A stretch of DNA of 64,000 bases from Bacteroidales bacterium (GTDB lineage Bacteria; Bacteroidota; Bacteroidia; Bacteroidales; UBA932): contig JAFZED010000068.1 of NCBI GenBank assembly GCA_017560825.1, positions 20,720 through 84,719 of the forward strand, read 5' to 3'. The notes below the pieces were generated by a model. The model saw nothing but the letters and a program-made list of their open reading frames with translations. It was not told the origin of the DNA and made no database searches. Of the stretch, positions 1 to 64,000 are shown one piece after another; within the stretch, counting starts at the first letter, position 1, and each line of letters starts with the position of its first letter. A program made the position numbers and the translations under genes.

Positions 1-917
1 TCTGTTGTAGCCTCAAGGTGGTCAACTGACTGTGCGTTATGCTTCACTCCGACCTGTACACCGCCGCTTACTGCAAGTTCGTTGGCGTGTATCTTCGGCT
101 TAATGCCATACTTTGCAGCTTCTGAGAGTATCTTGTCAGTCTCTTCTACTGTGAAGAATCCCTTGTCTGTGAAAACATCCACAAAATCTGCCAGATTTTC
201 AGCTGCAACAGCCGGGAGCATATCTTTGCATATGTGATCCACATAATCAGCCTGACGGCCTTTATATGCCCTTCCTACTGCATGTGCCCCTAAGAAGGTA
301 GATTTGATTGTCAGAGGGGTAGTCTCCTTTATACGGCGTATTACACGCAGCATTTTGAGCTCGTCTTCGAGGGTGAGACCGTAGCCGCTCTTGATTTCAA
401 CAGCTCCGGTTCCCATCGCCATAATCTCGTTAACCCTCTCCATTGACTGGCGATAGAGTTCCTCTTCTGAAGTCTCGTGCAGCAGGTCTGCGGAATTGAG
501 GATTCCGCCTCCGCGTGCTGCGATCTCCTCATAGCTCAGACCTGCAATCTTGTCGCGGAACTCTCCGTCTCGGCAGCCAGCATAGACAATATGCGTATGC
601 GCATCACAGAAAGCCGGCATTACAAATCCCCCCTTTGCATCGATGTACTCTATTTCGGTGGTTGTATTGGTATCCAAAACCGTGCTACCCCCCTGGCCGC
701 AGGGGGAGGGACCCGCGACGCAGTCGTGGGAGGGGTTGTTTTGGATACCAATATAACCGCCGTTACAAGGTCCAAAGTCGGTGATTATGCCGTCCTCGAT
801 GGTCAGGTAGGCATTCTCGATGCATTCTACGTGATTCATTTCGGAGCCCTTGAGCATAGTTTTGCTCTCGGGCAGGATGCCGGCAAGTGTACCTATATTA
901 TATATGATTGTCTTCAT
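1..917 (-). CDS. hutI: Imidazolonepropionase, C-terminus beyond window edge
   Basis: Hydrolyses 4-imidazolone-5-propionate to N-formimino-L-glutamate, the third step of histidine degradation, in the cytosol. About 305 codons are visible; the C-terminal part lies off the left edge. The amidohydrolase metal site is clear in FCDAHTHIVYAGCRDGEF, followed by GLSYEEIAARGGGILNSAD and the downstream IKSGYGL and FLGAHAVG motifs typical of HutI. The ATG at 917 opens MKTIIYNIGTLAG. Residues about 55-84 are an extra glycine- and cysteine-containing segment encoded by a palindromic repeat (665-753), inserted in frame between the N-terminal beta-sandwich part (IITDFGP) and the strand before the metal motif (EIEYIDAKGGF). 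The frame stays open, so the gene may still work. hutH lies immediately upstream on the same strand. Family assignment is firm; activity with the insertion is unproven. Confidence 0.93.
   Translation of the reverse strand, partial: MKTIIYNIGTLAGILPESKTMLKGSEMNHVECIENAYLTIEDGIITDFGPCNGGYIGIQNNPSHDCVAGPSPCGQGGSTVLDTNTTTEIEYIDAKGGFVMPAFCDAHTHIVYAGCRDGEFRDKIAGLSYEEIAARGGGILNSADLLHETSEEELYRQSMERVNEIMAMGTGAVEIKSGYGLTLEDELKMLRVIRRIKETTPLTIKSTFLGAHAVGRAYKGRQADYVDHICKDMLPAVAAENLADFVDVFTDKGFFTVEETDKILSEAAKYGIKPKIHANELAVSGGVQVGVKHNAQSVDHLEATT
665..753. repeat. Palindromic element inserted in frame in hutI
   Basis: Perfect 16-bp inverted arms (665-680 and 738-753, TATTGGTATCCAAAAC and its complement) enclose a 57-bp GC-rich core. 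The core holds nested hairpins: CCCCCTG/CAGGGGG and CGAC/GTCG. The minus-strand core contains CCCTCCCAC and CGGGTCCCTCCC, which recur in the element at 20802-20940. The element lies inside the hutI reading frame without a stop codon or frameshift. Confidence 0.85.
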
Positions 918-934
918 AATGGTATGTTTTAGAA

Positions 935-960
935 AAGGGATACAAAATCTTGTATCCCTT
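935..960 (-). terminator. Hairpin between hutH and hutI
   Basis: A perfect 11-bp stem (AAGGGATACAA with its complement, 4-nt loop) lies just after the hutH stop. On the minus strand it is followed by TTTTCT. It looks like a weak intrinsic terminator or attenuator that would lower hutI expression relative to hutH. Confidence 0.6.
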
Positions 961-965
961 CGATG

Positions 966-2438
966 TTATCTTATGAATTCGATTGCCTTTTCAATGAGCG
1001 GGTGCATATAGCGGTCGTCCTCGATGAATGGAACCACTTTGCGGAATTTTGCAAAGATCTTCTCGATCTCCCAAGACGAGCGCAGCGGTCTCCTGAACTC
1101 GAATGCCTGAGCTGCATTGAAGAGCTCGATAGCAAGTACTCGCTCTGTGTTGTCCACAACTCGTACAAGCTTGGTTGCAGCGTTCGCACCCATACTCACG
1201 TGGTCTTCCTGACCCTGTGATGAAGGGATCGAGTCAGCCGATGCAGGCATACAGAGGCCCTTGCTCTGGCTTACGATTGAAGCCGCAGTGTACTGAGGGA
1301 TCATAAAGCCGCTGTTCAGACCCGGCTTGGCCACGAGGAAGTTAGGAAGGCCTCTCTGGCCGGAGATGAGCTTGTAGATTCGTCTCTCCGAGATGTTTGC
1401 AAGCTCTGAAAGCGCTATTGTGAGCATATCCATAGGGATGGCGATAGGCTGTCCGTGGAAGTTTCCTGCTGAGATGATGAGGTCTTCGTCAGGGAACACA
1501 GTCGGATTGTCTGTCGCACTGTTGATCTCGATCTCGATTACAGACTTCACATAGCGGATTGTGTCTTTTGACGCTCCGTGAACCTGAGGAATGCAGCGGA
1601 ACGAATACGGATCCTGTACGTGGACCTTTTTCTGCTTGATGATCTCGCTTCCCTCAAGGAGTTCGCGGAACCTTGCTGCAGTCTCGATCTGGCCTTTGTG
1701 TGCCCTCACCTCGTGAACCTGAGGATAGAATGGCTCTATGCGTCCGTCGTATGCCTCAAGAGACATTGCGCCGATCTTGTCTGCCCAGTCTGAAAGTCTT
1801 TCTGCCTGAATCAGTGACCACACAGCGTGTGCGCTCATAAATTGGGTTCCGTTAAGGAGGGCAAGACCTTCCTTTGACTGAAGGCGGATTGCTTCCCAAC
1901 CCATTTCTTTCCACACGTCAGCACTCTGACGGACTTCTCCTTTGTAGACAACCTCACCCATACCGATAAGAGGCAGGCAAAGGTGAGCCAGAGGCGCAAG
2001 GTCGCCGGAAGCGCCGAGTGAGCCCTGCTGATAGACTACAGGAAGGATGTCGTTGTTGAACATATCGATGAGGCGCTGCACTGTGATGAGCTGCACTCCT
2101 GAATAGCCGTATGAAAGTGACTGGATCTTGAGAAGGAGCATAAGCTTTACGATCTCAGGACGCACTGTCTCGCCTGTACCGCAGGCGTGCGACATTACCA
2201 GGTTGTGCTGGAGCTGTGACAGGTCCTCTGCAGGAATGGTGATGTTGCAGAGTGAGCCGAAGCCTGTAGTCACGCCGTAGACCGGTCTTCCGATGTCCTC
2301 CATCTTGGTGTCGAGGAATTTGCGACATTTTACGATAGCTGCTTCCGCTTCCTTTCCCAGTTCAAGGCGGATGCCTTCGTTTACGATGGTGTTGACTTGC
2401 TCAATAGTGAGTTTCTTGTGTGAAATTATGTGATTCAT
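966..2438 (-). CDS. hutH: Histidine ammonia-lyase
   Basis: Removes ammonia from L-histidine to give trans-urocanate, the first step of histidine degradation, in the cytosol. The 490-residue product has the expected length. The segment that cyclises to the MIO cofactor is at residues 143-145 (Ala-Ser-Gly in GSLGASGDLAPLAHL), almost exactly where it sits in characterised HutH proteins. Other family motifs are YGVTTGFG near the N-terminus and QPIAIPMDML in the second half. I chose the ATG at 2438 (MNHIISHKKLTIEQ) because the longer open frame to 2642 runs through the divergent promoter region and into the start of the opposing gene, and its extra residues are not HutH-like. A TAnnTTTG box about 28 bases upstream supports this start. 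hutI follows after a hairpin. Confidence 0.97.
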   Translation of the reverse strand: MNHIISHKKLTIEQVNTIVNEGIRLELGKEAEAAIVKCRKFLDTKMEDIGRPVYGVTTGFGSLCNITIPAEDLSQLQHNLVMSHACGTGETVRPEIVKLMLLLKIQSLSYGYSGVQLITVQRLIDMFNNDILPVVYQQGSLGASGDLAPLAHLCLPLIGMGEVVYKGEVRQSADVWKEMGWEAIRLQSKEGLALLNGTQFMSAHAVWSLIQAERLSDWADKIGAMSLEAYDGRIEPFYPQVHEVRAHKGQIETAARFRELLEGSEIIKQKKVHVQDPYSFRCIPQVHGASKDTIRYVKSVIEIEINSATDNPTVFPDEDLIISAGNFHGQPIAIPMDMLTIALSELANISERRIYKLISGQRGLPNFLVAKPGLNSGFMIPQYTAASIVSQSKGLCMPASADSIPSSQGQEDHVSMGANAATKLVRVVDNTERVLAIELFNAAQAFEFRRPLRSSWEIEKIFAKFRKVVPFIEDDRYMHPLIEKAIEFIR

Positions 2439-2465
2439 AGCCTGAATTGATCTTTGTACATCACA

Positions 2466-2494
2466 CAAAGATATAAAATATATACTTATCTTTG
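2466..2494. promoter_or_regulatory. Divergent promoter pair, hutH and wzi-like gene
   Basis: Two copies of TATCTTTG, matching the Bacteroidota -7 consensus TAnnTTTG, point in opposite directions: minus strand 2473-2466 for hutH and plus strand 2487-2494 for the wzi-like gene. The plus copy ends only five bases before the ATG at 2500, so that transcript would be leaderless or nearly so. Confidence 0.6.
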
Positions 2495-2499
2495 CCCGT

Positions 2500-3975
2500 A
2501 TGAGATTGAAATCTTTCATATGTCTGTGTCTGTTTCTGGGCATTGCGGCCGCTTCCTCGGCGCAGGGGTGGCGGCTTGGCTGGAGGACCGACGCCCATCT
2601 GGCGGGAGGGTCCGAAGCTGCCCTGCCTTTCTGGGCGCACACGGGCGGTCAGGGGATACTTCCGACAATTTCCGGAGCTGTACTTTTTACTGGGGCTGAT
2701 GTGGAGTACAAGAGTTCCGGTGATTTCTTCTTTGAAGGTGGTGTGAATCTGGCGGGGTGGGCTGCAGAGGCCGGGCCGCAAGGCGGGGCCGAAGTGCGCG
2801 GTGCGGTGGACAGGCTGTATGCCAGTGCCGGATGGAGGATGTTCAGGGCAGATCTGGGTATGGTTCCGCGGAAGAAGGAGCTTGGGGAACTTTCGATTAC
2901 GGGTGGAAATATGATGTGGACATCAAATGCCAGAAACATTCCAGGTATAAACCTCAGTGCAGACTGGATCTACCCAGTGAAATGGTTCGCCTTCCGAGGA
3001 AACATTGCTCATTACAAGATGTCAGACCCAAGGTCAGTCAAGGGAGCTATGATCCACGACAAGTCACTGGAGGGCAGGATAGAAATGACGGGCAGGCTGT
3101 CTCTCTCGGCCGGTCTTGAACATATAGCCCAATGGGGCGGCGTTTCAGCCTTGTACGGCCCCCAGCCTGCGTCGTTCAGAGATTATATGCGAGTGTTCTT
3201 CGCTCAGGGCGGGGGAGAAGACGCAAGCATTTCGGATCAGGTGAATGTCCTTGGAAACCATCTGGGACGTGAATATATACGTCTGGACTATAGCGCAGAC
3301 CGCTTCAATCTCACTTTCCAGTACGACAAACCTTTCGAAGACGGTTCAGGAGCAAGGTTCCAGAATATGCCAGACGGAGTGTGGACACTCAAGCTCGACC
3401 TCAAGGACAGGAAAGCCTTCGTGACAGACGTTATCTATGAATATATAAACACAACCTGGCAGTCGGGCCCCCTCCACGACCGGCCGGCAACCGACGAAGA
3501 ACTGAAGGGGCAGGACCCTTCGGATCCTTTCTATGGAAAGGTGAGCCTGAAGGGACGCGACAACTACTTCAACAACAGTATGTACAGGTCAGGATGGACC
3601 TATTACGGCCGTGTGATAGGCCTCCCACTGATCGGAGGCCTCGCCTATGAGGAAGATGGAACGGTCGCAGGAATATTGTGCAACAGAGTCAGGGCACACC
3701 ACGTAGGCCTCGGTGGCAACCTCTCGAAGGACGTACCGTATATGTTCAAGGCAACCTACAGCAGAAATTACGGAAGGTACGGCCAAGCGCACAATTCGAT
3801 ATATTCAAATATACCTTGGCAGCTGTCAATGGCCCTCGAGGTAGGAGTGCCAAGGAATATGACGGGACTGCCGGTAGATTTTGTCGTAGGTATATATTCA
3901 GATCTGGGACTGCTTTATCCAGACTCATTCGGCTTTATCCTGAAGATCAGGCATTGCGGTTCACGCAGTCTTTAA
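2500..3975 (+). CDS. Capsule assembly Wzi family outer-membrane protein
   Basis: The 491-residue protein begins with a cleavable-looking signal peptide (MRLKSFICLCLFLGIAAASSAQ). It continues as alternating aromatic-rich strands typical of an outer-membrane beta-barrel and ends in a short basic tail. Features of the Bacteroidales Wzi family are the early FWAHTGGQG segment, the GAMIHDKSLEGR stretch and the YIRLDYSADRFNLTFQYDKPF block. Wzi helps organise or retain capsular polysaccharide at the cell surface; a lectin-type role is known for the E. coli protein, and here it is inferred. The gene is monocistronic between divergent hutH and a convergent Stealth phosphotransferase gene, which it overlaps tail to tail by 29 bases. 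That neighbour is also a capsule-type enzyme, which supports a surface-polysaccharide role. Confidence 0.8.
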   Translation: MRLKSFICLCLFLGIAAASSAQGWRLGWRTDAHLAGGSEAALPFWAHTGGQGILPTISGAVLFTGADVEYKSSGDFFFEGGVNLAGWAAEAGPQGGAEVRGAVDRLYASAGWRMFRADLGMVPRKKELGELSITGGNMMWTSNARNIPGINLSADWIYPVKWFAFRGNIAHYKMSDPRSVKGAMIHDKSLEGRIEMTGRLSLSAGLEHIAQWGGVSALYGPQPASFRDYMRVFFAQGGGEDASISDQVNVLGNHLGREYIRLDYSADRFNLTFQYDKPFEDGSGARFQNMPDGVWTLKLDLKDRKAFVTDVIYEYINTTWQSGPLHDRPATDEELKGQDPSDPFYGKVSLKGRDNYFNNSMYRSGWTYYGRVIGLPLIGGLAYEEDGTVAGILCNRVRAHHVGLGGNLSKDVPYMFKATYSRNYGRYGQAHNSIYSNIPWQLSMALEVGVPRNMTGLPVDFVVGIYSDLGLLYPDSFGFILKIRHCGSRSL

Positions 3976-4969
3976 GCCATTCGAGCACCCGTTCTCTGTC
4001 GGTCTCGGAAGCCTCGCTCAGCGAATTTATGCAGCCGAACATATATCCCTTTCCATTGCCGTAGGCCTTGATTTTTCTTTCTATATGCCTTCGGCCTTTT
4101 GATGGCATAAGGAATATGGCTTTGTCCTCTGGTGAAACCACGATGCATCTGCCTTCTTGTACCTGGCTGAGGTAGAACAGTTCCTGGGAGTTGAACTGGT
4201 CCTCGTGGCGGAACCGATGTTGTATGTTTCTGATTATCAGGTCTTCGTGCCTACTGAAAAAGTCTTCAAAAAAGCTTTTCCTAAGTGCCCTCGGGGTGTG
4301 GCTGAGGTAAAGGAATCTGTTTCCTCCTCCCAGAATGTCCAAGGCCTTTACCATCGAGTGCTTGAAACTGATTCTCTTACGTCCTTTCCTTCGCGGTTTT
4401 ATGGCCCACAGCAGTCTGGCTGTCAGAGTGCTGTACCAATCTGCATAAACGACAGTACTGTCTCCCCGGAAAAAATCTTCCGGAGTCAGAGGTGCTGTGA
4501 TGAAGAAGTCGTCATTCATCAGGATGAAATGCTCGCTCAGGCCGGGGATACGCCAAATCATCGTCTCTATCGCCCTTGAGTTGAATGTAGGCAGGAAGTC
4601 CACATATCCCTTGAATATGTCTTCGTGGCTGACGATGTTCATAGGAATATGCCCCTGCGGGAAAAGAGTGCTTATATATTCCTCCAGCTGCGGGTCCTGG
4701 CCGTCTGTGACGATATGGATGGTGCGGATGAATGGGGCGTAGCGGTTGATTGAAGCTACGCAGTGGCGGATTTCGCCCATATCGCTGAATCTCGCCTTTC
4801 CTGCGACGTCGGACCTTGTGTCTTCCTGATCCGAGGTGATGTGGGCCTTGAGCTTAGCCCTGTGAACGGGGTCATTGCCGTCCACCCACGGCAGGACTAT
4901 GTCAATAGGAAAATCAGGCGGCATTTTGCTGCCGCCTGATATGTCTATATTAGGGTTATTGTTATTCAA
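3947..4969 (-). CDS. Stealth-family sugar-phosphate phosphotransferase
   Basis: Member of the Stealth family, which transfers hexose-1-phosphate units to make phosphodiester-linked capsular polymers (family knowledge). Of 340 residues, the conserved regions appear in order: CR1 IDIVLPWVDGNDP (about 22-34), CR2 RFSDMGEIRHCVASINRYAP followed by IRTIHIVTDGQDP, CR3 HFILMNDDFFI with the acidic NDD pair, and a C-terminal segment with HRFRHEDQFNSQELFYL. There is no signal peptide or membrane segment, so it is probably cytosolic. Its ATG lies inside the last codons of hutU (8-base overlap), which implies translational coupling to the histidine operon, an unexpected partner. The 3' end overlaps the opposing wzi-like gene by 29 bases. 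The acceptor polymer is unknown; no other capsule biosynthesis genes are in the window. Confidence 0.85.
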   Translation of the reverse strand: MNNNNPNIDISGGSKMPPDFPIDIVLPWVDGNDPVHRAKLKAHITSDQEDTRSDVAGKARFSDMGEIRHCVASINRYAPFIRTIHIVTDGQDPQLEEYISTLFPQGHIPMNIVSHEDIFKGYVDFLPTFNSRAIETMIWRIPGLSEHFILMNDDFFITAPLTPEDFFRGDSTVVYADWYSTLTARLLWAIKPRRKGRKRISFKHSMVKALDILGGGNRFLYLSHTPRALRKSFFEDFFSRHEDLIIRNIQHRFRHEDQFNSQELFYLSQVQEGRCIVVSPEDKAIFLMPSKGRRHIERKIKAYGNGKGYMFGCINSLSEASETDRERVLEWLKDCVNRNA

Positions 4970-6986
4970 GGGCTTTCAGGATGGTTTCTTCGTCTGCGTA
5001 GTTTGGAAGGGTAACCTTCAGGCCAGGAGTGCGCTCCATTTCACGTTTGATTGCGAAGACTGCACCTTCGTTGCGTGCCCAGCTGCGGCGTGCGATTCCG
5101 TTGTTCACGTCCCACAGAAGCATTTCGCGGATGTGTCTGTCAGAGTCTTCCGAACCGTCGATAACCATACCGAATCCTCCGTTCATAACCTCGCCCCAGC
5201 CGACTCCGCCGCCGTTGTGGATCGACACCCAGGTTGCGCCGCGGAAACCGTCTCCGATGACGTTGTGGACCGCCATATCTGCACAGAACTGTGAACCGTC
5301 GTAGATGTTGGAAGTCTCGCGGAACGGTGAGTCTGTACCTGAAACATCGTGGTGGTCACGTCCCAGGACTATCGGAGCTGTGATCTCACCCTTCTTGATG
5401 GCCTCGTTGAATGCAAGGGCTATCTTGGTGCGGCCTTCGCAGTCTGCGTAAAGGATACGGGCCTGTGAACCTACCACGAGGTTGTTTCTGCCTGCCTCTT
5501 CAATCCAGCGGATGTTGTCCAGCATCTGACCCTGGATCTCTTCAGGAGACTCCTTCATAATCTCTCTGAGCACATTGGCAGCGATTGCGTCTGACTTTGC
5601 AAGATCCTCAGGATCCTCGGACATACAAACCCATCTGAAAGGTCCGAATCCGTAGTCGAAGAATAGAGGACCCATAATGTCCTGGACGTATGACGGGTAA
5701 CGGAACTTGCCGTTCTCCAGAAGCACGTCGGCTCCGGCGCGTGACGCCTCAAGAAGGAAGGCATTGCCATAGTCAAAGAAGTACATTCCCTTGTCAGCGA
5801 GTCTGTTGACTGCTGCTGCGTGTCTGCGGAGAGACTCCTGTACGCACTCTTTGAATCTCTCAGGCTCCTCGGCCATCATCCTGTTGGACTCTTCATAGCT
5901 GTAGCCGACAGGGTAGTAGCCGCCTGCCCAAGGGTTGTGGAGGGAAGTCTGGTCTGAACCGAGGTCTACGTGGATGTCCTCATCTGCAAGTCTTTCCCAG
6001 AGGTCCACTACGTTGCCCTGGTAGGCTATTGAGACTACTTCTTTCTCCTCAACTGCCTTTCTTATGCGCGGGATGAGTACGTCGAGGTCGTCGTGGATCT
6101 CGTCCACCCAGCCCTGGTCGTGTCTCTTGTGGGCTGCGTGAGGATTTACCTCGGCGCACACACTTACTACTCCTGAGATGACACCTGCCTTAGGCTGTGC
6201 TCCTGACATTCCTCCGAGTCCGGCAGTCACGAAGAGCATTCCCTTCATATTTTCCTCAGTGCCGGCAAGGCCGCGGGCCTTGAGCTGCTTGCGGGCTGCG
6301 TTCATTACTGTGATGGTGGTGCCGTGCACGATACCCTGAGGTCCGATGTACATATATGATCCTGCTGTCATCTGGCCGTACTGGGACACTCCGAGGGCGT
6401 TGAATTTCTCCCAATGGTCTGGTTTTGAGTAGTTTGGAATCACCATTCCGTTGGTCACAATCACGCGTGGGGCATCCTTGTGGCTTGGGAAAAGTCCAAG
6501 AGGATGACCCGAGTACATCACAAGTGTCTGCTCGTCTGTCATTGTGGCAAGGTACTGCATTACAAGACGATACTGTGCCCAGTTCTGGAACACGGCGCCG
6601 TTTCCTCCGTAGGTGATCAGTTCGTGAGGATGCTGTGCAACGCGATAGTCGAGGTTGTTCTGGATCATCGCCATAATCGCTGCCGCCTGCCTTGATTTTG
6701 CAGGGTACTCGTCGATCGGACGTGCGTACATCGGGTAGTCAGGACGGAAACGGTACATATATATACGTCCATAGTCCTTCAGTTCCTGTGCGAATTCCTT
6801 CGCGAGAGTCGCGTGATGCTCCTGAGGGAAGTAGCGGAGTGCGTTCTTTATCGCCAGCACCTTCTCTTCCGCGCTGAGGATCTCCTTGCGCTTGGGAGCG
6901 TGATTTATAGTCGTGTCGTACGGCTTCGGCTCCGGCAGCACTGCCGGAATGCCAGCCAATATATCTTCCTGAAACTTAGTCTGCAT
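4962..6986 (-). CDS. hutU: Urocanate hydratase
   Basis: Converts urocanate to 4-imidazolone-5-propionate using tightly bound NAD+ as an electrophile, the second step of histidine catabolism. The 674-residue product is the long form common in Bacteroidota rather than the roughly 555-residue enterobacterial form. Family blocks visible include LITYGGNGAVFQNWAQYRL, MYSGHPLGLFPSH, MTAGSYMYIGPQGIVHGT, the GLGGMSGAQPKA loop and the C-terminal SIHNGGGVGWGEVMNGGFG. The start at 6986 (MQTKFQEDILAGIPAVLPEP) fits the family N-terminus. ftcD lies upstream across a 79-base gap that holds a hairpin. The Stealth gene overlaps its stop codon. Confidence 0.97.
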   Translation of the reverse strand: MQTKFQEDILAGIPAVLPEPKPYDTTINHAPKRKEILSAEEKVLAIKNALRYFPQEHHATLAKEFAQELKDYGRIYMYRFRPDYPMYARPIDEYPAKSRQAAAIMAMIQNNLDYRVAQHPHELITYGGNGAVFQNWAQYRLVMQYLATMTDEQTLVMYSGHPLGLFPSHKDAPRVIVTNGMVIPNYSKPDHWEKFNALGVSQYGQMTAGSYMYIGPQGIVHGTTITVMNAARKQLKARGLAGTEENMKGMLFVTAGLGGMSGAQPKAGVISGVVSVCAEVNPHAAHKRHDQGWVDEIHDDLDVLIPRIRKAVEEKEVVSIAYQGNVVDLWERLADEDIHVDLGSDQTSLHNPWAGGYYPVGYSYEESNRMMAEEPERFKECVQESLRRHAAAVNRLADKGMYFFDYGNAFLLEASRAGADVLLENGKFRYPSYVQDIMGPLFFDYGFGPFRWVCMSEDPEDLAKSDAIAANVLREIMKESPEEIQGQMLDNIRWIEEAGRNNLVVGSQARILYADCEGRTKIALAFNEAIKKGEITAPIVLGRDHHDVSGTDSPFRETSNIYDGSQFCADMAVHNVIGDGFRGATWVSIHNGGGVGWGEVMNGGFGMVIDGSEDSDRHIREMLLWDVNNGIARRSWARNEGAVFAIKREMERTPGLKVTLPNYADEETILKALE

Positions 6987-7016
6987 TTCAATGTCTTGAT
7001 TATCAATTTGTTATGT

Positions 7017-7050
7017 TGAATCACCTGCTCCATCTGCCGCAGGTGATTCA
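7017..7050. repeat. Hairpin repeat between ftcD and hutU
   Basis: A perfect 12-bp stem (TGAATCACCTGC and its complement) has a 10-base loop containing CCATCTG. A near-identical hairpin (same AATCACCTGC stem and CCATCTG loop) occurs at 56543-56580. With no clear T-run here it may act as an RNA processing or partial termination site within the operon. Confidence 0.6.
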
Positions 7051-7065
7051 GTGTAAGTCGCTGAT

Positions 7066-8772
7066 TTATTGGATCTTGCTGTTCACTATTGCGAGCACTT
7101 CGGCCTCTTCGGCTACGGCCTTCGCGGCGATTTCAGCCGCTTCGGCGCAGAGCCTTTCGGCTGCCGCCCTGTCTGCAAGTCCTGCTGCGTTGATCTTGAC
7201 GTTGAGCTGGGCTCCGAGGACTGCAGAACGTGCTGCGAGTGCTCCCACTCCGGCGTCTGAAACGGAGTTAGGGTTGCCTTCTTCCGCCATAGCTCTGATG
7301 AGAGGGAATGTTGCGTAGGCTGCCTTCATTGTCTTGAGAGGAACCTCTGTTGCGTAGAGGGTGGCTGCTTCCATTGCTTCTGCACGAGCTGCCTTCTCTT
7401 CGTCAGATCCCTTAGGCATTCCGATGGCTGCCATAATCTTGTTGAATGCAGCAGTGTCTTCGTCCACGAGGGCTACGAGCTCCTTGAGAGAAGCCTGGCC
7501 CTGCTCTGCCCAGTCAGAGAACTCCTTCCAGCGTGCGTCCCAGCCCGGCTTGTGTGACGAGAGGTTGGCTACCATTGTTCCGAGTGCAGCTGCGAGTGCT
7601 CCCATATATGCTGAGATCGATCCGCCGCCCGGGGCAGGGGATTCTGATGCTGTCTCGTATGCAAAGTCCTTGCAGGTCATACGCACGAGTCTTTCGCGTG
7701 CTGCGGCCTCTTCTTCGCTTTCGATAAGGTACTCGATAACTTTTTCTGCGGGGTTGAAAGGCTTGAGGTCATCAAGTCCCATAGACTTGACAGCGATCTT
7801 GATGATCTCTTCTTCTGCGATACCGCAGGAGCGCTGCTGTTTTGCAAGGTAATATTTGCCGGCTTCGATGAGGGTGCGTTTAGGTACAAGACCTACAATC
7901 TCGGCTCCGGTCACACGTACACCTCTTTCAGCAGCTGCTCTGCACACTTCGTCAAATGCAACGTGAAGAGGAGTTGTGTTGATGTCTGTGATGTTCATTG
8001 ACACCTGTGCGATGCCGTATTCGTCGATGAACCAGCCGATTGCCTTGCAGCCTTTCAGTGTGCCGGGGATCATTACGTTCTTTCCGTTCTCGTCCTTGAC
8101 GATCTTGCCTGTGATAGGGTTGCCTTCTCTCTTCGGACGGCCTTTCTCACGGACGTCGAATGCAATGGCGTTTGCACGGCGGGTAGATGTGGTGTTCAGG
8201 TTGTAGTTTACTGCGATAAGGAAGTCGCGGGCTCCGACGTTTGTCGCGCCAGCCTGGGCTGCTCTCTCGGTGTAGTGGCCCGGGCCGAAGTCCGGCTGTC
8301 TGTCAGGGTCTGACATCTTCTCAGGAAGGGCTTCATACTCTCCTGCGCGGCACACTGCAAGGTTCTTGCGCTCTGGCTTCTGAGCAGCGGATTCGTAGCA
8401 GTAGCAAGGAATCTCAAGTTCGTTGTAGATGCGCTCTGCAAGTTTGCGGGCCATCTCTGCACACTCCTGGAGGGTCACTCCTGAAATAGGGATGAGCGGA
8501 AGCACGTCTGTTGCTCCCGAGCGTGGATGAGCTCCGTGATGCTGACGCATATCTATGACTTCGCCGGCTTTCTTTACTCCCTGGAAAGCTGCTTCAAGAA
8601 CAGCCTCCGGACTACCCACGAAGGTCACTACCGTGCGGTTTGTTGCTTCACCCGGATCTACGTCCAATACCTTCACTCCACCTGCTTTTTCGATTGCATT
8701 GACAATCGAGTCGATTACTTCCCTGTTGCGGCCCTCACTGAAATTAGGCACGCACTCGATGATTCTTTCCAT
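7066..8772 (-). CDS. ftcD: Glutamate formimidoyltransferase / formimido-THF cyclodeaminase
   Basis: Bifunctional folate enzyme that ends histidine breakdown. The N-terminal half moves the formimino group from formiminoglutamate to tetrahydrofolate, releasing glutamate. The C-terminal half cyclises 5-formimino-THF to 5,10-methenyl-THF and ammonia. Of 568 residues, about 1-300 form the transferase (MERIIECVPNFSEGRN start, RQHHGAHPRSGATDVLPLIP with the catalytic-histidine region, GARDFLIAVNYNLNT). Residues about 370-568 form the helical cyclodeaminase domain (APGGGSISAYMGALAAALG). The fusion order matches the mammalian enzyme. Products feed one-carbon metabolism, which fits glyA immediately upstream on the same strand. 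A -33 TTTG and a TAACTTTA box lie upstream at 8843-8813. Confidence 0.95.
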   Translation of the reverse strand: MERIIECVPNFSEGRNREVIDSIVNAIEKAGGVKVLDVDPGEATNRTVVTFVGSPEAVLEAAFQGVKKAGEVIDMRQHHGAHPRSGATDVLPLIPISGVTLQECAEMARKLAERIYNELEIPCYCYESAAQKPERKNLAVCRAGEYEALPEKMSDPDRQPDFGPGHYTERAAQAGATNVGARDFLIAVNYNLNTTSTRRANAIAFDVREKGRPKREGNPITGKIVKDENGKNVMIPGTLKGCKAIGWFIDEYGIAQVSMNITDINTTPLHVAFDEVCRAAAERGVRVTGAEIVGLVPKRTLIEAGKYYLAKQQRSCGIAEEEIIKIAVKSMGLDDLKPFNPAEKVIEYLIESEEEAAARERLVRMTCKDFAYETASESPAPGGGSISAYMGALAAALGTMVANLSSHKPGWDARWKEFSDWAEQGQASLKELVALVDEDTAAFNKIMAAIGMPKGSDEEKAARAEAMEAATLYATEVPLKTMKAAYATFPLIRAMAEEGNPNSVSDAGVGALAARSAVLGAQLNVKINAAGLADRAAAERLCAEAAEIAAKAVAEEAEVLAIVNSKIQ

Positions 8773-8812
8773 ATATCAGTATATAGTTTTATGATTTTCT
8801 TGAAATAACCTT

Positions 8813-8843
8813 TAAAGTTATGCTTTTTCCGTAAATTAACAAA
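8813..8843 (-). promoter_or_regulatory. Probable ftcD-hutU promoter
   Basis: On the minus strand, TTTG at 8843-8840 and TAACTTTA at 8820-8813 are 19 bases apart. This is close to the Bacteroidota -33/-7 consensus, with the last -7 base changed from G to A. It lies about 40 bases before the ftcD ATG. Confidence 0.5.
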
Positions 8844-8866
8844 GAGCATCCAGGCACTTTCCAATC

Positions 8867-8897
8867 AAAAAAGGAACGACTGCACCAGTCGTTCCTT
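8867..8897 (-). terminator. glyA intrinsic terminator
   Basis: A perfect 12-bp stem (AAGGAACGACTG with its complement, 3-base loop) is followed on the minus strand by a run of T. It lies just downstream of glyA and separates it from the hut genes. Confidence 0.85.
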
Positions 8898-8920
8898 TCA
8901 CTCGTTATGATGTTGTGCTG

Positions 8921-10249
8921 TTAGTAGCGGTTCAGAGGCATACCGTTGGTCTTCATACGCACCATCTTTCTTACGTTTGCAAGTACCTCCTCGTACTCCT
9001 CGCGGCCTTCTTCTGTCTTGCCTGCGATAAGGTCAAGATGGGCTGCTGCATTTGCAAGTACCTGGTCAATGAGGTTGACGATGAATTCCATATCCTTCTC
9101 CACGAAGCCTCTTGATGTGATGGCCGGAGTTCCCACGCGGATTCCTGATGTCTGGAACGGAGTGCGTGAGTCAAATGGAACCATATTCTTGTTTACTGTG
9201 ATGTCTGCCTTTCCGAGCTCCTTCTCTGCAACCTTACCTGTGAGTTCAGGGAACTTGGTGCGGAGGTCGATGAGCATAAGATGGTTGTCTGTGCCGCCAG
9301 AAACGAGCTTGTAGCCGCGTGAAGCGAATGCCTCAGCCATTGCTGCAGCGTTTGACACTACCTGCTTCTGGTACTCCTTGAACTCAGGCTGGAGAGCTTC
9401 ATAGAATGAAACAGCCTTAGCTGCAATGCAGTGCTCGAGCGGACCACCCTGTACGCCCGGGAATACGCTTGAGTTCAGGATCTGGGACATCTTCTTTACG
9501 ACGCCCTTCGGAGTTGTGAGACCCCAAGGGTTGTCGAAGTCCTTGCCCATAAGGATGATACCTCCACGTGGACCGCGAAGGGTCTTGTGGGTAGTGGATG
9601 TCACGATGTGTGCGTACTTCACAGGGTTGCTGAGAAGTCCTGCTGCAATAAGACCTGCAGTGTGAGCCATATCGATCCAGAGGATTGCACCCACCTTGTC
9701 AGCTATCTCACGCATTCTTGCATAGTCCCACTCTCTTGAGTAAGCGGACGCGCCACCGATGATGAGCTTTGGCTTGAATTCGAGTGCCCTCTGCTCCATC
9801 TGCTCGTAGTCGATCATTCCTGTAGCCTCGCTCAGACCGTAAGCTACAGCGTTGTACAGGATACCTGACATATTCACAGGTGATCCGTGAGTAAGGTGTC
9901 CGCCGTGTGCGAGATCAAGTCCCATAAAGGTCTCTCCCGGCTTGATGCAAGCCATCATTACCGCCATATTGGCCTGAGCACCTGAGTGCGGCTGCACGTT
10001 GGCATATTCAGCCTCATAAAGTTCGCAAAGGCGGTCGATAGCGAGCTGCTCGATCTGGTCAACCACCTCACATCCGCCATAATATCTTGCTCCAGGGTAA
10101 CCTTCCGCATACTTGTTTGTACAGATTGAGCCAAGAGCGGTGAGTACCTGCTGGCTTACGTAGTTTTCAGATGCGATAAGTTCGATGCCCGAAGTCTGTC
10201 TTTCCTCTTCCTTCTTGATGAGATTGAAAATCTGGAGATCCTGTTTCAT
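8921..10249 (-). CDS. glyA: Serine hydroxymethyltransferase
   Basis: PLP-dependent interconversion of serine plus THF with glycine plus 5,10-methylene-THF, in the cytosol. From the ATG at 10249 ([18 protein letters not shown]) it is 442 residues, slightly longer than the E. coli enzyme. Diagnostic stretches are [11 protein letters not shown] near the N-terminus, [18 protein letters not shown], the [11 protein letters not shown] region and the PLP-lysine motif [15 protein letters not shown]. The upstream in-frame start at 10279 would put the TAATTTTG promoter box inside the gene, so I reject it. It has its own promoter and terminator. Methylene-THF made here and methenyl-THF from ftcD next door enter the same folate pool. 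Confidence 0.97.
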
Positions 10250-10276
10250 AGCTTGCGTATTACATTTATAGAAACG

Positions 10277-10311
10277 CAAAATTACTCATTTTTTTATTTT
10301 TACTACCTTTG
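10277..10311. promoter_or_regulatory. Divergent promoters for glyA and the TrmH-family gene
   Basis: The minus strand has TAATTTTG at 10284-10277 (glyA) and the plus strand has TACCTTTG at 10304-10311 (methylase gene). Both match the TAnnTTTG -7 box, and each lies about 25-30 bases before the chosen ATG. Confidence 0.6.
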
Positions 10312-10334
10312 TGTTGAAAACTTTTTATCATTCT

Positions 10335-10874
10335 ATGGGCAATCGAAAGCTTTTAAATATTGAATTAGGGCGCGTCTCGGTGCAGGAGTACAAGGAACTT
10401 CCTGACTCTGGCGTAGTTATAGTCCTTGATAATGTCCGCAGCGCTCACAATGTGGGGTCGGCCTTCAGGACAGCGGATTCCTTCAAGATCGACAAGGTGT
10501 GGCTGTGTGGAATATGTGCAGTGCCGCCGTCGGCAGAGATCCACAAGTCGGCCCTCGGTGCGGAGGACAGCGTCGAGTGGGAGCACGTGGACGACACAAT
10601 GGAGGCGGTTACCCGCCTGAAGGAGCAGGGATATACCATCGTCAGCATCGAACAGACGGCAAAATCAGTGATGCTCGACAGATTCACCCCCGAAAAGGGA
10701 AAGAAATATGCCCTTATATTCGGAAACGAGGTCTCTGGCGTAGCTCAGGATGTTGTGGACGCCTCTGATTTTTCTCTGGAGGTGCCACAGTTCGGAACCA
10801 AGCATTCGCTCAATGTGTCAGTTACCGTGGGCGTCATTCTCTGGCATTTCCGTCTTGCTTTCCTGCAAGGCTGA
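10335..10874 (+). CDS. SpoU/TrmH-family RNA 2'-O-methyltransferase
   Basis: SAM-dependent ribose methyltransferase of the SPOUT class; the target RNA (rRNA or tRNA) cannot be told from sequence. From the ATG at 10335 it is 179 residues, a minimal catalytic domain without the N-terminal substrate-binding extension of RlmB. Family motifs in order are VVIVLDNVRSAHNVGSAFRT (motif 1), ALIFGNEVSGV (motif 2) and the C-terminal knot segment KHSLNVSVTVGVILWHF (motif 3). A longer GTG-initiated reading from 10311 starts inside the promoter box and is rejected. The last 41 bases overlap the 3' end of the convergent pbpC gene. Confidence 0.85.
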   Translation: MGNRKLLNIELGRVSVQEYKELPDSGVVIVLDNVRSAHNVGSAFRTADSFKIDKVWLCGICAVPPSAEIHKSALGAEDSVEWEHVDDTMEAVTRLKEQGYTIVSIEQTAKSVMLDRFTPEKGKKYALIFGNEVSGVAQDVVDASDFSLEVPQFGTKHSLNVSVTVGVILWHFRLAFLQG

Positions 10875-13161
10875 TGACGAATCCGACAGAAATCTGATTT
10901 CCGCTGCCGTCCACGGCAGTCATACTGTGATGTCCTTCTGACGGCCTCAAGGTCAGCTGGTGGATGTGCTTGGTAGAACCTATAAAGCTATTGCCGAGGT
11001 GCCAGAAGACTTCAGAATCCGGGTCGCTGTGCGCCAAGTTGAAGACTACTTCTGCGTATGACCCGTCCATTTTCAGCGGAAGCAGGATACTGCTTCCGTT
11101 TTCCGGATATATGAACTCCATAGGAACGAACTCTCCGTTGTTTTTCTCCCCTGGTCTGAGAGGGGGCAGCGGCGTGTATTCGGGATGTTCCTGGCGGTAG
11201 TACCACTCCATTGCAGGGGGCAGCAGGAACAGACTCACCGCCTTGGAACCATTTGACGGGAACTGAGTTCTGAATGTGCCGTCTTCAGTTATATTTACGG
11301 TGCGGTGATATGGACAGGCTTCGCTCCTGACGGCATTCACAGGCAGATACAGGGTGTCGCATCTTTCGCAGTGCACGCCTTTCAGATGCCCTGAGTCAGG
11401 GCATACCTCTGCGGTTATATATTCCCCATAATCGGGAAAATCGAACCATCCGCCGTCATCCAGGAGATTGAATATATCGAACATTACCGGTCCTGCCGTC
11501 CTTGCTCCGACCAGTCCGGCACTTCCTTCGCCATAGGCATTGCCCACCCACACGCCGACGGCGTACTGTGGGGTCACACCCACTGCCCAGCCGTCGCGGA
11601 AACCGTAGCTTGTACCTGTCTTCCAGGCTACCTTCCTGACCGAAGATACCATTCTCCAGTCCATCTCATCCGGCCTGTTCACGTCCTTGAGGGCGTCGAA
11701 AGTGTAATATAGGGCCATACGGTCTGTCAGAGGCCAGTCCTCAGGCTTCACCTCCCATTCGGAAAAGTCCCTGTCCTGATAGTACGCACTCATTGCCGCA
11801 TATATCCTTGTCATATCTGCGAGGGTGCCTTCTGCGCCTCCGAGAATAAGTGAAAGTCCATAGTCTGAAGGCTCTCTTGAAAGAGTCGTCATCCCGGCCT
11901 CCTTTAGAAGGCTGTGGAATCTTGGCACTCCGAAACGCCTCAGCATATGTACAGACGGCACGTTCAGGCTTCTGGAAAGGGCCGTGGCTGCGGGTACTGC
12001 TCCGGAGAATTTCCTGTCGAAGTTCTGAGGTGAGAAACCTTCTATGTTCACAGGAATGTCAGGCAGCAGGGTATATGGCAGGATGTCTCCTTCCTGCATC
12101 AGGGCGCAGTAGAGCAGCGGTTTCAGGAGGCTGCCTGTGCTGCGTGGCGCGGAAGCTATGTCCACCTTGCTTCCTGGCCTCTCCGACGAGGCGTCAGCAT
12201 TGCCGATATAGGCGATCGTCTCTCCTGTCCGGACATCCATCACCACTGCAGCCATATCCTTTATGCCTTGTGATCTGAATTCACGGTTCCATCTGTCGGT
12301 GATCTGTGCAACCCTTGTCTGCAAAGGATAAGATATGGACGTCTCGATGTGTTCTCCCTTGTGCTTAAGATGAATGCGGTCTGTCAGGTGTTCTGCGTGC
12401 TGCGGCAGCGGAAGGGGAGAGTCAGGAAGCGGTTCCTCGCAGGCGAGGGCAAAGGTTACGGAGTCTATTACCCCTTTGCTGCAGAGCCTTTCCAGCAGTC
12501 TGTCCCTCTTGAGTTTCAATGCTTCGCGGTTCTTGCCGGGGTGCATTGCCGAAGGAGCGTTCGGGAGCACAGCAAGCGTGGCGGCTTCGCTCCAGGACAG
12601 GTCTTCGGCAGACCTGCTGAAATACCTCCACGCTGCAGCCTCTATTCCGACTACATTGCCTCCGAAAGGTGCGTGGGCGGCATACAGGGCAAGAATCTCG
12701 TCCTTGCTGTACCTCAGCTCCATTCTTGTCGCCAGTATGGCTTCAAGCATTTTCTGCCACAGGGTCCTTTCCTTCTGGCGGGACATTCTGGTGACCTGCA
12801 TAGTGATCGTGCTTGCGCCGCTGACTACCTTGCCGGATGTTATGTTGTCTCTGGCTGCACGTGCCACGGCAAAGGGATTCACTCCGGGATGCCACCTGAA
12901 GAAACGGTCCTCAAACTCGATGATGCAGACTTCGAATTTTTCAGGGACATTCTCGGAAGGGGGAAATCTCCATTGACCGTCGCTTGCAATCCTCGCTCCA
13001 AGGAGTTCTCCCTCCTGGCTTGTCACGACAGTGGAATAGGGGGCGTCCCGGAAAATATCCCTTGGCAGGCAGAAAAGATATGCGGCAGCAAGAACGGCAA
13101 GGATGCAGACCCAAACGGTCTTCACCCTTGCCTTCCTGCTGTTTCTTGCCTGCTGTGACAT
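10834..13161 (-). CDS. pbpC: Penicillin-binding protein 1C
   Basis: Bifunctional peptidoglycan synthase of the PBP1C type, anchored in the inner membrane. The 775 residues from MSQQARNSRK contain one N-terminal membrane segment (about 16-33). A family-51 glycosyltransferase domain follows, with catalytic-Glu motif EFEDRFFRWHPGVNP and GASTITMQVTRM. The transpeptidase domain has its serine at residue 344 (STGSLLKP, SxxK) and the WKTGTSYGFRDGWAVG KTG box. The C-terminal PBP1C domain includes a cysteine-containing CPDSGHLKGVHCERC segment. The start codon is two bases after the stop of the alpha-2-macroglobulin gene, so the two are surely co-transcribed; this pairing is widespread and is thought to link peptidoglycan repair to protease defence in the periplasm. 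Its end overlaps the opposing methylase gene. Confidence 0.95.
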   Translation of the reverse strand: MSQQARNSRKARVKTVWVCILAVLAAAYLFCLPRDIFRDAPYSTVVTSQEGELLGARIASDGQWRFPPSENVPEKFEVCIIEFEDRFFRWHPGVNPFAVARAARDNITSGKVVSGASTITMQVTRMSRQKERTLWQKMLEAILATRMELRYSKDEILALYAAHAPFGGNVVGIEAAAWRYFSRSAEDLSWSEAATLAVLPNAPSAMHPGKNREALKLKRDRLLERLCSKGVIDSVTFALACEEPLPDSPLPLPQHAEHLTDRIHLKHKGEHIETSISYPLQTRVAQITDRWNREFRSQGIKDMAAVVMDVRTGETIAYIGNADASSERPGSKVDIASAPRSTGSLLKPLLYCALMQEGDILPYTLLPDIPVNIEGFSPQNFDRKFSGAVPAATALSRSLNVPSVHMLRRFGVPRFHSLLKEAGMTTLSREPSDYGLSLILGGAEGTLADMTRIYAAMSAYYQDRDFSEWEVKPEDWPLTDRMALYYTFDALKDVNRPDEMDWRMVSSVRKVAWKTGTSYGFRDGWAVGVTPQYAVGVWVGNAYGEGSAGLVGARTAGPVMFDIFNLLDDGGWFDFPDYGEYITAEVCPDSGHLKGVHCERCDTLYLPVNAVRSEACPYHRTVNITEDGTFRTQFPSNGSKAVSLFLLPPAMEWYYRQEHPEYTPLPPLRPGEKNNGEFVPMEFIYPENGSSILLPLKMDGSYAEVVFNLAHSDPDSEVFWHLGNSFIGSTKHIHQLTLRPSEGHHSMTAVDGSGNQISVGFVISLAGKQDGNARE

Positions 13162-13163
13162 AA

Positions 13164-16100
13164 TTATTTTGTGACTATGGCAATACCTGAAGCGGAATAT
13201 GCATAGATTCCATTGTCGTACATCGCCTCGCATTTCACTGCCGGGAGTGTGAACGAGCCTTCATACACAGCATTCAACCTTGTCTTGAAGGTCTTTCTCT
13301 GACCCTTAGGCAGGTCGAAATAGAAGACACTTCTGTCATCTCTGATGTCATTATAGGTGAACGTGCTGTTCTCATCTGCAGAAGACTGTCCGTAGAGTCT
13401 TTCGTTGAAGATCTCCCAACCGGAAGGCAGGCTTATGGTAAGAGCCAGATCCCTGTAATTTTCTGTCTGACTGGTGTTTGCAACCGTCACTTCAGCTATG
13501 AATTCAGTGCCCTGCTTGAGCGTCGCTGGATTGATGGTTTCTCCTGAAAGGTCTGTGTATACCACCTGCATAAGCAGCCCTGAAGCTTCCGCAGGGAGGC
13601 TGATGCCGTATTCCAGCCTGCTGTAAGTAGTCACGCTGGCATAGACAGGTTCGTCTGTGGTGTTCCTTATTTCTGCTCTTCCGTAATCAGCTTCCAGACT
13701 GCAGGTATATAACGATTTTGCAGTTTTTCCGGAAGTCGTGGTTTCCTGGCTTATCTCCACCTGGAGGCCCTCATCGCTGATTGTCTGCGAGAGTCTGTCC
13801 AGCGCAACGGAAGCAAATGCCGTAGTCTGTGTCGTGTATCCGCAGAAGTCGATCAGCTCTGCCACCTGGCCGGCCACATCGAGGGCCTTTGCTGTCTCAC
13901 CTGCAAGCACATATGCCTCAAGGGCAAGGGCCTTGTCTCTCGGTATGCTTCCGAAGGTCCTGTCATTCTCCGGATAACTTGAGATGTCAGTGGATACATC
14001 GGTCATCATTTCTTTTGCGATACTCTTCTTCCCGCTCAGGGCATATGCAGATGCAAGCATCCACTTCGCCTGCTCTGACAGATTGGCTGACTCCTTCAAT
14101 CTGTTCATTGCACCGATCTCAGGAGAGCCGGCGAGAGCCAGAACATACAGGCTGTATGCCTGCTGCAGGTCATTAAGGTCGGCAAGTCCGGAGTGTCTGT
14201 ACTCTTTCACAAGTTTCTTCTGCCATTTCTTCCAGCTCTCGGTCACACTCTTGCTCACGGCAAAGCCTTTTGTGGCGGCATCAGTCATAAAATGTCCGGC
14301 CATAGTACTTGCCCATCTGTCGGTCTGTTTCACTGAAGGCCAGTAGCAGAATCCTCCGTCAGGAAGTTGTCTTGAGTACAGCAGCTGGAGAAGGTCGCTG
14401 ACAGATTCCGAAGCCGATTGTCTGTTGCCGTCATCGAGCATATCCATAATGTGCACAAGGCTGAGGCCTCTTGCCGAAATCTGTTCGGTGCAATAGTGGC
14501 TGTAGTCGGAGACATATGTGAACAAGGCGTTGAAGTCAATTGACGGGAATCCTGCAATTTCGAGCTTAGCCCATTCACATTCAGATATACTGTCGTCGTT
14601 CCATTCGAATGTGACAGCTTCTCCAGCATTTATCATCCTTCTTTCCCTGGAGAGTCTTCCCGGATTTGGATTTCTCACAGGCAAGGTCACAGTCTCTGAA
14701 GCTGTGAAGCCGTTACCCTCGGCCTTGACGGTGATGACGGCAGGTCCTTCTGAAGTGCCTCGGATGGTGAAGCCGGTCATCTGGTTGCCGGTCTTTGCAA
14801 AAGTAAGGCTTGACGAGGCCGCTGAAACCACCTGTGCGGCTCCTGAAACGCTGATTTCAGTCTTTATATTCCTTACTCCATCTTCCATTGCGAACACATT
14901 TACAGGGACCGACACGGTCTCTCCTGTACCGAGCACTCGCGGAAGCGTCGTGAGGACCATCAGAGGAGAACGCACTGGAACTGTCTTCTCTGCATTGCCG
15001 TATGCTCCCTCGTGGCCGGCTACCACCATCACTCTTACCGAGCCGACATACATCGGGAGGCATATTTCGTGAGTGTCAGTGCCCTTGCAGGTGAACGGAC
15101 CGATGAATTTGACCACAGGGTTGAATCTGTTGTCCCTCTTGCTGCCCTTGTTGACGAACTCGTCACCTCCGACGCTGAACATCGGTGACAGGCGTCCTCC
15201 AGTTGCTCCAGTGACTTCATCATAAAGGTCCCAGGTCTTTACTCCGAGTGCTTCCTTTGCGTACATCGTCGCCCACGGATCAGGAGTCTTGAATCCGGTT
15301 ATGTCCAGAAGACCCTCGTCTACTATGGCCAGGGTGTATGTCATAGGGCGTCCGTCCTTTTCCTTGATCTTGATTTTGAAAGGCTCCTGTGGTCTGAGAA
15401 CGTCCGGCATAGTGATGACCGGATGAAGGACTGAAGCCTTGTTGCTTACAGTCACAGGCTGCACTCCGTACATTCTGACGGGCTGTCCTTCTGCAGTCTG
15501 CTTGTGGGGCTGGAGAAGGGTGATGTGGATGTAGAAGTTCGGTGCCATATCCTCTGTCACGCGGAACTTGTACTGTGTTTCACCGTTCTCACTGGTCTCC
15601 ACCCACTTCTGTGACACAATCTCTCTTCCCGTCTCTATGCTGACAAGCGCCTTGCCGTTTCGCGCTGCAGGAACAAACACTGTCACTTCTTCGCCGATTT
15701 CGTATTCGTTTTTGTCGGTCGAGAAGGTCAGCATCGTGTGCGCATCAGGATCCGCCCTGTTCGCCCTGCCTCTCCATAAAGGCCAGTCGGCAGTGAACAA
15801 TGACCCGCAGGAGTGTCCGCTGTCAAGGTCTTTTACATATATATAGAACCTGCCCCAGTCCGGATACTCAAGTCTGAAATTGACATCGTAGTCGCTTTCT
15901 CCCGACTTGAATGAGCCGATGGACCAGGTCTCGGCATTGCTGCTGCTTATATATGAGTCGAGGGCTTCGGCGTCGTTCTCCCACCACCAGTCCCATCCTA
16001 TCCGGTAGATCCTGTACTCTATACGGTGGCCGCTTACTCGCCTGCCGTCTGTGTCTACGACTGCTATGCTGAACTTATGGTCGGTGTCTGTCTCGTAATA

Positions 16101-18659
16101 ACTGTCAGTCTGAGGCATCTTGAGTCCGACATATGCCTTGAATGGGGAGTAAGGCGTAGACTGTACGATGATGCTCTCGTCTCCTCCCGGCTCGGTCACC
16201 TTTGTCAATATTTCGGCCCTGAGCATACCAGGAGCCTCCTTTGCCGGTGGCATAGACACTGTCGTTGAGGTCTTTCCTTCGGAGTCGAGGGTGGTTTCAA
16301 AAAGCTTTACGGCTGTTGAACTTATTTTCTTGTAAGGGTTGGTGAAGTCATATCCTTCATATCCCTTGAATGTACTTCCTCCAGGCCTCAGCGTCATTTC
16401 CGCAGAGACTTTCAGTCCTGCCGCTGCCGGCCCTGTCAGCCACGAAGAAGTCACCTGGAATGTCGCTTTCTTCCAGCTTGTCAATATATCATTATTAACC
16501 TCAAGGTCTATCTTCAGCCTGTTGGGCTTGATTGTCTCGACTGGGATTGACTTGTGGAATGTGGCTCCTCCTATCTTGAAGTAGGCGTTCCAGGTTCCGG
16601 TAGGATCGTCATCCCTGGTAGGTACATCAAAGGTGTAGAATCCGTCTGTTGCTTTTGCGCATATGAGTTTGCTGTGAAACTGTCCCTGAGGGGTGTAGAG
16701 CTCGAGTGAGGCCGGATGAGAGTCAGGAATCCTGTTTTTGAAGTCGTTGACTATCAGGCTCAGATGAAGTGTGTCTCCCGGACGCCAGACTCCGCGCTCA
16801 CCGTAGGCAAATCCTTTCATTCCGTTCTCCAGTTCCTTTCCTCCTGTGTCGAACCTGCTCAGGGAGTTTTCCGTTCCGTCGGTGACTTTCAGATAGGATT
16901 TTGTGTCTCCCTGACTTGCGGTAACAACGAACGGTCTGCCTTTCAGTTCCACTCTTGCAGAACCCTCCTTGTCAGTCTTTGCCGCACCGATCTCGCGGAG
17001 CTGGAAGTCATATGCCTTGACCTCAGCGCCAGATACGGGTGATGTGGTGAGTATGTCATTGATGTTTACCTGAATGTGTCCGGTGCCTGCCGACTTGACG
17101 ATTATCCCCAGGTTTGTAGCAAGGAGATTGCATTCAGGGAAACGGGAAGCAATCATATAGTATGAAGGAGTTCCGGGGTCATCCCTGTCGCTCCATCTGT
17201 AGGTGCTCCAATCATAGAAGTCCTCATAATAATAGGCGTATGGGGAATCCCATACCTCCATTTCCTCCTGTGTGACTTGGCCGCTCTTGATACTGACAAG
17301 GCCGTCAGCCGCTTCTATGCCTTGCCTGCCATAAAGAGAATAGTCCTGCTTGAAAGAAAGTCTTATCCTGTACAATGCTCCGGGTTCCTGTCTGATAATT
17401 CCCCCGAGATCTATTGAGAAATCATTCCATTCCTTTAGATCCAGGTCCCTGTCTGCATCCAGCCTGATAGTCTGTCTGTGCTCCAGCCTTCCGCTGCGCC
17501 TGAGCTGTTCGCCTCCTTCAAGTCCGTTGTCCTGGAGGAACATAAGCATATTGTCCTCATATATCTTTATTATGCTGAGGTCTACCGCTGAGAGGTTAAC
17601 GGCCTTGAACGGTATTACAAGCGAGCCGGCGTCGGGAAGTATGCTTCCTTTCAGAGGAAGCCTCACTTCCGGCTTTGGCTCGCCGCAGACTATGGTCTGG
17701 GTGTAGTCCTGAGCAAGTCTCTTGGATTTGTAGCTTTTAATTGCGTCATACACAGTCACATCAAGGTCCTGGCCTGGAGCCTTGTCTATGTACACTCTTG
17801 CCACATTGCCTTTTATGTCCACGATGTTTCTTGGATTGTAACTGCCTGCCTGGAAGAGGCCCGTGTAGTCGGACATTCTGGCAAGAGGCTCGGAGAAGTA
17901 GATGTCTATGTAAGGATTCTCCCCGTCTGCGAAAATGACTTTCATAACCTTGAAGTCTCCGATCCCCGGTACGGTGACAGCCTCTTTCACATTTGCTTCA
18001 AAGCCTGCCTTGCGACCGTCAAAAGTTATCTCAAGCCTCTGTTCCTCATCCTTTATGTCGATCCCAGGTACAGTGAAGCCATAGACAGAACCATCTCCGG
18101 CTGTCTCCATATTGATTTCTGCGGCGCGTCCAGAGAGCTCAGCCTTCAGACACTCCTTCACCTTTTCGGCTGGCAGGGATGTGCTCAGCGACAGGGTTCC
18201 GCTTACACTGGCAGTTTCCGGATCCTCCAGCGTCATACGCGCTCCTTCGAGTGAGACAGCGGCCTCCTCCGGTGCGGTCGTGAATGAAAAGTCGAATTTC
18301 TTCATCTCAGAGTCTTCGATCTCAAAGAGTTTCCCGAGGGCGAGAGTGCCTTTGTACTCTTTCCCCGGCTTTAATTCTCCTTCTTCCGGAATGAATTCCA
18401 GACCAGATGGCGAAATCCACCTTGTGTGTCCCTTCAATGATGGTGAAAACGAAAGCAGTCCTTCCTCCGTCCTGTTCTGAGGCGAAGCCTGCAGCTCGAT
18501 GCGTATGGTGGAAGAAGTCGCAACGATATCTCCTGTATATGCCTTTATATATGTGGCAAAATCTGCAGATGGATTTATGCCGGAATCATTATGGCTGCCG
18601 CAGGCTGCTGAAAGAGCGAGAATCAGCGCGGCGGAAAACATTCTGAAGAACCTTTTCAT
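13164..18659 (-). CDS. Bacterial alpha-2-macroglobulin, thioester-type lipoprotein
   Basis: A giant 1831-residue periplasmic lipoprotein thought to trap invading proteases through a bait region and a reactive thioester. The signal peptide ends in the lipobox LSAAC (Cys20). The middle is a chain of beta-sandwich MG domains, including the carboxy-terminal MG regions MYVGSVRVMVVAGHEGAYG and KTVPVRSPLMVLTTLPRVLG. The thioester motif is intact: YSHYCTEQISARG with Cys at residue 1390 and Glu-Gln two and three residues later. An alpha-helical TED domain follows (LLYSRQLPDGGFCYWP). The downstream gene pbpC starts two bases after the stop. A TATATTTG -7 box lies about 30 bases upstream of the ATG. CTEQ here replaces the more usual CLEQ, a conservative change. 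Confidence 0.93.
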   Translation of the reverse strand: MKRFFRMFSAALILALSAACGSHNDSGINPSADFATYIKAYTGDIVATSSTIRIELQASPQNRTEEGLLSFSPSLKGHTRWISPSGLEFIPEEGELKPGKEYKGTLALGKLFEIEDSEMKKFDFSFTTAPEEAAVSLEGARMTLEDPETASVSGTLSLSTSLPAEKVKECLKAELSGRAAEINMETAGDGSVYGFTVPGIDIKDEEQRLEITFDGRKAGFEANVKEAVTVPGIGDFKVMKVIFADGENPYIDIYFSEPLARMSDYTGLFQAGSYNPRNIVDIKGNVARVYIDKAPGQDLDVTVYDAIKSYKSKRLAQDYTQTIVCGEPKPEVRLPLKGSILPDAGSLVIPFKAVNLSAVDLSIIKIYEDNMLMFLQDNGLEGGEQLRRSGRLEHRQTIRLDADRDLDLKEWNDFSIDLGGIIRQEPGALYRIRLSFKQDYSLYGRQGIEAADGLVSIKSGQVTQEEMEVWDSPYAYYYEDFYDWSTYRWSDRDDPGTPSYYMIASRFPECNLLATNLGIIVKSAGTGHIQVNINDILTTSPVSGAEVKAYDFQLREIGAAKTDKEGSARVELKGRPFVVTASQGDTKSYLKVTDGTENSLSRFDTGGKELENGMKGFAYGERGVWRPGDTLHLSLIVNDFKNRIPDSHPASLELYTPQGQFHSKLICAKATDGFYTFDVPTRDDDPTGTWNAYFKIGGATFHKSIPVETIKPNRLKIDLEVNNDILTSWKKATFQVTSSWLTGPAAAGLKVSAEMTLRPGGSTFKGYEGYDFTNPYKKISSTAVKLFETTLDSEGKTSTTVSMPPAKEAPGMLRAEILTKVTEPGGDESIIVQSTPYSPFKAYVGLKMPQTDSYYETDTDHKFSIAVVDTDGRRVSGHRIEYRIYRIGWDWWWENDAEALDSYISSSNAETWSIGSFKSGESDYDVNFRLEYPDWGRFYIYVKDLDSGHSCGSLFTADWPLWRGRANRADPDAHTMLTFSTDKNEYEIGEEVTVFVPAARNGKALVSIETGREIVSQKWVETSENGETQYKFRVTEDMAPNFYIHITLLQPHKQTAEGQPVRMYGVQPVTVSNKASVLHPVITMPDVLRPQEPFKIKIKEKDGRPMTYTLAIVDEGLLDITGFKTPDPWATMYAKEALGVKTWDLYDEVTGATGGRLSPMFSVGGDEFVNKGSKRDNRFNPVVKFIGPFTCKGTDTHEICLPMYVGSVRVMVVAGHEGAYGNAEKTVPVRSPLMVLTTLPRVLGTGETVSVPVNVFAMEDGVRNIKTEISVSGAAQVVSAASSSLTFAKTGNQMTGFTIRGTSEGPAVITVKAEGNGFTASETVTLPVRNPNPGRLSRERRMINAGEAVTFEWNDDSISECEWAKLEIAGFPSIDFNALFTYVSDYSHYCTEQISARGLSLVHIMDMLDDGNRQSASESVSDLLQLLYSRQLPDGGFCYWPSVKQTDRWASTMAGHFMTDAATKGFAVSKSVTESWKKWQKKLVKEYRHSGLADLNDLQQAYSLYVLALAGSPEIGAMNRLKESANLSEQAKWMLASAYALSGKKSIAKEMMTDVSTDISSYPENDRTFGSIPRDKALALEAYVLAGETAKALDVAGQVAELIDFCGYTTQTTAFASVALDRLSQTISDEGLQVEISQETTTSGKTAKSLYTCSLEADYGRAEIRNTTDEPVYASVTTYSRLEYGISLPAEASGLLMQVVYTDLSGETINPATLKQGTEFIAEVTVANTSQTENYRDLALTISLPSGWEIFNERLYGQSSADENSTFTYNDIRDDRSVFYFDLPKGQRKTFKTRLNAVYEGSFTLPAVKCEAMYDNGIYAYSASGIAIVTK

Positions 18660-18688
18660 AAGAATTCAGATTAACCGTTTATAGCTTC

Positions 18689-18696
18689 CAAATATA
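18689..18696 (-). promoter_or_regulatory. -7 box for the alpha-2-macroglobulin operon
   Basis: TATATTTG on the minus strand matches TAnnTTTG and lies 30 bases before the ATG at 18659. The palindrome at 18722-18736 sits where a regulator of either this promoter or groESL could bind. Confidence 0.5.
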
Positions 18697-18721
18697 ATAA
18701 ATCCGGACGTAATATGAAAAT

Positions 18722-18762
18722 CTGACAAATTGTCAGTATTTTTGTGCTGGCACTTCTTTTGT
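18722..18762 (+). promoter_or_regulatory. groESL promoter, sigma-54-like with upstream palindrome
   Basis: A perfect 15-bp palindrome CTGACAAATTGTCAG (18722-18736) is followed 11 bases later by TGGCAC-N5-TTGT (18748-18762). That matches the sigma-54 -24/-12 consensus TGGCAC-N5-TTGC with one change. No TAnnTTTG box is seen before groES. The predicted start site would leave a leader of about 50 bases. Confidence 0.55.
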
Positions 18763-18825
18763 CGAAGGATGCCTGCCGCCCGTGACAGGGTGGTGTAGCG
18801 TGAATAATTAATAATAACATATCTT

Positions 18826-20725
<1,900 letters not shown>

Positions 20726-20748
20726 TCAATACGCATATGAACTTTGAT

Positions 20749-20782
20749 GAGGGTGACTAATAAGTGTTAGTCATCCTCTTTT
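20749..20782 (+). terminator. groESL terminator, probably an IS end
   Basis: The stem GAGGGTGACTAA / TTAGTCATCCTC (one mismatch, 6-base loop) is followed by TTTT, 23 bases after the groEL stop. The same sequence in inverted orientation occurs at 21578-21615, suggesting the host operon uses an insertion-sequence end as its terminator. Confidence 0.75.
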
Positions 20783-20801
20783 CATATATAGTTACAGGTA
20801 G

Positions 20802-20940
20802 GAGCGGAGATAGGGTAAGTTTAGCCCGGTTCCGTCGGAACAAGTTCCGACTCCATCCCTCCCACCGCTATCGCGGCGGGTCCCTCCCTCTAACGAGGCC
20901 GAGGGTGGCCACGCCGGCCAAACTTACCCTATCTCCGCTC
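20802..20940. repeat. Palindromic element with 21-bp perfect arms
   Basis: Arms at 20802-20822 (GAGCGGAGATAGGGTAAGTTT) and 20920-20940 are perfect inverted copies around a 97-bp core. The core reads CCCTCCCACCGCTATCGCGG, then CGGGTCCCTCCCTCT and AGGCC, and matches the core of the hutI element at several blocks. The arms differ entirely from the hutI arms. The stop codon of the transposase fragment is formed at the right arm edge (20940-20942). Confidence 0.8.
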
Positions 20941-21322
20941 TACAACTGCATTACATATCTGTTAGAGATCATCTTTCTGATATTATGTGCCACAGCTATA
21001 GTGGCGAACTCTGCTTTCACAAGTCGCTTTCCTCTGTAATGGAACCTTTTGAAGTTGTTGGCATCCTTGATTTGTCCAAAGACTGCTTCTGGTTCAATAG
21101 GTCTTTTACTTCTATGCTTTAACCCCTCTTCGCTCGTAAGAAGTACTTTAGCCATTGCACGAAGTTCATTATTCCTGTGATTGACCTCAATTGTCCTTCT
21201 GTCAGCCTTGCCTTTATAGTACATACCCCTTAGAGGACAGCGAGAGCAGTCTTTTGCACGATATACACTCTTGGTAGATTCATATCCCAGATCAGATGCT
21301 ACTATTAGTGTATTATATTTTC
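20940..21322 (-). pseudogene. IS1182-family transposase, C-terminal fragment
   Basis: A reading frame of about 125 residues without a proper start runs from about 21322 to a stop at 20940. It shows the C-terminal half of a DDE transposase: DLGYESTKSVYRAKDCSRC with PLRGMYY (the Cys-containing linker), KRPIEPEAVFGQIKDANNFK (the catalytic-Glu region) and FHYRGKRLVKAEFATIAVAHN with N-I-R-K-M. About two thirds of the protein is missing. The upstream break coincides with the palindromic element at 21327. The internal ATG at 21224 gives a 94-residue frame but is not a plausible functional start. The family assignment rests on remembered motifs. Confidence 0.75.
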
Positions 21323-21326
21323 AGGA

Positions 21327-21554
21327 GGGAGGATGGTAGTGATTGCGGAGACGTGTCCACCCCCGGACACGGGCAGGGTCGTGAGTGCCTTTAGAGAAAG
21401 TCCAGTGGACTTTCGTGCACGAACAGCAGGGCTTTAGCCCGCCGGACAGGGGCCCGCAAGATACGAGTTCCGCGATAGCGGGACGAAGTAGATTGTGGGA
21501 GGGGCCGGAGTGAGCGAAGCGAACGGAGTTCTCCGCAATCACTATCATCTTCCC
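21327..21554. repeat. Large palindromic element, 228 bp
   Basis: Inverted arms of 25 bp with two mismatches (21327-21351 and 21530-21554) surround a core of several perfect small hairpins: CGTGTCC/GGACACG, GAAAGTCCA/TGGACTTTC and GGGCT/AGCCC. On the minus strand the core includes CCCCTCCCAC and CGCTATCGCGG, shared with the elements at 665 and 20802. It is longer than the other two and looks like an extended or composite form. Confidence 0.75.
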
Positions 21555-21634
21555 GGTTAAATATATAAATGAAAAAAGAGTGACTAATCAGTCATAAGAC
21601 TTTTTAGTCACCCTCGTTTTTATATGCAGTACAA

Positions 21635-21664
21635 CAAAAAAGAACCGGTCAGATGACCAGTTCT
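21635..21664 (-). terminator. rpsT terminator
   Basis: On the minus strand, GAACTGGTCA and TGACCGGTTC pair with a 2-base loop and are followed by a run of six T. A T-run on the other side makes it usable from both directions. Confidence 0.8.
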
Positions 21665-21703
21665 TTTTTTAGCTATTGGAAAACCTTAGAAAGGTAAGAT
21701 TCC

Positions 21704-21958
21704 TTATGAAAGTTTGTTGATGTAAACTGCGATACCGCTCTTGAGGTTTGCAGCTTTGTTCTTGTGGATTACGCCGATCTTAGCGAGCTTGTCAATCATT
21801 GCGTAAACCTTAGGAGCGTTAGCCTCTGCTGCTGCCTTGTCTGATGTCTTTCTGATCGCGCGGATCGCGTTTCTTGTAGTCTTTGCATAATACTTGTTAT
21901 GCAACCTGCGCCTCTCGCTCTGGCGATAGCGCTTGTCTGCTGATGCGTGGTTTGCCAT
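21704..21958 (-). CDS. rpsT: 30S ribosomal protein S20
   Basis: The 84-residue, very basic protein is a primary binder of 16S rRNA. It opens [20 protein letters not shown] and continues [20 protein letters not shown], with the helical-hairpin pattern of S20 and the ending [12 protein letters not shown]. It lies 21 bases after tRNA-Glu, and both are likely transcribed from the promoter at 22084-22114. A strong terminator follows. Confidence 0.97.
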
Positions 21959-21979
21959 TATTTTTATTTTTTATATTTT

Positions 21980-22054
21980 TGGTAGTCGGTAGGGGAATCG
22001 AACCCCTCTTGCGAGAATGAAAATCTCGAGTCCTAACCGATAGACGAACCGACC
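21980..22054 (-). tRNA. tRNA-Glu (TTC)
   Basis: A 75-base cloverleaf including an encoded CCA. The acceptor stem is GGTCGGT/ACCGACT (first pair G-U), the anticodon loop is ATTTTCATT giving TTC, and the T-arm is AGGGG TTCGATT CCCCT. Discriminator base is A. Confidence 0.95.
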
Positions 22055-22083
22055 GAACAAGCCATTTTTTACAAATGGGAGTG

Positions 22084-22114
22084 CAAAGGTATAAATTATT
22101 TCGGAATCACCAAA
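22084..22114 (-). promoter_or_regulatory. Promoter for tRNA-Glu and rpsT
   Basis: TTTG (22114-22111) and TACCTTTG (22091-22084) on the minus strand are 19 bases apart, a good match to the Bacteroidota vegetative promoter. They lie about 30 bases upstream of the tRNA. Confidence 0.7.
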
Positions 22115-22120
22115 ATATTT

Positions 22121-23146
22121 TTATTCTTTTCCCTCATTATTTTTTGGCTGTGCCCATTCGAACGAGTACAGAACTGACTCTACTTGCCTGAGATAGTGTC
22201 TCTTATCGTATTTTGGAGCATATACGAATGCAAGCAGTACGATGATGTCCTGACCGTCCTCGCTGTAGAATGCGTGTGCCACAAACGGGCCTCCCATATA
22301 ATCGTTGTGAACATCCCAAAGACCTCTGATCTCTGCAAAGGCGTGTCCCTTGTAGTTCATATATTTCACTGAAGGCGGGATGCTGGCAGCTATGGTCATA
22401 TATGTGTTTTCGAACATTCCCGGTACGTTCTTCTCGAGCATAGCGTTGATGTTGCTGATAAGGCTCTCGCGGCTCATCATCTCTTCGCCAGGTACCACAG
22501 GGTACTTGAAGCCGAGGATGCTCTGCTGGGTGTACTGAGGCTCGTAGGTAACCCAAGTGAAATCGTTTGTCTTCATCTTGAGTCTGTAGCCTGACGGATA
22601 GTGAGGTGATCCACCGAGGACTTCTGTCACTGCAGGTGCAATCGCAAGTTCTTCATATTTCTTTGCATTGCGGATCACTCTGTCCCTTTCAGCCTGCTCG
22701 AGGGTGGTGATGATCTTCTGACTGTTCTCCTTGATTACCTCCACTGCTGTCTCGCTGTCAGGAGCGTTGATGCCGATCACGCACTGAGGTGCAGCCCATA
22801 CATTCTGTCTGAGGGTTACGCCCGGTTCAGTCACACTGCTGCTGATGTTGACTATGATGATGTTCCTGTGGAGCTGGAACATATTGTTGAAGCCGTTAGG
22901 AATTACGTCCACAAGAGTGTAAAGAGGCTCAGGCTGTGGCAGGTAAGGGCAGTCGGCTGCAAGGGTGTCGCGCAGAGTTATACCCACGGCGCCTTCCCAG
23001 GCGTTCTTGTCGATTACGACAATCACTTCGCCGGCCTTTCCGCTGATGTTAGGAAGAAGAGCCTTCCTTCTTTTCTCCTCACTGCAGGAAGCAATGGTAA
23101 GGACTGCCGCTGCAGCCAGTACCAGATAGGTCAAAAAACGTTTCAT
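22121..23146 (-). CDS. DUF4837 family lipoprotein
   Basis: A 341-residue exported lipoprotein of unknown function that is conserved across Bacteroidota. The signal peptide ends in a lipobox at Cys21 (TIASC), followed by SEEKRRKALLP. The body has the family pattern ISGKAGEVIVVIDKNAWEG, then PLYTLVDVIPNGFNNMFQLH, IIIVNISSS and RQNVWAAPQCVIGINAP. It is the last gene of the M23-dxr-rseP operon, 10 bases after rseP, suggesting a link to envelope maintenance, but no activity can be assigned. Confidence 0.85.
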   Translation of the reverse strand: MKRFLTYLVLAAAAVLTIASCSEEKRRKALLPNISGKAGEVIVVIDKNAWEGAVGITLRDTLAADCPYLPQPEPLYTLVDVIPNGFNNMFQLHRNIIIVNISSSVTEPGVTLRQNVWAAPQCVIGINAPDSETAVEVIKENSQKIITTLEQAERDRVIRNAKKYEELAIAPAVTEVLGGSPHYPSGYRLKMKTNDFTWVTYEPQYTQQSILGFKYPVVPGEEMMSRESLISNINAMLEKNVPGMFENTYMTIAASIPPSVKYMNYKGHAFAEIRGLWDVHNDYMGGPFVAHAFYSEDGQDIIVLLAFVYAPKYDKRHYLRQVESVLYSFEWAQPKNNEGKE

Positions 23147-23156
23147 ATGATCAATT

Positions 23157-24485
23157 TTATCTGAATAATCTTATAATGTCATTTCCAAAGGCGAGTGTCA
23201 TCAGGGCAAACAGCAGAAGCAGGCCTATCATCTGGGCTACATAGAGGAAGGCGTCGCTCGGTTTCCTGCCTGTGATCATCTCGTAAAGGGTGAATACTAT
23301 GTGTCCTCCGTCAAGTGCGGGGATTGGAAGCAGGTTCATCACTCCCAGCATTATGGAAAGAAGGGCGAGTATGTTCAGGAAGTTGTGCCAGTCCCAGCTC
23401 TTTGGGAACACCTGTCCCAATGCGATGAAGCTGCCGACTGACTTGTAGGCCTCTGTACTTGGAGTGGCTACGAGCTTCAGGTCCTTGAGATACCCTCCTG
23501 TAGTGGAGAATGTCTTTCTGAATCCGGCAGGGATGGCTGAGAGAACCGTGTATCTCTTGCTCTGCACATCCAGGGGCAGAAGGTGTACTCCAAGACGGCC
23601 TGCAGTGTCTACCGCCATAGTCAGTTCAAGTGTGTCGGTGTCCCTTATTATTGTGACCGGAATCTCTTCTCCCTTGTGTGCTTCCAGTACTTCCCAGGCG
23701 TCCTGAACGAACTTTGTCTGCTCGCCGCAGATGGCGCAGACCCTGTCTCCGCTCTGAAGTCCGACTCCGGAATTAGGCGAACCCTCAGCCACTTCCTTTA
23801 TCCTGAACGGAACCGCTATGTCGAACATTCCTGGAGTGTTCAGGACCTGTCCGATCATATTATGATCTATATATAGGTCTACTGTGTCTTCTCCGCGAAG
23901 AACTGTCGCCTTCCTTGCTGTCTGTCTGGCAAGGTCAGCCTGAAGCATACCGAAATTTTCAGGGACATAATCGTCGTATCTGAGGATCTCGTCGCCGTTT
24001 CGGAATCCCATTTCGTAGGCGAGTTCGTTGACATATATCTTATTGCCTTTGTTAGGCACATAGCTCTCGCCCCATATTCCAAGGATCAAAGAATATGTCA
24101 GGATGGCCATAACAAAGTTGAAGAGGACTCCGCCTGCCATTACCAGAAGCCTCTGCCAGGCCGGTTTGGTCCTGAACTCCCACGGCTGAGGCTCGTTCTT
24201 AAGATGCTCGGTGTCCATAGACTCGTCTATCATTCCTGCAATCTTGCAGTAACCTCCGAGCGGGAGCCATCCTATGCCGTACTCTGTCTCCCATTCCTTT
24301 GCCTTAGGGAAGAGCCTGCTGAACCAGCCGGTCTTTGTGCTGAGCAGCTTAATGTCTCCGAAATCAAAGAAGAGGTAGAATTTGTCCACCCTTATGCCGA
24401 AGAGTCTGGCAAAAAAGAAGTGGCCGAGCTCGTGGATCAGCACGAGTATTGATATCGCTATAATCAGTTGTAATGTCTGAATCAT
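23157..24485 (-). CDS. rseP: Site-2 protease RseP
   Basis: Intramembrane zinc metalloprotease that cleaves anti-sigma factors or remnant signal peptides within the inner membrane. In 442 residues, the zinc motif HELGH is at residues 18-22 in the first membrane helix. The third zinc ligand lies in the C-terminal NLLPIPALDGGH near residue 390. A PDZ region lies between (SGVGLQSGDRVCAICG). The C-terminus is hydrophobic. It stands between dxr (15-base gap) and the DUF4837 gene (10-base gap); dxr next to rseP is a common bacterial arrangement. The substrate anti-sigma factor is not in the window. Confidence 0.95.
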   Translation of the reverse strand: MIQTLQLIIAISILVLIHELGHFFFARLFGIRVDKFYLFFDFGDIKLLSTKTGWFSRLFPKAKEWETEYGIGWLPLGGYCKIAGMIDESMDTEHLKNEPQPWEFRTKPAWQRLLVMAGGVLFNFVMAILTYSLILGIWGESYVPNKGNKIYVNELAYEMGFRNGDEILRYDDYVPENFGMLQADLARQTARKATVLRGEDTVDLYIDHNMIGQVLNTPGMFDIAVPFRIKEVAEGSPNSGVGLQSGDRVCAICGEQTKFVQDAWEVLEAHKGEEIPVTIIRDTDTLELTMAVDTAGRLGVHLLPLDVQSKRYTVLSAIPAGFRKTFSTTGGYLKDLKLVATPSTEAYKSVGSFIALGQVFPKSWDWHNFLNILALLSIMLGVMNLLPIPALDGGHIVFTLYEMITGRKPSDAFLYVAQMIGLLLLFALMTLAFGNDIIRLFR

Positions 24486-24500
24486 CTATATTGTTATCTG

Positions 24501-25673
24501 TTAGAAGGATTTCCGCCCTTTCGCTGCAAGCTCCGCAGCTTTTGCGTAGGCGGCATCGTTGGTTCTGAATATTGTCTCCAGGTCGGGCGATGCTACAAAT
24601 TCCGCACCAGCCATACATTCCTGCACGATGTCCGTGATGTCATAGAACCCGATCTTTCCCTGAAGGAAGGCTGCAACTGCAGCTTCATTGGCTGCGTTCA
24701 TTATGCAGGCCATATTTCCTCCCTTTTTCAGTGACTCGTAAGCAAGGCCGAGGGCCGGGAATTTCTCAGGATCCGGAGCGAAGAATGAAAGTCCTCCCAG
24801 CTGGGCGAAGTCGAGCTTCTTGTTGTCAAGCGGCAGCCTGAAAGGGTAGCTGAAGGCAAACTGTATGGCCTCTCTCATATCCGGATGGCCCATCTGGGCT
24901 ATTACTGAGCCGTCGGCATATTCAATCATAGAGTGAATGATGGATTCCGGGTGTACCACTACATTTATCCTGTCTCCTTCCGTACCGAAGAGCCAGCGGG
25001 CCTCAATGATTTCGAGTCCCTTGTTCATCATAGTGGCGGAATCTATCGTGATCTTGCTGCCCATACTCCAGTTGGGGTGGTTCAGCGCCTGCGCAGGCGT
25101 CGCCTGTGCGATCTGCTCGCGGCTCCAGGTGCGGAACGGACCTCCTGATGCTGTCAGATGTATTTTTTCAATAGGTGCTCCTGCGGATCCCATAAGGCAC
25201 TGGAAGATGGCAGAGTGCTCTGAGTCGACAGGAAGTATCCTTGCATTGTGCTTCTGTGCAAGATCCATAACGATGGCGCCTGCCGCGACCAGAGTCTCCT
25301 TGTTGGCAAGTGCGATGGTCTTGCCGGCCTTGACTGCAGCCACTGTGGACGAAAGACCGCTGAAACCAACCATTGAGGTGAGGACGATGTCTATGTTGTC
25401 TCCTGCCACAAGGTCGCAGACCGACTGCATACCTGCGAATACCTTTATATAATGGGGCTGCAGCGCGTCAGCCACTTCGCGATACTTGTCCTCGTTGCAG
25501 ATGACGACAGCGTTTGCGTCAAATTCAATGGCTTGCTGTATGAGCAGATCAGTGCTGTTGTTGGCTGTCAGCAGCTCGACCTCGAACAGGTCGCGATGCT
25601 GCCTGATCACGTCAAGGGCCTGTCGGCCTATGGATCCGGTGGATCCCAATATGGCTATATGTCTCTTTTCCAT
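24501..25673 (-). CDS. dxr: 1-deoxy-D-xylulose 5-phosphate reductoisomerase
   Basis: Catalyses the first committed step of the MEP isoprenoid pathway, turning DXP to MEP with NADPH and a divalent metal. The 390-residue protein opens with the Rossmann motif AILGSTGSIGRQALDVIRQH. It continues with ALANKETLVAAGAIV, the metal-ligand segment ILPVDSEHSAIFQCL, the flexible-loop region HPNWSMGSKITIDSATMMNK and the second metal-ligand part GLEIIEARWLF. Length and motifs are standard. It lies 21 bases after the M23 peptidase gene in the same operon. Confidence 0.97.
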   Translation of the reverse strand: MEKRHIAILGSTGSIGRQALDVIRQHRDLFEVELLTANNSTDLLIQQAIEFDANAVVICNEDKYREVADALQPHYIKVFAGMQSVCDLVAGDNIDIVLTSMVGFSGLSSTVAAVKAGKTIALANKETLVAAGAIVMDLAQKHNARILPVDSEHSAIFQCLMGSAGAPIEKIHLTASGGPFRTWSREQIAQATPAQALNHPNWSMGSKITIDSATMMNKGLEIIEARWLFGTEGDRINVVVHPESIIHSMIEYADGSVIAQMGHPDMREAIQFAFSYPFRLPLDNKKLDFAQLGGLSFFAPDPEKFPALGLAYESLKKGGNMACIMNAANEAAVAAFLQGKIGFYDITDIVQECMAGAEFVASPDLETIFRTNDAAYAKAAELAAKGRKSF

Positions 25674-25694
25674 CTCTTTCTTTGCCTTCCGAAG

Positions 25695-26546
25695 TTAGAA
25701 GCTGATGTACTTGGCCGGATCTACAGTTTCGCCCTTATGCCAGAGTTCAAAATGCAGGTGGTCGCCCGTAGAAAGCTTGCCTGTGTTGCCGACAAGGGCG
25801 ACAGGCATTCCGGCAGAGACCTTGTCGCCGGTCTTCTTCAGAAGCTTCTCGTTATGTTTGTATATTGAAACGATGTCTCCGTCGTGCTGGATGTGGATGG
25901 TGTAGCCGTCTTCGTCGCTCCATCCGTCGTAGATCACTGTGCCGTCAAGAGTTGCCTTCACTACAGAACCGGCCGGAGCTGTGATGTCCACGTAAGGATG
26001 AATGGCTGGATCATAGGCCTGTGAAATCACTCCCTTGAGAGGTGTGAAGAACAGGAGACCGTCTATAGGGAGGTTGCGCTTGTCTCTTTCCGAGATGTCG
26101 AACTGCTCCTCCTCCTTCACCTGCTTTCTGAGAAGCGAATCCTTCAGAGCCAGTGCTGCAATCTCGTCCTTGGTCGCGCTGGCCTTCTGCCTTGCGCTGA
26201 CAAGGCTGTCAATCTTCAGAGGCTCTCTTCCTTCGACCACTCTTCTGAGGTTCTCAGAGTAGAGTTCCCACCTGTAGATGACTGTCTCGAGGGAGTCTAT
26301 GCGCATCGCATTCTGGATCGCAGCTCTCTTGGAATGAGCATCAGGGTAGCCGGGAATGAATTCCCTGACAGGGGTGTAGGCGATGACCGAATAGATCAGC
26401 GCGGTGAAAGCCACAATGATGGTGACAATCGCTATGAAGAATCCTGTCTTACTGATTTTCACCGATGCAAGCTGCTGATGGGTGTAGTGGTCTATCAGAG
26501 CGATGCGGAATTTGGTAGGCCTGCTGCTTTTATTGATTTTGCTCAT
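25695..26546 (-). CDS. M23 family membrane-anchored peptidase
   Basis: A LytM-type zinc endopeptidase likely acting on peptidoglycan cross-links in the periplasm. Of 283 residues, about 33-55 form one transmembrane helix (GFFIAIVTIIVAFTALIYSV). Helical, charged residues 85-165 follow, probably coiled coil, and the C-terminal third is the M23 domain. Zinc ligands are present: HPYVD (HxxxD) and HLHFE (HxH). The active site therefore looks complete, unlike many degenerate M23 regulators. First gene of the operon with dxr, rseP and DUF4837; its ATG is 23 bases from the divergent ruvX start. Confidence 0.9.
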   Translation of the reverse strand: MSKINKSSRPTKFRIALIDHYTHQQLASVKISKTGFFIAIVTIIVAFTALIYSVIAYTPVREFIPGYPDAHSKRAAIQNAMRIDSLETVIYRWELYSENLRRVVEGREPLKIDSLVSARQKASATKDEIAALALKDSLLRKQVKEEEQFDISERDKRNLPIDGLLFFTPLKGVISQAYDPAIHPYVDITAPAGSVVKATLDGTVIYDGWSDEDGYTIHIQHDGDIVSIYKHNEKLLKKTGDKVSAGMPVALVGNTGKLSTGDHLHFELWHKGETVDPAKYISF

Positions 26547-26554
26547 ATTTTTCT

Positions 26555-26562
26555 TAACTTTG
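26555..26562 (+). promoter_or_regulatory. -7 box of the ruvX operon
   Basis: TAACTTTG lies only eight bases before the ruvX ATG, so the transcript would have almost no leader. It falls in the 23-base gap between divergent genes. Confidence 0.6.
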
Positions 26563-26569
26563 TGCCCAA

Positions 26570-27061
26570 ATGGACAGAATCATAGGCATAGATTACGGAA
26601 GAAAACGTGTGGGGGTCGCAGTGAGCGATCCGCTCGGCATCTTCGCCTCCGCCCTTGAAACGGTACAATCTGCAAAGATAATAGAATATCTCAAAAAATA
26701 CGCTGAAAATGAGAATGTAGTGCGCTTTGTAGTAGGCTATCCCGTGAATATGGACGGCGCTCCGTCGGAGGCGGCAAAGGATGTGGACGTGTTCCTGAAA
26801 CAGCTCGCCAAGGCCTTCCCGCAGGTGCCAGTAACCCTCGAAGACGAGAGGTTCACCTCGGTGCTGGCGCACAGGGCGATGATTGACGGAGGAATGAAGG
26901 CGAAGGACCGCAAGGACAAGGAGTCGGTCGACAAGATAAGCGCGGCCATCATACTTCAGAGCTATATGGACAAGAAGGCCGCAGGCCCGTCATTTGCATT
27001 TAACCCGTCGCTCGTGCCGGATTCCCTGTCCTCAAAGGTGACGAAAAAGAAAAGAAGATAA
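26570..27061 (+). CDS. ruvX: Holliday junction resolvase-like / 16S rRNA maturation nuclease
   Basis: The 163-residue YqgF/RuvX protein has an RNase H-like fold and is linked to 16S rRNA 5' processing in E. coli and proposed as a Holliday junction resolvase. The family start MDRIIGIDYGRKRVGVAVSD has the first catalytic Asp at residue 8. The VVGYPVNMDGAPSE loop and the conserved LEDERFTS motif follow, with a later acidic residue in the KDKESVDKISAA segment. The lysine-rich C-terminus is typical. It leads a plus-strand operon with def (11-base gap), the hexose mutase and an M23/LysM protein. Confidence 0.93.
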   Translation: MDRIIGIDYGRKRVGVAVSDPLGIFASALETVQSAKIIEYLKKYAENENVVRFVVGYPVNMDGAPSEAAKDVDVFLKQLAKAFPQVPVTLEDERFTSVLAHRAMIDGGMKAKDRKDKESVDKISAAIILQSYMDKKAAGPSFAFNPSLVPDSLSSKVTKKKRR

Positions 27062-27072
27062 TATATATACAT

Positions 27073-27624
27073 ATGATTTTACCTATATATTTATATGGCT
27101 CGGAGAAACTCCGCGCTGAAAATAAGGAAGCGGACCTCCAGGATAAGGAAGGTCTCGCGAAGCTTATCGCCGATATGAAGGAGACCTTGAAGGTGGCTGA
27201 CGGCTGTGGCCTTGCCGCCCCTCAGGTGGGTGTGAACCTTCGCGTGGTGATTGTTGACGGTACGGATCTTTCCGATACATATGACTATCTCAAGGATTTC
27301 CGCAGGACTATGATCAACCCTGTTGTCCTTGAGGAAAGCGAGGAGACCTGCGAGTTTTCGGAGGGCTGCTTGAGCGTACCTGGCATATATGCAGAGGTAA
27401 CCCGCCCTTCAAAGATAAAGGTTGAGTACTATAATGAAGAACTTGAAAAGGTGGTTGAGGAGTTCGACCGTTTTGCCTGCCGTATGGTGCAGCACGAGCT
27501 TTCTCACCTTGAAGGCAACCTTTTTGTAGACAATGTCTCGCCTATCCGCCGCAAGATGATTCTTCGCAAGCTTCAGGCTATATCGAAGGGAACAGTACAG
27601 ACAAGATACAAATCAAAAAGATAA
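27073..27624 (+). CDS. def: Peptide deformylase
   Basis: Metal-dependent removal of the N-formyl group from nascent proteins. The three family motifs are present in 183 residues: GCGLAAPQVG, EGCLSVPG (metal Cys) and QHELSHLEG (HExxH with two metal histidines and catalytic Glu). The usual Asp in the QHExDH form is Ser here, a tolerated position. The last base of its stop is the first base of the next gene's ATG (TAATG), giving translational coupling to the mutase. Confidence 0.95.
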   Translation: MILPIYLYGSEKLRAENKEADLQDKEGLAKLIADMKETLKVADGCGLAAPQVGVNLRVVIVDGTDLSDTYDYLKDFRRTMINPVVLEESEETCEFSEGCLSVPGIYAEVTRPSKIKVEYYNEELEKVVEEFDRFACRMVQHELSHLEGNLFVDNVSPIRRKMILRKLQAISKGTVQTRYKSKR

Positions 27625-28979
27625 TGGGAGCATTTCACGCTTACGACATCAGGGGAGTCTACAATGTGGACTTTGATAAGGAAGTAGCCTACAAGGTCGG
27701 TTATTTCCTCCCTGAGCTTCTTTCCGCTGACAAGGTCCTTGTGGGACGCGACGGCAGAGTTTCCTCACCGGAGATCCACGAGTATCTTCTCAAGGGACTT
27801 ACAGATGCGGGAGCTGATGTGTATGACATCGGACTCAGCACGACACCTATGGTGTACTTCGGTACAGCCCACTACGGATTCAAGGCGTCGGTTCAGATCA
27901 CTGCCTCGCACAATCCTGCGGAATACAACGGAATGAAGGTGTCGCGTGAAAACGCCCTTCCGGTAGGCCTTGACACAGGTCTTGGCCAGATCAAGGAGTG
28001 GGTGGAGTCTGGACGCGAGTGCGTTCCGGTAGAGAAGAAGGGCCAGGTACACGATATGGATATACGTGCCGACTACCTCGCATTCCTTCTTAAATATAAA
28101 GGTGACTGGTCGGACCTGAAGATCGCGATGGACGTTTCAAATGGAATGGCGTCGCTTTTCGTGCGCGATATTTTCGGCGACCAGCCGTCATATATATACG
28201 AAGAACTTGACGGACGTTTCCCTAATCACGAGCCTAATCCGCTGAATCTCAAGAATATCGTGGATCTTCAGAAACTCGTGTCTGAGACTAAGTCAGACAT
28301 CGGAGTGATTTTTGACGGTGATGCGGACCGTGTTATGTTCGTGGATGAGAACAGCAGATTCATATCTCCTGACCTTATGATAGCAGTACTCGGTCATTAT
28401 TTCCTTGAGGAAAGGGGAGAGAAGGGTTACATCCATCAGGACATCAGAAGTTCTAAGGCGGTAGGTGAGTACCTCGCTCCTATGGGCGGTGTGATGAACA
28501 CTTGGAGAGTAGGACGCGCTTACGCTGCCCTTAAACTCCGTGAGATTGATGGCGTTTACGGTGGAGAACTTGCGGGACACTACTATTTCCGTGATTTCTT
28601 CTACTCTGACAGCGGCCTTCTTGCTGCTATCCTCATTCTTAATGTGGTTGCTAAGATGAAGGCTCAGGGCATCAGCCTCAGTCAGCTCATAGCACGTATC
28701 GAGAAATATCAGAACTCAGGCGAGATCAATTTCCGTGTCGAGGACAAGCTCGGAGCTATGAATGCTGTCCGTGATTACTTTATGCAGGCTGAGAAATCGA
28801 CTGCGTATATGGATTTCGACGGTTACAGAGTGGAGTTCCCTGAGTGGTGGTTTAACATAAGGCCTTCGAATACAGAACCTTACCTTCGATTCCTCTGCGA
28901 GGCTACGTCTAAGGAGCTTCTGGATGAGAAGGTCGCAAAAGTGAGGGAGATCCTCACCAGTCAGTTCGGAGCGGAATAA
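27624..28979 (+). CDS. Phosphomannomutase/phosphoglucomutase
   Basis: Alpha-D-phosphohexomutase family enzyme interconverting hexose 1- and 6-phosphates for sugar nucleotides; sequence alone does not choose between mannose and glucose. Of 451 residues, the phosphoserine loop is TASHNP with Ser95. The metal loop DGDADRV lies in the third hundred, the sugar-specificity loop is GGELAGHYYF, and the phosphate-binding RPSNTEPYLRFL is near the C-terminus. The SGH-type GELAGH loop resembles PMM/PGM of the AlgC group. The start overlaps the def stop by one base, and the stop overlaps the next ATG by one base. GDP-mannose or glucose-1-P could feed the capsule genes elsewhere. Confidence 0.9.
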   Translation: MGAFHAYDIRGVYNVDFDKEVAYKVGYFLPELLSADKVLVGRDGRVSSPEIHEYLLKGLTDAGADVYDIGLSTTPMVYFGTAHYGFKASVQITASHNPAEYNGMKVSRENALPVGLDTGLGQIKEWVESGRECVPVEKKGQVHDMDIRADYLAFLLKYKGDWSDLKIAMDVSNGMASLFVRDIFGDQPSYIYEELDGRFPNHEPNPLNLKNIVDLQKLVSETKSDIGVIFDGDADRVMFVDENSRFISPDLMIAVLGHYFLEERGEKGYIHQDIRSSKAVGEYLAPMGGVMNTWRVGRAYAALKLREIDGVYGGELAGHYYFRDFFYSDSGLLAAILILNVVAKMKAQGISLSQLIARIEKYQNSGEINFRVEDKLGAMNAVRDYFMQAEKSTAYMDFDGYRVEFPEWWFNIRPSNTEPYLRFLCEATSKELLDEKVAKVREILTSQFGAE

Positions 28980-30001
28980 TGAGAGGAAGTCTGAAATATA
29001 TCCTTATGGCCACAGTTTGTCTTTTCGTCACTTGTGGCCTTTCGGCGCAGAATGTCTCGAGGCTTGACACAACCAAGACGAGTCTCTTGATTCCGCGCCC
29101 TGCGCTTGAACCGTTGAAATCACTTATCCGCACCGCGTCAGATCCCGTAGACACATTGGACACGGCGAATGAGCACATAAAGGTCATTCTTTACGGAGAC
29201 AACACCTGGCAGTACTACAAGACTCCTGGTTTCCAACAGGTTGCAGGTGTGTATGATTCAAACTGGAATGATTCCGACACAAACCCTTATGACCTTCAGC
29301 TCCAGGATCTTCCGGCCCAGTGGTCGATCTGGCTTGTGGACAGTCTTGACCAGTACCACTGCCCTTATCAGGCTAAAGTCTACCACAGAGGCAAGTTCGG
29401 TCCGAGAAGAGGACGCCGCCACCAGGGAGTGGACCTTCCTCTGAAGGTCGGTGATCCTGTCTATGCGACATTTACCGGTAAAGTCAGAGTGTCTAAATAC
29501 TGGGGAGCATTCGGAAATCTTGTGATCATCCGTCACGACAATGGACTGGAAACTTTCTATGCCCATCTTTCAAAGAGGAATGTTGAGGTCGGTGATTGGG
29601 TAAATGCCGGAGATGTGATCGGTCTTGGCGGATCGACAGGACGCTCGACCGGCCCTCACCTCCATTATGAGACACGCTATAATGGATATGCATTTGACCC
29701 TCAGTGGCTTATCGATTTTGAAAATGGTATTCTCCGTCATCGTCTGTTCGTGCTGAAGAAAAAGTATTTCAATATATACAGCAACTATGAACAGGACTTC
29801 GAGGATGAGATGAAGAACCACGAAGATGACCAGAAGGAAGACGCTGAGGAAGCTGCCAAGAGGTACTACACGATAAAGTCAGGCGACACTCTGGGCAGGA
29901 TTGCAATCAACAACAATACGACTGTCAGCGAACTCTGTCGACTGAACGGCATCACCCGAAACACTACTTTGCGCATAGGCCGAAAGATCAGAGTAAGGTA
30001 A
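28979..30001 (+). CDS. Secreted M23 peptidase with C-terminal LysM
   Basis: A 340-residue exported peptidoglycan endopeptidase. The signal peptide (LMATVCLFVTCGLSAQ) is followed by a Bacteroidales-type linker. The M23 domain carries zinc ligands in HQGVDLPLKVGDPVYA and the HxH motif GPHLHYETRYNG. An acidic helical spacer (EDDQKEDAEEAAKRYY) leads to a C-terminal LysM (YTIKSGDTLGRIAINNNT to GRKIRVR) that would bind glycan strands. It overlaps the mutase stop by one base and ends the ruvX operon. A second M23 gene lies 2.4 kb upstream on the other strand, so two cell-wall hydrolases frame this locus. Confidence 0.9.
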   Translation: MRGSLKYILMATVCLFVTCGLSAQNVSRLDTTKTSLLIPRPALEPLKSLIRTASDPVDTLDTANEHIKVILYGDNTWQYYKTPGFQQVAGVYDSNWNDSDTNPYDLQLQDLPAQWSIWLVDSLDQYHCPYQAKVYHRGKFGPRRGRRHQGVDLPLKVGDPVYATFTGKVRVSKYWGAFGNLVIIRHDNGLETFYAHLSKRNVEVGDWVNAGDVIGLGGSTGRSTGPHLHYETRYNGYAFDPQWLIDFENGILRHRLFVLKKKYFNIYSNYEQDFEDEMKNHEDDQKEDAEEAAKRYYTIKSGDTLGRIAINNNTTVSELCRLNGITRNTTLRIGRKIRVR

Positions 30002-30028
30002 TTTTGAGGATGGATGTAATATAATAAC

Positions 30029-30058
30029 TTGTTAATTAACAATTAATCATTAATTTTG
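30029..30058 (+). promoter_or_regulatory. Promoter of the small peptide-fimbrillin pair
   Basis: TTG at 30029-30031 and TAATTTTG at 30051-30058 have 19-base spacing, a near-perfect Bacteroidota promoter. It is followed by a 64-base A/T-rich leader with a repeated TCAATCAATAAATGGATTGA inverted motif (about 30066-30085). Confidence 0.7.
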
Positions 30059-30122
30059 CAGACTGATTCAATCAATAAATGGATTGATTGTGTGTGAAAG
30101 TTTAACGAATAAATTTATATCA

Positions 30123-30266
30123 ATGAAGAAGATTATGAATTTCGAGGCAGCTTATGTAGCTCCTGAAGTAACTGTGATCGACATCCAGAGCGAGGGTGTC
30201 CTTTGTCAGAGTGGTGCCGGACTCGGCGTCGGTGATTGGGAAGATGACGGTTCTTTGGATTTCTAA
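30123..30266 (+). CDS. Small acidic peptide of 47 residues
   Basis: Unrecognised function. The product starts MKKIMNFEAAYVAPEVTVID, then IQSEGVLCQSGAGLGVG and ends DWEDDGSLDF. It follows a pattern I know from many short Bacteroidales peptides: a basic start, a Pro-Glu pair, a hydrophobic beta-like stretch, one cysteine in LCxSG, then Gly and an acidic-aromatic end. I chose the ATG at 30123 over the upstream 30084 reading because the extra residues lie in the leader and lack this pattern. It has a strong promoter and lies 18 bases before a fimbrillin-like lipoprotein gene. No signal peptide is apparent. It could be a peptide precursor, a regulator or a small partner of the lipoprotein; none is shown. 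Confidence 0.7.
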   Translation: MKKIMNFEAAYVAPEVTVIDIQSEGVLCQSGAGLGVGDWEDDGSLDF

Positions 30267-30284
30267 AATTTGAGGATTAGCATT

Positions 30285-31928
30285 ATGAAGAAAATAATTA
30301 TGATGGGCCTTATGCTGGCATCGGCATTCGCCCTTACAAACTGTTCAGAGGAGATTGTACAGCCAACTCCTGACTTCAACGAGCAGGCAGGTGTCGCTTC
30401 TTTTGAGATTTATGCTCCGACACTCCAGACCAAGACAGCAAACGACGGTATGTCTACGGTGTGGGTTGAGAATGACCAGATCAATGTGTTCCACGCTGAG
30501 GCTGGTGCAGCTTCGTATGTAAACGATGGCGTTTTTGCGATTTATAAGCAGAATCTTGCTGACGGACTTTTCCTTGGTGCACTCAAGCAGCCTCTTACAG
30601 CATCTGCTTACGACTGGTACTTCTTCTACCCTTATACAGTAGGTATGAAGACCCCTGCAGGTGATACAGTTGTTACTCTCGCTGGAAAGACCCAGACCCA
30701 GAAGGGTAACAGCAATATGGCTCACATCGCAGGTGTGAACTACCCTATGTGTGCAGTTGTGGAGAATGTTGCAGCAGGTGAGACTCCAACTGGTATGATG
30801 AAGCATATGACAGCTCTTGTTGCCATCAATGTCATCAACAACACAGGCGCTGCTATGACAGTGACTTCTGCAGGTCTTAAGGCAGCAGAGGAGCTTGTGG
30901 GCGCATTCAAGGTGGATTTCGCCGGCAATGAGGTTGTTTACACACCGGCTGAGGGAAGCTCAAACAAGGCTGAGCTCCAGGTTCTTGAGGGAGAAAGCAT
31001 CGCATCTGGCGCTTCTGCGAAGTTCTATCTTGCAGTAAAGCCATTCACTGCAGAGGCTGAGTCAAGACTTACAGTGTATGTGAACGGAAGCCAGAAGAGC
31101 ATCTCTCTCACAGAGGCGACTGAGTTCCAGGCAGGTAAGATCAAGACTATCAATGTGACTGTGGATCCTCTCCAGCATCCTACCAGCACATCTGACGCAA
31201 TCAAGACCAACAACCTCGTGGTAGGAGACAACACAACAGCAAGCCACCGTGCAGTCATCAATGGTGTTGACACAAGATACGTTGTAGTAATGGGAACTCC
31301 TGAGAAGACAGGTTCTGTTGTTCTCAAAGGCTCTATTAAGGAGTTCATCAATATGAAAGAGCTTGGTTTCTATGCAGCTTCTTGGACTGGAAAGCAGGGC
31401 GCGCTTACTGTAGCTGAGGTTTCTGTTCAGTTCCCTGAAGGCGGAATGCTTGCAAGTCTCGTAGGCAACTTGACAATGACAGCTGAGGAGATTGCTGCAA
31501 TGATTGCAGAGCAGTCTGGTCAGGAGATCGATATGGATAAGCTTATGTTCAAGCCAGTTCCTGCAGGTACATTCGCAGACGGTTCCAAGAGCCACACTCT
31601 TACAATCCTTGATGAGGACCTCCACTACTATGGCATCACAGAGGAGGAGATCGCAGAAATGCTTGCTTCTACCGGTCTTACAGTAGATGACCTCAGAGCT
31701 CTTATCAACGGTGAGGGTGACATCATCGAAACTCTCGGCCCAATCATTGAGAAGTTCGGTGTGGATATGTCTCAGATCGAGCAGTACATTCCAATCGTAG
31801 AGATGCTTCTTCCAGAGGTAAGAGAGGCTAAGGTTGCAGTTACACTCTCTACAGCAACTGCTGACCAGAAAGGCAACACTTACGATCCACGTGTCGTAGT
31901 TTGGGGAATGAACATCTTCTTCAACTAA
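30285..31928 (+). CDS. Fimbrillin-like surface lipoprotein
   Basis: A 547-residue exported lipoprotein. The lipobox Cys20 (FALTNC) is followed at once by Ser-Glu-Glu, an acidic surface-export signal. Residues 25-300 resemble the fimbrillin/Mfa-like N-domain: the TKTANDGMSTVWVENDQINV segment is followed by FFYPYTVGMKTPAG, a variant of the usual YAFYPYS motif. The C-terminal 230 residues are unlike it, with an acidic helical stretch (EEEIAEMLASTGLTVDDLRA). I do not recognise that part. The start at 30285 follows an in-frame TTG reading that adds only five residues. Codon use is regular and GC-rich, suggesting good expression. It ends before a strong terminator. Confidence 0.7.
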   Translation: MKKIIMMGLMLASAFALTNCSEEIVQPTPDFNEQAGVASFEIYAPTLQTKTANDGMSTVWVENDQINVFHAEAGAASYVNDGVFAIYKQNLADGLFLGALKQPLTASAYDWYFFYPYTVGMKTPAGDTVVTLAGKTQTQKGNSNMAHIAGVNYPMCAVVENVAAGETPTGMMKHMTALVAINVINNTGAAMTVTSAGLKAAEELVGAFKVDFAGNEVVYTPAEGSSNKAELQVLEGESIASGASAKFYLAVKPFTAEAESRLTVYVNGSQKSISLTEATEFQAGKIKTINVTVDPLQHPTSTSDAIKTNNLVVGDNTTASHRAVINGVDTRYVVVMGTPEKTGSVVLKGSIKEFINMKELGFYAASWTGKQGALTVAEVSVQFPEGGMLASLVGNLTMTAEEIAAMIAEQSGQEIDMDKLMFKPVPAGTFADGSKSHTLTILDEDLHYYGITEEEIAEMLASTGLTVDDLRALINGEGDIIETLGPIIEKFGVDMSQIEQYIPIVEMLLPEVREAKVAVTLSTATADQKGNTYDPRVVVWGMNIFFN

Positions 31929-31953
31929 GTAGATTCAATCAATATATATGATG

Positions 31954-31980
31954 CACCCGGCTTTGACAGCCGGGTGTTTT
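31954..31980 (+). terminator. Terminator after the fimbrillin-like gene
   Basis: CACCCGGCT/AGCCGGGTG stem with a 5-base loop, then TTTTCTT. Confidence 0.85.
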
Positions 31981-31994
31981 CTTATATATCCCCA

Positions 31995-32036
31995 AAAAAG
32001 GAACCGTCCCGAAAATCATATCACTTTCGGGACGGC
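31995..32036 (-). terminator. guaA terminator
   Basis: Minus-strand stem CCGTCCCGAAA/TTTCGGGACGG (11 bp, 10-base loop) followed by TTCCTTTTTT. Confidence 0.85.
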
Positions 32037-32059
32037 TCTTTATCTGGATGAGGGGATGA

Positions 32060-33367
32060 TTACTCCCACTCGATTGTTGCTGATGGCTTCGGTGAGAGGT
32101 CGTAGCATACGCGGTTTACTGTAGGTACCTCTGCAAGGATGCGGTCTGTGATCTTGAGGAGTACAGGCCACTCGATCTGCTCGATTGTAGCTGTCATTGC
32201 GTCTACAGTGTTCACGGCGCGGATGATTACCGGCCAGTCGTATGAGCGTGCATTGTCACGTACACCTACTGACTTGAAGTCAGGAACCACTGTGAAGTAC
32301 TGCCATACCTTCTTGTCCAGACCTGCTTTTGCAAACTCCTCGCGGAGGATTGCGTCAGCCTCACGGAGTGCCTCAAGACGGTCACGTGTGATTGCTCCGA
32401 GGCAGCGTACGCCGAGTCCCGGTCCTGGGAACGGCTGGCGGTACACCATATCGTAAGGAAGGCCGAGCTCTACACCGCAAGCGCGTACCTCATCCTTGAA
32501 GAGCTGCTTGAGAGGCTCTACAAGCTCGAACTTGAGGTCGTCAGGAAGACCGCCCACATTGTGGTGTGACTTCACAACCTTTGCTGTCTTTGTGCCGCTC
32601 TCTGCAATGTCAGGGTAGATTGTTCCCTGGCCGAGGAAGTCGATGCCGTCAAGCTTGCGTGCTTCCTCTTCAAATACGCGGATGAACTCGCCACCGATGA
32701 TCTTTCTCTTCTGCTCTGGGTCTGCAACGCCTTCGAGGAGACCGAGGAAACGGTCAGTAGCGTCTACATATATAAGGTTAGCGCAAAGCTGGTTTCTGAA
32801 CACTTCCACAACATTCTCTGACTCGCCCTTACGCATAAGGCCGTGGTTTACGTGAACGCAGTAGAGTTTGTCGCCGATTGCCTTGAGGAGAAGGGCTGCA
32901 AGGACTGAGCTGTCCACTCCGCCTGAGAGGGCGAGGAGCACCTTCTTGTCGCCTACCTGCTGGCGGATGAGCTCCACCTGGTCGGCAACGAAGTTCTTCA
33001 TATTCCAGTTAGCCTCTGCCTTGCAGGTGTCGAATACGAATGACTTGATGGCGTTCTTGATTGCTTCTTCGTCATTTCCGAACTGTGCAAGCTTTACTTC
33101 GCAGAGAGCCTTGTCGTGGCCAGCCGCCATTACCGGGATGCCAGCCTCGTATATTTCGGGGAGAACATCGATCGCGACTCCGTCGATTACATTGTTAGGA
33201 CCACCATTGATGATGATACCTTTTACATTAGGAAGAGCCTTGAGCTCTTCAGCTGTGATGTCGTGTGGGTGGATCTCACTGTACACACCCAATGCACGGA
33301 TTGCTCTTGCAACCACTGTGTTTTCGTGGCTGCCGAGATCGAGAATTACGATCAGGTCCTGTTTCAT
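32060..33367 (-). CDS. guaA: GMP synthase with degenerate glutaminase domain
   Basis: Aminates XMP to GMP with ATP. The ATP pyrophosphatase domain is intact: LALSGGVDSSV with the P-loop Ser at residue 148. The C-terminal dimerisation domain ends in the family sequence KPSATIEWE. The N-terminal GATase is short (P-loop about 80 residues earlier than usual) and has lost its triad. The GxCxG nucleophile elbow reads PVMAAGHDKALCE, and the usual FHPE region reads FVFDTCKAEANWN. The enzyme therefore cannot hydrolyse glutamine by itself; it probably uses free ammonia or ammonia from a partner. The start at 33367 (MKQDLIVILDLGSHENT) follows a TATTTTTG promoter box. I recall similar short forms in other Bacteroidales, so it is likely an old lineage trait, not a broken gene. 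Confidence 0.92.
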   Translation of the reverse strand: MKQDLIVILDLGSHENTVVARAIRALGVYSEIHPHDITAEELKALPNVKGIIINGGPNNVIDGVAIDVLPEIYEAGIPVMAAGHDKALCEVKLAQFGNDEEAIKNAIKSFVFDTCKAEANWNMKNFVADQVELIRQQVGDKKVLLALSGGVDSSVLAALLLKAIGDKLYCVHVNHGLMRKGESENVVEVFRNQLCANLIYVDATDRFLGLLEGVADPEQKRKIIGGEFIRVFEEEARKLDGIDFLGQGTIYPDIAESGTKTAKVVKSHHNVGGLPDDLKFELVEPLKQLFKDEVRACGVELGLPYDMVYRQPFPGPGLGVRCLGAITRDRLEALREADAILREEFAKAGLDKKVWQYFTVVPDFKSVGVRDNARSYDWPVIIRAVNTVDAMTATIEQIEWPVLLKITDRILAEVPTVNRVCYDLSPKPSATIEWE

Positions 33368-33393
33368 ATACTTATTAAATTATTTTTCGCTCG

Positions 33394-33451
33394 CAAAAAT
33401 AAAAAAGTGTTTTGAAAAATGTATAAAAAATCATAATTATATCTAATTTTG
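33394..33451. promoter_or_regulatory. Divergent promoters for guaA and typA
   Basis: Minus-strand TATTTTTG at 33401-33394 serves guaA (27-base leader). Plus-strand TAATTTTG at 33444-33451 serves typA, with a 61-base leader that contains a CGGCCGGA/TCCGGTCG hairpin near 33463-33481. Confidence 0.55.
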
Positions 33452-33512
33452 CAAATCTTTTTCGGCCGGATTTTCCGGTCGAGTAGTGTTATGCTGTAAA
33501 AGATTGATTATT

Positions 33513-35321
33513 ATGCAGGAAATCAGAAACATTGCGATCATTGCGCACGTCGACCACGGAAAGACTACCATCGTCGACAGGATGATCTATCAGGCTCGTC
33601 AGGCGAGGGAACAGGAGAAACTCGGAGAGCTTATTCTCGACAATAATGACCTTGAAAGAGAAAGAGGTATCACAATTCTCGCAAAGAATGTGTCTGTTAT
33701 ATATAAAGGTGTAAAGATCAATGTCATCGACACCCCGGGCCATAGCGATTTCGGTGGAGAGGTGGAGCGAGTGCTCAATATGGCTGATGGTGTGATCCTT
33801 CTCGTGGACGCCTTTGAGGGATGTATGCCTCAGACCCGTTTCGTGCTTCAGAAAGCCATCGAGATGGGCAAGAAGCCTGTCCTTGTGATCAACAAGGTGG
33901 ACAAGCAGAACTGCCGACCTGACGAGGTGCAGGAGGAGGTGTTCGACCTGATGTTCTCTCTTGGAGCAACTGAGGACCAGCTTGATTTCCGCACAATCTA
34001 CGGTAGCGCAAAGCAGGGTTGGATGTCATATGACTGGAAGCAGCCTACAGAGGACATCACTGCGCTTCTTGACACTATCCTTGAGGAGATTCCTGCTCCT
34101 GAGGTGGTGGAAGGAACCCCTCAGATGCTCATCTCTTCACTTGAATATTCTCCTTATGTGGGACGTATCGCTGTCGGACGTGTGACAAGAGGTACGCTTC
34201 AGGCTGGAATGAACATCACTCTCTGCAAGAGATACGACATAATGCAGAAGCAGAAGATCAAGGAACTTATGATCTTCGACGGTCTCGGAAAATCAAAGGT
34301 GGACTCTGTTCAGTGCGGTGACATCTGTGCTGTAGTGGGTCTGGAGGGCTTCGAGATCGGAGACACAGTCGCTGACTTCGAGAATCCGGAGGCGCTTCCT
34401 CCTATCGAAGTGGATGAGCCTACAATGAGTATGCTCTTCTGCATCAACAACTCCCCATTCTTCGGAAAGGAGGGTAAGTTCGTGACTTCAAGACACTTGA
34501 AGGAGCGTCTTGAGAAGGAACTTGAGAAGAACCTCGCACTCAGGGTAAAACCGGGTCCTAACGCAGACTCATTCGTGGTGTACGGACGTGGTGTCCTTCA
34601 CCTCTCTGTCCTTATCGAGACAATGCGCCGCGAGGGCTTTGAGCTTCAGGTGGGCCAGCCTAAGGTCCTTGACAAGATGATCGGCGGCCAGCGCTGTGAG
34701 CCTATCGAGAACCTTACAATCGATCTTCCTGAGGAGTTTGTAGGAAGAGCCATCGAGATGGTGACACGCCGTAAGGGTGCCCTCATCCAGATGGAAGGCA
34801 GGGGAGACAGGACTCATCTTGAGTTTGACGTTCCTTCACGCGGACTTATGGGACTCAGAAGCAACCTTCTCACAGCTACTCAGGGTGAGGCTGTGGTGGC
34901 ACACCGCCTGAAAGGCTATGAGCCGTACAAGGGCGACATCGAGCGCCGTACCAACGGTTCACTCGTGTCCCTGGAGACAGGTGTTTCTGTGGCTTACTCT
35001 ATGGACAAGCTCCAGGACAGAGGACGTTTCTTCATCGAGCCGGGTGTGGATATATACGAGGGGCAGGTAGTGGGTGAGCACACAAGAGAGCGCGACCTGA
35101 ACATCAACATCTGCAAGACCAAGAAGCTTACAAATATGCGTGCGTCCGGAAGCGACGACAAGGTTATGCTTCCGCCACCGATCGTTTTCTCTCTCGAGGA
35201 GGCTCTCGAGTACATCCAGGAGGATGAGCTCGTCGAGGTGACTCCAAAGTCGATGAGACTTAGGAAGATAATTCTCAACGAAATCGAGCGAAAAAGAAAA
35301 AGTTCGGATATAAATTGCTAA
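33513..35321 (+). CDS. typA: Ribosome-associated GTPase BipA/TypA
   Basis: Translational GTPase of the EF-G class involved in 50S assembly and stress adaptation. From the ATG at 33513 (MQEIRNIAIIAHVDHGKTT) it has 602 residues. G1 is AHVDHGKTT, switch I is ERERGITILAKN, G3 is DTPGHSDFGGEVER and G4 is NKVDKQNC. The BipA-specific C-terminal domain carries RGLMGLRSNLLTATQGEA and ends ELVEVTPKSMRLRK. The upstream GTG at 33486 adds nine residues with no family match and is rejected. Confidence 0.96.
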   Translation: MQEIRNIAIIAHVDHGKTTIVDRMIYQARQAREQEKLGELILDNNDLERERGITILAKNVSVIYKGVKINVIDTPGHSDFGGEVERVLNMADGVILLVDAFEGCMPQTRFVLQKAIEMGKKPVLVINKVDKQNCRPDEVQEEVFDLMFSLGATEDQLDFRTIYGSAKQGWMSYDWKQPTEDITALLDTILEEIPAPEVVEGTPQMLISSLEYSPYVGRIAVGRVTRGTLQAGMNITLCKRYDIMQKQKIKELMIFDGLGKSKVDSVQCGDICAVVGLEGFEIGDTVADFENPEALPPIEVDEPTMSMLFCINNSPFFGKEGKFVTSRHLKERLEKELEKNLALRVKPGPNADSFVVYGRGVLHLSVLIETMRREGFELQVGQPKVLDKMIGGQRCEPIENLTIDLPEEFVGRAIEMVTRRKGALIQMEGRGDRTHLEFDVPSRGLMGLRSNLLTATQGEAVVAHRLKGYEPYKGDIERRTNGSLVSLETGVSVAYSMDKLQDRGRFFIEPGVDIYEGQVVGEHTRERDLNINICKTKKLTNMRASGSDDKVMLPPPIVFSLEEALEYIQEDELVEVTPKSMRLRKIILNEIERKRKSSDINC

Positions 35322-35345
35322 TAATAAAAGTTTTTGTTACCTTTG
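35315..35345 (+). promoter_or_regulatory. Promoter of yceD-rpmF
   Basis: TTG (35315-35317) and TACCTTTG (35338-35345) with 20-base spacing, 28 bases before the ATG. The -33 element overlaps the typA stop. Confidence 0.65.
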
Positions 35346-35372
35346 CGGGCTCAAATCTATTTACGGGTCGTA

Positions 35373-35894
35373 ATGAGTGAAGAATTTGTAATACCTTTAA
35401 ATGGATTGTCTGCCGGAAAGAACGAGTTCCGATGGCAGGCCTCGAAGGAGTTCTTTGAGACGTTTGAAAACTCCGAAATCCTTGATGCACAGTTAGATGC
35501 ATCGGTTTCAGTGGAGAAGTCAGGCAGGTATATCGGTGTCGATTGTGAGGTTGTAGGAACGGTTACTGTCGAGTGTGACAGGTGCCTTGGTGACCTGAAG
35601 ATGCCGGTGGATGAAGAGATCCTGCTGAGCGTGAAGTTCGGTGAGGAAGGCACATCCGAGGAGACTGACGACTCCGAAAGGGAAGTAATCTATCTTCCGC
35701 AGGATGACGCGGTGCTCGATATGAAGCAGATCATATATGACTATGTCTGCCTTTCACTTCCGATGCAGCGTTTCCACGCAGAAGGTGAGTGTGATCCGGA
35801 TGCGATGAGGTATCTTGCTGGAGAAGGTGCGGAGGAAGAAGACGTCAAGGAGGATTCATACAATCCTTTCGCAGCGCTGAAGGGAATGTTTTGA
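35373..35894 (+). CDS. yceD: DUF177 / YceD family protein
   Basis: A 173-residue acidic protein of the DUF177 family, widely found just upstream of rpmF and linked to 23S rRNA accumulation in plants and E. coli (family knowledge). Residues 30-110 contain the beta-rich core with two cysteines in the conserved VTVECDRCLGDLKMPV segment. The LPQDDAVLDMKQIIYDYVCL block and LPMQRFHAEGECD, with a final cysteine, follow. The start at 35373 follows the promoter. The rpmF start is 33 bases downstream, the classical pair. Confidence 0.88.
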   Translation: MSEEFVIPLNGLSAGKNEFRWQASKEFFETFENSEILDAQLDASVSVEKSGRYIGVDCEVVGTVTVECDRCLGDLKMPVDEEILLSVKFGEEGTSEETDDSEREVIYLPQDDAVLDMKQIIYDYVCLSLPMQRFHAEGECDPDAMRYLAGEGAEEEDVKEDSYNPFAALKGMF

Positions 35895-35927
35895 AAGAAG
35901 AATATTAATAATTAAAAATATAGTAAA

Positions 35928-36110
35928 ATGGCACATCCAAAACACAGAGTCTCTAAGCAGAGACGTGACAAAAGAAGAACACACGACGTTGCTGTAGTTC
36001 CTACTCTCGCAACTTGTTCAAACTGCGGCGCAACTATTATGTACCACAGAGTATGCCCTGAGTGCGGCTACTACAGAGGTCGTCAGATCATCGAGAAGAA
36101 GGCTGAGTAA
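35928..36110 (+). CDS. rpmF: 50S ribosomal protein L32
   Basis: 60 residues, basic N-terminus MAHPKHRVSKQRRDKRRTHD. The four-cysteine zinc ribbon has Cys30, Cys33, Cys43 and Cys46 (CSNCGATIMYHRVCPECGYY). A zinc-binding C+ form. Follows yceD and precedes tRNA-Arg. Confidence 0.97.
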   Translation: MAHPKHRVSKQRRDKRRTHDVAVVPTLATCSNCGATIMYHRVCPECGYYRGRQIIEKKAE

Positions 36111-36129
36111 TCAGTCTCCTTTTTTATCC

Positions 36130-36201
36130 GGCCCTGTAGTTCAACGGATAGAATGGAAGTTTCCTAAACTTTAGATAGCAGTTCGATTCTGCTCGGGGCT
36201 A
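36130..36201 (+). tRNA. tRNA-Arg (CCT)
   Basis: A 72-base cloverleaf. Acceptor GGCCCTG/CGGGGCT, D-arm GTTC-AACGGATA-GAAT, anticodon loop TTCCTAA giving CCT, T-arm AGCAG TTCGATT CTGCT. CCA is not encoded. Confidence 0.93.
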
Positions 36202-36205
36202 CAAA

Positions 36206-36238
36206 GCAGGCCAGACGATAAACGTCTGGCCTGCTTTT
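36206..36238 (+). terminator. Terminator after tRNA-Arg
   Basis: A perfect 12-bp stem GCAGGCCAGACG/CGTCTGGCCTGC with a 5-base loop, followed by TTTT. Confidence 0.9.
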
Positions 36239-36257
36239 GTATATCCCAAATATTTAT

Positions 36258-36265
36258 TATCTTTG
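36258..36265 (+). promoter_or_regulatory. -7 box of ridA
   Basis: TATCTTTG, 30 bases before the ridA ATG. Confidence 0.6.
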
Positions 36266-36295
36266 TATGTTTTACCAATACTAAAAATTGAAGAT

Positions 36296-36670
36296 ATGAA
36301 GAAAGTAATTGCTACTCCTGATGCACCTAAGGCTGTGGGCCCATATTCACAGGCTATCGAGGTTAACGGAACACTCTACATTTCAGGTCAGATTCCTGTA
36401 AATCCTGCTGACGGAAAGGTTCAGGAGGACATCGTTGCTGCAGCACATCAGTCACTCAAGAACATCGGAGCTATCCTCAAGGAGGCTGGTATGACTTATG
36501 ACAATGTAGTGAAGACTACAGTTCTTCTTGCTGACATCGCTGATTTCAAGGCTGTCAATGAGGTTTACGCTGAGTACTTCACAGGTGACAAGCCTGCAAG
36601 AGCTTGCTATCAGGCTGCTGCCCTTCCGCTTGGCGTGAAGGTGGAGATCGAGGCTATTGCTGTAAAATAG
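36296..36670 (+). CDS. ridA: RidA family reactive-enamine deaminase
   Basis: 124 residues from MKKVIATPDAPKAVGPYSQA. Hydrolyses 2-aminoacrylate and related imines from PLP enzymes, protecting targets such as serine hydroxymethyltransferase. The conserved substrate-binding arginine lies in DKPARACYQAAALP, and the VKVEIEAIAV end is canonical. The earlier 36263 start would include the promoter box. The next gene starts 13 bases after the stop and may be co-transcribed. Confidence 0.95.
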   Translation: MKKVIATPDAPKAVGPYSQAIEVNGTLYISGQIPVNPADGKVQEDIVAAAHQSLKNIGAILKEAGMTYDNVVKTTVLLADIADFKAVNEVYAEYFTGDKPARACYQAAALPLGVKVEIEAIAVK

Positions 36671-36683
36671 TCCCAGGCTCTGA

Positions 36684-38927
36684 ATGAGCAGAAGATCCAT
36701 CATAATCTGTCTGGCCGTACTGGCCGTTATGATTGTGGGAGTCGGTGTTGCTGTCGCCGTGTTGTATTCCGGTGTTGACAGCGCGCAGACCCGCAAAGGA
36801 AGTTTCGTGCCGGATCAGGAGCGTTACCTGCTCCTGCCGGCCGTTCCTGCGGACGCTGCGCTTGTGGCCTGTCTCTCAGATGTGGAGGATGCCGTGAACG
36901 GACCCCTCCGCGGATTCCGTTTCCCGGATGCCCTTGCCTCAGAACTCGCTGCAGGCTCTTTCCCGTCCTTCTCTTCGGCCTCAATGGTCGTTTCCCTTCA
37001 TTATGGCGGCAAGATGAATCCGCTGTATGTCTTTGATGCCGGCCAGGCTGTTTCGGAGCCATCCGAAGATGCTTCGGCCCTTATGTCTTTTGCCGCCGGC
37101 CAGGGCCTGTACGCGCAGTTTGTGGACTGTTCCAAGGCTTCAGACGGCACTCGTTCCATCGCGAAACATTCTGTGGTGCTTGTCTCTGACACAGAGACAC
37201 TTGTGAAGTCTGCAACCAGACATCTTGCAGAACCTATTTCAGTTATGTATGCCGGAGGATTTGCCGATGCGTCTCAGTTGGCAGGTGGCAAGGATCTGGT
37301 GTTCATAGCAAACCATAGCGCAAAGACGCTTATGCCTGTGGCATTGGCAAAGTCGCGTTCCAACATCAGCAGTCCTTTCATTGCAAATCTTGCCCAGTGG
37401 ACTGTAATCGAAATCGAAAAGACAGATGCGACCGGTGCATATGCTGCCATCTCAGCAGTCTATGACCAGGACGCTTCAGACTATATGACTGTGCTGGAGA
37501 AGTCCCAGCCAGCCGTCTCGAAACTTTCGCAGATCCTGCCTTCTTTCGCAGTGTCTGCCATCTCTCTTCCTATGAAGAGTACGGAATCATACATTGATGC
37601 CTATCAGTCATTTATGGACTCGAAGCAGTCCCTCCAGAGCTATCGCAAGAAGCAGAGAGACCTGACTGCAAGAGCAGGCCTGTCTCCGGAGGATTTTGTC
37701 AAGAGATTGGACATCAAGGAGATGGCTAAAGCTTCATTCCTCCTCGGAAAGTCGCTTGCCGAGGTCAACCTGATGAGGATAGGAAAGGAGGACACCCTTA
37801 TATTCGTAGGCACTGAGAACAAATCATTCAAGCATTATGTCCCTGCGACCCACGCCTGGCCGTATGCTTCGTTCGCCGCTTCAGTCTTCGGCGACATCTT
37901 CCAGCTCAAGGACGAGTCCTGCTTTACATATATCAACGGATGGATCATCTCAGGAAGTATGGCGGCAGTCGAAATGTACGTTAAGGACAAGGTCCTCGAC
38001 TACAATCTTACCGAATATATGGCGAATGCCGGCCAGAAGGATCTTCTCGCGACCGAAGCTTCGCTGGTCGCATATTTCTCCCTCGGAGAGTACCCTGCAG
38101 GACATAAGGATATATTTACGAATCCTGTTGCAGAGGCTTTGAAGCCTCTTTATCAGGGATGCGACTACTGCCCTGCGGTGCTTGCTGTTTCAAATGGAAA
38201 GGACGGCCTGACAGGACGTCTCAGGATTCCGCGTCTTGAGATGATGAAGTCGAAAGCTCCTCAGGTAGAGAGAGATACGACTGTTGTGATCCCGCAGGGA
38301 CCGTTCAAGGTAAAGAACAGTGCTACAGGCAGGACCAACCTTCTGTACCAGAACGAGCACGGAGCGATCTGCCTCAAGGAAGAGGATGGAAAAGGACTTT
38401 GGGGAGTGCCTTTCAAGGAGAAGATGTGCGGAGCAGTAGGGGAAGTTGATTATTATGCCAACGGCAAGATACAGTTCGTGTTCGCCGCAGGCAGCAAGGT
38501 ATATATCATAGACCGTCTGGGAAACTATGTGAACGGTTTCCCTATCGATCTGGGCAAGGAGATTCTTCTCGGACCTGACGTCTATGATTTCAACAAGAAG
38601 AAAGCATATAATATAATGGTCCTTCACAAGGACTTTACCGTCGATATGTACAACCTCAAGGGTAAGAAACCTGATTCCTGGAAGGGAATTGTGGCTCCTG
38701 AGAGGATAAAGGAGCTCCCTGAGCCTCTGGAAGTGGGTGGCAGCACCTACTGGGTGGTCAGGACTTCTATCCAGACGCTGATATATCCGTTCTACGGCGG
38801 CAGCCCGCTGACTACCTTCACCGGCGACAAAATGGTTCTTCCAAAGAGCGAGGTGACAGTGGTGGACGGAACTTCAGTGAGTGTGGAGTGCTATGACGGA
38901 CAGAAACGCACAGTGGTGCTTAAATAA
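36684..38927 (+). CDS. Membrane-anchored protein of unknown function
   Basis: I do not recognise a named family. Of 747 residues, 6-28 form one N-terminal membrane segment (IIICLAVLAVMIVGVGVAVA), with no lipobox, so the bulk should lie in the periplasm. Residues 50-520 repeat a pattern of paired strands. The last 200 residues, from LYQNEHGAICLKEEDGKGLW through QFVFAAGSKVYIIDRLGNYV, look like beta-propeller blades of the PQQ or WD type. The LLLPAVPADAALVACL start of the outer region is vaguely like DUF3352 proteins, a weak guess. It lies between ridA (13 bases) and an acyl-CoA synthetase gene (66 bases), which gives no clear functional clue. Confidence 0.7.
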   Translation: MSRRSIIICLAVLAVMIVGVGVAVAVLYSGVDSAQTRKGSFVPDQERYLLLPAVPADAALVACLSDVEDAVNGPLRGFRFPDALASELAAGSFPSFSSASMVVSLHYGGKMNPLYVFDAGQAVSEPSEDASALMSFAAGQGLYAQFVDCSKASDGTRSIAKHSVVLVSDTETLVKSATRHLAEPISVMYAGGFADASQLAGGKDLVFIANHSAKTLMPVALAKSRSNISSPFIANLAQWTVIEIEKTDATGAYAAISAVYDQDASDYMTVLEKSQPAVSKLSQILPSFAVSAISLPMKSTESYIDAYQSFMDSKQSLQSYRKKQRDLTARAGLSPEDFVKRLDIKEMAKASFLLGKSLAEVNLMRIGKEDTLIFVGTENKSFKHYVPATHAWPYASFAASVFGDIFQLKDESCFTYINGWIISGSMAAVEMYVKDKVLDYNLTEYMANAGQKDLLATEASLVAYFSLGEYPAGHKDIFTNPVAEALKPLYQGCDYCPAVLAVSNGKDGLTGRLRIPRLEMMKSKAPQVERDTTVVIPQGPFKVKNSATGRTNLLYQNEHGAICLKEEDGKGLWGVPFKEKMCGAVGEVDYYANGKIQFVFAAGSKVYIIDRLGNYVNGFPIDLGKEILLGPDVYDFNKKKAYNIMVLHKDFTVDMYNLKGKKPDSWKGIVAPERIKELPEPLEVGGSTYWVVRTSIQTLIYPFYGGSPLTTFTGDKMVLPKSEVTVVDGTSVSVECYDGQKRTVVLK

Positions 38928-38993
38928 AAGTGTACTTAGGAAAACGTCGTACTTTAACTGAACCTGACGTTTAGATTTTAACTTAGAATCATT

Positions 38994-40652
38994 ATGGAAT
39001 TTACATCAGTTAACAAGATTTTTCAGGAATCTTTCAAGAAGAACTGGGACAGACCTGCGATCTCCAACTATCAGGGAGTGACTCTTCACTACCGCGATGT
39101 TGCAAGAAGAGTCGCAAAGATGCACATTATGTTTGAAGAGTGCGGTCTGGAAAGAGGAGACAAGGTGGCTTTATGCTCAAGAAACCAGGCAAACTGGGCT
39201 GTGGCATTTCTCTCTGCTCTTACCTATGGAGCCGTTCCGGTGCCGCTTCTTCACGAATTCAAGTCAAGCAACATACACCATCTTGTAAATCACTCCGAGG
39301 CAAAGATCCTCTTCGTGGATGACATCATCTGGGAAGGACTTTCTGAGAGTGAAATGCCTGATGTTCAGGCTATCATCCAGGTAAACACGTTCAAGCTGCT
39401 TTATGCAAGGGATGAGAAGATCGTCAACACAAAAGAGCACCTGAACGAGCTGTTCGGAAGAAGGTATCCTGAGGAATTCACCCAGAACGATCTCAATTAT
39501 TACGAGGACTCTGCAGAAGAGCTTGCAGTCATCAACTACACTTCGGGAACATCAGGATTCTCGAAGGGTGTGATGATCCCTTACCGTGCCATCAGGTCAA
39601 ACCTTGAGTTCGGACAGAAGGTTCTTCCGGGCCTTGACAACACGAAGAGCGTTGTCTCTATGCTCCCTTCCGCACATATGTACGGACTTATGTTCGAGCT
39701 TCTTTATGAACTATCTGCAGGTGCACACGTACATTTCCTTTCAAGAGTACCGAGCCCTAAGATCATTATGCAGGCCCTTGCTGAGGTTAAGCCTTACGTC
39801 GTGATCGCGGTTCCTCTGGTGATTGAGAAGATCTACAAGAGCAAGGTGAAGCCGGTTCTTGAGAAGGAAGGAATCAAGTTCCTGATGAAGCTCCCGGGTC
39901 TTAACCAGGTGGTTATGAACAAGATCAAGGCAGAGCTTATAAATGCCTTCGGAGGTGAATTCTATGAGGTTATCGTAGGTGGAGCCGCATTCAACAAGGA
40001 GGTGGAGTCGTTCTTCAAGCAGATGGGATTCCCTATCACTGTGGGTTACGGAATGACAGAGTGCGCCCCTATCATCACTTACGATGACTGGTCAGTGGAG
40101 AAACTCTACTCTTGCGGAAAGACAGTTCCTAATATGGAGATTATGATCGCTTCACCAGATCCGCGGAATGTCCCTGGCGAGATCCGCGTAAAGGGTGCTA
40201 ATGTGTTCCTCGGCTACTTCAAGAACGAGGAAGCGACTAAGGAAGTCTTCACCGAGGACGGCTGGTTCCGCACAGGTGATATGGGTGTGATCGACCAGGA
40301 TGGCTGCCTCTTCATAAAGGGCCGCTCTAAGTGTATGATCCTCGGCCCAAGCGGACAGAATATCTATCCTGAAGAAGTTGAGGTAGTAATCAACAGCCAG
40401 CCATATGTCGTTGATTCACTTGTTGTTGAGGATAACGGAGGTCTTACAGCCCTCATCTATCCAGACTTCCCTCAGGGTCTCAAGGAAGGTATGAATCAGA
40501 AGGCGTTCGCGACATTTGTCGAGAATATGCTCCCTGAACTGAATAAGGAACTTCCTAACTATGCACGTCTGAAGAAGATCGTGGTGATGACTGAGGACTT
40601 CGAAAGAACTCCAAAGAAGAGCATCAAGAGATACCTTTATCAGAGAAGCTAA
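38994..40652 (+). CDS. AMP-binding long-chain acyl-CoA synthetase-like protein
   Basis: Adenylate-forming enzyme that activates a carboxylate, most likely a fatty acid, through an acyl-AMP. Of 552 residues, the P-loop is NYTSGTSGFSKGVMIPY (about 179-195). A5 is GYGMTECAPI, A7 GWFRTGDMGVID, A8 GRSKCMILGPSGQNIYPEEV and the catalytic-lysine motif A10 is RTPKKSIKRYLY at the end. It resembles FadD-type synthetases shorter than the E. coli enzyme. No signal or membrane helix is seen. It precedes dCMP deaminase by 22 bases, and both read in the same direction. Confidence 0.88.
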   Translation: MEFTSVNKIFQESFKKNWDRPAISNYQGVTLHYRDVARRVAKMHIMFEECGLERGDKVALCSRNQANWAVAFLSALTYGAVPVPLLHEFKSSNIHHLVNHSEAKILFVDDIIWEGLSESEMPDVQAIIQVNTFKLLYARDEKIVNTKEHLNELFGRRYPEEFTQNDLNYYEDSAEELAVINYTSGTSGFSKGVMIPYRAIRSNLEFGQKVLPGLDNTKSVVSMLPSAHMYGLMFELLYELSAGAHVHFLSRVPSPKIIMQALAEVKPYVVIAVPLVIEKIYKSKVKPVLEKEGIKFLMKLPGLNQVVMNKIKAELINAFGGEFYEVIVGGAAFNKEVESFFKQMGFPITVGYGMTECAPIITYDDWSVEKLYSCGKTVPNMEIMIASPDPRNVPGEIRVKGANVFLGYFKNEEATKEVFTEDGWFRTGDMGVIDQDGCLFIKGRSKCMILGPSGQNIYPEEVEVVINSQPYVVDSLVVEDNGGLTALIYPDFPQGLKEGMNQKAFATFVENMLPELNKELPNYARLKKIVVMTEDFERTPKKSIKRYLYQRS

Positions 40653-40674
40653 ACACTTTTAAACACTCCCCGAA

Positions 40675-41079
40675 ATGGAAAAGTTTGATCAGAGTTACAT
40701 AGAGATGGCAGGCGTATGGGCCCGCAACTCCTACTGCAAGCGCCGTCAGGTGGGCGCACTTCTTGTCAAGGACAGGATGATCATCTCGGACGGCTACAAC
40801 GGCACTCCGGCAGGGTTCGAGAATGTCTGCGAGGACGAGAACGGAGTCACAAAGCCCTATGTCCTCCACGCTGAGGCAAATGCCATCACAAAGGTCGCAA
40901 AGTCAGGAAACAACAGCAAGGATGCCACCTTGTACGTGACTGCAGCTCCTTGTGTGGAATGTGCGAAACTGATCATTCAGGCAGGCATAAAAAGGGTGGT
41001 GTACAGAGATGCCTACCGTCTGACAGACGGTGTGGATCTTCTTCGCAAGGCCGGTGTGGAAGTCGAACAGGTAGAATAG
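40675..41079 (+). CDS. dCMP deaminase family protein
   Basis: Zinc-dependent cytidine/deoxycytidylate deaminase; the Bacteroidota homologs usually make dUMP from dCMP for thymidylate synthesis. The 134-residue product contains the zinc motif HAEANAI and APCVECAKLIIQAG (PCxxC), with the preceding RRQVGALLVKDRMIISDGYN substrate region. A ComEB-like identity is also possible. It ends three bases before the S41 protease gene. Confidence 0.88.
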   Translation: MEKFDQSYIEMAGVWARNSYCKRRQVGALLVKDRMIISDGYNGTPAGFENVCEDENGVTKPYVLHAEANAITKVAKSGNNSKDATLYVTAAPCVECAKLIIQAGIKRVVYRDAYRLTDGVDLLRKAGVEVEQVE

Positions 41080-41082
41080 ACT

Positions 41083-42672
41083 ATGAGAAGATTTGACAAT
41101 ACAGTAGCTGTGGCACTCCTTGGAATCCTCCTGGGAGTGCTTGCTACACTTACAGTGAACAAGGGAATAGAGTCCAGGAAGAAGTTCGACGGCGACTACA
41201 ACCGCTGGAGAAAGCTGAACCTCATCCTTCAGGAGGTGGAGAAGAACTATGTGGACACCATCAAGATGAAGGCTATGACAGACGCGGCTGTGACTGCTGC
41301 GCTGGCAGAGCTGGATCCGCACTCGGTCTATCTCCCGCCAGTGGAACTTACTGAATCTGAGGAAGAACTCTCGGGTAATTTCGAGGGTATCGGTATTACA
41401 TTCAATGTTCCGAACGACACAGCTGTCGTGCTTAGCCCTGTGCAGGGCGGACCGTCTGAAAAGGCGGGCCTGCTTCAGGGAGACAGAATCATCAAGGTCG
41501 ATGACCGTGTGATTGCAGGCAACAAGACTCCTCAGGACAGTATGATCAGACTGATGAAAGGCCCGAAAGGCACAAAAGTCAAGATCACCGTAAATCGTGA
41601 CGGAGTCCTCATTCCGTTCGACATCGTGCGTGACAAGATCCCTGTGCACTGCGTTGATGCTGCATTTATGATTGATGAGACAACAGGCTACATCAAGCTT
41701 TCCAAGTTCACCAGAACCACTTATAAAGAGTTTACTGAGGCTGCAGGCAAGCTTATGGAGCAGGGTATGAAGCGTCTTATCTTCGATCTTAGAGACAACA
41801 CCGGAGGCTACTTCGACCAGTCTTGGAAACTTGCCAACGAATTTCTCGGAAGAGGTCAGCTTGTGGTCTATATGCAAGGCCGCAACCGCCCTCGTGATGA
41901 GTTCGATGCGGATGGAAGGGGAAAGCTTCAGGATATAGAACTGTCAGTGCTCATCAACGAAGGCAGCGCTTCGTCAAGCGAAATCTTCGCCGGTGCAATA
42001 CAGGATAATGACAGGGGAGTGATCATCGGTCGCCGCTCATTCGGTAAAGGACTTGTGCAGGAACCTGTCAACTTTACAGACGGTTCCGGAATCCGCCTTA
42101 CTGTGGCAAGATTCTACACACCTTCCGGACGCTGCATCCAGAAACCTTACGACAAGAACTACGACTACGACATCTATGAGAGGTACGCTCACGGCGAGAT
42201 GACCTCGGCAGACAGTATGAAGATCGACACGACTTCGGTATATTACACCCTCAAGGGACGCCACGTCTATGGTGGCGGCGGAATCATTCCTGATATATTC
42301 GTACCTATCGATACGACTAAGGCTACAGATTTCTATGTTAAGTGCAACAGAAAGGCGACATCAGTCAGATTTGCTCAGACTATGTTCGACAAGTACCGCG
42401 GCGCCTTGGCCTCAATAAATGATTTTGATGTACTTGACACTTATCTTGATGACGTTGACCTGGCCTCACAATTCCTTGATTTTGCCGCAAGGGTAGATGG
42501 AATCAAGCCGGAGAAAGGAGAATGGGAGAAGTCGGCGGAGTATATGATGCCGCAGCTCAAGGCCCTCGTCGGCCGCTTCTCGAAGCTCGGCGACGAAGCC
42601 TTCCACCGCTACTACATTCCTATTGACGATACGATCCAGTCGGCGCTCAAAAACTCCAGCGTCATAGACTGA
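41083..42672 (+). CDS. S41 family C-terminal processing protease
   Basis: A 529-residue exported or membrane-anchored tail-specific protease. An N-terminal hydrophobic segment (8-24) is followed by the EVEKNYVDTIKMKAMTDAAV domain. A PDZ domain spans about 105-185 (GIGITFNVPNDTAVVLSPVQ, then GGPSEKAGLLQGDRIIKVDD). The catalytic domain has its serine region GSASSSEI at 294-301 and the lysine in RRSFGKGLVQE. A Ser/Lys dyad is thus present. The C-terminal tail after 430 is unlike E. coli Prc. It is followed by a strong terminator that ends the acyl-CoA synthetase-dCMP deaminase-protease unit. Confidence 0.92.
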   Translation: MRRFDNTVAVALLGILLGVLATLTVNKGIESRKKFDGDYNRWRKLNLILQEVEKNYVDTIKMKAMTDAAVTAALAELDPHSVYLPPVELTESEEELSGNFEGIGITFNVPNDTAVVLSPVQGGPSEKAGLLQGDRIIKVDDRVIAGNKTPQDSMIRLMKGPKGTKVKITVNRDGVLIPFDIVRDKIPVHCVDAAFMIDETTGYIKLSKFTRTTYKEFTEAAGKLMEQGMKRLIFDLRDNTGGYFDQSWKLANEFLGRGQLVVYMQGRNRPRDEFDADGRGKLQDIELSVLINEGSASSSEIFAGAIQDNDRGVIIGRRSFGKGLVQEPVNFTDGSGIRLTVARFYTPSGRCIQKPYDKNYDYDIYERYAHGEMTSADSMKIDTTSVYYTLKGRHVYGGGGIIPDIFVPIDTTKATDFYVKCNRKATSVRFAQTMFDKYRGALASINDFDVLDTYLDDVDLASQFLDFAARVDGIKPEKGEWEKSAEYMMPQLKALVGRFSKLGDEAFHRYYIPIDDTIQSALKNSSVID

Positions 42673-42692
42673 TGAAACTTGAAACAAATCGT

Positions 42693-42725
42693 GGCCTCCA
42701 GCATAAATGTTGGGGGCCTTTTTCT
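42693..42725 (+). terminator. Terminator after the S41 protease gene
   Basis: GGCC(T)CCA/TGG(G)GGCC stem with a 10-base loop followed by TTTTTCTTT. Confidence 0.85.
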
Positions 42726-42747
42726 TTGTGAATCAGTGTATTTGTTG

Positions 42748-42755
42748 TAAATTTG
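42748..42755 (+). promoter_or_regulatory. Promoter of the surface lipoprotein operon
   Basis: TAAATTTG, 36 bases before the first ATG. A TTTG at 42725-42728 is 19 bases upstream, the usual spacing. It is the only -7 match before the four-gene unit. Confidence 0.6.
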
Positions 42756-42791
42756 TATGTTTAATCACATCGTAAACTTTTCACTGAACAT

Positions 42792-45599
42792 ATGAAGAAA
42801 CTATTCGCTCTGCTGCTTCCTTTGCTGGCGGCTGTCGGCTGCCTGCAGGAAGAGAGGTCCCCGGAGGAGATCCTTGTGCCGACGCCTGCACAGATGGACT
42901 GCTCCGCATCTTCTTTTCTGATGACTTCCCAGGTGCCAAAGGGCTCTGAGAATCTTATTGATGACTGTGGTTTTTATGTCGGCACAGACAACACGCTTTC
43001 GGGTGCTGCCAAGGTTAAGGCGACCTTGACTGATAATAATATCAGCGCTGATCTGCCGGCGCGTGACTATGGTACGACCTACTATATGTGTTCGTTCGTG
43101 ACCAACGGCCACGGCTCTGAGATACGTTCAGATGTCCGCAGCTTCAAGCTGGAAGAACTGGAGACATATGTGGAATTCGGCGAAGTAAATCTGACTTCAT
43201 ACGATCTTGGCTCACAGCACACTGAGATTACCATCGATGCAAGCATATTGGCTGGTGTTGAGGTGGATGAGATCGGTGTCTGCTATGGTGAGGACAAGGA
43301 CAATCTTTCGATTGAAGGCGACCATAAGGTCGGCGTTCTTTCGGGGGAGACCCGTGCGGCTGGCTTTATATCCATAATCCTTGACGGCCTTTTGGACGAC
43401 GTTCAGTACTATCTCCGACCATATATCAAAGATGGCAGTCATCTTGCCTACGGCGATGTGATACCTTTCCTTATTCCTGCTGTTCCGGTGGTATATACCT
43501 ATGATGCTCAGGATATTACACCTCAAAGCGCTACGCTTTGCGGCAAGGTTCTCAAGGGCGCTGACATCAGCGACCGCGGATTTATATACAATGAAGGTAC
43601 CTGCGGAATCGAAGACCTGAAATATAAGGTCAGCGTCTTTGGTGATATAGGTGAGTACACCGCGCAGCTGAACGGCCTCAATCCGAACAAGAAATACACC
43701 TATTGTGCATATACCATCAATCCGATGGGTACGTATTATGGTGAGGTCAAGTCGTTTACGACTAATGTAGATATGCCTGCTGTGACTTCGGCCGTCGTCT
43801 CTGCCATCACTTCCACAACTGCGAAATTCTCAAGCTCGGTCAAGAGCCACGGAGGTGAGACTGTTACTGAGGTCGGCTTCTACTACAGTACAGAACCGTC
43901 TGTCGATCCTGAGACCGCGCTGAAGGTCAATCAGCCATATTCCCAGGATGCCTTCTCGATCGATGTGGAAAAGCTTGACGTATATACGAAATATTACGTT
44001 ATGGCTTACGCCACCAACTCGGCGGGTACGACCTACAGCGATGTTGCGACCTTCACCACCGATTCATCCTATCCGACCGTTCAGACGGTCGGCGCAACTG
44101 ACATCAATTCGCAGGGAGCGACCCTCTCGGGCTCGGTTCTCAGCGACAATGGAGCCTCTATTACCGAGCGCGGCTTTGTCTATATGCAGGGCACAGGCAC
44201 TCCGACTACAGATTCATACAAACTCAAGGTGAACGGAAAGACCGGTGAATATACAGGTTCGCTCTCTGGTCTTGAGCCAAACAAGAAGTACTCGTTCCGC
44301 GCTTATGCGGTCAACTCGAAGGGTACTGCTTATGGTGAGGTGATGTCGTTCTTGACTGTCACAGGTCTGCCGAAGGTTTCTGCTGTGGATGTCTCGAAGA
44401 TCGCTTCTACTTCTGCAACGCTTACCGCTGATGTTACAGACCACGGTGGAGAGACTGTGTCTGAGGTGGGATTCTATTACAGCCTTGATTCTGCAGTGGA
44501 CGTCGAGACCTCTGTCAAGGTGACAAGGAACTACGCTGGAGGCGCATTCTCGACATCGCTGACCGATCTGTCAGTCTTCACTACCTACTATGTGAAGGCC
44601 TATGCGGTGAACTCTGCAGGAGTGGCCTACAGCAAGGTGACCGAATTCAAGACCCTCGCAGACGTACCTGTTGTCATTACAGTCGGAGCGTCGGAAGTCA
44701 ATTCGGGAGGAGCTCTCCTTTCAGGAACAGTCGACACTGACAATGGCGCAAGAATCACCGAGCGTGGCTTCGTGTGGATGCAGGGCGACGGCCTTCCTAC
44801 CACCTCAGATCATAAACTCAAGACATCCGGAACAACAGGTGACTTTACAGCCTCCCTCACCGGCCTGAATCCAAACCAGAAGTATTCGTTCCGCGCATAC
44901 GCAATCAACTCCATGGGAACCTCATATGGAGCGGTGATGACGTTCTCGACGGTGGCTTCGTTGCCTAAGCTGTCTGCAACAAAGGTTTCAAATATTACGA
45001 CAACTTCTGCGGACTTCACCAGCTCTGTTTTGGACCATGGTGGTGAGACTGTTACAGAGGTGGGCTTTTATTATAGCAAGACAGAGGATGTCGATGTGCA
45101 GACTGCATTTAAGGTCAGTGAGAATTACAGTTCCGACAGTTTCTCAATAAACGTTGATAACCTGGAGATAGGTACGTTCTACTATGTCAGAGCATATACA
45201 AAGAACTCTGCAGGAGAGGCCTTGAATACGACTGTCAGTTTCAAGACGGTCAGCACAGTGCCATCTGTGGTTACAGTGGGTTCGTCGGAGATTACACCAA
45301 ACAGCGCCCGTCTGTCTGGCGAAGTTCTGGATGACAATGGCGAAACCGTTACCGAATGTGGTTTCGTATGGCTGAAGGGCACTTCGACACCGACAACTTC
45401 ATCACAGAAGATAACCCTTGAAGGAGTAGTTGGAGCCATTTCAGCTGATCTTCCTGGTCTCGAACCTGACCAGACCTACACCTTCAGAGCTTATGCAAAG
45501 AACTCAAAAGGAACGGCTTATGGAGATCCTATGACTTTCACAACCGCCAAGACCCCTGGTTCAGGTGAAGGATTTACAGGAGACGAGATTGAGTGGTAA
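42792..45599 (+). CDS. Surface lipoprotein with alternating FN3-like repeats
   Basis: A 935-residue exported lipoprotein. The lipobox Cys17 is followed by LQEERSPEE, an acidic surface-export patch. Two divergent FN3-like domains (about 30-225) are followed by seven repeats of about 98 residues that alternate between two subtypes. The A type has TLSGSVLSDNGASITERGF and the B type KSHGGETVTEVGFYYS. The order is A-B-A-B-A-B-A. It ends in GFTGDEIEW, a tail shared with the next two proteins. Its N-terminus is clearly paralogous to the 1889-residue protein at 58135 (QEERSPEExLVP, then CSxSxF). First gene of a four-gene operon with gaps of 13-19 bases. An adhesin or scaffold role is inferred only from architecture; no ligand is known. 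Confidence 0.8.
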   Translation: MKKLFALLLPLLAAVGCLQEERSPEEILVPTPAQMDCSASSFLMTSQVPKGSENLIDDCGFYVGTDNTLSGAAKVKATLTDNNISADLPARDYGTTYYMCSFVTNGHGSEIRSDVRSFKLEELETYVEFGEVNLTSYDLGSQHTEITIDASILAGVEVDEIGVCYGEDKDNLSIEGDHKVGVLSGETRAAGFISIILDGLLDDVQYYLRPYIKDGSHLAYGDVIPFLIPAVPVVYTYDAQDITPQSATLCGKVLKGADISDRGFIYNEGTCGIEDLKYKVSVFGDIGEYTAQLNGLNPNKKYTYCAYTINPMGTYYGEVKSFTTNVDMPAVTSAVVSAITSTTAKFSSSVKSHGGETVTEVGFYYSTEPSVDPETALKVNQPYSQDAFSIDVEKLDVYTKYYVMAYATNSAGTTYSDVATFTTDSSYPTVQTVGATDINSQGATLSGSVLSDNGASITERGFVYMQGTGTPTTDSYKLKVNGKTGEYTGSLSGLEPNKKYSFRAYAVNSKGTAYGEVMSFLTVTGLPKVSAVDVSKIASTSATLTADVTDHGGETVSEVGFYYSLDSAVDVETSVKVTRNYAGGAFSTSLTDLSVFTTYYVKAYAVNSAGVAYSKVTEFKTLADVPVVITVGASEVNSGGALLSGTVDTDNGARITERGFVWMQGDGLPTTSDHKLKTSGTTGDFTASLTGLNPNQKYSFRAYAINSMGTSYGAVMTFSTVASLPKLSATKVSNITTTSADFTSSVLDHGGETVTEVGFYYSKTEDVDVQTAFKVSENYSSDSFSINVDNLEIGTFYYVRAYTKNSAGEALNTTVSFKTVSTVPSVVTVGSSEITPNSARLSGEVLDDNGETVTECGFVWLKGTSTPTTSSQKITLEGVVGAISADLPGLEPDQTYTFRAYAKNSKGTAYGDPMTFTTAKTPGSGEGFTGDEIEW
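43480..45545 (+). repeat. Seven coding repeats, two alternating subtypes
   Basis: Direct repeats of roughly 295 bp, protein-level identity highest within each subtype. The short DNA run GGTGAGACTGTTACTGAGGT at about 43854 recurs with one change at about 45049. Such blocks could recombine with each other and with the paralogous array at 58.8-60.6 kb. Confidence 0.75.
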
Positions 45600-45617
45600 T
45601 CTAAAGAATAGACGCTT

Positions 45618-48600
45618 ATGAAAATGAAATACTATATATACACAGCTGCGCTTGGCCTTCTGGCCCTTTCCTGCGTGCGCTTTGAAGAAGAAGCGGTTCA
45701 GGAACAGCAGCAGACCGTACCAATGAGGCTCACAGCCCTCATGGACTCTGAAGAAGCCATCACAAAGACTTACCTTGACGGCAAGCCGGTAGTCTCTGTG
45801 AGAAATACTTATTGGCTTCCGGATGATGCTATCGGTGTTACGGGAAACAGGAATGTTGCAAAATTCGAAAACATTTGCGAAGACACCACTTCGGTTGCCG
45901 TATTTGATGGTCAGTATGAAAGCCTGGAGACTTATTATGCATTCTATCCATATTCTGAGGATGCTTCATATTCATCTTCAGATACGACCCTGACCCTGAC
46001 CATCCCTCAGGTACAGAAATATCAGGAGAATACTTTCGCAACGGATGTTGTGCCTATGGTAGCGCAGTTCAATATCGGCGATAGTCTGTACTTTAAAAAT
46101 ATCTGTGGTGGTTTTGTGGCTAAGATAACAGGTACGGCAAAAATTACTAATTTACATTTGACGATGCTAAACGCATCTGGGGACGATGCAAAGGTTGCAG
46201 GAAAGTTTAAGGTTGATCTGAAATCCGACATATATCAGATGACTTATACAGAACAATCAACGATGTCAATATCTATTGATTGCGGAGAAGGAGTCCAGCT
46301 CGATCCGACCACACCAACTGCTTTTCATTTCATTCTTCCTCCGGATGTATATAAAGGTGTCAAGCTGGTCATAACTTCTTCTGAAGGAGAACGAATGATT
46401 AAGTCATCCTCTAGTGATATCAATATTAAGCGTTCAAATATTACATACACACCTGCATTTAAGTATGAAGATAACGTCGTACCGGTAGATTTGAGCCAGC
46501 AAGGACATTCGAATTGCTACATAGTTCCGGAACTGGGCATATATTCTTTTGATGCTACTGTGATAGGTAACGGAGCGTTTGGTATGATAGACAATGCCGG
46601 ATTTCATACTGATGATTATCATATAAAACCGGAATCAGTTGAAGTCCTTTGGCAGGATCGTGAAAATGTCATTTATGATGTTACTTTAAAAGAAGGAAGG
46701 GTCCATTTCTTAAGCGATGGAGTTGAAGGTAATGCTCTAGTTGCAGTAAAAGATGCGTTAGGGAACATTTTGTGGAGTTGGCATATATGGGCAACTGATT
46801 ACCCGAGGGAACAAGTTTATCATAATGATGTAGGTGCAATGATGGATCGTAACCTGGGAGCTATTTCGGCAGTCCCCGGAGACGTGGGAGCATTAGGCTT
46901 ATTGTATCAGTGGGGTCGTAAAGATCCTTTCCTAGGTTCAGCTTCGATTAATAAAAATTCCGATATTATATCAACAATTACTTGGCCTTCAGGAGTCTCC
47001 TCGAGCCAGTCTGCAGGCACAATTGAATTCGTTGTACAAAATCCGACTACTTATGTCTATGGAACATCTGCGACTGCCTCTGATTGGCATTATTCCACTC
47101 GTAATGATATGTTGTGGCAGTCACGGAAGACAATTTATGATCCTTGCCCACCTGGATGGCGTGTCCCGGATGGTAGGGATGCTGGCATTTGGAGTACTGA
47201 CGATTTTTCTGATATAGTCTTTGACGCTACCAATAGGGGTGTATCTTTTAGTTCTAGTGCTGCTCCTTTTATATGGTATCCTGCTGCTGGTTTGCGTAGT
47301 CGTGATAATGGATCATTGGGGGTTGTCGGCTCTGGTGGTCACTATTGGTCAGTTGCTACAAATGGGTACTATGGGTGTTATATGAGTGTAGGTAGCAGCG
47401 GACTTAATCCTTTTGCGAATGATAGTCGCGCATATGGCTTTTCTGTTCGTTGTATGCAAGATGCACATATAAATTCCGTATTGGTTATTTTGAAAGGAGT
47501 GTCAGACCTTACTTCTGCATCGGCATATGCCTTAGCTGAGGTCGTTGTCCAAGGTAATATTCAAGTGGAAAAGAGCGGTTATGTTATTGGAACTGATCCT
47601 AATCCAACAATTGATAATTCAAGAGTCGTTTATTCAGAAGTCAATATGGGCGATATATCGATGACGATTAATGATCTTTCGCCAATTAATAAATATTATA
47701 TTAAGGCTTTTGCTATGACTACGGATAATACTATAGTCTATAGCCCTGAAGTTGTCCCATTCATCACTCCCAATGATTTAGGCCTATTTGATTTGAGCGC
47801 AAAAGAATCAGCTAACTGTTACATAGTTTATCCGGTACAATCGACTTATTGCTTTGACCTTGTCAAAGGAAATAGTGGCGAGTCAGTTGGAATAGCTACT
47901 TCTGCAGAGATCCTTTGGGAAACATATGGTACAGTAGACGAAGTTATTCAAGGATCAGTGGTGAAGTCTGCATCAATCAAGGGAGATCAAGTTGTGTTTG
48001 AGATTCCGGATAATGCCGTTCCGGGTAATGCATTGATTGCCGTTAAAGATTCGGAAGGAACGATTCTATGGAGTTGGCATATCTGGGTCGTGGATTTTGA
48101 TCCAGAATTAAATGGACAACTTTACCCTGGCGGGGCCATATTGATGGATAGAAATTTGGGTGCATTGACTGCAGTAATCAATGATTCAAGGACCAATGGT
48201 TTATTATATCAATGGGGACGAAAAGATCCGTTTGTTGGATATGCAAGCTCAAAGGAAAGTGTGTTAGCAACGGTTTGTCCAATAGATGCAATGTCATCTA
48301 ACAATTTAGGAATGACTGACTACCGATATTCTATTTCGCATCCTACAGAAGCTATTATTGGAACCGTCGAGTGGTGTGATGGGACAAGATGGGATGTCAG
48401 AAAAACCATATATGATCCATGTCCTTCTGGTTGGAGAGTCCCAGATGGAGGTCCGGGAGTATGGGATGGGGTAGCAGAAGACATTATAGTACATTACGAG
48501 GAGGGTGTGACATTGAATTCAACAATACCTGCGGCATATTATCCGACAAGTGGATATTTTGATTCAAATGGGAATGCTGAGCACAATGGTTTCTACGGTT

Positions 48601-48806
48601 GGATATGGAGTTGCTCATTAAGTAATAATAATGAGTTTTCTGCTCCATATGCTTTCTTGGTATCTAGTTTCAGTAATGGCTCTGTACAATTAGGACGTGT
48701 TGCGGGTCGAGGACATCGTTCAAGCATTCGTTGCATGAAGATCGATAATTCGGGCGAAACGGGTAATGGTGATGACTATATTGTAGATGATGAGTATGAA
48801 TGGTAA
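45618..48806 (+). CDS. Surface lipoprotein, fimbrillin-like N-domain plus two modules
   Basis: A 1062-residue lipoprotein with lipobox Cys19 followed by VRFEEEAV. Residues 30-290 resemble fimbrillin-like N-domains (TYWLPDDAIGV, YYAFYPYSED, PMVAQF, FHFILPPDVYKG). Module 1 (about 291-611) has SNCYIVPELGIYSFDATVIG, WSWHIWATDYP, MMDRNLGAISAVPGDVGALG, YQWGRKDPF, DPCPPGWRVPDG and FSVRC. An FN3-like linker follows (615-717). Module 2 (718-1045) repeats the same landmarks. The tail is DDEYEW. The modules relate to the Fibrobacter major paralogous (FISUMP) family. From about 46.1 kb the DNA becomes clearly richer in A and T than the first 450 bases, suggesting a mosaic. It begins 18 bases after the previous stop. 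Confidence 0.8.
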   Translation: MKMKYYIYTAALGLLALSCVRFEEEAVQEQQQTVPMRLTALMDSEEAITKTYLDGKPVVSVRNTYWLPDDAIGVTGNRNVAKFENICEDTTSVAVFDGQYESLETYYAFYPYSEDASYSSSDTTLTLTIPQVQKYQENTFATDVVPMVAQFNIGDSLYFKNICGGFVAKITGTAKITNLHLTMLNASGDDAKVAGKFKVDLKSDIYQMTYTEQSTMSISIDCGEGVQLDPTTPTAFHFILPPDVYKGVKLVITSSEGERMIKSSSSDINIKRSNITYTPAFKYEDNVVPVDLSQQGHSNCYIVPELGIYSFDATVIGNGAFGMIDNAGFHTDDYHIKPESVEVLWQDRENVIYDVTLKEGRVHFLSDGVEGNALVAVKDALGNILWSWHIWATDYPREQVYHNDVGAMMDRNLGAISAVPGDVGALGLLYQWGRKDPFLGSASINKNSDIISTITWPSGVSSSQSAGTIEFVVQNPTTYVYGTSATASDWHYSTRNDMLWQSRKTIYDPCPPGWRVPDGRDAGIWSTDDFSDIVFDATNRGVSFSSSAAPFIWYPAAGLRSRDNGSLGVVGSGGHYWSVATNGYYGCYMSVGSSGLNPFANDSRAYGFSVRCMQDAHINSVLVILKGVSDLTSASAYALAEVVVQGNIQVEKSGYVIGTDPNPTIDNSRVVYSEVNMGDISMTINDLSPINKYYIKAFAMTTDNTIVYSPEVVPFITPNDLGLFDLSAKESANCYIVYPVQSTYCFDLVKGNSGESVGIATSAEILWETYGTVDEVIQGSVVKSASIKGDQVVFEIPDNAVPGNALIAVKDSEGTILWSWHIWVVDFDPELNGQLYPGGAILMDRNLGALTAVINDSRTNGLLYQWGRKDPFVGYASSKESVLATVCPIDAMSSNNLGMTDYRYSISHPTEAIIGTVEWCDGTRWDVRKTIYDPCPSGWRVPDGGPGVWDGVAEDIIVHYEEGVTLNSTIPAAYYPTSGYFDSNGNAEHNGFYGWIWSCSLSNNNEFSAPYAFLVSSFSNGSVQLGRVAGRGHRSSIRCMKIDNSGETGNGDDYIVDDEYEW

Positions 48807-48819
48807 AGACGGAGAGATT

Positions 48820-51800
48820 ATGAAACTGAGAAACAATATGTTGTTTATAGTAGCTCTATACGCACTATGGTCTTGCGTACAGATGGACGAAGCTGATCTT
48901 GGAAGTGCTCAGGAGCTAGAGAACGTGCCTCTCTCTATGGCGGCTACGATAGAAAACGAGGGCCGTACCAAGACTACCTTGGAGGGTTCTCTGTCAGACG
49001 CTTCAATGCGTACAGTGTGGATGCCGAAGGATAACATCGGCATCGTGGCGGTCCGCTCAAGTATGGGCGAAAATGAGCGTGTGCACGAGTTCGTTACGGA
49101 TGTTGAATATGCATCTGAAACTGCTGTTTTCTATGGAGCTGCGCCAATGGTTTCAGAGTATTATGCATTTTACCCATATTCAGAGTCATTGAAGAACTCT
49201 AATGGAAATTATCTCTTTGCCCTGCCTCAGGAACAGAAATATGTCCCAGGCTCATTTGACCCACAAGCTGCTCCTATGGTTGCAAAGGCTCCTCGTGGTG
49301 AAGATTTTGATTTTAAGAATCTTTGCGGTCTGCTTGCCTTGCAGCTTAGGGGAGAGGAGTCTGTTAAGTCCATTACATTCATGGCAGATGATGCTTTAGG
49401 AACCTTGATGACTGTAAGCGGAAATTATAGTGTCAATATGACTTATGAGAATGAACCGACCATAGAGCAGAAAGAAGGTCAGACCTCTGTCACCCTTATT
49501 TGTGATACTCCGGTACAACTCAGTCAGCAGGCTACTCCGTTCTACTTTGTCCTGCCTCCAGGAGAGTACAATAACTTCCGAATAATCATCCAGACTGCAG
49601 AGGGCAAGATAATGATTAAGGAAGGAACAAAGCCGCTTACAATTTCAAGATCCCACGTTAAGCCGACTGCGGCTCTACAATATGCCGAGAATGTTTATGT
49701 TGACCTGTGCGAAGAAGGATGGGCAAATTGTTATGTGGTCTCTAAGACGGGCTCATATGAGTTTGATGCCAATGTGATAGGAAATGGAGAGTTCGGCCTT
49801 ATCGAAGGCGCTCAGTTCCACACCGAGGATGTAAGCATCGCGCCGGTGACAGCAGAAGTGCTTTGGGAAGACAAGGCCAATCTTCTGCTGGGAGTTGAAC
49901 TGAAAGATGGTAAAGTCAGATTTTACTCAACCGGCAAAGAAGGTAATGCCTTGATTGCTGTCAAGGATGCTGATGGAAACATCCTTTGGAGTTGGCATAT
50001 ATGGTGTACGGATGTGCCTGTAGATCAGACCTATGTTAACTCTATCGGTACTTTTGTGGTTCAGGACAGGAATCTTGGAGCCATTCGTGCAGATAGAGGA
50101 GTTGATGACGAATGGACAGGTGCTAAGGGTATATTATATCAATGGGGTAGAAAGGATCCGTTTATTTTCGATAATAACGGTGCAGGAAGGCCGGTTGGCG
50201 ATTCTGATAGCGATGGAATGACTATAGATGAATCTATTATGGATCCTACATGCTTTAGCTACCCAGGTGGATCATGGGTGACTCGTGAGGGTGATGTTTC
50301 TTTGTGGTCTCCTACTCAGAAGACAATCTATGACCCATGCCCTGTCGGCTATAGAGTGGCTCAGAAGGAAATCTGGAAGGATTTCTCGAAGACCTTTACC
50401 GATATCAGCAATAATGCGCTGGATTTCAATGTGTCTGGTTCTTTCGACCATGGTTGGGACTTTTATTATGATGGGATTAATACCACTTATGTCCCGGCAT
50501 CCGATATTATAACGACATATTATGGTTATAGTCATAGAGATAATATTGGTGATTTGTGGTCTTCTGAAGCATATGGTTCTGACCGAGCGTATCGTTGGAA
50601 TTATGAGTATTACTCGGATAACAGCTGTAGACTACAGCTTTGGTATGCAGAGACAACTTCTTATGGCTTAGCTTTGCGTTGTATGAAGGATGCAACTGTA
50701 GAAGCAGCTTTGGTGTTGTTCGAAGGAGTAAATGACATTACTTCATCATCAGCCTCTATGTCAGGTTATGCATATACATCGGGTAAGAATGAAGTCGAGC
50801 GTCGAGGCTTTGTGTATGGTACAAATGAGAACCCTACTTTGGAAAATGCTGCAGTTATCGAATGTGGAAGCGGTGTCGGAGACTTCAGTACAGAACTGAC
50901 AGGCTTAAGCGGTTTGACAAAGTACTATGTCAGGTCATTTGCTGTTGTTGGAAATGAATCTGTGTACAGTGATGTCAGATCATTTACAACCCCAGATACC
51001 GGTGGCTTGATAGATCTTTCATCTGAAGGAACAGCTAACTGTTACATAATCTCACAGGCCGGTACCTATAAGTTCAATGCCTCAGTGAAGGGCAACAGCA
51101 CTGAAGCGATCAGTGCCGAGACTGTAGAGGTGATTTGGGAAACCCTCAACACTTCAGATGCTGTGACTCAGGGAGCAGTCATAGCTTCAGTTGCTCTTGA
51201 AAACGGCTATGTGAAATTCACAACTCCTGCTGACTTTACGCCGGGTAATGCCCTTGTTGCAGTCAAGAGTGCAGGAAAGATTCTCTGGAGCTGGCACATC
51301 TGGGCTGTGGATGACGATATGGAACTTAATGCACAGCTGTATCAGAATGGTGCGTTGATGATGGATAGAAATCTGGGTGCTCTTCGCGTGACACCTGGTG
51401 ATGTCCGTTCATTCGGACTGTTCTATCAGTGGGGCCGTAAGGATCCTTTTGTCGGCTGTGGAAATGCAGCTGATAATACATTCGCTGCAACATATCCTAC
51501 GGATGTAATACAGACAGTAGATAATAATTCCAATTATGATAACTACAATTACGCCGAGGCACATCCGACTCATTTTATAAAAGGGTCGGGATGGAATAAT
51601 GATGATAAGTACTGGGGTATCCATAAGACTATGTATGACCCTTGTCCATTCGGTTGGCGTGTGCCGGACTTTGACACAGATCCTTGGGGAGGATTCAATG
51701 CAATCAGTTATATTAATAACGGTGCATACTTCAATCAACCGCTTTCCGAACCGGATGCGTATTATCCATATTCCGGATTTCTGAGCTATTATGCGGAGCT

Positions 51801-52290
51801 GGGTGAGGTTAACCAGGTTGCAAGTGTCTGGTACTCTACTCGTGGAACAATATTCCGTGTTGCATCTAATGTCAGTCTGAATTATGGTTCGAGTACTTAT
51901 AACGGAAGTGTCGTACGCTGTATGAAAGACGCTGAATTTACCGTCGTTACAGCTGCGCAAGAAGATCTGCATATTGAAGCAACAAGTATCACTGTTCCAG
52001 GCGAGCTTACGATTGATGATGGCACTGCTATGGACGTCATAGGTGTAATCTATAGCTCAGAAAGCAGCGATCCACGATTTGGCAGGGAGAATAGTGTTGT
52101 TGTGGACTCCGATAAGGCCGATGCCGGAGAGTTCAGTGTCACAATAACAGGACTTAAGCCGAGATCAAGATATTGGGTGAGGACTTATGCAAGAGGTGGA
52201 CATAACATGCGTTATGGTGAAGTCAGGGAATTCTGGACTAAGGCCTCAGGTGATAACGAAGGCTACGGCTCCGAAGATTTTGAGTGGTAA
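48820..52290 (+). CDS. Surface lipoprotein, two modules plus FN3-like C-domain
   Basis: From the ATG at 48820 it has 1156 residues. I reject the start at 48787, which overlaps the previous gene and destroys the signal peptide. Lipobox Cys19 is followed by VQMDEAD. The fimbrillin-like N-domain (30-290, YYAFYPYSES, FYFVLPPGEYNN) precedes two NCYxV/WHIW/DRNLGA modules. Module 1 is divergent: VVQDRNLGAIRADRG and DPCPVGYRVAQKE, without the usual VPDG. A FN3-like linker and a final FN3-like domain (ISVTITGLKPRSRYWVRTYA-like end) follow, and then the tail GYGSEDFEW. Third gene of the operon, 13 bases after the previous stop. Confidence 0.8.
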   Translation: MKLRNNMLFIVALYALWSCVQMDEADLGSAQELENVPLSMAATIENEGRTKTTLEGSLSDASMRTVWMPKDNIGIVAVRSSMGENERVHEFVTDVEYASETAVFYGAAPMVSEYYAFYPYSESLKNSNGNYLFALPQEQKYVPGSFDPQAAPMVAKAPRGEDFDFKNLCGLLALQLRGEESVKSITFMADDALGTLMTVSGNYSVNMTYENEPTIEQKEGQTSVTLICDTPVQLSQQATPFYFVLPPGEYNNFRIIIQTAEGKIMIKEGTKPLTISRSHVKPTAALQYAENVYVDLCEEGWANCYVVSKTGSYEFDANVIGNGEFGLIEGAQFHTEDVSIAPVTAEVLWEDKANLLLGVELKDGKVRFYSTGKEGNALIAVKDADGNILWSWHIWCTDVPVDQTYVNSIGTFVVQDRNLGAIRADRGVDDEWTGAKGILYQWGRKDPFIFDNNGAGRPVGDSDSDGMTIDESIMDPTCFSYPGGSWVTREGDVSLWSPTQKTIYDPCPVGYRVAQKEIWKDFSKTFTDISNNALDFNVSGSFDHGWDFYYDGINTTYVPASDIITTYYGYSHRDNIGDLWSSEAYGSDRAYRWNYEYYSDNSCRLQLWYAETTSYGLALRCMKDATVEAALVLFEGVNDITSSSASMSGYAYTSGKNEVERRGFVYGTNENPTLENAAVIECGSGVGDFSTELTGLSGLTKYYVRSFAVVGNESVYSDVRSFTTPDTGGLIDLSSEGTANCYIISQAGTYKFNASVKGNSTEAISAETVEVIWETLNTSDAVTQGAVIASVALENGYVKFTTPADFTPGNALVAVKSAGKILWSWHIWAVDDDMELNAQLYQNGALMMDRNLGALRVTPGDVRSFGLFYQWGRKDPFVGCGNAADNTFAATYPTDVIQTVDNNSNYDNYNYAEAHPTHFIKGSGWNNDDKYWGIHKTMYDPCPFGWRVPDFDTDPWGGFNAISYINNGAYFNQPLSEPDAYYPYSGFLSYYAELGEVNQVASVWYSTRGTIFRVASNVSLNYGSSTYNGSVVRCMKDAEFTVVTAAQEDLHIEATSITVPGELTIDDGTAMDVIGVIYSSESSDPRFGRENSVVVDSDKADAGEFSVTITGLKPRSRYWVRTYARGGHNMRYGEVREFWTKASGDNEGYGSEDFEW

Positions 52291-52309
52291 TCTGTAATTG
52301 GTTGAAAGT

Positions 52310-55300
52310 ATGAAAAGATACATTTATTATATATGGTGCCTTCTTGGCTTGGGTCTCCTTACAGGATGTATGTTCGAGGAAGAATCCATAGAGACAGAAG
52401 ATGACAACCTTGTCCATATGGTGTTTACCGCTATGGTTGAGGATGGCAATCCGGCAACCAGGACGGTGTTGGATGAGAATGAAGCAGACGGCTTCCGAGG
52501 CGTCCTATGGGAGCCTGAGGATGTCATCGGCATAGCAACATATAACGGACGATATCAGCGCTTTGAGAATGTCTTGGAAGATCCTGCTGCAAGCGGTGTC
52601 TTTGAGGGTTCTGTCAATCAGGATATTATGTATTATGCCATATATCCTTACAGAGACAATCAGCAGATGAGCACCAGCGTCAATGTAACCATTCCTTCGA
52701 AGCAGACATATAAGCCCAATTCTTTTGATGGCAGTGCAGCGCCGATGGTGGGAAAGGGAAATCACGCTGAACCTCTGCATTTTATGAATCTTTGTGGCGC
52801 GTTGGCAGTTCAGTTGACAGGAAATGAAAAGGTCAGGTCAATTATTTTTCAAGCTAATGCGAATGATAAAGTGAGTGGAGATGGTACTGTCGATCCAGAT
52901 TACGGTGACTATCCGGTTCTTCAAATGGGCGATGTCGCGGATAACTTTATTATCCTCGATTGCGGAGAAGGTGTTCAACTCAGCGGAACACCTACAAGCT
53001 TCCACTTTGTGCTGCCTCCGGGTACATATAATGGATTCAAACTGATTATCAGCACCACTGACGGTCAGTTTATGGAGAAGTCAACAGACAAGCAGCTGAA
53101 AATCAAGCGCTCTATCGTAACCAAGGCCGCTTCTTTTGCGTTTGAGAACACTGCTACGAATTTCACTGACCTCAGCGAAAGAGGTACTGCAAACAGTTAT
53201 ATAGTCACTCAGGGAGGTTATTACTCATTCGATGCGACAGTGATTGGTAACGGAGAATTCGGTTTCCCTGCAAATAATAACTACCATACTAACTCGCCAG
53301 AGATTGCCCCAGCCTCAGCTGAGCTCTTATGGGCGGATAACCATAAACTTATAAACGGATGTGGCTATGATGCCTCTACAGGAATGTTGAAATTCCTTAC
53401 ATCAGGCGATGAAGGTAATGCAGTGATTGCAGCAAAAGATTCTGAGGGCAATATCCTCTGGAGCTGGCACATCTGGATGACAGATCAGCCAGAGGAGCAG
53501 ATCTACAATAACAATGCAGGAACATTGATGGACCGCAACTTGGGCGCAACAAGTGCAACTCCGGGTGATGTGGGTGCATTAGGTCTGCTTTATCAGTGGG
53601 GTCGTAAGGATCCGTTCTTGGGGGCAGTATCGATAGATAGCAGCACTCAAAGGGAATCTACTATCACCTGGCCATCGCCAGTGTCATCTGATGCTACAAA
53701 TGGAACGATTGGCTATTCAGTGCTGAATCCGACCGTGTTCATTAAGTATAATGGTTCCAATTATGACTGGTATTACACAGGGGACTCTTCTACAGATGAT
53801 TCACGCTGGCAGTCAGCCAAGACTGTCTATGACCCTTGCCCGTCTGGTTGGCGTGTTCCAGATGGTGGTTCAGAAGGCGTGTGGGCGCTAGCAGGCTTTA
53901 CAAATACAGCATTTGACGATGTCAATAAAGGACGGTCATTCGAAATCACCTCTTCTGAAGCGACTTGGTATCCGGCGCTCGGCTATCTTGATCGCTCGAA
54001 TGGCGCTTTGTATTCTGTTGGTATAGATGGACACTATTGGTCAGTTTCACCGACAGGACGAAGTGCTTACGACCTATACTTCTATGGCAGCAGTTTCAAT
54101 ATGACGAATTCAGATGACCGTGCCTACGGATTCGCTGTTCGTTGTACAAAAGACGAGGGCTACGTCGATATCTCATATCCTCAGGTGAGAATCAGTGCAA
54201 TTGAAGACATAACGACTTCATCTGCAAAGCTTGTGGGAAATGTCAAGTCAGAAGGCATATCTCCTGTAACAGAGAGAGGATTTATCTATGGTACCCAGCC
54301 AGACCTCAGCGACGGAACTAAGGTCCAGTGCGGTGCAGGAGGCGGAGAATTCTCATATAATCTGACAGGCCTTCCAAATGCGACACGGTATTATGTCAAG
54401 GCATATGCGATAAACTCACGAGGGGAAACACAGACTTCAATCAAATCATTCGGTACGAAATACTCGGATGATGCGATTCATCTGTCATCAACTGAAACTG
54501 CCAATTGCTATATTGTCCGATATGCAGGTGAGTATACATTCGATTGCACAGTGAAAGGTAACAGCCAAGAGTCTGTAGGCTCCCCAGTAGCAGCGGAGGT
54601 GCTGTGGGAAACCGATAATACAAGCGGAGAAATCTCATCTGGAGATATAATATCAAATGTAAGTGTGGAAAACAATACTTTGATGGTATTTGATGCTACA
54701 GGTAAAGAAGGAAATGCCGTCATTGCCGTAAAGGATGCTTCTGATGAGATTCTGTGGAGCTGGCATATCTGGGTGACAGACTACGATCCCGGATCGACTG
54801 AGCAGATCTATCAAAGTGGCGTACTTATGATGGACAGGAACTTGGGAGCTCTGTCAGTTCAATATGGTGATGTTCTGTCTTGGGGACTGTTCTATCAGCA
54901 AGGTAGGAAGGATCCGTTTGTTGGCTGTGGTGATATTGCAGCTCGTACTTTTGCCTCTACAGCTCCAGTTAATAAGATATATTACGAATCTGGTGGAGAT
55001 GATGTGTATGCAAGGCAGCATCCTTATATTGCGTTAAGTTATTATGAGTCAAACTGGACAGGGGAAAAAGGTTTTAATGATCCATGCCCGGCAGGCTGGA
55101 AGGTACCAGATGTCTCAGTTTTCCAATTCTCGTCGGATCAAATGACAGAAGTTGCATACGGAAGAGTGTTCCCATCATTGTCCGGAGCTGATATTTATTT
55201 CCCATTGACGGGTGATACTCAGGAAGGTCAGCAGTCGTTGCGTCAGCCTGGAACAACTGCGTACCTGTGGACTTCAAATTCGGGTAATCCATATAATTTG

Positions 55301-56392
55301 ATTTCACTTTCTTCAAATAGTCGCAGCAAGTATGACGAGAATCCTGTCCGATGTATGAAAGATGAGCAAAGCATAAGATATGATGAGGAATTTTCTACTT
55401 CTGGAGTTGTTAATCTTGCTGATAATGGTTCAGCAAACAGCTACATCGTGTCAAGTGCTGGAACTTACAGCATCCCTGCAGTAAAAGGAAATAGCTCGGA
55501 ATCTGTAGGTGACGTTGCTTCAGCTGAAGTTCTTTGGGAATCCTTTGACGCAGGAGTGGTTTATAAGTGCACACTTTTAAAAGGAGCAAAATACGAGAAT
55601 GGTCAGATCTACTTCAAGACAGCGGACTCATATCGTGAAGGCAATGCGGTGATCGCCGCAAAGGATGCCGATGGTACTATTCTTTGGTCTTGGCATATAT
55701 GGTTGACCGACGAGCCTCAGGAGCAGGTGTATAATAATAATGCCGGTACGATGATGGACCGTAACCTCGGTGCAACGAGTGCAACTCCTGGCGATGTCGG
55801 AGCCTTCGGACTTCTTTACCAGTGGGGTAGAAAGGATCCGTTCTTGGGATCTTCGTCAATCAGCACCGATATAGAGGCAAAGTCAACTATCACCTGGCCA
55901 TCTGCGGTTTCGTCAAACTCAACAACTGGCACAATAGATTATTCTGTTGAGCATCCTACTACCTTTATAACATATAATGATAGTAATTACGATTGGTATT
56001 ACACGGGTTCATCATTAACCGACGACACCCGTTGGCAGTCAGCCAAGACTATTTATGATCCTTGTCCAGTAGGTTGGCGTGTTCCAGACGGTGGAGATAA
56101 CGGCGTATGGAATGTAGCAGGATTCTCAAGCACAACATATGACGATACAAATAAAGGATTATCATTCAGTATCAGCAGTTCATCCACCACTTGGTATCCT
56201 GCTTCGGGTTATCGCAGCAACTACGATGGGACACTGGACAGTGTCGACTACCACGGCAACTATTGGTCAGTTACTCCTAGCAGCAACTACGCATGCAGTC
56301 TGTACTTCTTATACGATGGCTATGTCAATCCGGCGAGCTACGGCGATCGGTCGTCCGGCTTCTCAGTCCGTTGTGTCCAAGAATCAGAATAA
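52310..56392 (+). CDS. Surface lipoprotein with three repeated modules
   Basis: From the ATG at 52310 it has 1360 residues, lipobox Cys20 followed by MFEEESIETEDD. The fimbrillin-like N-domain (30-285) has FHFVLPPGTYNGFKL. Three modules follow. Modules 1 and 3 are close relatives (MDRNLGATSATPGDVGALG versus the same with AFG; WRVPDGG; FSVRC). Module 2 is divergent and shorter (DPCPAGWKVPD, VRCMKDEQ), and its DNA around 54.9-55.4 kb is richer in A and T. A FN3-like domain (SPVTERGFIYGTQPD) separates modules 1 and 2. The protein ends in FSVRCVQESE, without the x-E-x-E-W tail of the other three operon proteins. Last gene of the operon; it is followed by a hairpin-rich segment and a bidirectional terminator. 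Confidence 0.8.
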   Translation: MKRYIYYIWCLLGLGLLTGCMFEEESIETEDDNLVHMVFTAMVEDGNPATRTVLDENEADGFRGVLWEPEDVIGIATYNGRYQRFENVLEDPAASGVFEGSVNQDIMYYAIYPYRDNQQMSTSVNVTIPSKQTYKPNSFDGSAAPMVGKGNHAEPLHFMNLCGALAVQLTGNEKVRSIIFQANANDKVSGDGTVDPDYGDYPVLQMGDVADNFIILDCGEGVQLSGTPTSFHFVLPPGTYNGFKLIISTTDGQFMEKSTDKQLKIKRSIVTKAASFAFENTATNFTDLSERGTANSYIVTQGGYYSFDATVIGNGEFGFPANNNYHTNSPEIAPASAELLWADNHKLINGCGYDASTGMLKFLTSGDEGNAVIAAKDSEGNILWSWHIWMTDQPEEQIYNNNAGTLMDRNLGATSATPGDVGALGLLYQWGRKDPFLGAVSIDSSTQRESTITWPSPVSSDATNGTIGYSVLNPTVFIKYNGSNYDWYYTGDSSTDDSRWQSAKTVYDPCPSGWRVPDGGSEGVWALAGFTNTAFDDVNKGRSFEITSSEATWYPALGYLDRSNGALYSVGIDGHYWSVSPTGRSAYDLYFYGSSFNMTNSDDRAYGFAVRCTKDEGYVDISYPQVRISAIEDITTSSAKLVGNVKSEGISPVTERGFIYGTQPDLSDGTKVQCGAGGGEFSYNLTGLPNATRYYVKAYAINSRGETQTSIKSFGTKYSDDAIHLSSTETANCYIVRYAGEYTFDCTVKGNSQESVGSPVAAEVLWETDNTSGEISSGDIISNVSVENNTLMVFDATGKEGNAVIAVKDASDEILWSWHIWVTDYDPGSTEQIYQSGVLMMDRNLGALSVQYGDVLSWGLFYQQGRKDPFVGCGDIAARTFASTAPVNKIYYESGGDDVYARQHPYIALSYYESNWTGEKGFNDPCPAGWKVPDVSVFQFSSDQMTEVAYGRVFPSLSGADIYFPLTGDTQEGQQSLRQPGTTAYLWTSNSGNPYNLISLSSNSRSKYDENPVRCMKDEQSIRYDEEFSTSGVVNLADNGSANSYIVSSAGTYSIPAVKGNSSESVGDVASAEVLWESFDAGVVYKCTLLKGAKYENGQIYFKTADSYREGNAVIAAKDADGTILWSWHIWLTDEPQEQVYNNNAGTMMDRNLGATSATPGDVGAFGLLYQWGRKDPFLGSSSISTDIEAKSTITWPSAVSSNSTTGTIDYSVEHPTTFITYNDSNYDWYYTGSSLTDDTRWQSAKTIYDPCPVGWRVPDGGDNGVWNVAGFSSTTYDDTNKGLSFSISSSSTTWYPASGYRSNYDGTLDSVDYHGNYWSVTPSSNYACSLYFLYDGYVNPASYGDRSSGFSVRCVQESE

Positions 56393-56404
56393 TTCGATTA
56401 GCGA

Positions 56405-56496
56405 GTCCATATGCCCTTGCTTCGCTGGGGCATATGGACCTGCGTTTTGAGGCCTTTTCCTCGCGCCGGGCGCGAGACGATAGGCGCGCAGCGCCT
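56405..56496. repeat. Cluster of three perfect hairpins
   Basis: GTCCATATGCCC and its complement (12 bp, 11-base loop, 56405-56439), CTCGCGCC-G-GGCGCGAG (56460-56476) and AGGCGC-GCA-GCGCCT (56482-56496). The GC-rich, palindrome-dense style resembles the elements at 665, 20802 and 21327 but no shared core is obvious. The 215-base gap between the lipoprotein and nuclease genes holds only this and the terminator. Confidence 0.6.
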
Positions 56497-56542
56497 CGAA
56501 ATACCGCAGCGTTACCTAAATTGCTGTAAAATAGTGACTTAC

Positions 56543-56580
56543 ACAAAATCACCTGCGCCATCTGGAGCAGGTGATTTTGT
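56543..56580. terminator. Bidirectional terminator, hairpin repeat copy 2
   Basis: A perfect 14-bp stem ACAAAATCACCTGC and its complement with a 10-base loop containing CCATCTG lies between the convergent lipoprotein and nuclease genes. The inner stem and loop match the hairpin at 7017-7050. Confidence 0.75.
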
Positions 56581-56607
56581 ATAATGTATTGAATATTACC
56601 AGTTTAT

Positions 56608-57591
56608 CTATCTCAAGGCATTGACCTCATCCGGCGTCAGGCCAGTGATTTCGCAGATCATTTCTATATCCATTCCTTTCTCGAGCATAGAGTTAACAAT
56701 CTGCGCGTCACGTTTTGCAATGCCCCTTTCTTCGCCGATAGCAATGCCTCTCTCCTCACCGATTGCAATACCTCGTGCCTCCCCGACCTTTTCCGCATAG
56801 TCGATGGTGTTTGCGTAGTCGCTTTCTGCATATAGACTTCTCATATAGTTCCTGATTTCTTTTGCCGTAAAATTATTCAATTCCGACAAATTATACAAGA
56901 CCCTGAAGAATTCTTCGTTGAAGAATGCTGGCGGTGCGTCAAGTTCGTGCATATGCTTCAGGGAATATGTCAGCTTGTCGAGGACTGTTGTGCATTCCTC
57001 TTCGTCCTTGAGGAACCTTGCCATCTCGATGAAGGTGAAGTTCAGTGTCTTGTTGAACAGTTCGTGTGTTTCATCATCGCGCAGGTGGTAGCTGCTGATA
57101 TATTTTTCCTCAGGGTAATCCTCTTCGTGGTCGAATGAGAAGTTCAGCAGGGCAATGATGTACACCGGATTCAGGTCGTATTTCCAGTGTTCTCCTGTCC
57201 TGGTCTGTCTGATTTCCCGCTGTTTTCGTGCCTGGGATGAGATGCGTGAAGCCACATATGAGATGGACCTGTTCTTGAAGTTCGGCTGATATGCTTTCTG
57301 CATTTCAATGATCAGCTCCCTTCCATCCGAAGTCGTACAGGCTATGTCGAATACGACCTTATTGTCCAGAGGAGTGTCTCCCAGTTCCTCTGTGTTGATA
57401 TAGTCGATGTCTACTATGTTTTCCTCCGGCAGAACCATCTTCAGGAACGGCAGCATTACGAGTTTGTTTCCAAAGAGCCTTTTGAACATAAAGTCTGCCA
57501 TTACATTACCGAACATTGCCTTACCGTGACTCTTCTGAAGACTGTTCAGCAGCCTCTCTTTTTCTTCGTTTCTCTCCTTTACCTTTTTCAT
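56608..57591 (-). CDS. Rpn/PD-(D/E)XK nuclease family transposase-like protein
   Basis: A 327-residue protein of the Rpn family (PDDEXK_2), linked to recombination or DNA cleavage in E. coli RpnA. The N-terminal nuclease region has FMFKRLFGNKLVMLPFLKM, IDYINTEELGDTPLDNKVVF with the likely Asp in VVFDIAC, and ELIIEMQKAYQPNF with the E-x-Q that replaces E-x-K. The C-terminus carries short tandem repeats (GIAIGEER, 24 bp, two full copies plus a partial). I prefer the ATG at 57591 (MKKVKERNEEKERLL). An in-frame ATG at 57648 would add 19 residues but spans the only promoter-like box (GAACTTTG, 57625-57618). It sits between two paralogous lipoprotein loci. Confidence 0.78.
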   Translation of the reverse strand: MKKVKERNEEKERLLNSLQKSHGKAMFGNVMADFMFKRLFGNKLVMLPFLKMVLPEENIVDIDYINTEELGDTPLDNKVVFDIACTTSDGRELIIEMQKAYQPNFKNRSISYVASRISSQARKQREIRQTRTGEHWKYDLNPVYIIALLNFSFDHEEDYPEEKYISSYHLRDDETHELFNKTLNFTFIEMARFLKDEEECTTVLDKLTYSLKHMHELDAPPAFFNEEFFRVLYNLSELNNFTAKEIRNYMRSLYAESDYANTIDYAEKVGEARGIAIGEERGIAIGEERGIAKRDAQIVNSMLEKGMDIEMICEITGLTPDEVNALR

Positions 57592-57634
57592 ATAATCGGC
57601 ATTAATATTTACACCGACAAAGTTCCGGAGACTT

Positions 57635-57673
57635 ATCCGTATACTCAAAAAGTATACGGATATTTTCGAAAAT
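57635..57673. repeat. Paired palindromes upstream of the nuclease gene
   Basis: ATCCGTATACT-CAAAA-AGTATACGGAT (27 bp, perfect) is directly followed by the 12-bp palindrome ATTTTCGAAAAT. Placed 45-80 bases upstream of the chosen ATG, so it may be an operator or an RNA hairpin. Confidence 0.6.
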
Positions 57674-58084
57674 CGCCCTCTCGTATGCGTGAGAGGTACT
57701 TTTCCACCTGTAAATTTATCTGAGTTTTACAAAAACAGAAATAAAATTCTAGGTAGCAGCATCTACAGCAAATGCTCAGCAATCGCACAAACCAGGCAAA
57801 AGTGTCGGAGGCCCCTTTGCCGTCTCCAATCCTTATACAGGTACCATTTCAAGGACTGCCACCCATTCTGCCTCCAGACACTACATAGTGACTTTTTCAG
57901 GAGATTGCTAATATAAATTCAGCATTCTTGGCAGAAATCATAAGAATGATATTTATCTATATCCTTGATACTCAACAAGATGGACCAAATGCCTGCTGTC
58001 GGGATGCAGCAGGCATAAGACGTAGGCGGGGCCTATATTCAAATTATTTCATAATATTTTCACTCGTATTCCATTTATATTGAG
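57674..58084. other. Intergenic stretch without a recognisable gene
   Basis: This is a 411-base stretch. No reading frame here has a family resemblance, a promoter or strong codon bias. It contains a CCTCTC/GAGAGG hairpin near 57679-57698 and a perfect 10-bp hairpin ATGCCTGCTG/CAGCAGGCAT at 57989-58016 with no T-run. Degenerate coding remnants are possible on the minus strand (about 57770-57910) but I cannot identify any. Confidence 0.4.
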
Positions 58085-58092
58085 TAACTTTG
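58085..58092 (+). promoter_or_regulatory. -7 box of the fifth lipoprotein gene
   Basis: TAACTTTG, 42 bases before the ATG at 58135. No TTG is seen at the usual -33 position. Confidence 0.5.
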
Positions 58093-58134
58093 GGTTTCAG
58101 GATTGATTGTGTCTCACTCAAATTGTTCCCGCCT

Positions 58135-61100
58135 ATGAAAACACTTCTCAGATGTCTTGCTGCGCTTTCATTCGTGGCTGTTTTCTGTTCTTGCATTCAG
58201 GAAGAACGTTCACCGGAAGAATTCCTTGTCCCTTCGCTTGCGAAGGTGGATTGTTCTGAGTCGACTTTCAAGTTGAGCTCTTCCGTGCCGTCCGGTTCGG
58301 AGAAACTGATTTATGACTGCGGTTTCTATTTGGGAACTTCAAAGGAGATGACGGATGCGCGTCAGCTGGAAGGAAAACTCACTGCAAATACATTCAGGGC
58401 AGATCTTCCGGAGCGTGCCTACGGTACGACTTATTATGTCAGTGCCTATGTCACCAACGGACGTGAGACAGAGATCCGGTCGGATGTGGCAAGCTTTGCG
58501 CTTCAGGACCTGGAGGAATATGTGGAATTCGCAGCACCGGCTATTTCTTCATATGAAATGGCATCAAAGCAGATGGAAATTACCGTCGGCACGGAGGTCT
58601 ATGCCGGAGTGCAGGTAAGTGAAGTGGGCGTGTATTGTTCTGAAGATGAGTCCCAGATCCTCAGCGGGCAGTCGCAGGTGGGAAGACTGCAGGCTGAGGG
58701 CAAGTTCAGTGTGGTATTGGAAAATATCGTTGACGACGTCAAATATTATATACGTCCGTACATCAAGGATGGAGATTATACGGCATATGGACCGACTACG
58801 GACTTTCTGGTGCCGGCAATTCCGGTGGTGCAGACCTTCGACGCCAAGGATGTGACCTCGGAGAGCGCCGTGCTTTCGGCGCAGGTGCAGAAGGGAGCGG
58901 ACATCCAGGAGAGGGGATTTGTGTGGATGAAGGGCGAGGGAAGTCCGTCGGATATGACGCAGAGGGTTGTGGCAGAAGGGGATATAGGGGAATATACAGT
59001 CGAACTGACAGGCCTTGAGGCAAAGGTGACCTATTCATATGCTGCATATGTGATCAATCCTACAGGTACTTATTATGGCGCAGTCAAGTCGTTTACAACC
59101 GCGCTTGGTATGCCGGCGGTTTCATCGGCTGTGGTTTCATCGGTTGCTTCCACATCTGCAAAATTCTCAAGTATGGTCAAGAGCCACGGCGGAGAGACCG
59201 TTTCAGAAGTAGGCTTCTACTACAGTACCGATCCTCAGGTGCCGGTGGAGACTGCTTTGAAGGTGAATCAGCCATATTCAAAGGACTCATTCTCAGCTGA
59301 TGTCACTGACCTTCAGGTAAACACGAAGTACTATGTGAAGTCATATGCGAGAAACTCGGTAGGAACTGCCTATAGCGACATTGCTGACTTCAGCACAGCC
59401 GTTTCAAGACCGTCTGTAAAGACTGTGAATTTCTCTGATGTGACCTCCACAAGCGCGATTCTTTACGGCGCTGTAGTCTCAGATAATGGTTCCCAGGTTA
59501 CAGAGAGGGGATTTGTATGGCTCCAGGGTGATTCGACTCCGACTGTGGAGTCTTCTCATAAACTCAGGGCAGATGGTGATATGGGAGAGTATTCTGCTGA
59601 ACTCACAGGCCTGGATCCGAATAAGAAGTACTCTTTCCGCGCCTATGCAACCAACTCGAAAGGCACAGCCTACGGTGAACTGATGATGTTCACTACAGTT
59701 GCCGGCCTCCCGACCCTTTCTGTCACCAGCATATCCAACATCACAGTGGGCTCGGCAAAGCTCTCTTGCGCAGTCACAAGCCACGGAGGTTCTACTGTCA
59801 CTGAGGTGGGATTCTACTACAGCACTTCCGAGTCTGTGGATGCCTCATCGATGAAGGTGAGCACCCCATACAGTACAGACAACTTCAGCCTCGATGTAAG
59901 AGACCTCGAAGTGGGCACACAGTACTATGTCAGGGCATTTGCAAAGAATGGTACAGGAGAATATCTGAACGATGTGGCTACATTCAAGACCATATCATCT
60001 TCTCCGACCGTAGTTACAGCCGAGGCGTCTGAAATCACCGCTTCAAGTGCTTTGCTTGCTGGAGAAGTCGTGTCGGACAACGGAGAGCCGATCACCGACA
60101 GAGGATTCCTGTGGAAGAAGGGAACCGGCACACCGAGCACTTCAAACGAGAAACTGGCGGTACTTGGTGGGGAAGGTGCATTCTCTGTGACTCTTTATGA
60201 CCTTGATCCGAACCAGATTTACTCATACAGGGCCTATGCGGTCAATTCATCAGGCACATCGTACGGTGAGACAATAACCTTCACGACAGCAGTCGCTGTC
60301 CCTACTGTCGAGTTCGTCAGCCAGTCAAGGTTGAACAACACCTCTGCCGTCATCTACGGAAAAGTACTCAGCAACGGAGGTGAGGCCATCTCTAAAGTGG
60401 GATTCCTGTACGGAACCTCATCTGATCTTGACCCGTCAACAGCGGACAAGGTAACTTCAGACTACGAAGGTGATTCATTCTCGTTCAGACTGAATGACCT
60501 GACTGTTGACACAGAGTACTTTGTGCAGCCGTTTGCAACCAACTCAGCCGGAACCGGCTACGGACAGATCAGTTCGTTTAAGACATATGCACAGTCGACC
60601 GATGCAATAAATCTCGCGGCTGAAGGAACAGCCAACAGCTACATAATCAGTGAGTTCGGTTCATATAGTTTCCCTGCCGTGAAGGGAAACAGCAGCGAGG
60701 CCATCGACTCTCTCGACACCGTCGAGGTGCTTTGGGAGTCGTTCGGAACAGCCGAAAAGCCGACAGTCGGAGCTCTTCTCGAAGGGGCATTCCTTGAGGA
60801 TAACACCATATATATAAGCACAGCCGCAAATTACCGCGAAGGAAATGCCGTCGTTGCCGCAAAGGCAGTCAATGGACGCATCCTGTGGTCTTGGCATATA
60901 TGGCTGACAGACCAGCCGGCCGAGCACGACTATCCGAACAATGCCGGTACTTTGATGGACCGTAATCTCGGTGCCACTTCTGCAACCCCTGGTGATGTTG
61001 CAGCTCTAGGCCTTATGTACCAGTGGGGACGTAAGGATCCGTTCCTGGGAGCCAGCGCGATTATGACAACATACTACAAGGCGGAATCTACCCTTGACTG

Positions 61101-63804
61101 GCCGGAGGCAGTGCAACCGAAAGAAGGTGTGGAACCGGAGTACACTGTAAAGTATCCGACAACCTTCTTCCTGCAGAATACATACTTGAGCGGTAATTGG
61201 ATGAAAACGAATGACAGCAACCTGTGGAGTTCGGAAAAAACAAAGTACGATCCTTGTCCTCCGGGATGGCGTGTCCCTGACGGTGGCGAAGGCAAGGACT
61301 TCTGGCAGACAGCAGGTACCTCAGTCCAATACGATGGCTCTAATTACGGAATGAGTTTTATAGGCTATGACTTCACTGCGTGGTATCCTGCCACCGGATG
61401 GCTTGAGAAGGAAGACTTTGACCTTGTCAGTGCGGGAGGCCGAGGCTCCTTATGGACATTGGCTCCTGAGGGTGCTGAAGCCAGATTTATGATGTTCTAC
61501 CCAAGCGGAACCATAACCCCAGTCCATTTATATAAATGCCAGGCTGACGGATTTGCAGTCCGATGCCAGAAGGAAGGTACTGGCGGCGGAAACGGATCCG
61601 GCTCAGGTGATATCGAGGAACCTCGTCCGGAAGGCGATGGAGAATTCTATATCACAGGTTCTTTCAATGGCTGGACGACAGGAGACCCGGCCTATCGTCT
61701 TACCGTCAAGGGAGAGTGGGAAGTGTATGAAAGATTCCTTTCCAGCGGTGAGGAACTCAAGTTCTGCGGAGTGGATTGGAGCGACGGCCACGACCGTGGT
61801 GGCAAATGGGTTGGCGTGAATCAGGCTATGGCCTTGCAGGCCGGAGGAGCTAACATAAGCGTCCCTGCCGGAGCTTACGACATATACATAGACTCCGAAG
61901 GCACCGTCGCCTACTTTATGCAGCCGGGCCAGGTCCCTGGAACTGATGATGAACAGGACGATTCGTATGAGCACGACTTTCCGACAGACAATGCGATAAA
62001 TCTGGCCGATGCAGGTACAGCAAACTGCTACATTGTGTCGCAGGCTGGTACTTACAGCTTCCCGGCATATAAAGGAAATAGCTGGGATTCAGTAGGTTCG
62101 GTCGCGAAAGTGGAAGTGCTTTGGGAGTCGTTCGGTTCGGATTCGGAACCAGATAAGGGTGACCTCATCAAAGGTGTTTCATATCAGACAGACTCGTGGG
62201 GAGATACCAAGATATATTTCAAGACCTCCGACCTTGTGTACTATTCGAGTGGAAATGCAGTTATTGCAGCCAAAGATGCCTCAGGGAAAATTCTCTGGTC
62301 TTGGCATATATGGCTGACAGGCCAGCCGGGGGAACAGAAGTATGCAAATAATGCAGGTACGATGATGGACAGGAATCTCGGGGCGACCTGGGGTAGCGGG
62401 GATGATTCGCTTGGCCTGCTCTATCAGTGGGGCCGCAAGGATCCATTCCTTGGCTCGTCCTCGAGGTTTTATGCAGCGGAAGCGCTGTCTACGATTGAAT
62501 GGCCTTCCTCAGTCCCTTCTGGCTATGATACCGGTACCATTGAATATGCAGTTCAACATCCGACAACCTTCATCTCGATGGGATCATACAATCAGGATTG
62601 GTTATATACAGGTTCGTCCAATGTGGATTACACAAGATGGCAGTCGAATAAGACAATATATGACCCTTGTCCGGTCGGCTGGCGTGTGCCTGACGGCGGC
62701 CCTGACGGAGTCTGGGCAAAGGCTGGTATAACCTTGGACGGCAACTATGATGCAGCCTACTGCGGAATGACCATTGAGAACAATGGCAGGGAGTTGTGGT
62801 ATCCGGCAGCCGGCGACCGTTTAAGTTCAAGCGGAGTGCTTGAGAGTGTGAACAGCTATGGCAACTACTGGTCTGTAACTCCGGAAGGCAGTGGGGTCTA
62901 TCGTTTCAGTTTCAATAATTCGGGAATGCAGAATCCAAACTCCGACAACTATCCTGCCTGGGGCTTCTCAGTCCGCTGCTTCAAGGAAGGCTCCGGAGGT
63001 TCCGGAACTGGAGGCTCGGGCCCGGTTATAGAGGAAGGCACGATAACAAATCCTTACAAGGTGACGATAGAAGAGTTCCTCAACTTGTCTGAAAGCAATG
63101 ACATATGGTATGAACTCACTGGAAAAATCGTCAGTATAACAAGTAATGATTATGGCAACTTCACTATAAAGGATGCGACAGGAGAAGTATATATATATGG
63201 TATGACTTCGCAATTTTCTGGTTCAAATGACAAGTCGTTCTTACAGCTTGGCCTAAAGGTTGGTGACGTCGTGACGCTCGCAACCACCCGCACCTCCTAC
63301 AACGGTACGCCTCAGGGCGGAGGCCCGGCTTTTTATATAAGTCATATAGAAGGAACCACCCAGGAAATACCGGAAGGATCCTTTGAAAGCAACGTGAGTT
63401 GGGCACTCCTCGAACACGCCTATGAGGATGAGACATCGATCATCAACGGGCAGTCGGGAGTGAAGACCTTGAAGTTGGGAACATCCAGTGCAATCGGATC
63501 AGCCAACCTGTTCATTCCTGCCGGTGCATCAAGGCTTTGCTTCTACGGGGTTGCTTGGAACAACAAGGCCGGAGGATTCTCGATAATCGATGACTCGGGC
63601 TCTGAAGTCTACTCGGTGTCCTGTGTCTCTAATGCAGGTGCCGCAAACAATCCTCCGTATACAATTGAAGTGACAGGAGCTGATTATTACGAAATAGACT
63701 TGTCTTGGTTTACCAGCGCACCTCTCGCTTCAGGCAAGACTCTTACCTTCCGGACCAGAGAAGATGCGACAAGAGTCATTCTCTGGGGCATACAGGCTCG
63801 TTAA
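58135..63804 (+). CDS. Giant mosaic surface lipoprotein
   Basis: From the ATG at 58135 it has 1889 residues, lipobox Cys20 then IQEERSPEE. Order of parts: two divergent FN3-like domains; six alternating A/B FN3-like repeats (to about 825), paralogous to the protein at 42792; a FISUMP-like module (NSYIISEFGSYSFPAVKGNS, WSWHIWLTDQP, MDRNLGATSATPGDVAALG, DPCPPGWRVPDGG); a SusE/F or CBM-like beta domain (FYITGSFNGWTTGDPAYRLT); a second module; an OB-fold-like domain (YELTGKIVSITSNDYGNFTI, KDATGEVYIYG); and a C-terminal galactose-binding-like beta domain ending VILWGIQAR. Gly-Ser linkers join the parts. The starch-binding-like domain suggests a glycan ligand (inference). The longer reading from 58090 is rejected because it precedes the signal peptide. 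Confidence 0.8.
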   Translation: MKTLLRCLAALSFVAVFCSCIQEERSPEEFLVPSLAKVDCSESTFKLSSSVPSGSEKLIYDCGFYLGTSKEMTDARQLEGKLTANTFRADLPERAYGTTYYVSAYVTNGRETEIRSDVASFALQDLEEYVEFAAPAISSYEMASKQMEITVGTEVYAGVQVSEVGVYCSEDESQILSGQSQVGRLQAEGKFSVVLENIVDDVKYYIRPYIKDGDYTAYGPTTDFLVPAIPVVQTFDAKDVTSESAVLSAQVQKGADIQERGFVWMKGEGSPSDMTQRVVAEGDIGEYTVELTGLEAKVTYSYAAYVINPTGTYYGAVKSFTTALGMPAVSSAVVSSVASTSAKFSSMVKSHGGETVSEVGFYYSTDPQVPVETALKVNQPYSKDSFSADVTDLQVNTKYYVKSYARNSVGTAYSDIADFSTAVSRPSVKTVNFSDVTSTSAILYGAVVSDNGSQVTERGFVWLQGDSTPTVESSHKLRADGDMGEYSAELTGLDPNKKYSFRAYATNSKGTAYGELMMFTTVAGLPTLSVTSISNITVGSAKLSCAVTSHGGSTVTEVGFYYSTSESVDASSMKVSTPYSTDNFSLDVRDLEVGTQYYVRAFAKNGTGEYLNDVATFKTISSSPTVVTAEASEITASSALLAGEVVSDNGEPITDRGFLWKKGTGTPSTSNEKLAVLGGEGAFSVTLYDLDPNQIYSYRAYAVNSSGTSYGETITFTTAVAVPTVEFVSQSRLNNTSAVIYGKVLSNGGEAISKVGFLYGTSSDLDPSTADKVTSDYEGDSFSFRLNDLTVDTEYFVQPFATNSAGTGYGQISSFKTYAQSTDAINLAAEGTANSYIISEFGSYSFPAVKGNSSEAIDSLDTVEVLWESFGTAEKPTVGALLEGAFLEDNTIYISTAANYREGNAVVAAKAVNGRILWSWHIWLTDQPAEHDYPNNAGTLMDRNLGATSATPGDVAALGLMYQWGRKDPFLGASAIMTTYYKAESTLDWPEAVQPKEGVEPEYTVKYPTTFFLQNTYLSGNWMKTNDSNLWSSEKTKYDPCPPGWRVPDGGEGKDFWQTAGTSVQYDGSNYGMSFIGYDFTAWYPATGWLEKEDFDLVSAGGRGSLWTLAPEGAEARFMMFYPSGTITPVHLYKCQADGFAVRCQKEGTGGGNGSGSGDIEEPRPEGDGEFYITGSFNGWTTGDPAYRLTVKGEWEVYERFLSSGEELKFCGVDWSDGHDRGGKWVGVNQAMALQAGGANISVPAGAYDIYIDSEGTVAYFMQPGQVPGTDDEQDDSYEHDFPTDNAINLADAGTANCYIVSQAGTYSFPAYKGNSWDSVGSVAKVEVLWESFGSDSEPDKGDLIKGVSYQTDSWGDTKIYFKTSDLVYYSSGNAVIAAKDASGKILWSWHIWLTGQPGEQKYANNAGTMMDRNLGATWGSGDDSLGLLYQWGRKDPFLGSSSRFYAAEALSTIEWPSSVPSGYDTGTIEYAVQHPTTFISMGSYNQDWLYTGSSNVDYTRWQSNKTIYDPCPVGWRVPDGGPDGVWAKAGITLDGNYDAAYCGMTIENNGRELWYPAAGDRLSSSGVLESVNSYGNYWSVTPEGSGVYRFSFNNSGMQNPNSDNYPAWGFSVRCFKEGSGGSGTGGSGPVIEEGTITNPYKVTIEEFLNLSESNDIWYELTGKIVSITSNDYGNFTIKDATGEVYIYGMTSQFSGSNDKSFLQLGLKVGDVVTLATTRTSYNGTPQGGGPAFYISHIEGTTQEIPEGSFESNVSWALLEHAYEDETSIINGQSGVKTLKLGTSSAIGSANLFIPAGASRLCFYGVAWNNKAGGFSIIDDSGSEVYSVSCVSNAGAANNPPYTIEVTGADYYEIDLSWFTSAPLASGKTLTFRTREDATRVILWGIQAR

Positions 63805-64000
63805 CAGCAACTGGTGATGCTGATTCTTTTGAATCGGAGTACATTTAGTGTCAAAAATAGTTATATTTCCTCTATAAATCCAGAATAGATACTATCTGCG
63901 CACTTCCAGTGGCATCATGACTTCTCATAAGTGCGTGAGGGGTCTCCACTACCAATGATAGCGGTAAAGATATGATATAAGAATTTCCTCTGCGAACTAA
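63805..64000. other. Right edge, no gene identified
   Basis: This is a 196-base stretch. No terminator with a T-run, promoter or family match was found. An open minus-strand frame enters from the right edge for about 43 codons (LVRRGNSYIISLPLSLVVET) and stops near 63870. It could be the end of a gene outside the window, but this is not supported. Confidence 0.3.

Follow-up and report, generated by a model that had tools for sequence, protein, structure and literature searches.

A Rickettsia-palindrome-like element of a Bacteroidales genus, often in frame within genes, with arms that appear to drift in concert and a core that turns round

The window analysed here, a 64,000-nucleotide stretch of a Bacteroidales genome (G000; 2.06 Mb, 77% complete; G and L numbers are our handles for genomes and loci), contains three palindromes. 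The first lies inside a gene that we take, from its protein sequence, to be hutI, encoding imidazolonepropionase, and the other two stand on either side of a transposase remnant. The features are:

3..917, - strand: hutI-like gene, running off the window, with its frame open across the element (weak Pfam match to Amidohydro_3)
656..680, + strand: left arm of palindrome 1, within the hutI-like gene, which is on the - strand (arm pairing; arms of hutI orthologues)
681..737, - strand (CCCTCCCAC orientation on the - strand): core of palindrome 1, 57 nt, two hairpins, open in the hutI frame (folding; reading frame)
738..762, + strand: right arm of palindrome 1, with two bases unpaired with the partner arm; the arms match in sister genome G477 (arm comparison)
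20746..20795, no strand assigned: GGTGACTAA..TTAGTCA hairpin with a T-run after it, resembling a terminator by eye and found beside other copies of palindrome 2 as well (sequence)
20802..20940, + strand: palindrome 2, from a multi-copy family with conserved arms of AGTGGCGGTAGGGTAAGTTTGG type (comparison of copies)
20943..21320, - strand: C-terminal remnant of a DDE transposase (PF13751)
21313..21568, - strand: palindrome 3, composite (outer parts recur in other genomes)
21575..21620, no strand assigned: second GTGACTAA..TTAGTCAC hairpin, inverted relative to the hairpin at 20746 (sequence)

An earlier note on this DNA had described the three palindromes as sharing a core between differing arms, and this description was borne out. 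The paired arms are 92% identical in palindrome 1 (25 nt), 96% in palindrome 2 (20802-20826 and 20916-20940, 25 nt) and 82% in palindrome 3 (21313-21351 and 21530-21568, 39 nt). CCCTCCCAC is common to all three, CGGGTCCCTCCC occurs on either strand in palindromes 1 and 2, GGGGCCCGC is found in palindrome 3, and the middle hairpin differs from one palindrome to the next. Two hairpins make up the core: CCCTCCCAC-hairpin-GCGGG(C/T)CCCTCCC comes first and a second hairpin after it, and the first of the two covaries among copies (GACTTCGTC, TCCTTCGGA, GCCTTCGGC and others). All three palindromes fold more stably than shuffled sequences, with z scores of -8.4 and -8.7 for palindromes 1 and 2 as DNA and -6.8 for palindrome 3 as RNA. 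A search of the window against Rfam at gathering score returned two tRNAs only.

The same note had called the arms unrelated. That holds for palindrome 1 (656-762), the only element of the window with locus-specific arms, and fails for palindromes 2 and 3 (20802-21554), whose arms recur in other copies. Relatives of palindrome 2 with nearly identical arms are present at three further loci of the host genome (L002, L003 and L013, the last interrupted by an IS-like insert) and in G021, G026 and G066. The insert at L013 (G000:C39:7300-9800) carries a 490-aa reading frame (526-1998, - strand) and has GGCCACTGAAAAAG-type ends. Both outer parts of palindrome 3 were found again in G066, G024, G026 and G021, with pieces in G032, and its inner ~69 nt are absent from the G066 and G024 copies. 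The transposase end between the two palindromes (PF13751, E 5e-26) is presumably IS1182-like, and the terminator-like GTGACTAA hairpins flank the palindrome-transposase unit on either side, inverted to each other; hairpins similar to this type adjoin other copies. Relatives of palindromes 2 and 3 lie ~100 bases apart in G066 and ~1.6 kb apart on one contig in G026. We read 20746-21620 as a decayed multi-copy unit, and therefore the arms of palindromes 2 and 3 are not locus-specific. With respect to the traits of a MITE, palindromes 2 and 3 adjoin the DDE transposase remnant, and no target-site duplication was noticed by eye among the copies compared. Shared terminal inverted repeats are present in some subfamilies and absent from the locus-specific copies of the window's clade.

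We searched genomes with the core pattern CCTCCCAC-N(3-33)-GCGGGYCC, using the reversed pattern as a control. The host genome has seven exact matches and none to the control. Within the genus, 55 of 101 genomes carry the pattern, with 265 matches in all and at least two in 43 genomes; the control gave 30 matches in 23 genomes and at most three in any one, and single core-pattern matches in a genome may be due to chance. Many of the relatives come from ruminant guts. Across the order, five of 295 genomes match, the host included, two of the others with several matches (10 and 3) and two with one doubtful match each. A stricter pattern matched one of 395 genomes of the phylum, G000 itself, the other 394 Bacteroidota being negative. 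Farther afield, Azospirillum megaplasmids (7 records) contain ~90% matches to 43 bases of palindrome 2, and one of these matches sits between two annotated genes and, by eye, inside a larger palindrome. The core motif stands at 1501-1542 of an Azospirillum brasilense plasmid (L406). Either transfer between phyla or convergence could account for a core present in Azospirillum and in one Bacteroidales genus. The core motif further occurs in 32 stretches of viral contigs (L374-L405), some contigs having several copies; a phage collection searched with the 51-base core region gave no match.

From the loci taken we obtained 88 distinct copies, of which 83 were analysed for ungapped stems. The median stem score was 16, compared with 6.4 in shuffled flanks; 56 of the 83 copies scored above the highest shuffle and 20 scored below 11. 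The 63 copies with a score of at least 11 have arms of 11-32 nt (20-29 nt in 46 of them), which fall into 37 clusters. A G-rich arm signature proved modest only (G>C in 23 of the 37 clusters against 9) and was set aside.

Other copies, too, lie in open frames of ordinary genes. We chose 18 frames that span the element for Pfam searches, and 15 of them gave a match (10 of 10 and 5 of 8). The match spans the element or flanks it on both sides in seven (L053, L054, L072, L091, L099, L104 and L110); the in-gene position was demonstrated through orthologues for hutI and lpxB, and the remaining matches are one-sided. Three of the 18 frames (L081, L058 and L061) had no Pfam match and may not be genes. 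In twelve copies the frame runs on across the element and has over 100 codons to each side of it. The gene names hutI, lpxB, tilS and rsmA are in part our presumption; Pfam backs the LpxB, RrnaAD, ATP_bind_3 and DDE domain assignments. In-frame palindromic insertion in unrelated genes, a trait of Rickettsia palindromic elements (RPE), is therefore found here as well. Five candidates for host genes broken by the element were judged false, since in three (L066, L077 and L101) the frame stays open across the element and its first part has fewer than 100 codons, and the other two (L018 and L062) seem to be intergenic or at the border of a gene. In the clade of G000, the core is of a 57-nt type at the in-gene loci hutI, lpxB and M20 and of a 61-nt type, starting with TAA or alike, at five intergenic loci; L110 has neither type.

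An lpxB match was present in 89 of 101 genomes, and we read 30 loci. The element occupies the same loop in four of them (G000, G021, G066 and G026), in the opposite orientation in G026. The lpxB gene of G032 (L114) lacks the core, and where the others carry the element it has a perfect pair of 11-bp arms, CAGTCCGGAGG-8 nt-CCTCCGGACTG; this core-less site may be a deletion.

The hutI locus was followed in two sets that overlap partly in genomes. In the first, 80 named loci were kept and 24 read, with the core in 10; in the second, 226 of 400 genus genomes gave a match, 30 loci were fetched and 26 parsed, 15 with the core and 11 without. The core runs in the direction of the gene in six of the 15 filled loci and is reversed in nine. 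One copy (G631) is decayed and has no usable arms, leaving 14, in all of which the core length (51, 54, 57 or 90) is a multiple of three. Because a turned core keeps its length, the reading frame would survive the turn and the gene would carry one of two peptides. Among the core-less sites, L352 keeps arm remnants. At this loop L353, L357 and L371 carry other in-frame repeats, of GTCATTCTGA / GTCATTTCGAGCGA type, and so the loop tolerates several repeat families.

The two arms of the hutI element change together. We compared 21 pairs of loci whose left arms reach 70% likeness or more, the alignment being anchored on that arm. There were 105 left and 105 right differences, of which 93 are matched in both arms against ~8.7 expected if the arms were independent, a count that is descriptive because the pairs share genomes. 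In six less-overlapping pairs, picked by hand, 31 of 32 left and 35 right differences are matched, with 2.8 expected. The orthologous arms are thus alignable and have drifted together, and locus-specificity can therefore arise after insertion. The core also turns while the arms are kept. Between G592 (+) and G686 (-), all five arm differences are matched, and the core scores 45 when inverted and -5 when not. Between G477 (+) and G630 (-), all four are matched, and the core scores 55 of 57 inverted and -9 uninverted, leaving the G477 core about one letter from the inverted G630 core. One half-changed state was observed directly: G000 differs from its sister G477 by two changes in one arm only, whereas G477 has both arms changed. 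The more distant G630 has the right-arm letters of G000 at both positions, so that either the left arm changed first, G477 showing both arms changed, or G000 reverted. At one intergenic locus, common to G068 (L067) and G053 (L085), the flanks are 86% alike over 2.8 kb, and the 110-nt element between them is 96% alike in the opposite direction; it has turned round. L068 and L083 have a similar turned look, with a common flank that is short and repeated. All arm changes and turns were seen between species, none within one strain.

These observations include two traits of template switching, namely multi-base matched changes in both arms (hutI) and an inverted spacer between kept arms (G477/G630, G592/G686 and L067/L085). 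The footprint described for template switching at short inverted repeats agrees with the arm pattern in the parts of PMC8604942 and PMC8794818 consulted, and extension of the stem is among the footprints listed in the consulted part of PMC8794818. We think it probable, though well short of settled, that this is a dispersed non-coding palindromic element whose arms are changed in concert, and whose core is flipped, by template switching after insertion. The element would consist of two hairpins between two arms, mostly of 20-29 nt, and would settle between genes or, with the frame kept, in sequence encoding variable loops of housekeeping proteins; the arms would arrive with the element and not be made from the target, and some enzyme would presumably move it. 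Each inserted copy would then evolve through short-range switches of DNA polymerase from one arm of the copy to the other. Any alteration of one arm would be copied into the partner, keeping the arms matched while they diverge from those of other loci; the core or the whole element would sometimes be turned round; and a polymerase that switched to the other arm and ran past its end would make the stem grow outward into the target. Template switching accounts jointly for the matched changes, the flips and the extensions, and arm drift together with core turning may explain a common middle with arms that differ from locus to locus. It is possible that individual hutI copies represent re-insertion at a hot loop.

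We considered the alternative proposed in the earlier note, in which the core inserts, one arm is target sequence and insertion itself produces the other as its inverted copy, with later concerted drift allowed. Several sites are suggestive. The core-less hutI of L142/G039 reads GAAGCCCTCGGCTGGAGCGGTG|CAGAATATATC, and in the filled hutI of L145/G530 these 19 bases (17 identical) form the left arm and an inverted copy of them the right arm. By eye, the left arm of the lpxB element in G026 contains the conserved V-W codons, and at site C the arm on the side of the gene can be read as the native C-terminal R-G-R, the far arm being its inverse. Native-looking target bases in such arms make an inverted target copy at insertion possible, and the 37 arm clusters among 63 good copies are in keeping with it. 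At single sites, stem extension and inverted duplication are inseparable, because the core-less relatives may be deletions (L114 and L352 retain arm remnants); at the intergenic sites B, E, F and G the flanks are too diverged to tell a native arm.

Arm likeness between different loci bears on the same question. In a first cross-locus test the arms of three clades scored above shuffles, but the sets were contaminated: in clade 2 one locus appeared twice, together with loci from a larger repeat, and clade 3 included one orthologous pair. The clade 2 likeness was dropped as void, because L067 and L085 are one locus and four other loci share the larger repeat. After orthologues and a repeat-sharing locus were removed from clade 3 (G058/G065), its cross-locus likeness was reached by 1 and 0 of 1000 shuffles in two versions with seven arms, and by 1 of 1000 with six arms. 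In clade 1, the window's own, 167 of 1000 shuffles scored as high for seven arms, one per locus, when the multi-copy family was left out; with that family included the figure was 16 of 1000 (17 of 1000 in the first test), and the earlier signal thus came from its addition. Five single arm comparisons were reached by 3, 18, 79, 903 and 589 of 2000 shuffles, the two notable ones (3 and 18) being hutI against lpxB, with G630 hutI against G066 lpxB giving the 3. From these sequences, the arms in one clade (G058/G065) look inherited from the element, and those of the window's clade may be too drifted to tell or may have been made otherwise.

Together, these results leave the conserved core with locus-specific arms standing for copies of the hutI type, and give a mixed answer on whether the arms were made from the target at insertion. 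The native-looking arms, and the seven loci of the window's clade whose arms are not clearly alike, argue for it; the joint drift of orthologous hutI arms after insertion, the full arms common to several subfamilies and the resemblance within clade 3 argue against it. Both of the observations that the earlier note had named as speaking against such an origin were made: arms are conserved among copies (palindromes 2 and 3, and clade 3), and an empty site with both arms exists in the lpxB gene of G032, if it is not a deletion. We regard arms made from the target as unlikely.

A separate proposal concerns mobility and is compatible with concerted change by template switching: the copies could be REP-type elements moved by RAYT (Y1) transposases. 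Core copy number correlates with the number of Y1_Tnp genes (rho 0.40, p 3e-5; 101 genomes, uncorrected for kinship or completeness), and Y1 is present in 50 of 55 core-bearing genomes compared with 28 of 46 core-less ones. However, the core pattern was found in none of 20 fetched Y1_Tnp loci (the match and up to 1.5 kb), where the bare octamer CCTCCCAC occurred in three, and three of 11 Y1_Tnp loci examined have other palindromes. The numbers correlate, yet the inspected loci are unlinked to the core, and we set the linkage aside; no mobilising enzyme was found for the element among these 20 loci, and RAYT mobility seems doubtful to us.

If instead the hairpin were functional as mRNA or DNA, selection could keep the arms paired through compensatory substitutions, which would fit the near-complete compensation in the hutI arms and the covarying core hairpins. 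Selection on an RNA stem would favour G-U pairs in the sense strand. Among 25 in-gene copies, orthologues included, G-U pairs are no commoner in the sense than in the antisense orientation, with 11 in each beside 12 other mismatches, and these equal counts give no sign of such selection. We therefore rejected RNA-level selection, the mismatch types showing no strand bias; selection on a hairpin also leaves the inversions unexplained, and we consider it improbable. Least plausible is a small inverton whose core is flipped between its inverted repeats by a site-specific recombinase as a programmed switch: invertons are known from gut bacteria, at least in the portion of that literature consulted, and both orientations do occur between ~25-bp repeats within genes, but no crossover sequence is common to the loci beyond the inner few arm bases, and a 51-57-bp spacer seems very short for recombinase synapsis.

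We therefore return to an element with arms changed in concert and a core flipped by template switching, and read it as Rickettsia-palindrome-like, often in frame, with arms drifting in concert and a flipping core. RPE are ~150 bp long and lie in frame in many unrelated genes and elsewhere, according to the part of PMC10969869 consulted, and the present palindromes do likewise, a likeness drawn from description, the host not being a Rickettsia. RPE are said, in the consulted part of PMC6649704, to lose repeat identity over time, whereas here the arms remain matched while they drift and the core flips. Arm homogenisation, spacer inversion and stem extension liken the element to template-switch or quasipalindrome mutation as presented in portions of PMC8604942 and PMC8794818. 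The cases in those portions come from genes of yeast and from RNA stems, and the inverted spacers tabulated for yeast are a few bases long; here, in contrast, arms of ~25 nt enclose 51-57-nt spacers in an element that is present in multiple copies and across many species. Coding palindromes of Nematomorpha mitochondria also have long inverted repeats in coding sequence and concerted arms, but both of their arms code conserved residues, and a dispersed core is unmentioned in the part of PMC6649704 consulted.

Like bacterial MITE and REP sequences, the element is short, dispersed, palindromic and geneless; unlike them, its arms vary between loci, and neither a parent transposase nor a target duplication was identified. 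Mitochondrial double-hairpin elements and GC clusters are likewise small, mobile-looking hairpin elements, a likeness by description, and they differ from the bacterial chromosomal setting and the long arms around two hairpins seen here. A literature search covering open-access work found no description of this element family.

The copies offer many natural replicates of template switching in one defined structure within coding sequence, and species trees would allow their flips and matched changes to be counted. These copies also add a second bacterial group, unrelated to Rickettsia, with palindromes in coding parts of several housekeeping genes, and suggest a reason why a conserved core can have seemingly target-made arms. 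A bolder reading, which we hold only tentatively, is that the family acts as a template-switch machine in bacterial genes, in which arms merge with the target and stay matched, the core flips without harm to the frame, host proteins carry a reversible two-state peptide, and the core has been transferred between Alphaproteobacteria and a single genus of Bacteroidales.

Other repeats were noticed alongside. Another type of palindrome, GAC-CCCCGCC-hairpin-GGCACCCCCTNGCCGGGGGTGGCAT-GTC, whose arms likewise seem to differ, is seen in L285 (G026:C22:6670-7480) and in the left flank in L109, and has many partial matches in G024, G021, G007 and G000. In G065, loci L051-L065 include many copies of a palindrome with nearly constant 20-bp arms (CAGGCAGACCCCCGGAAAAC), whose outer flanks are partly common, as if nested in a larger repeat. 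Element copies at different loci of G068 and G053 (L068, L082, L083 and L087) have 240-550 bp of flank in common at 71-80% identity, and the element therefore seems to ride there in a larger dispersed repeat.
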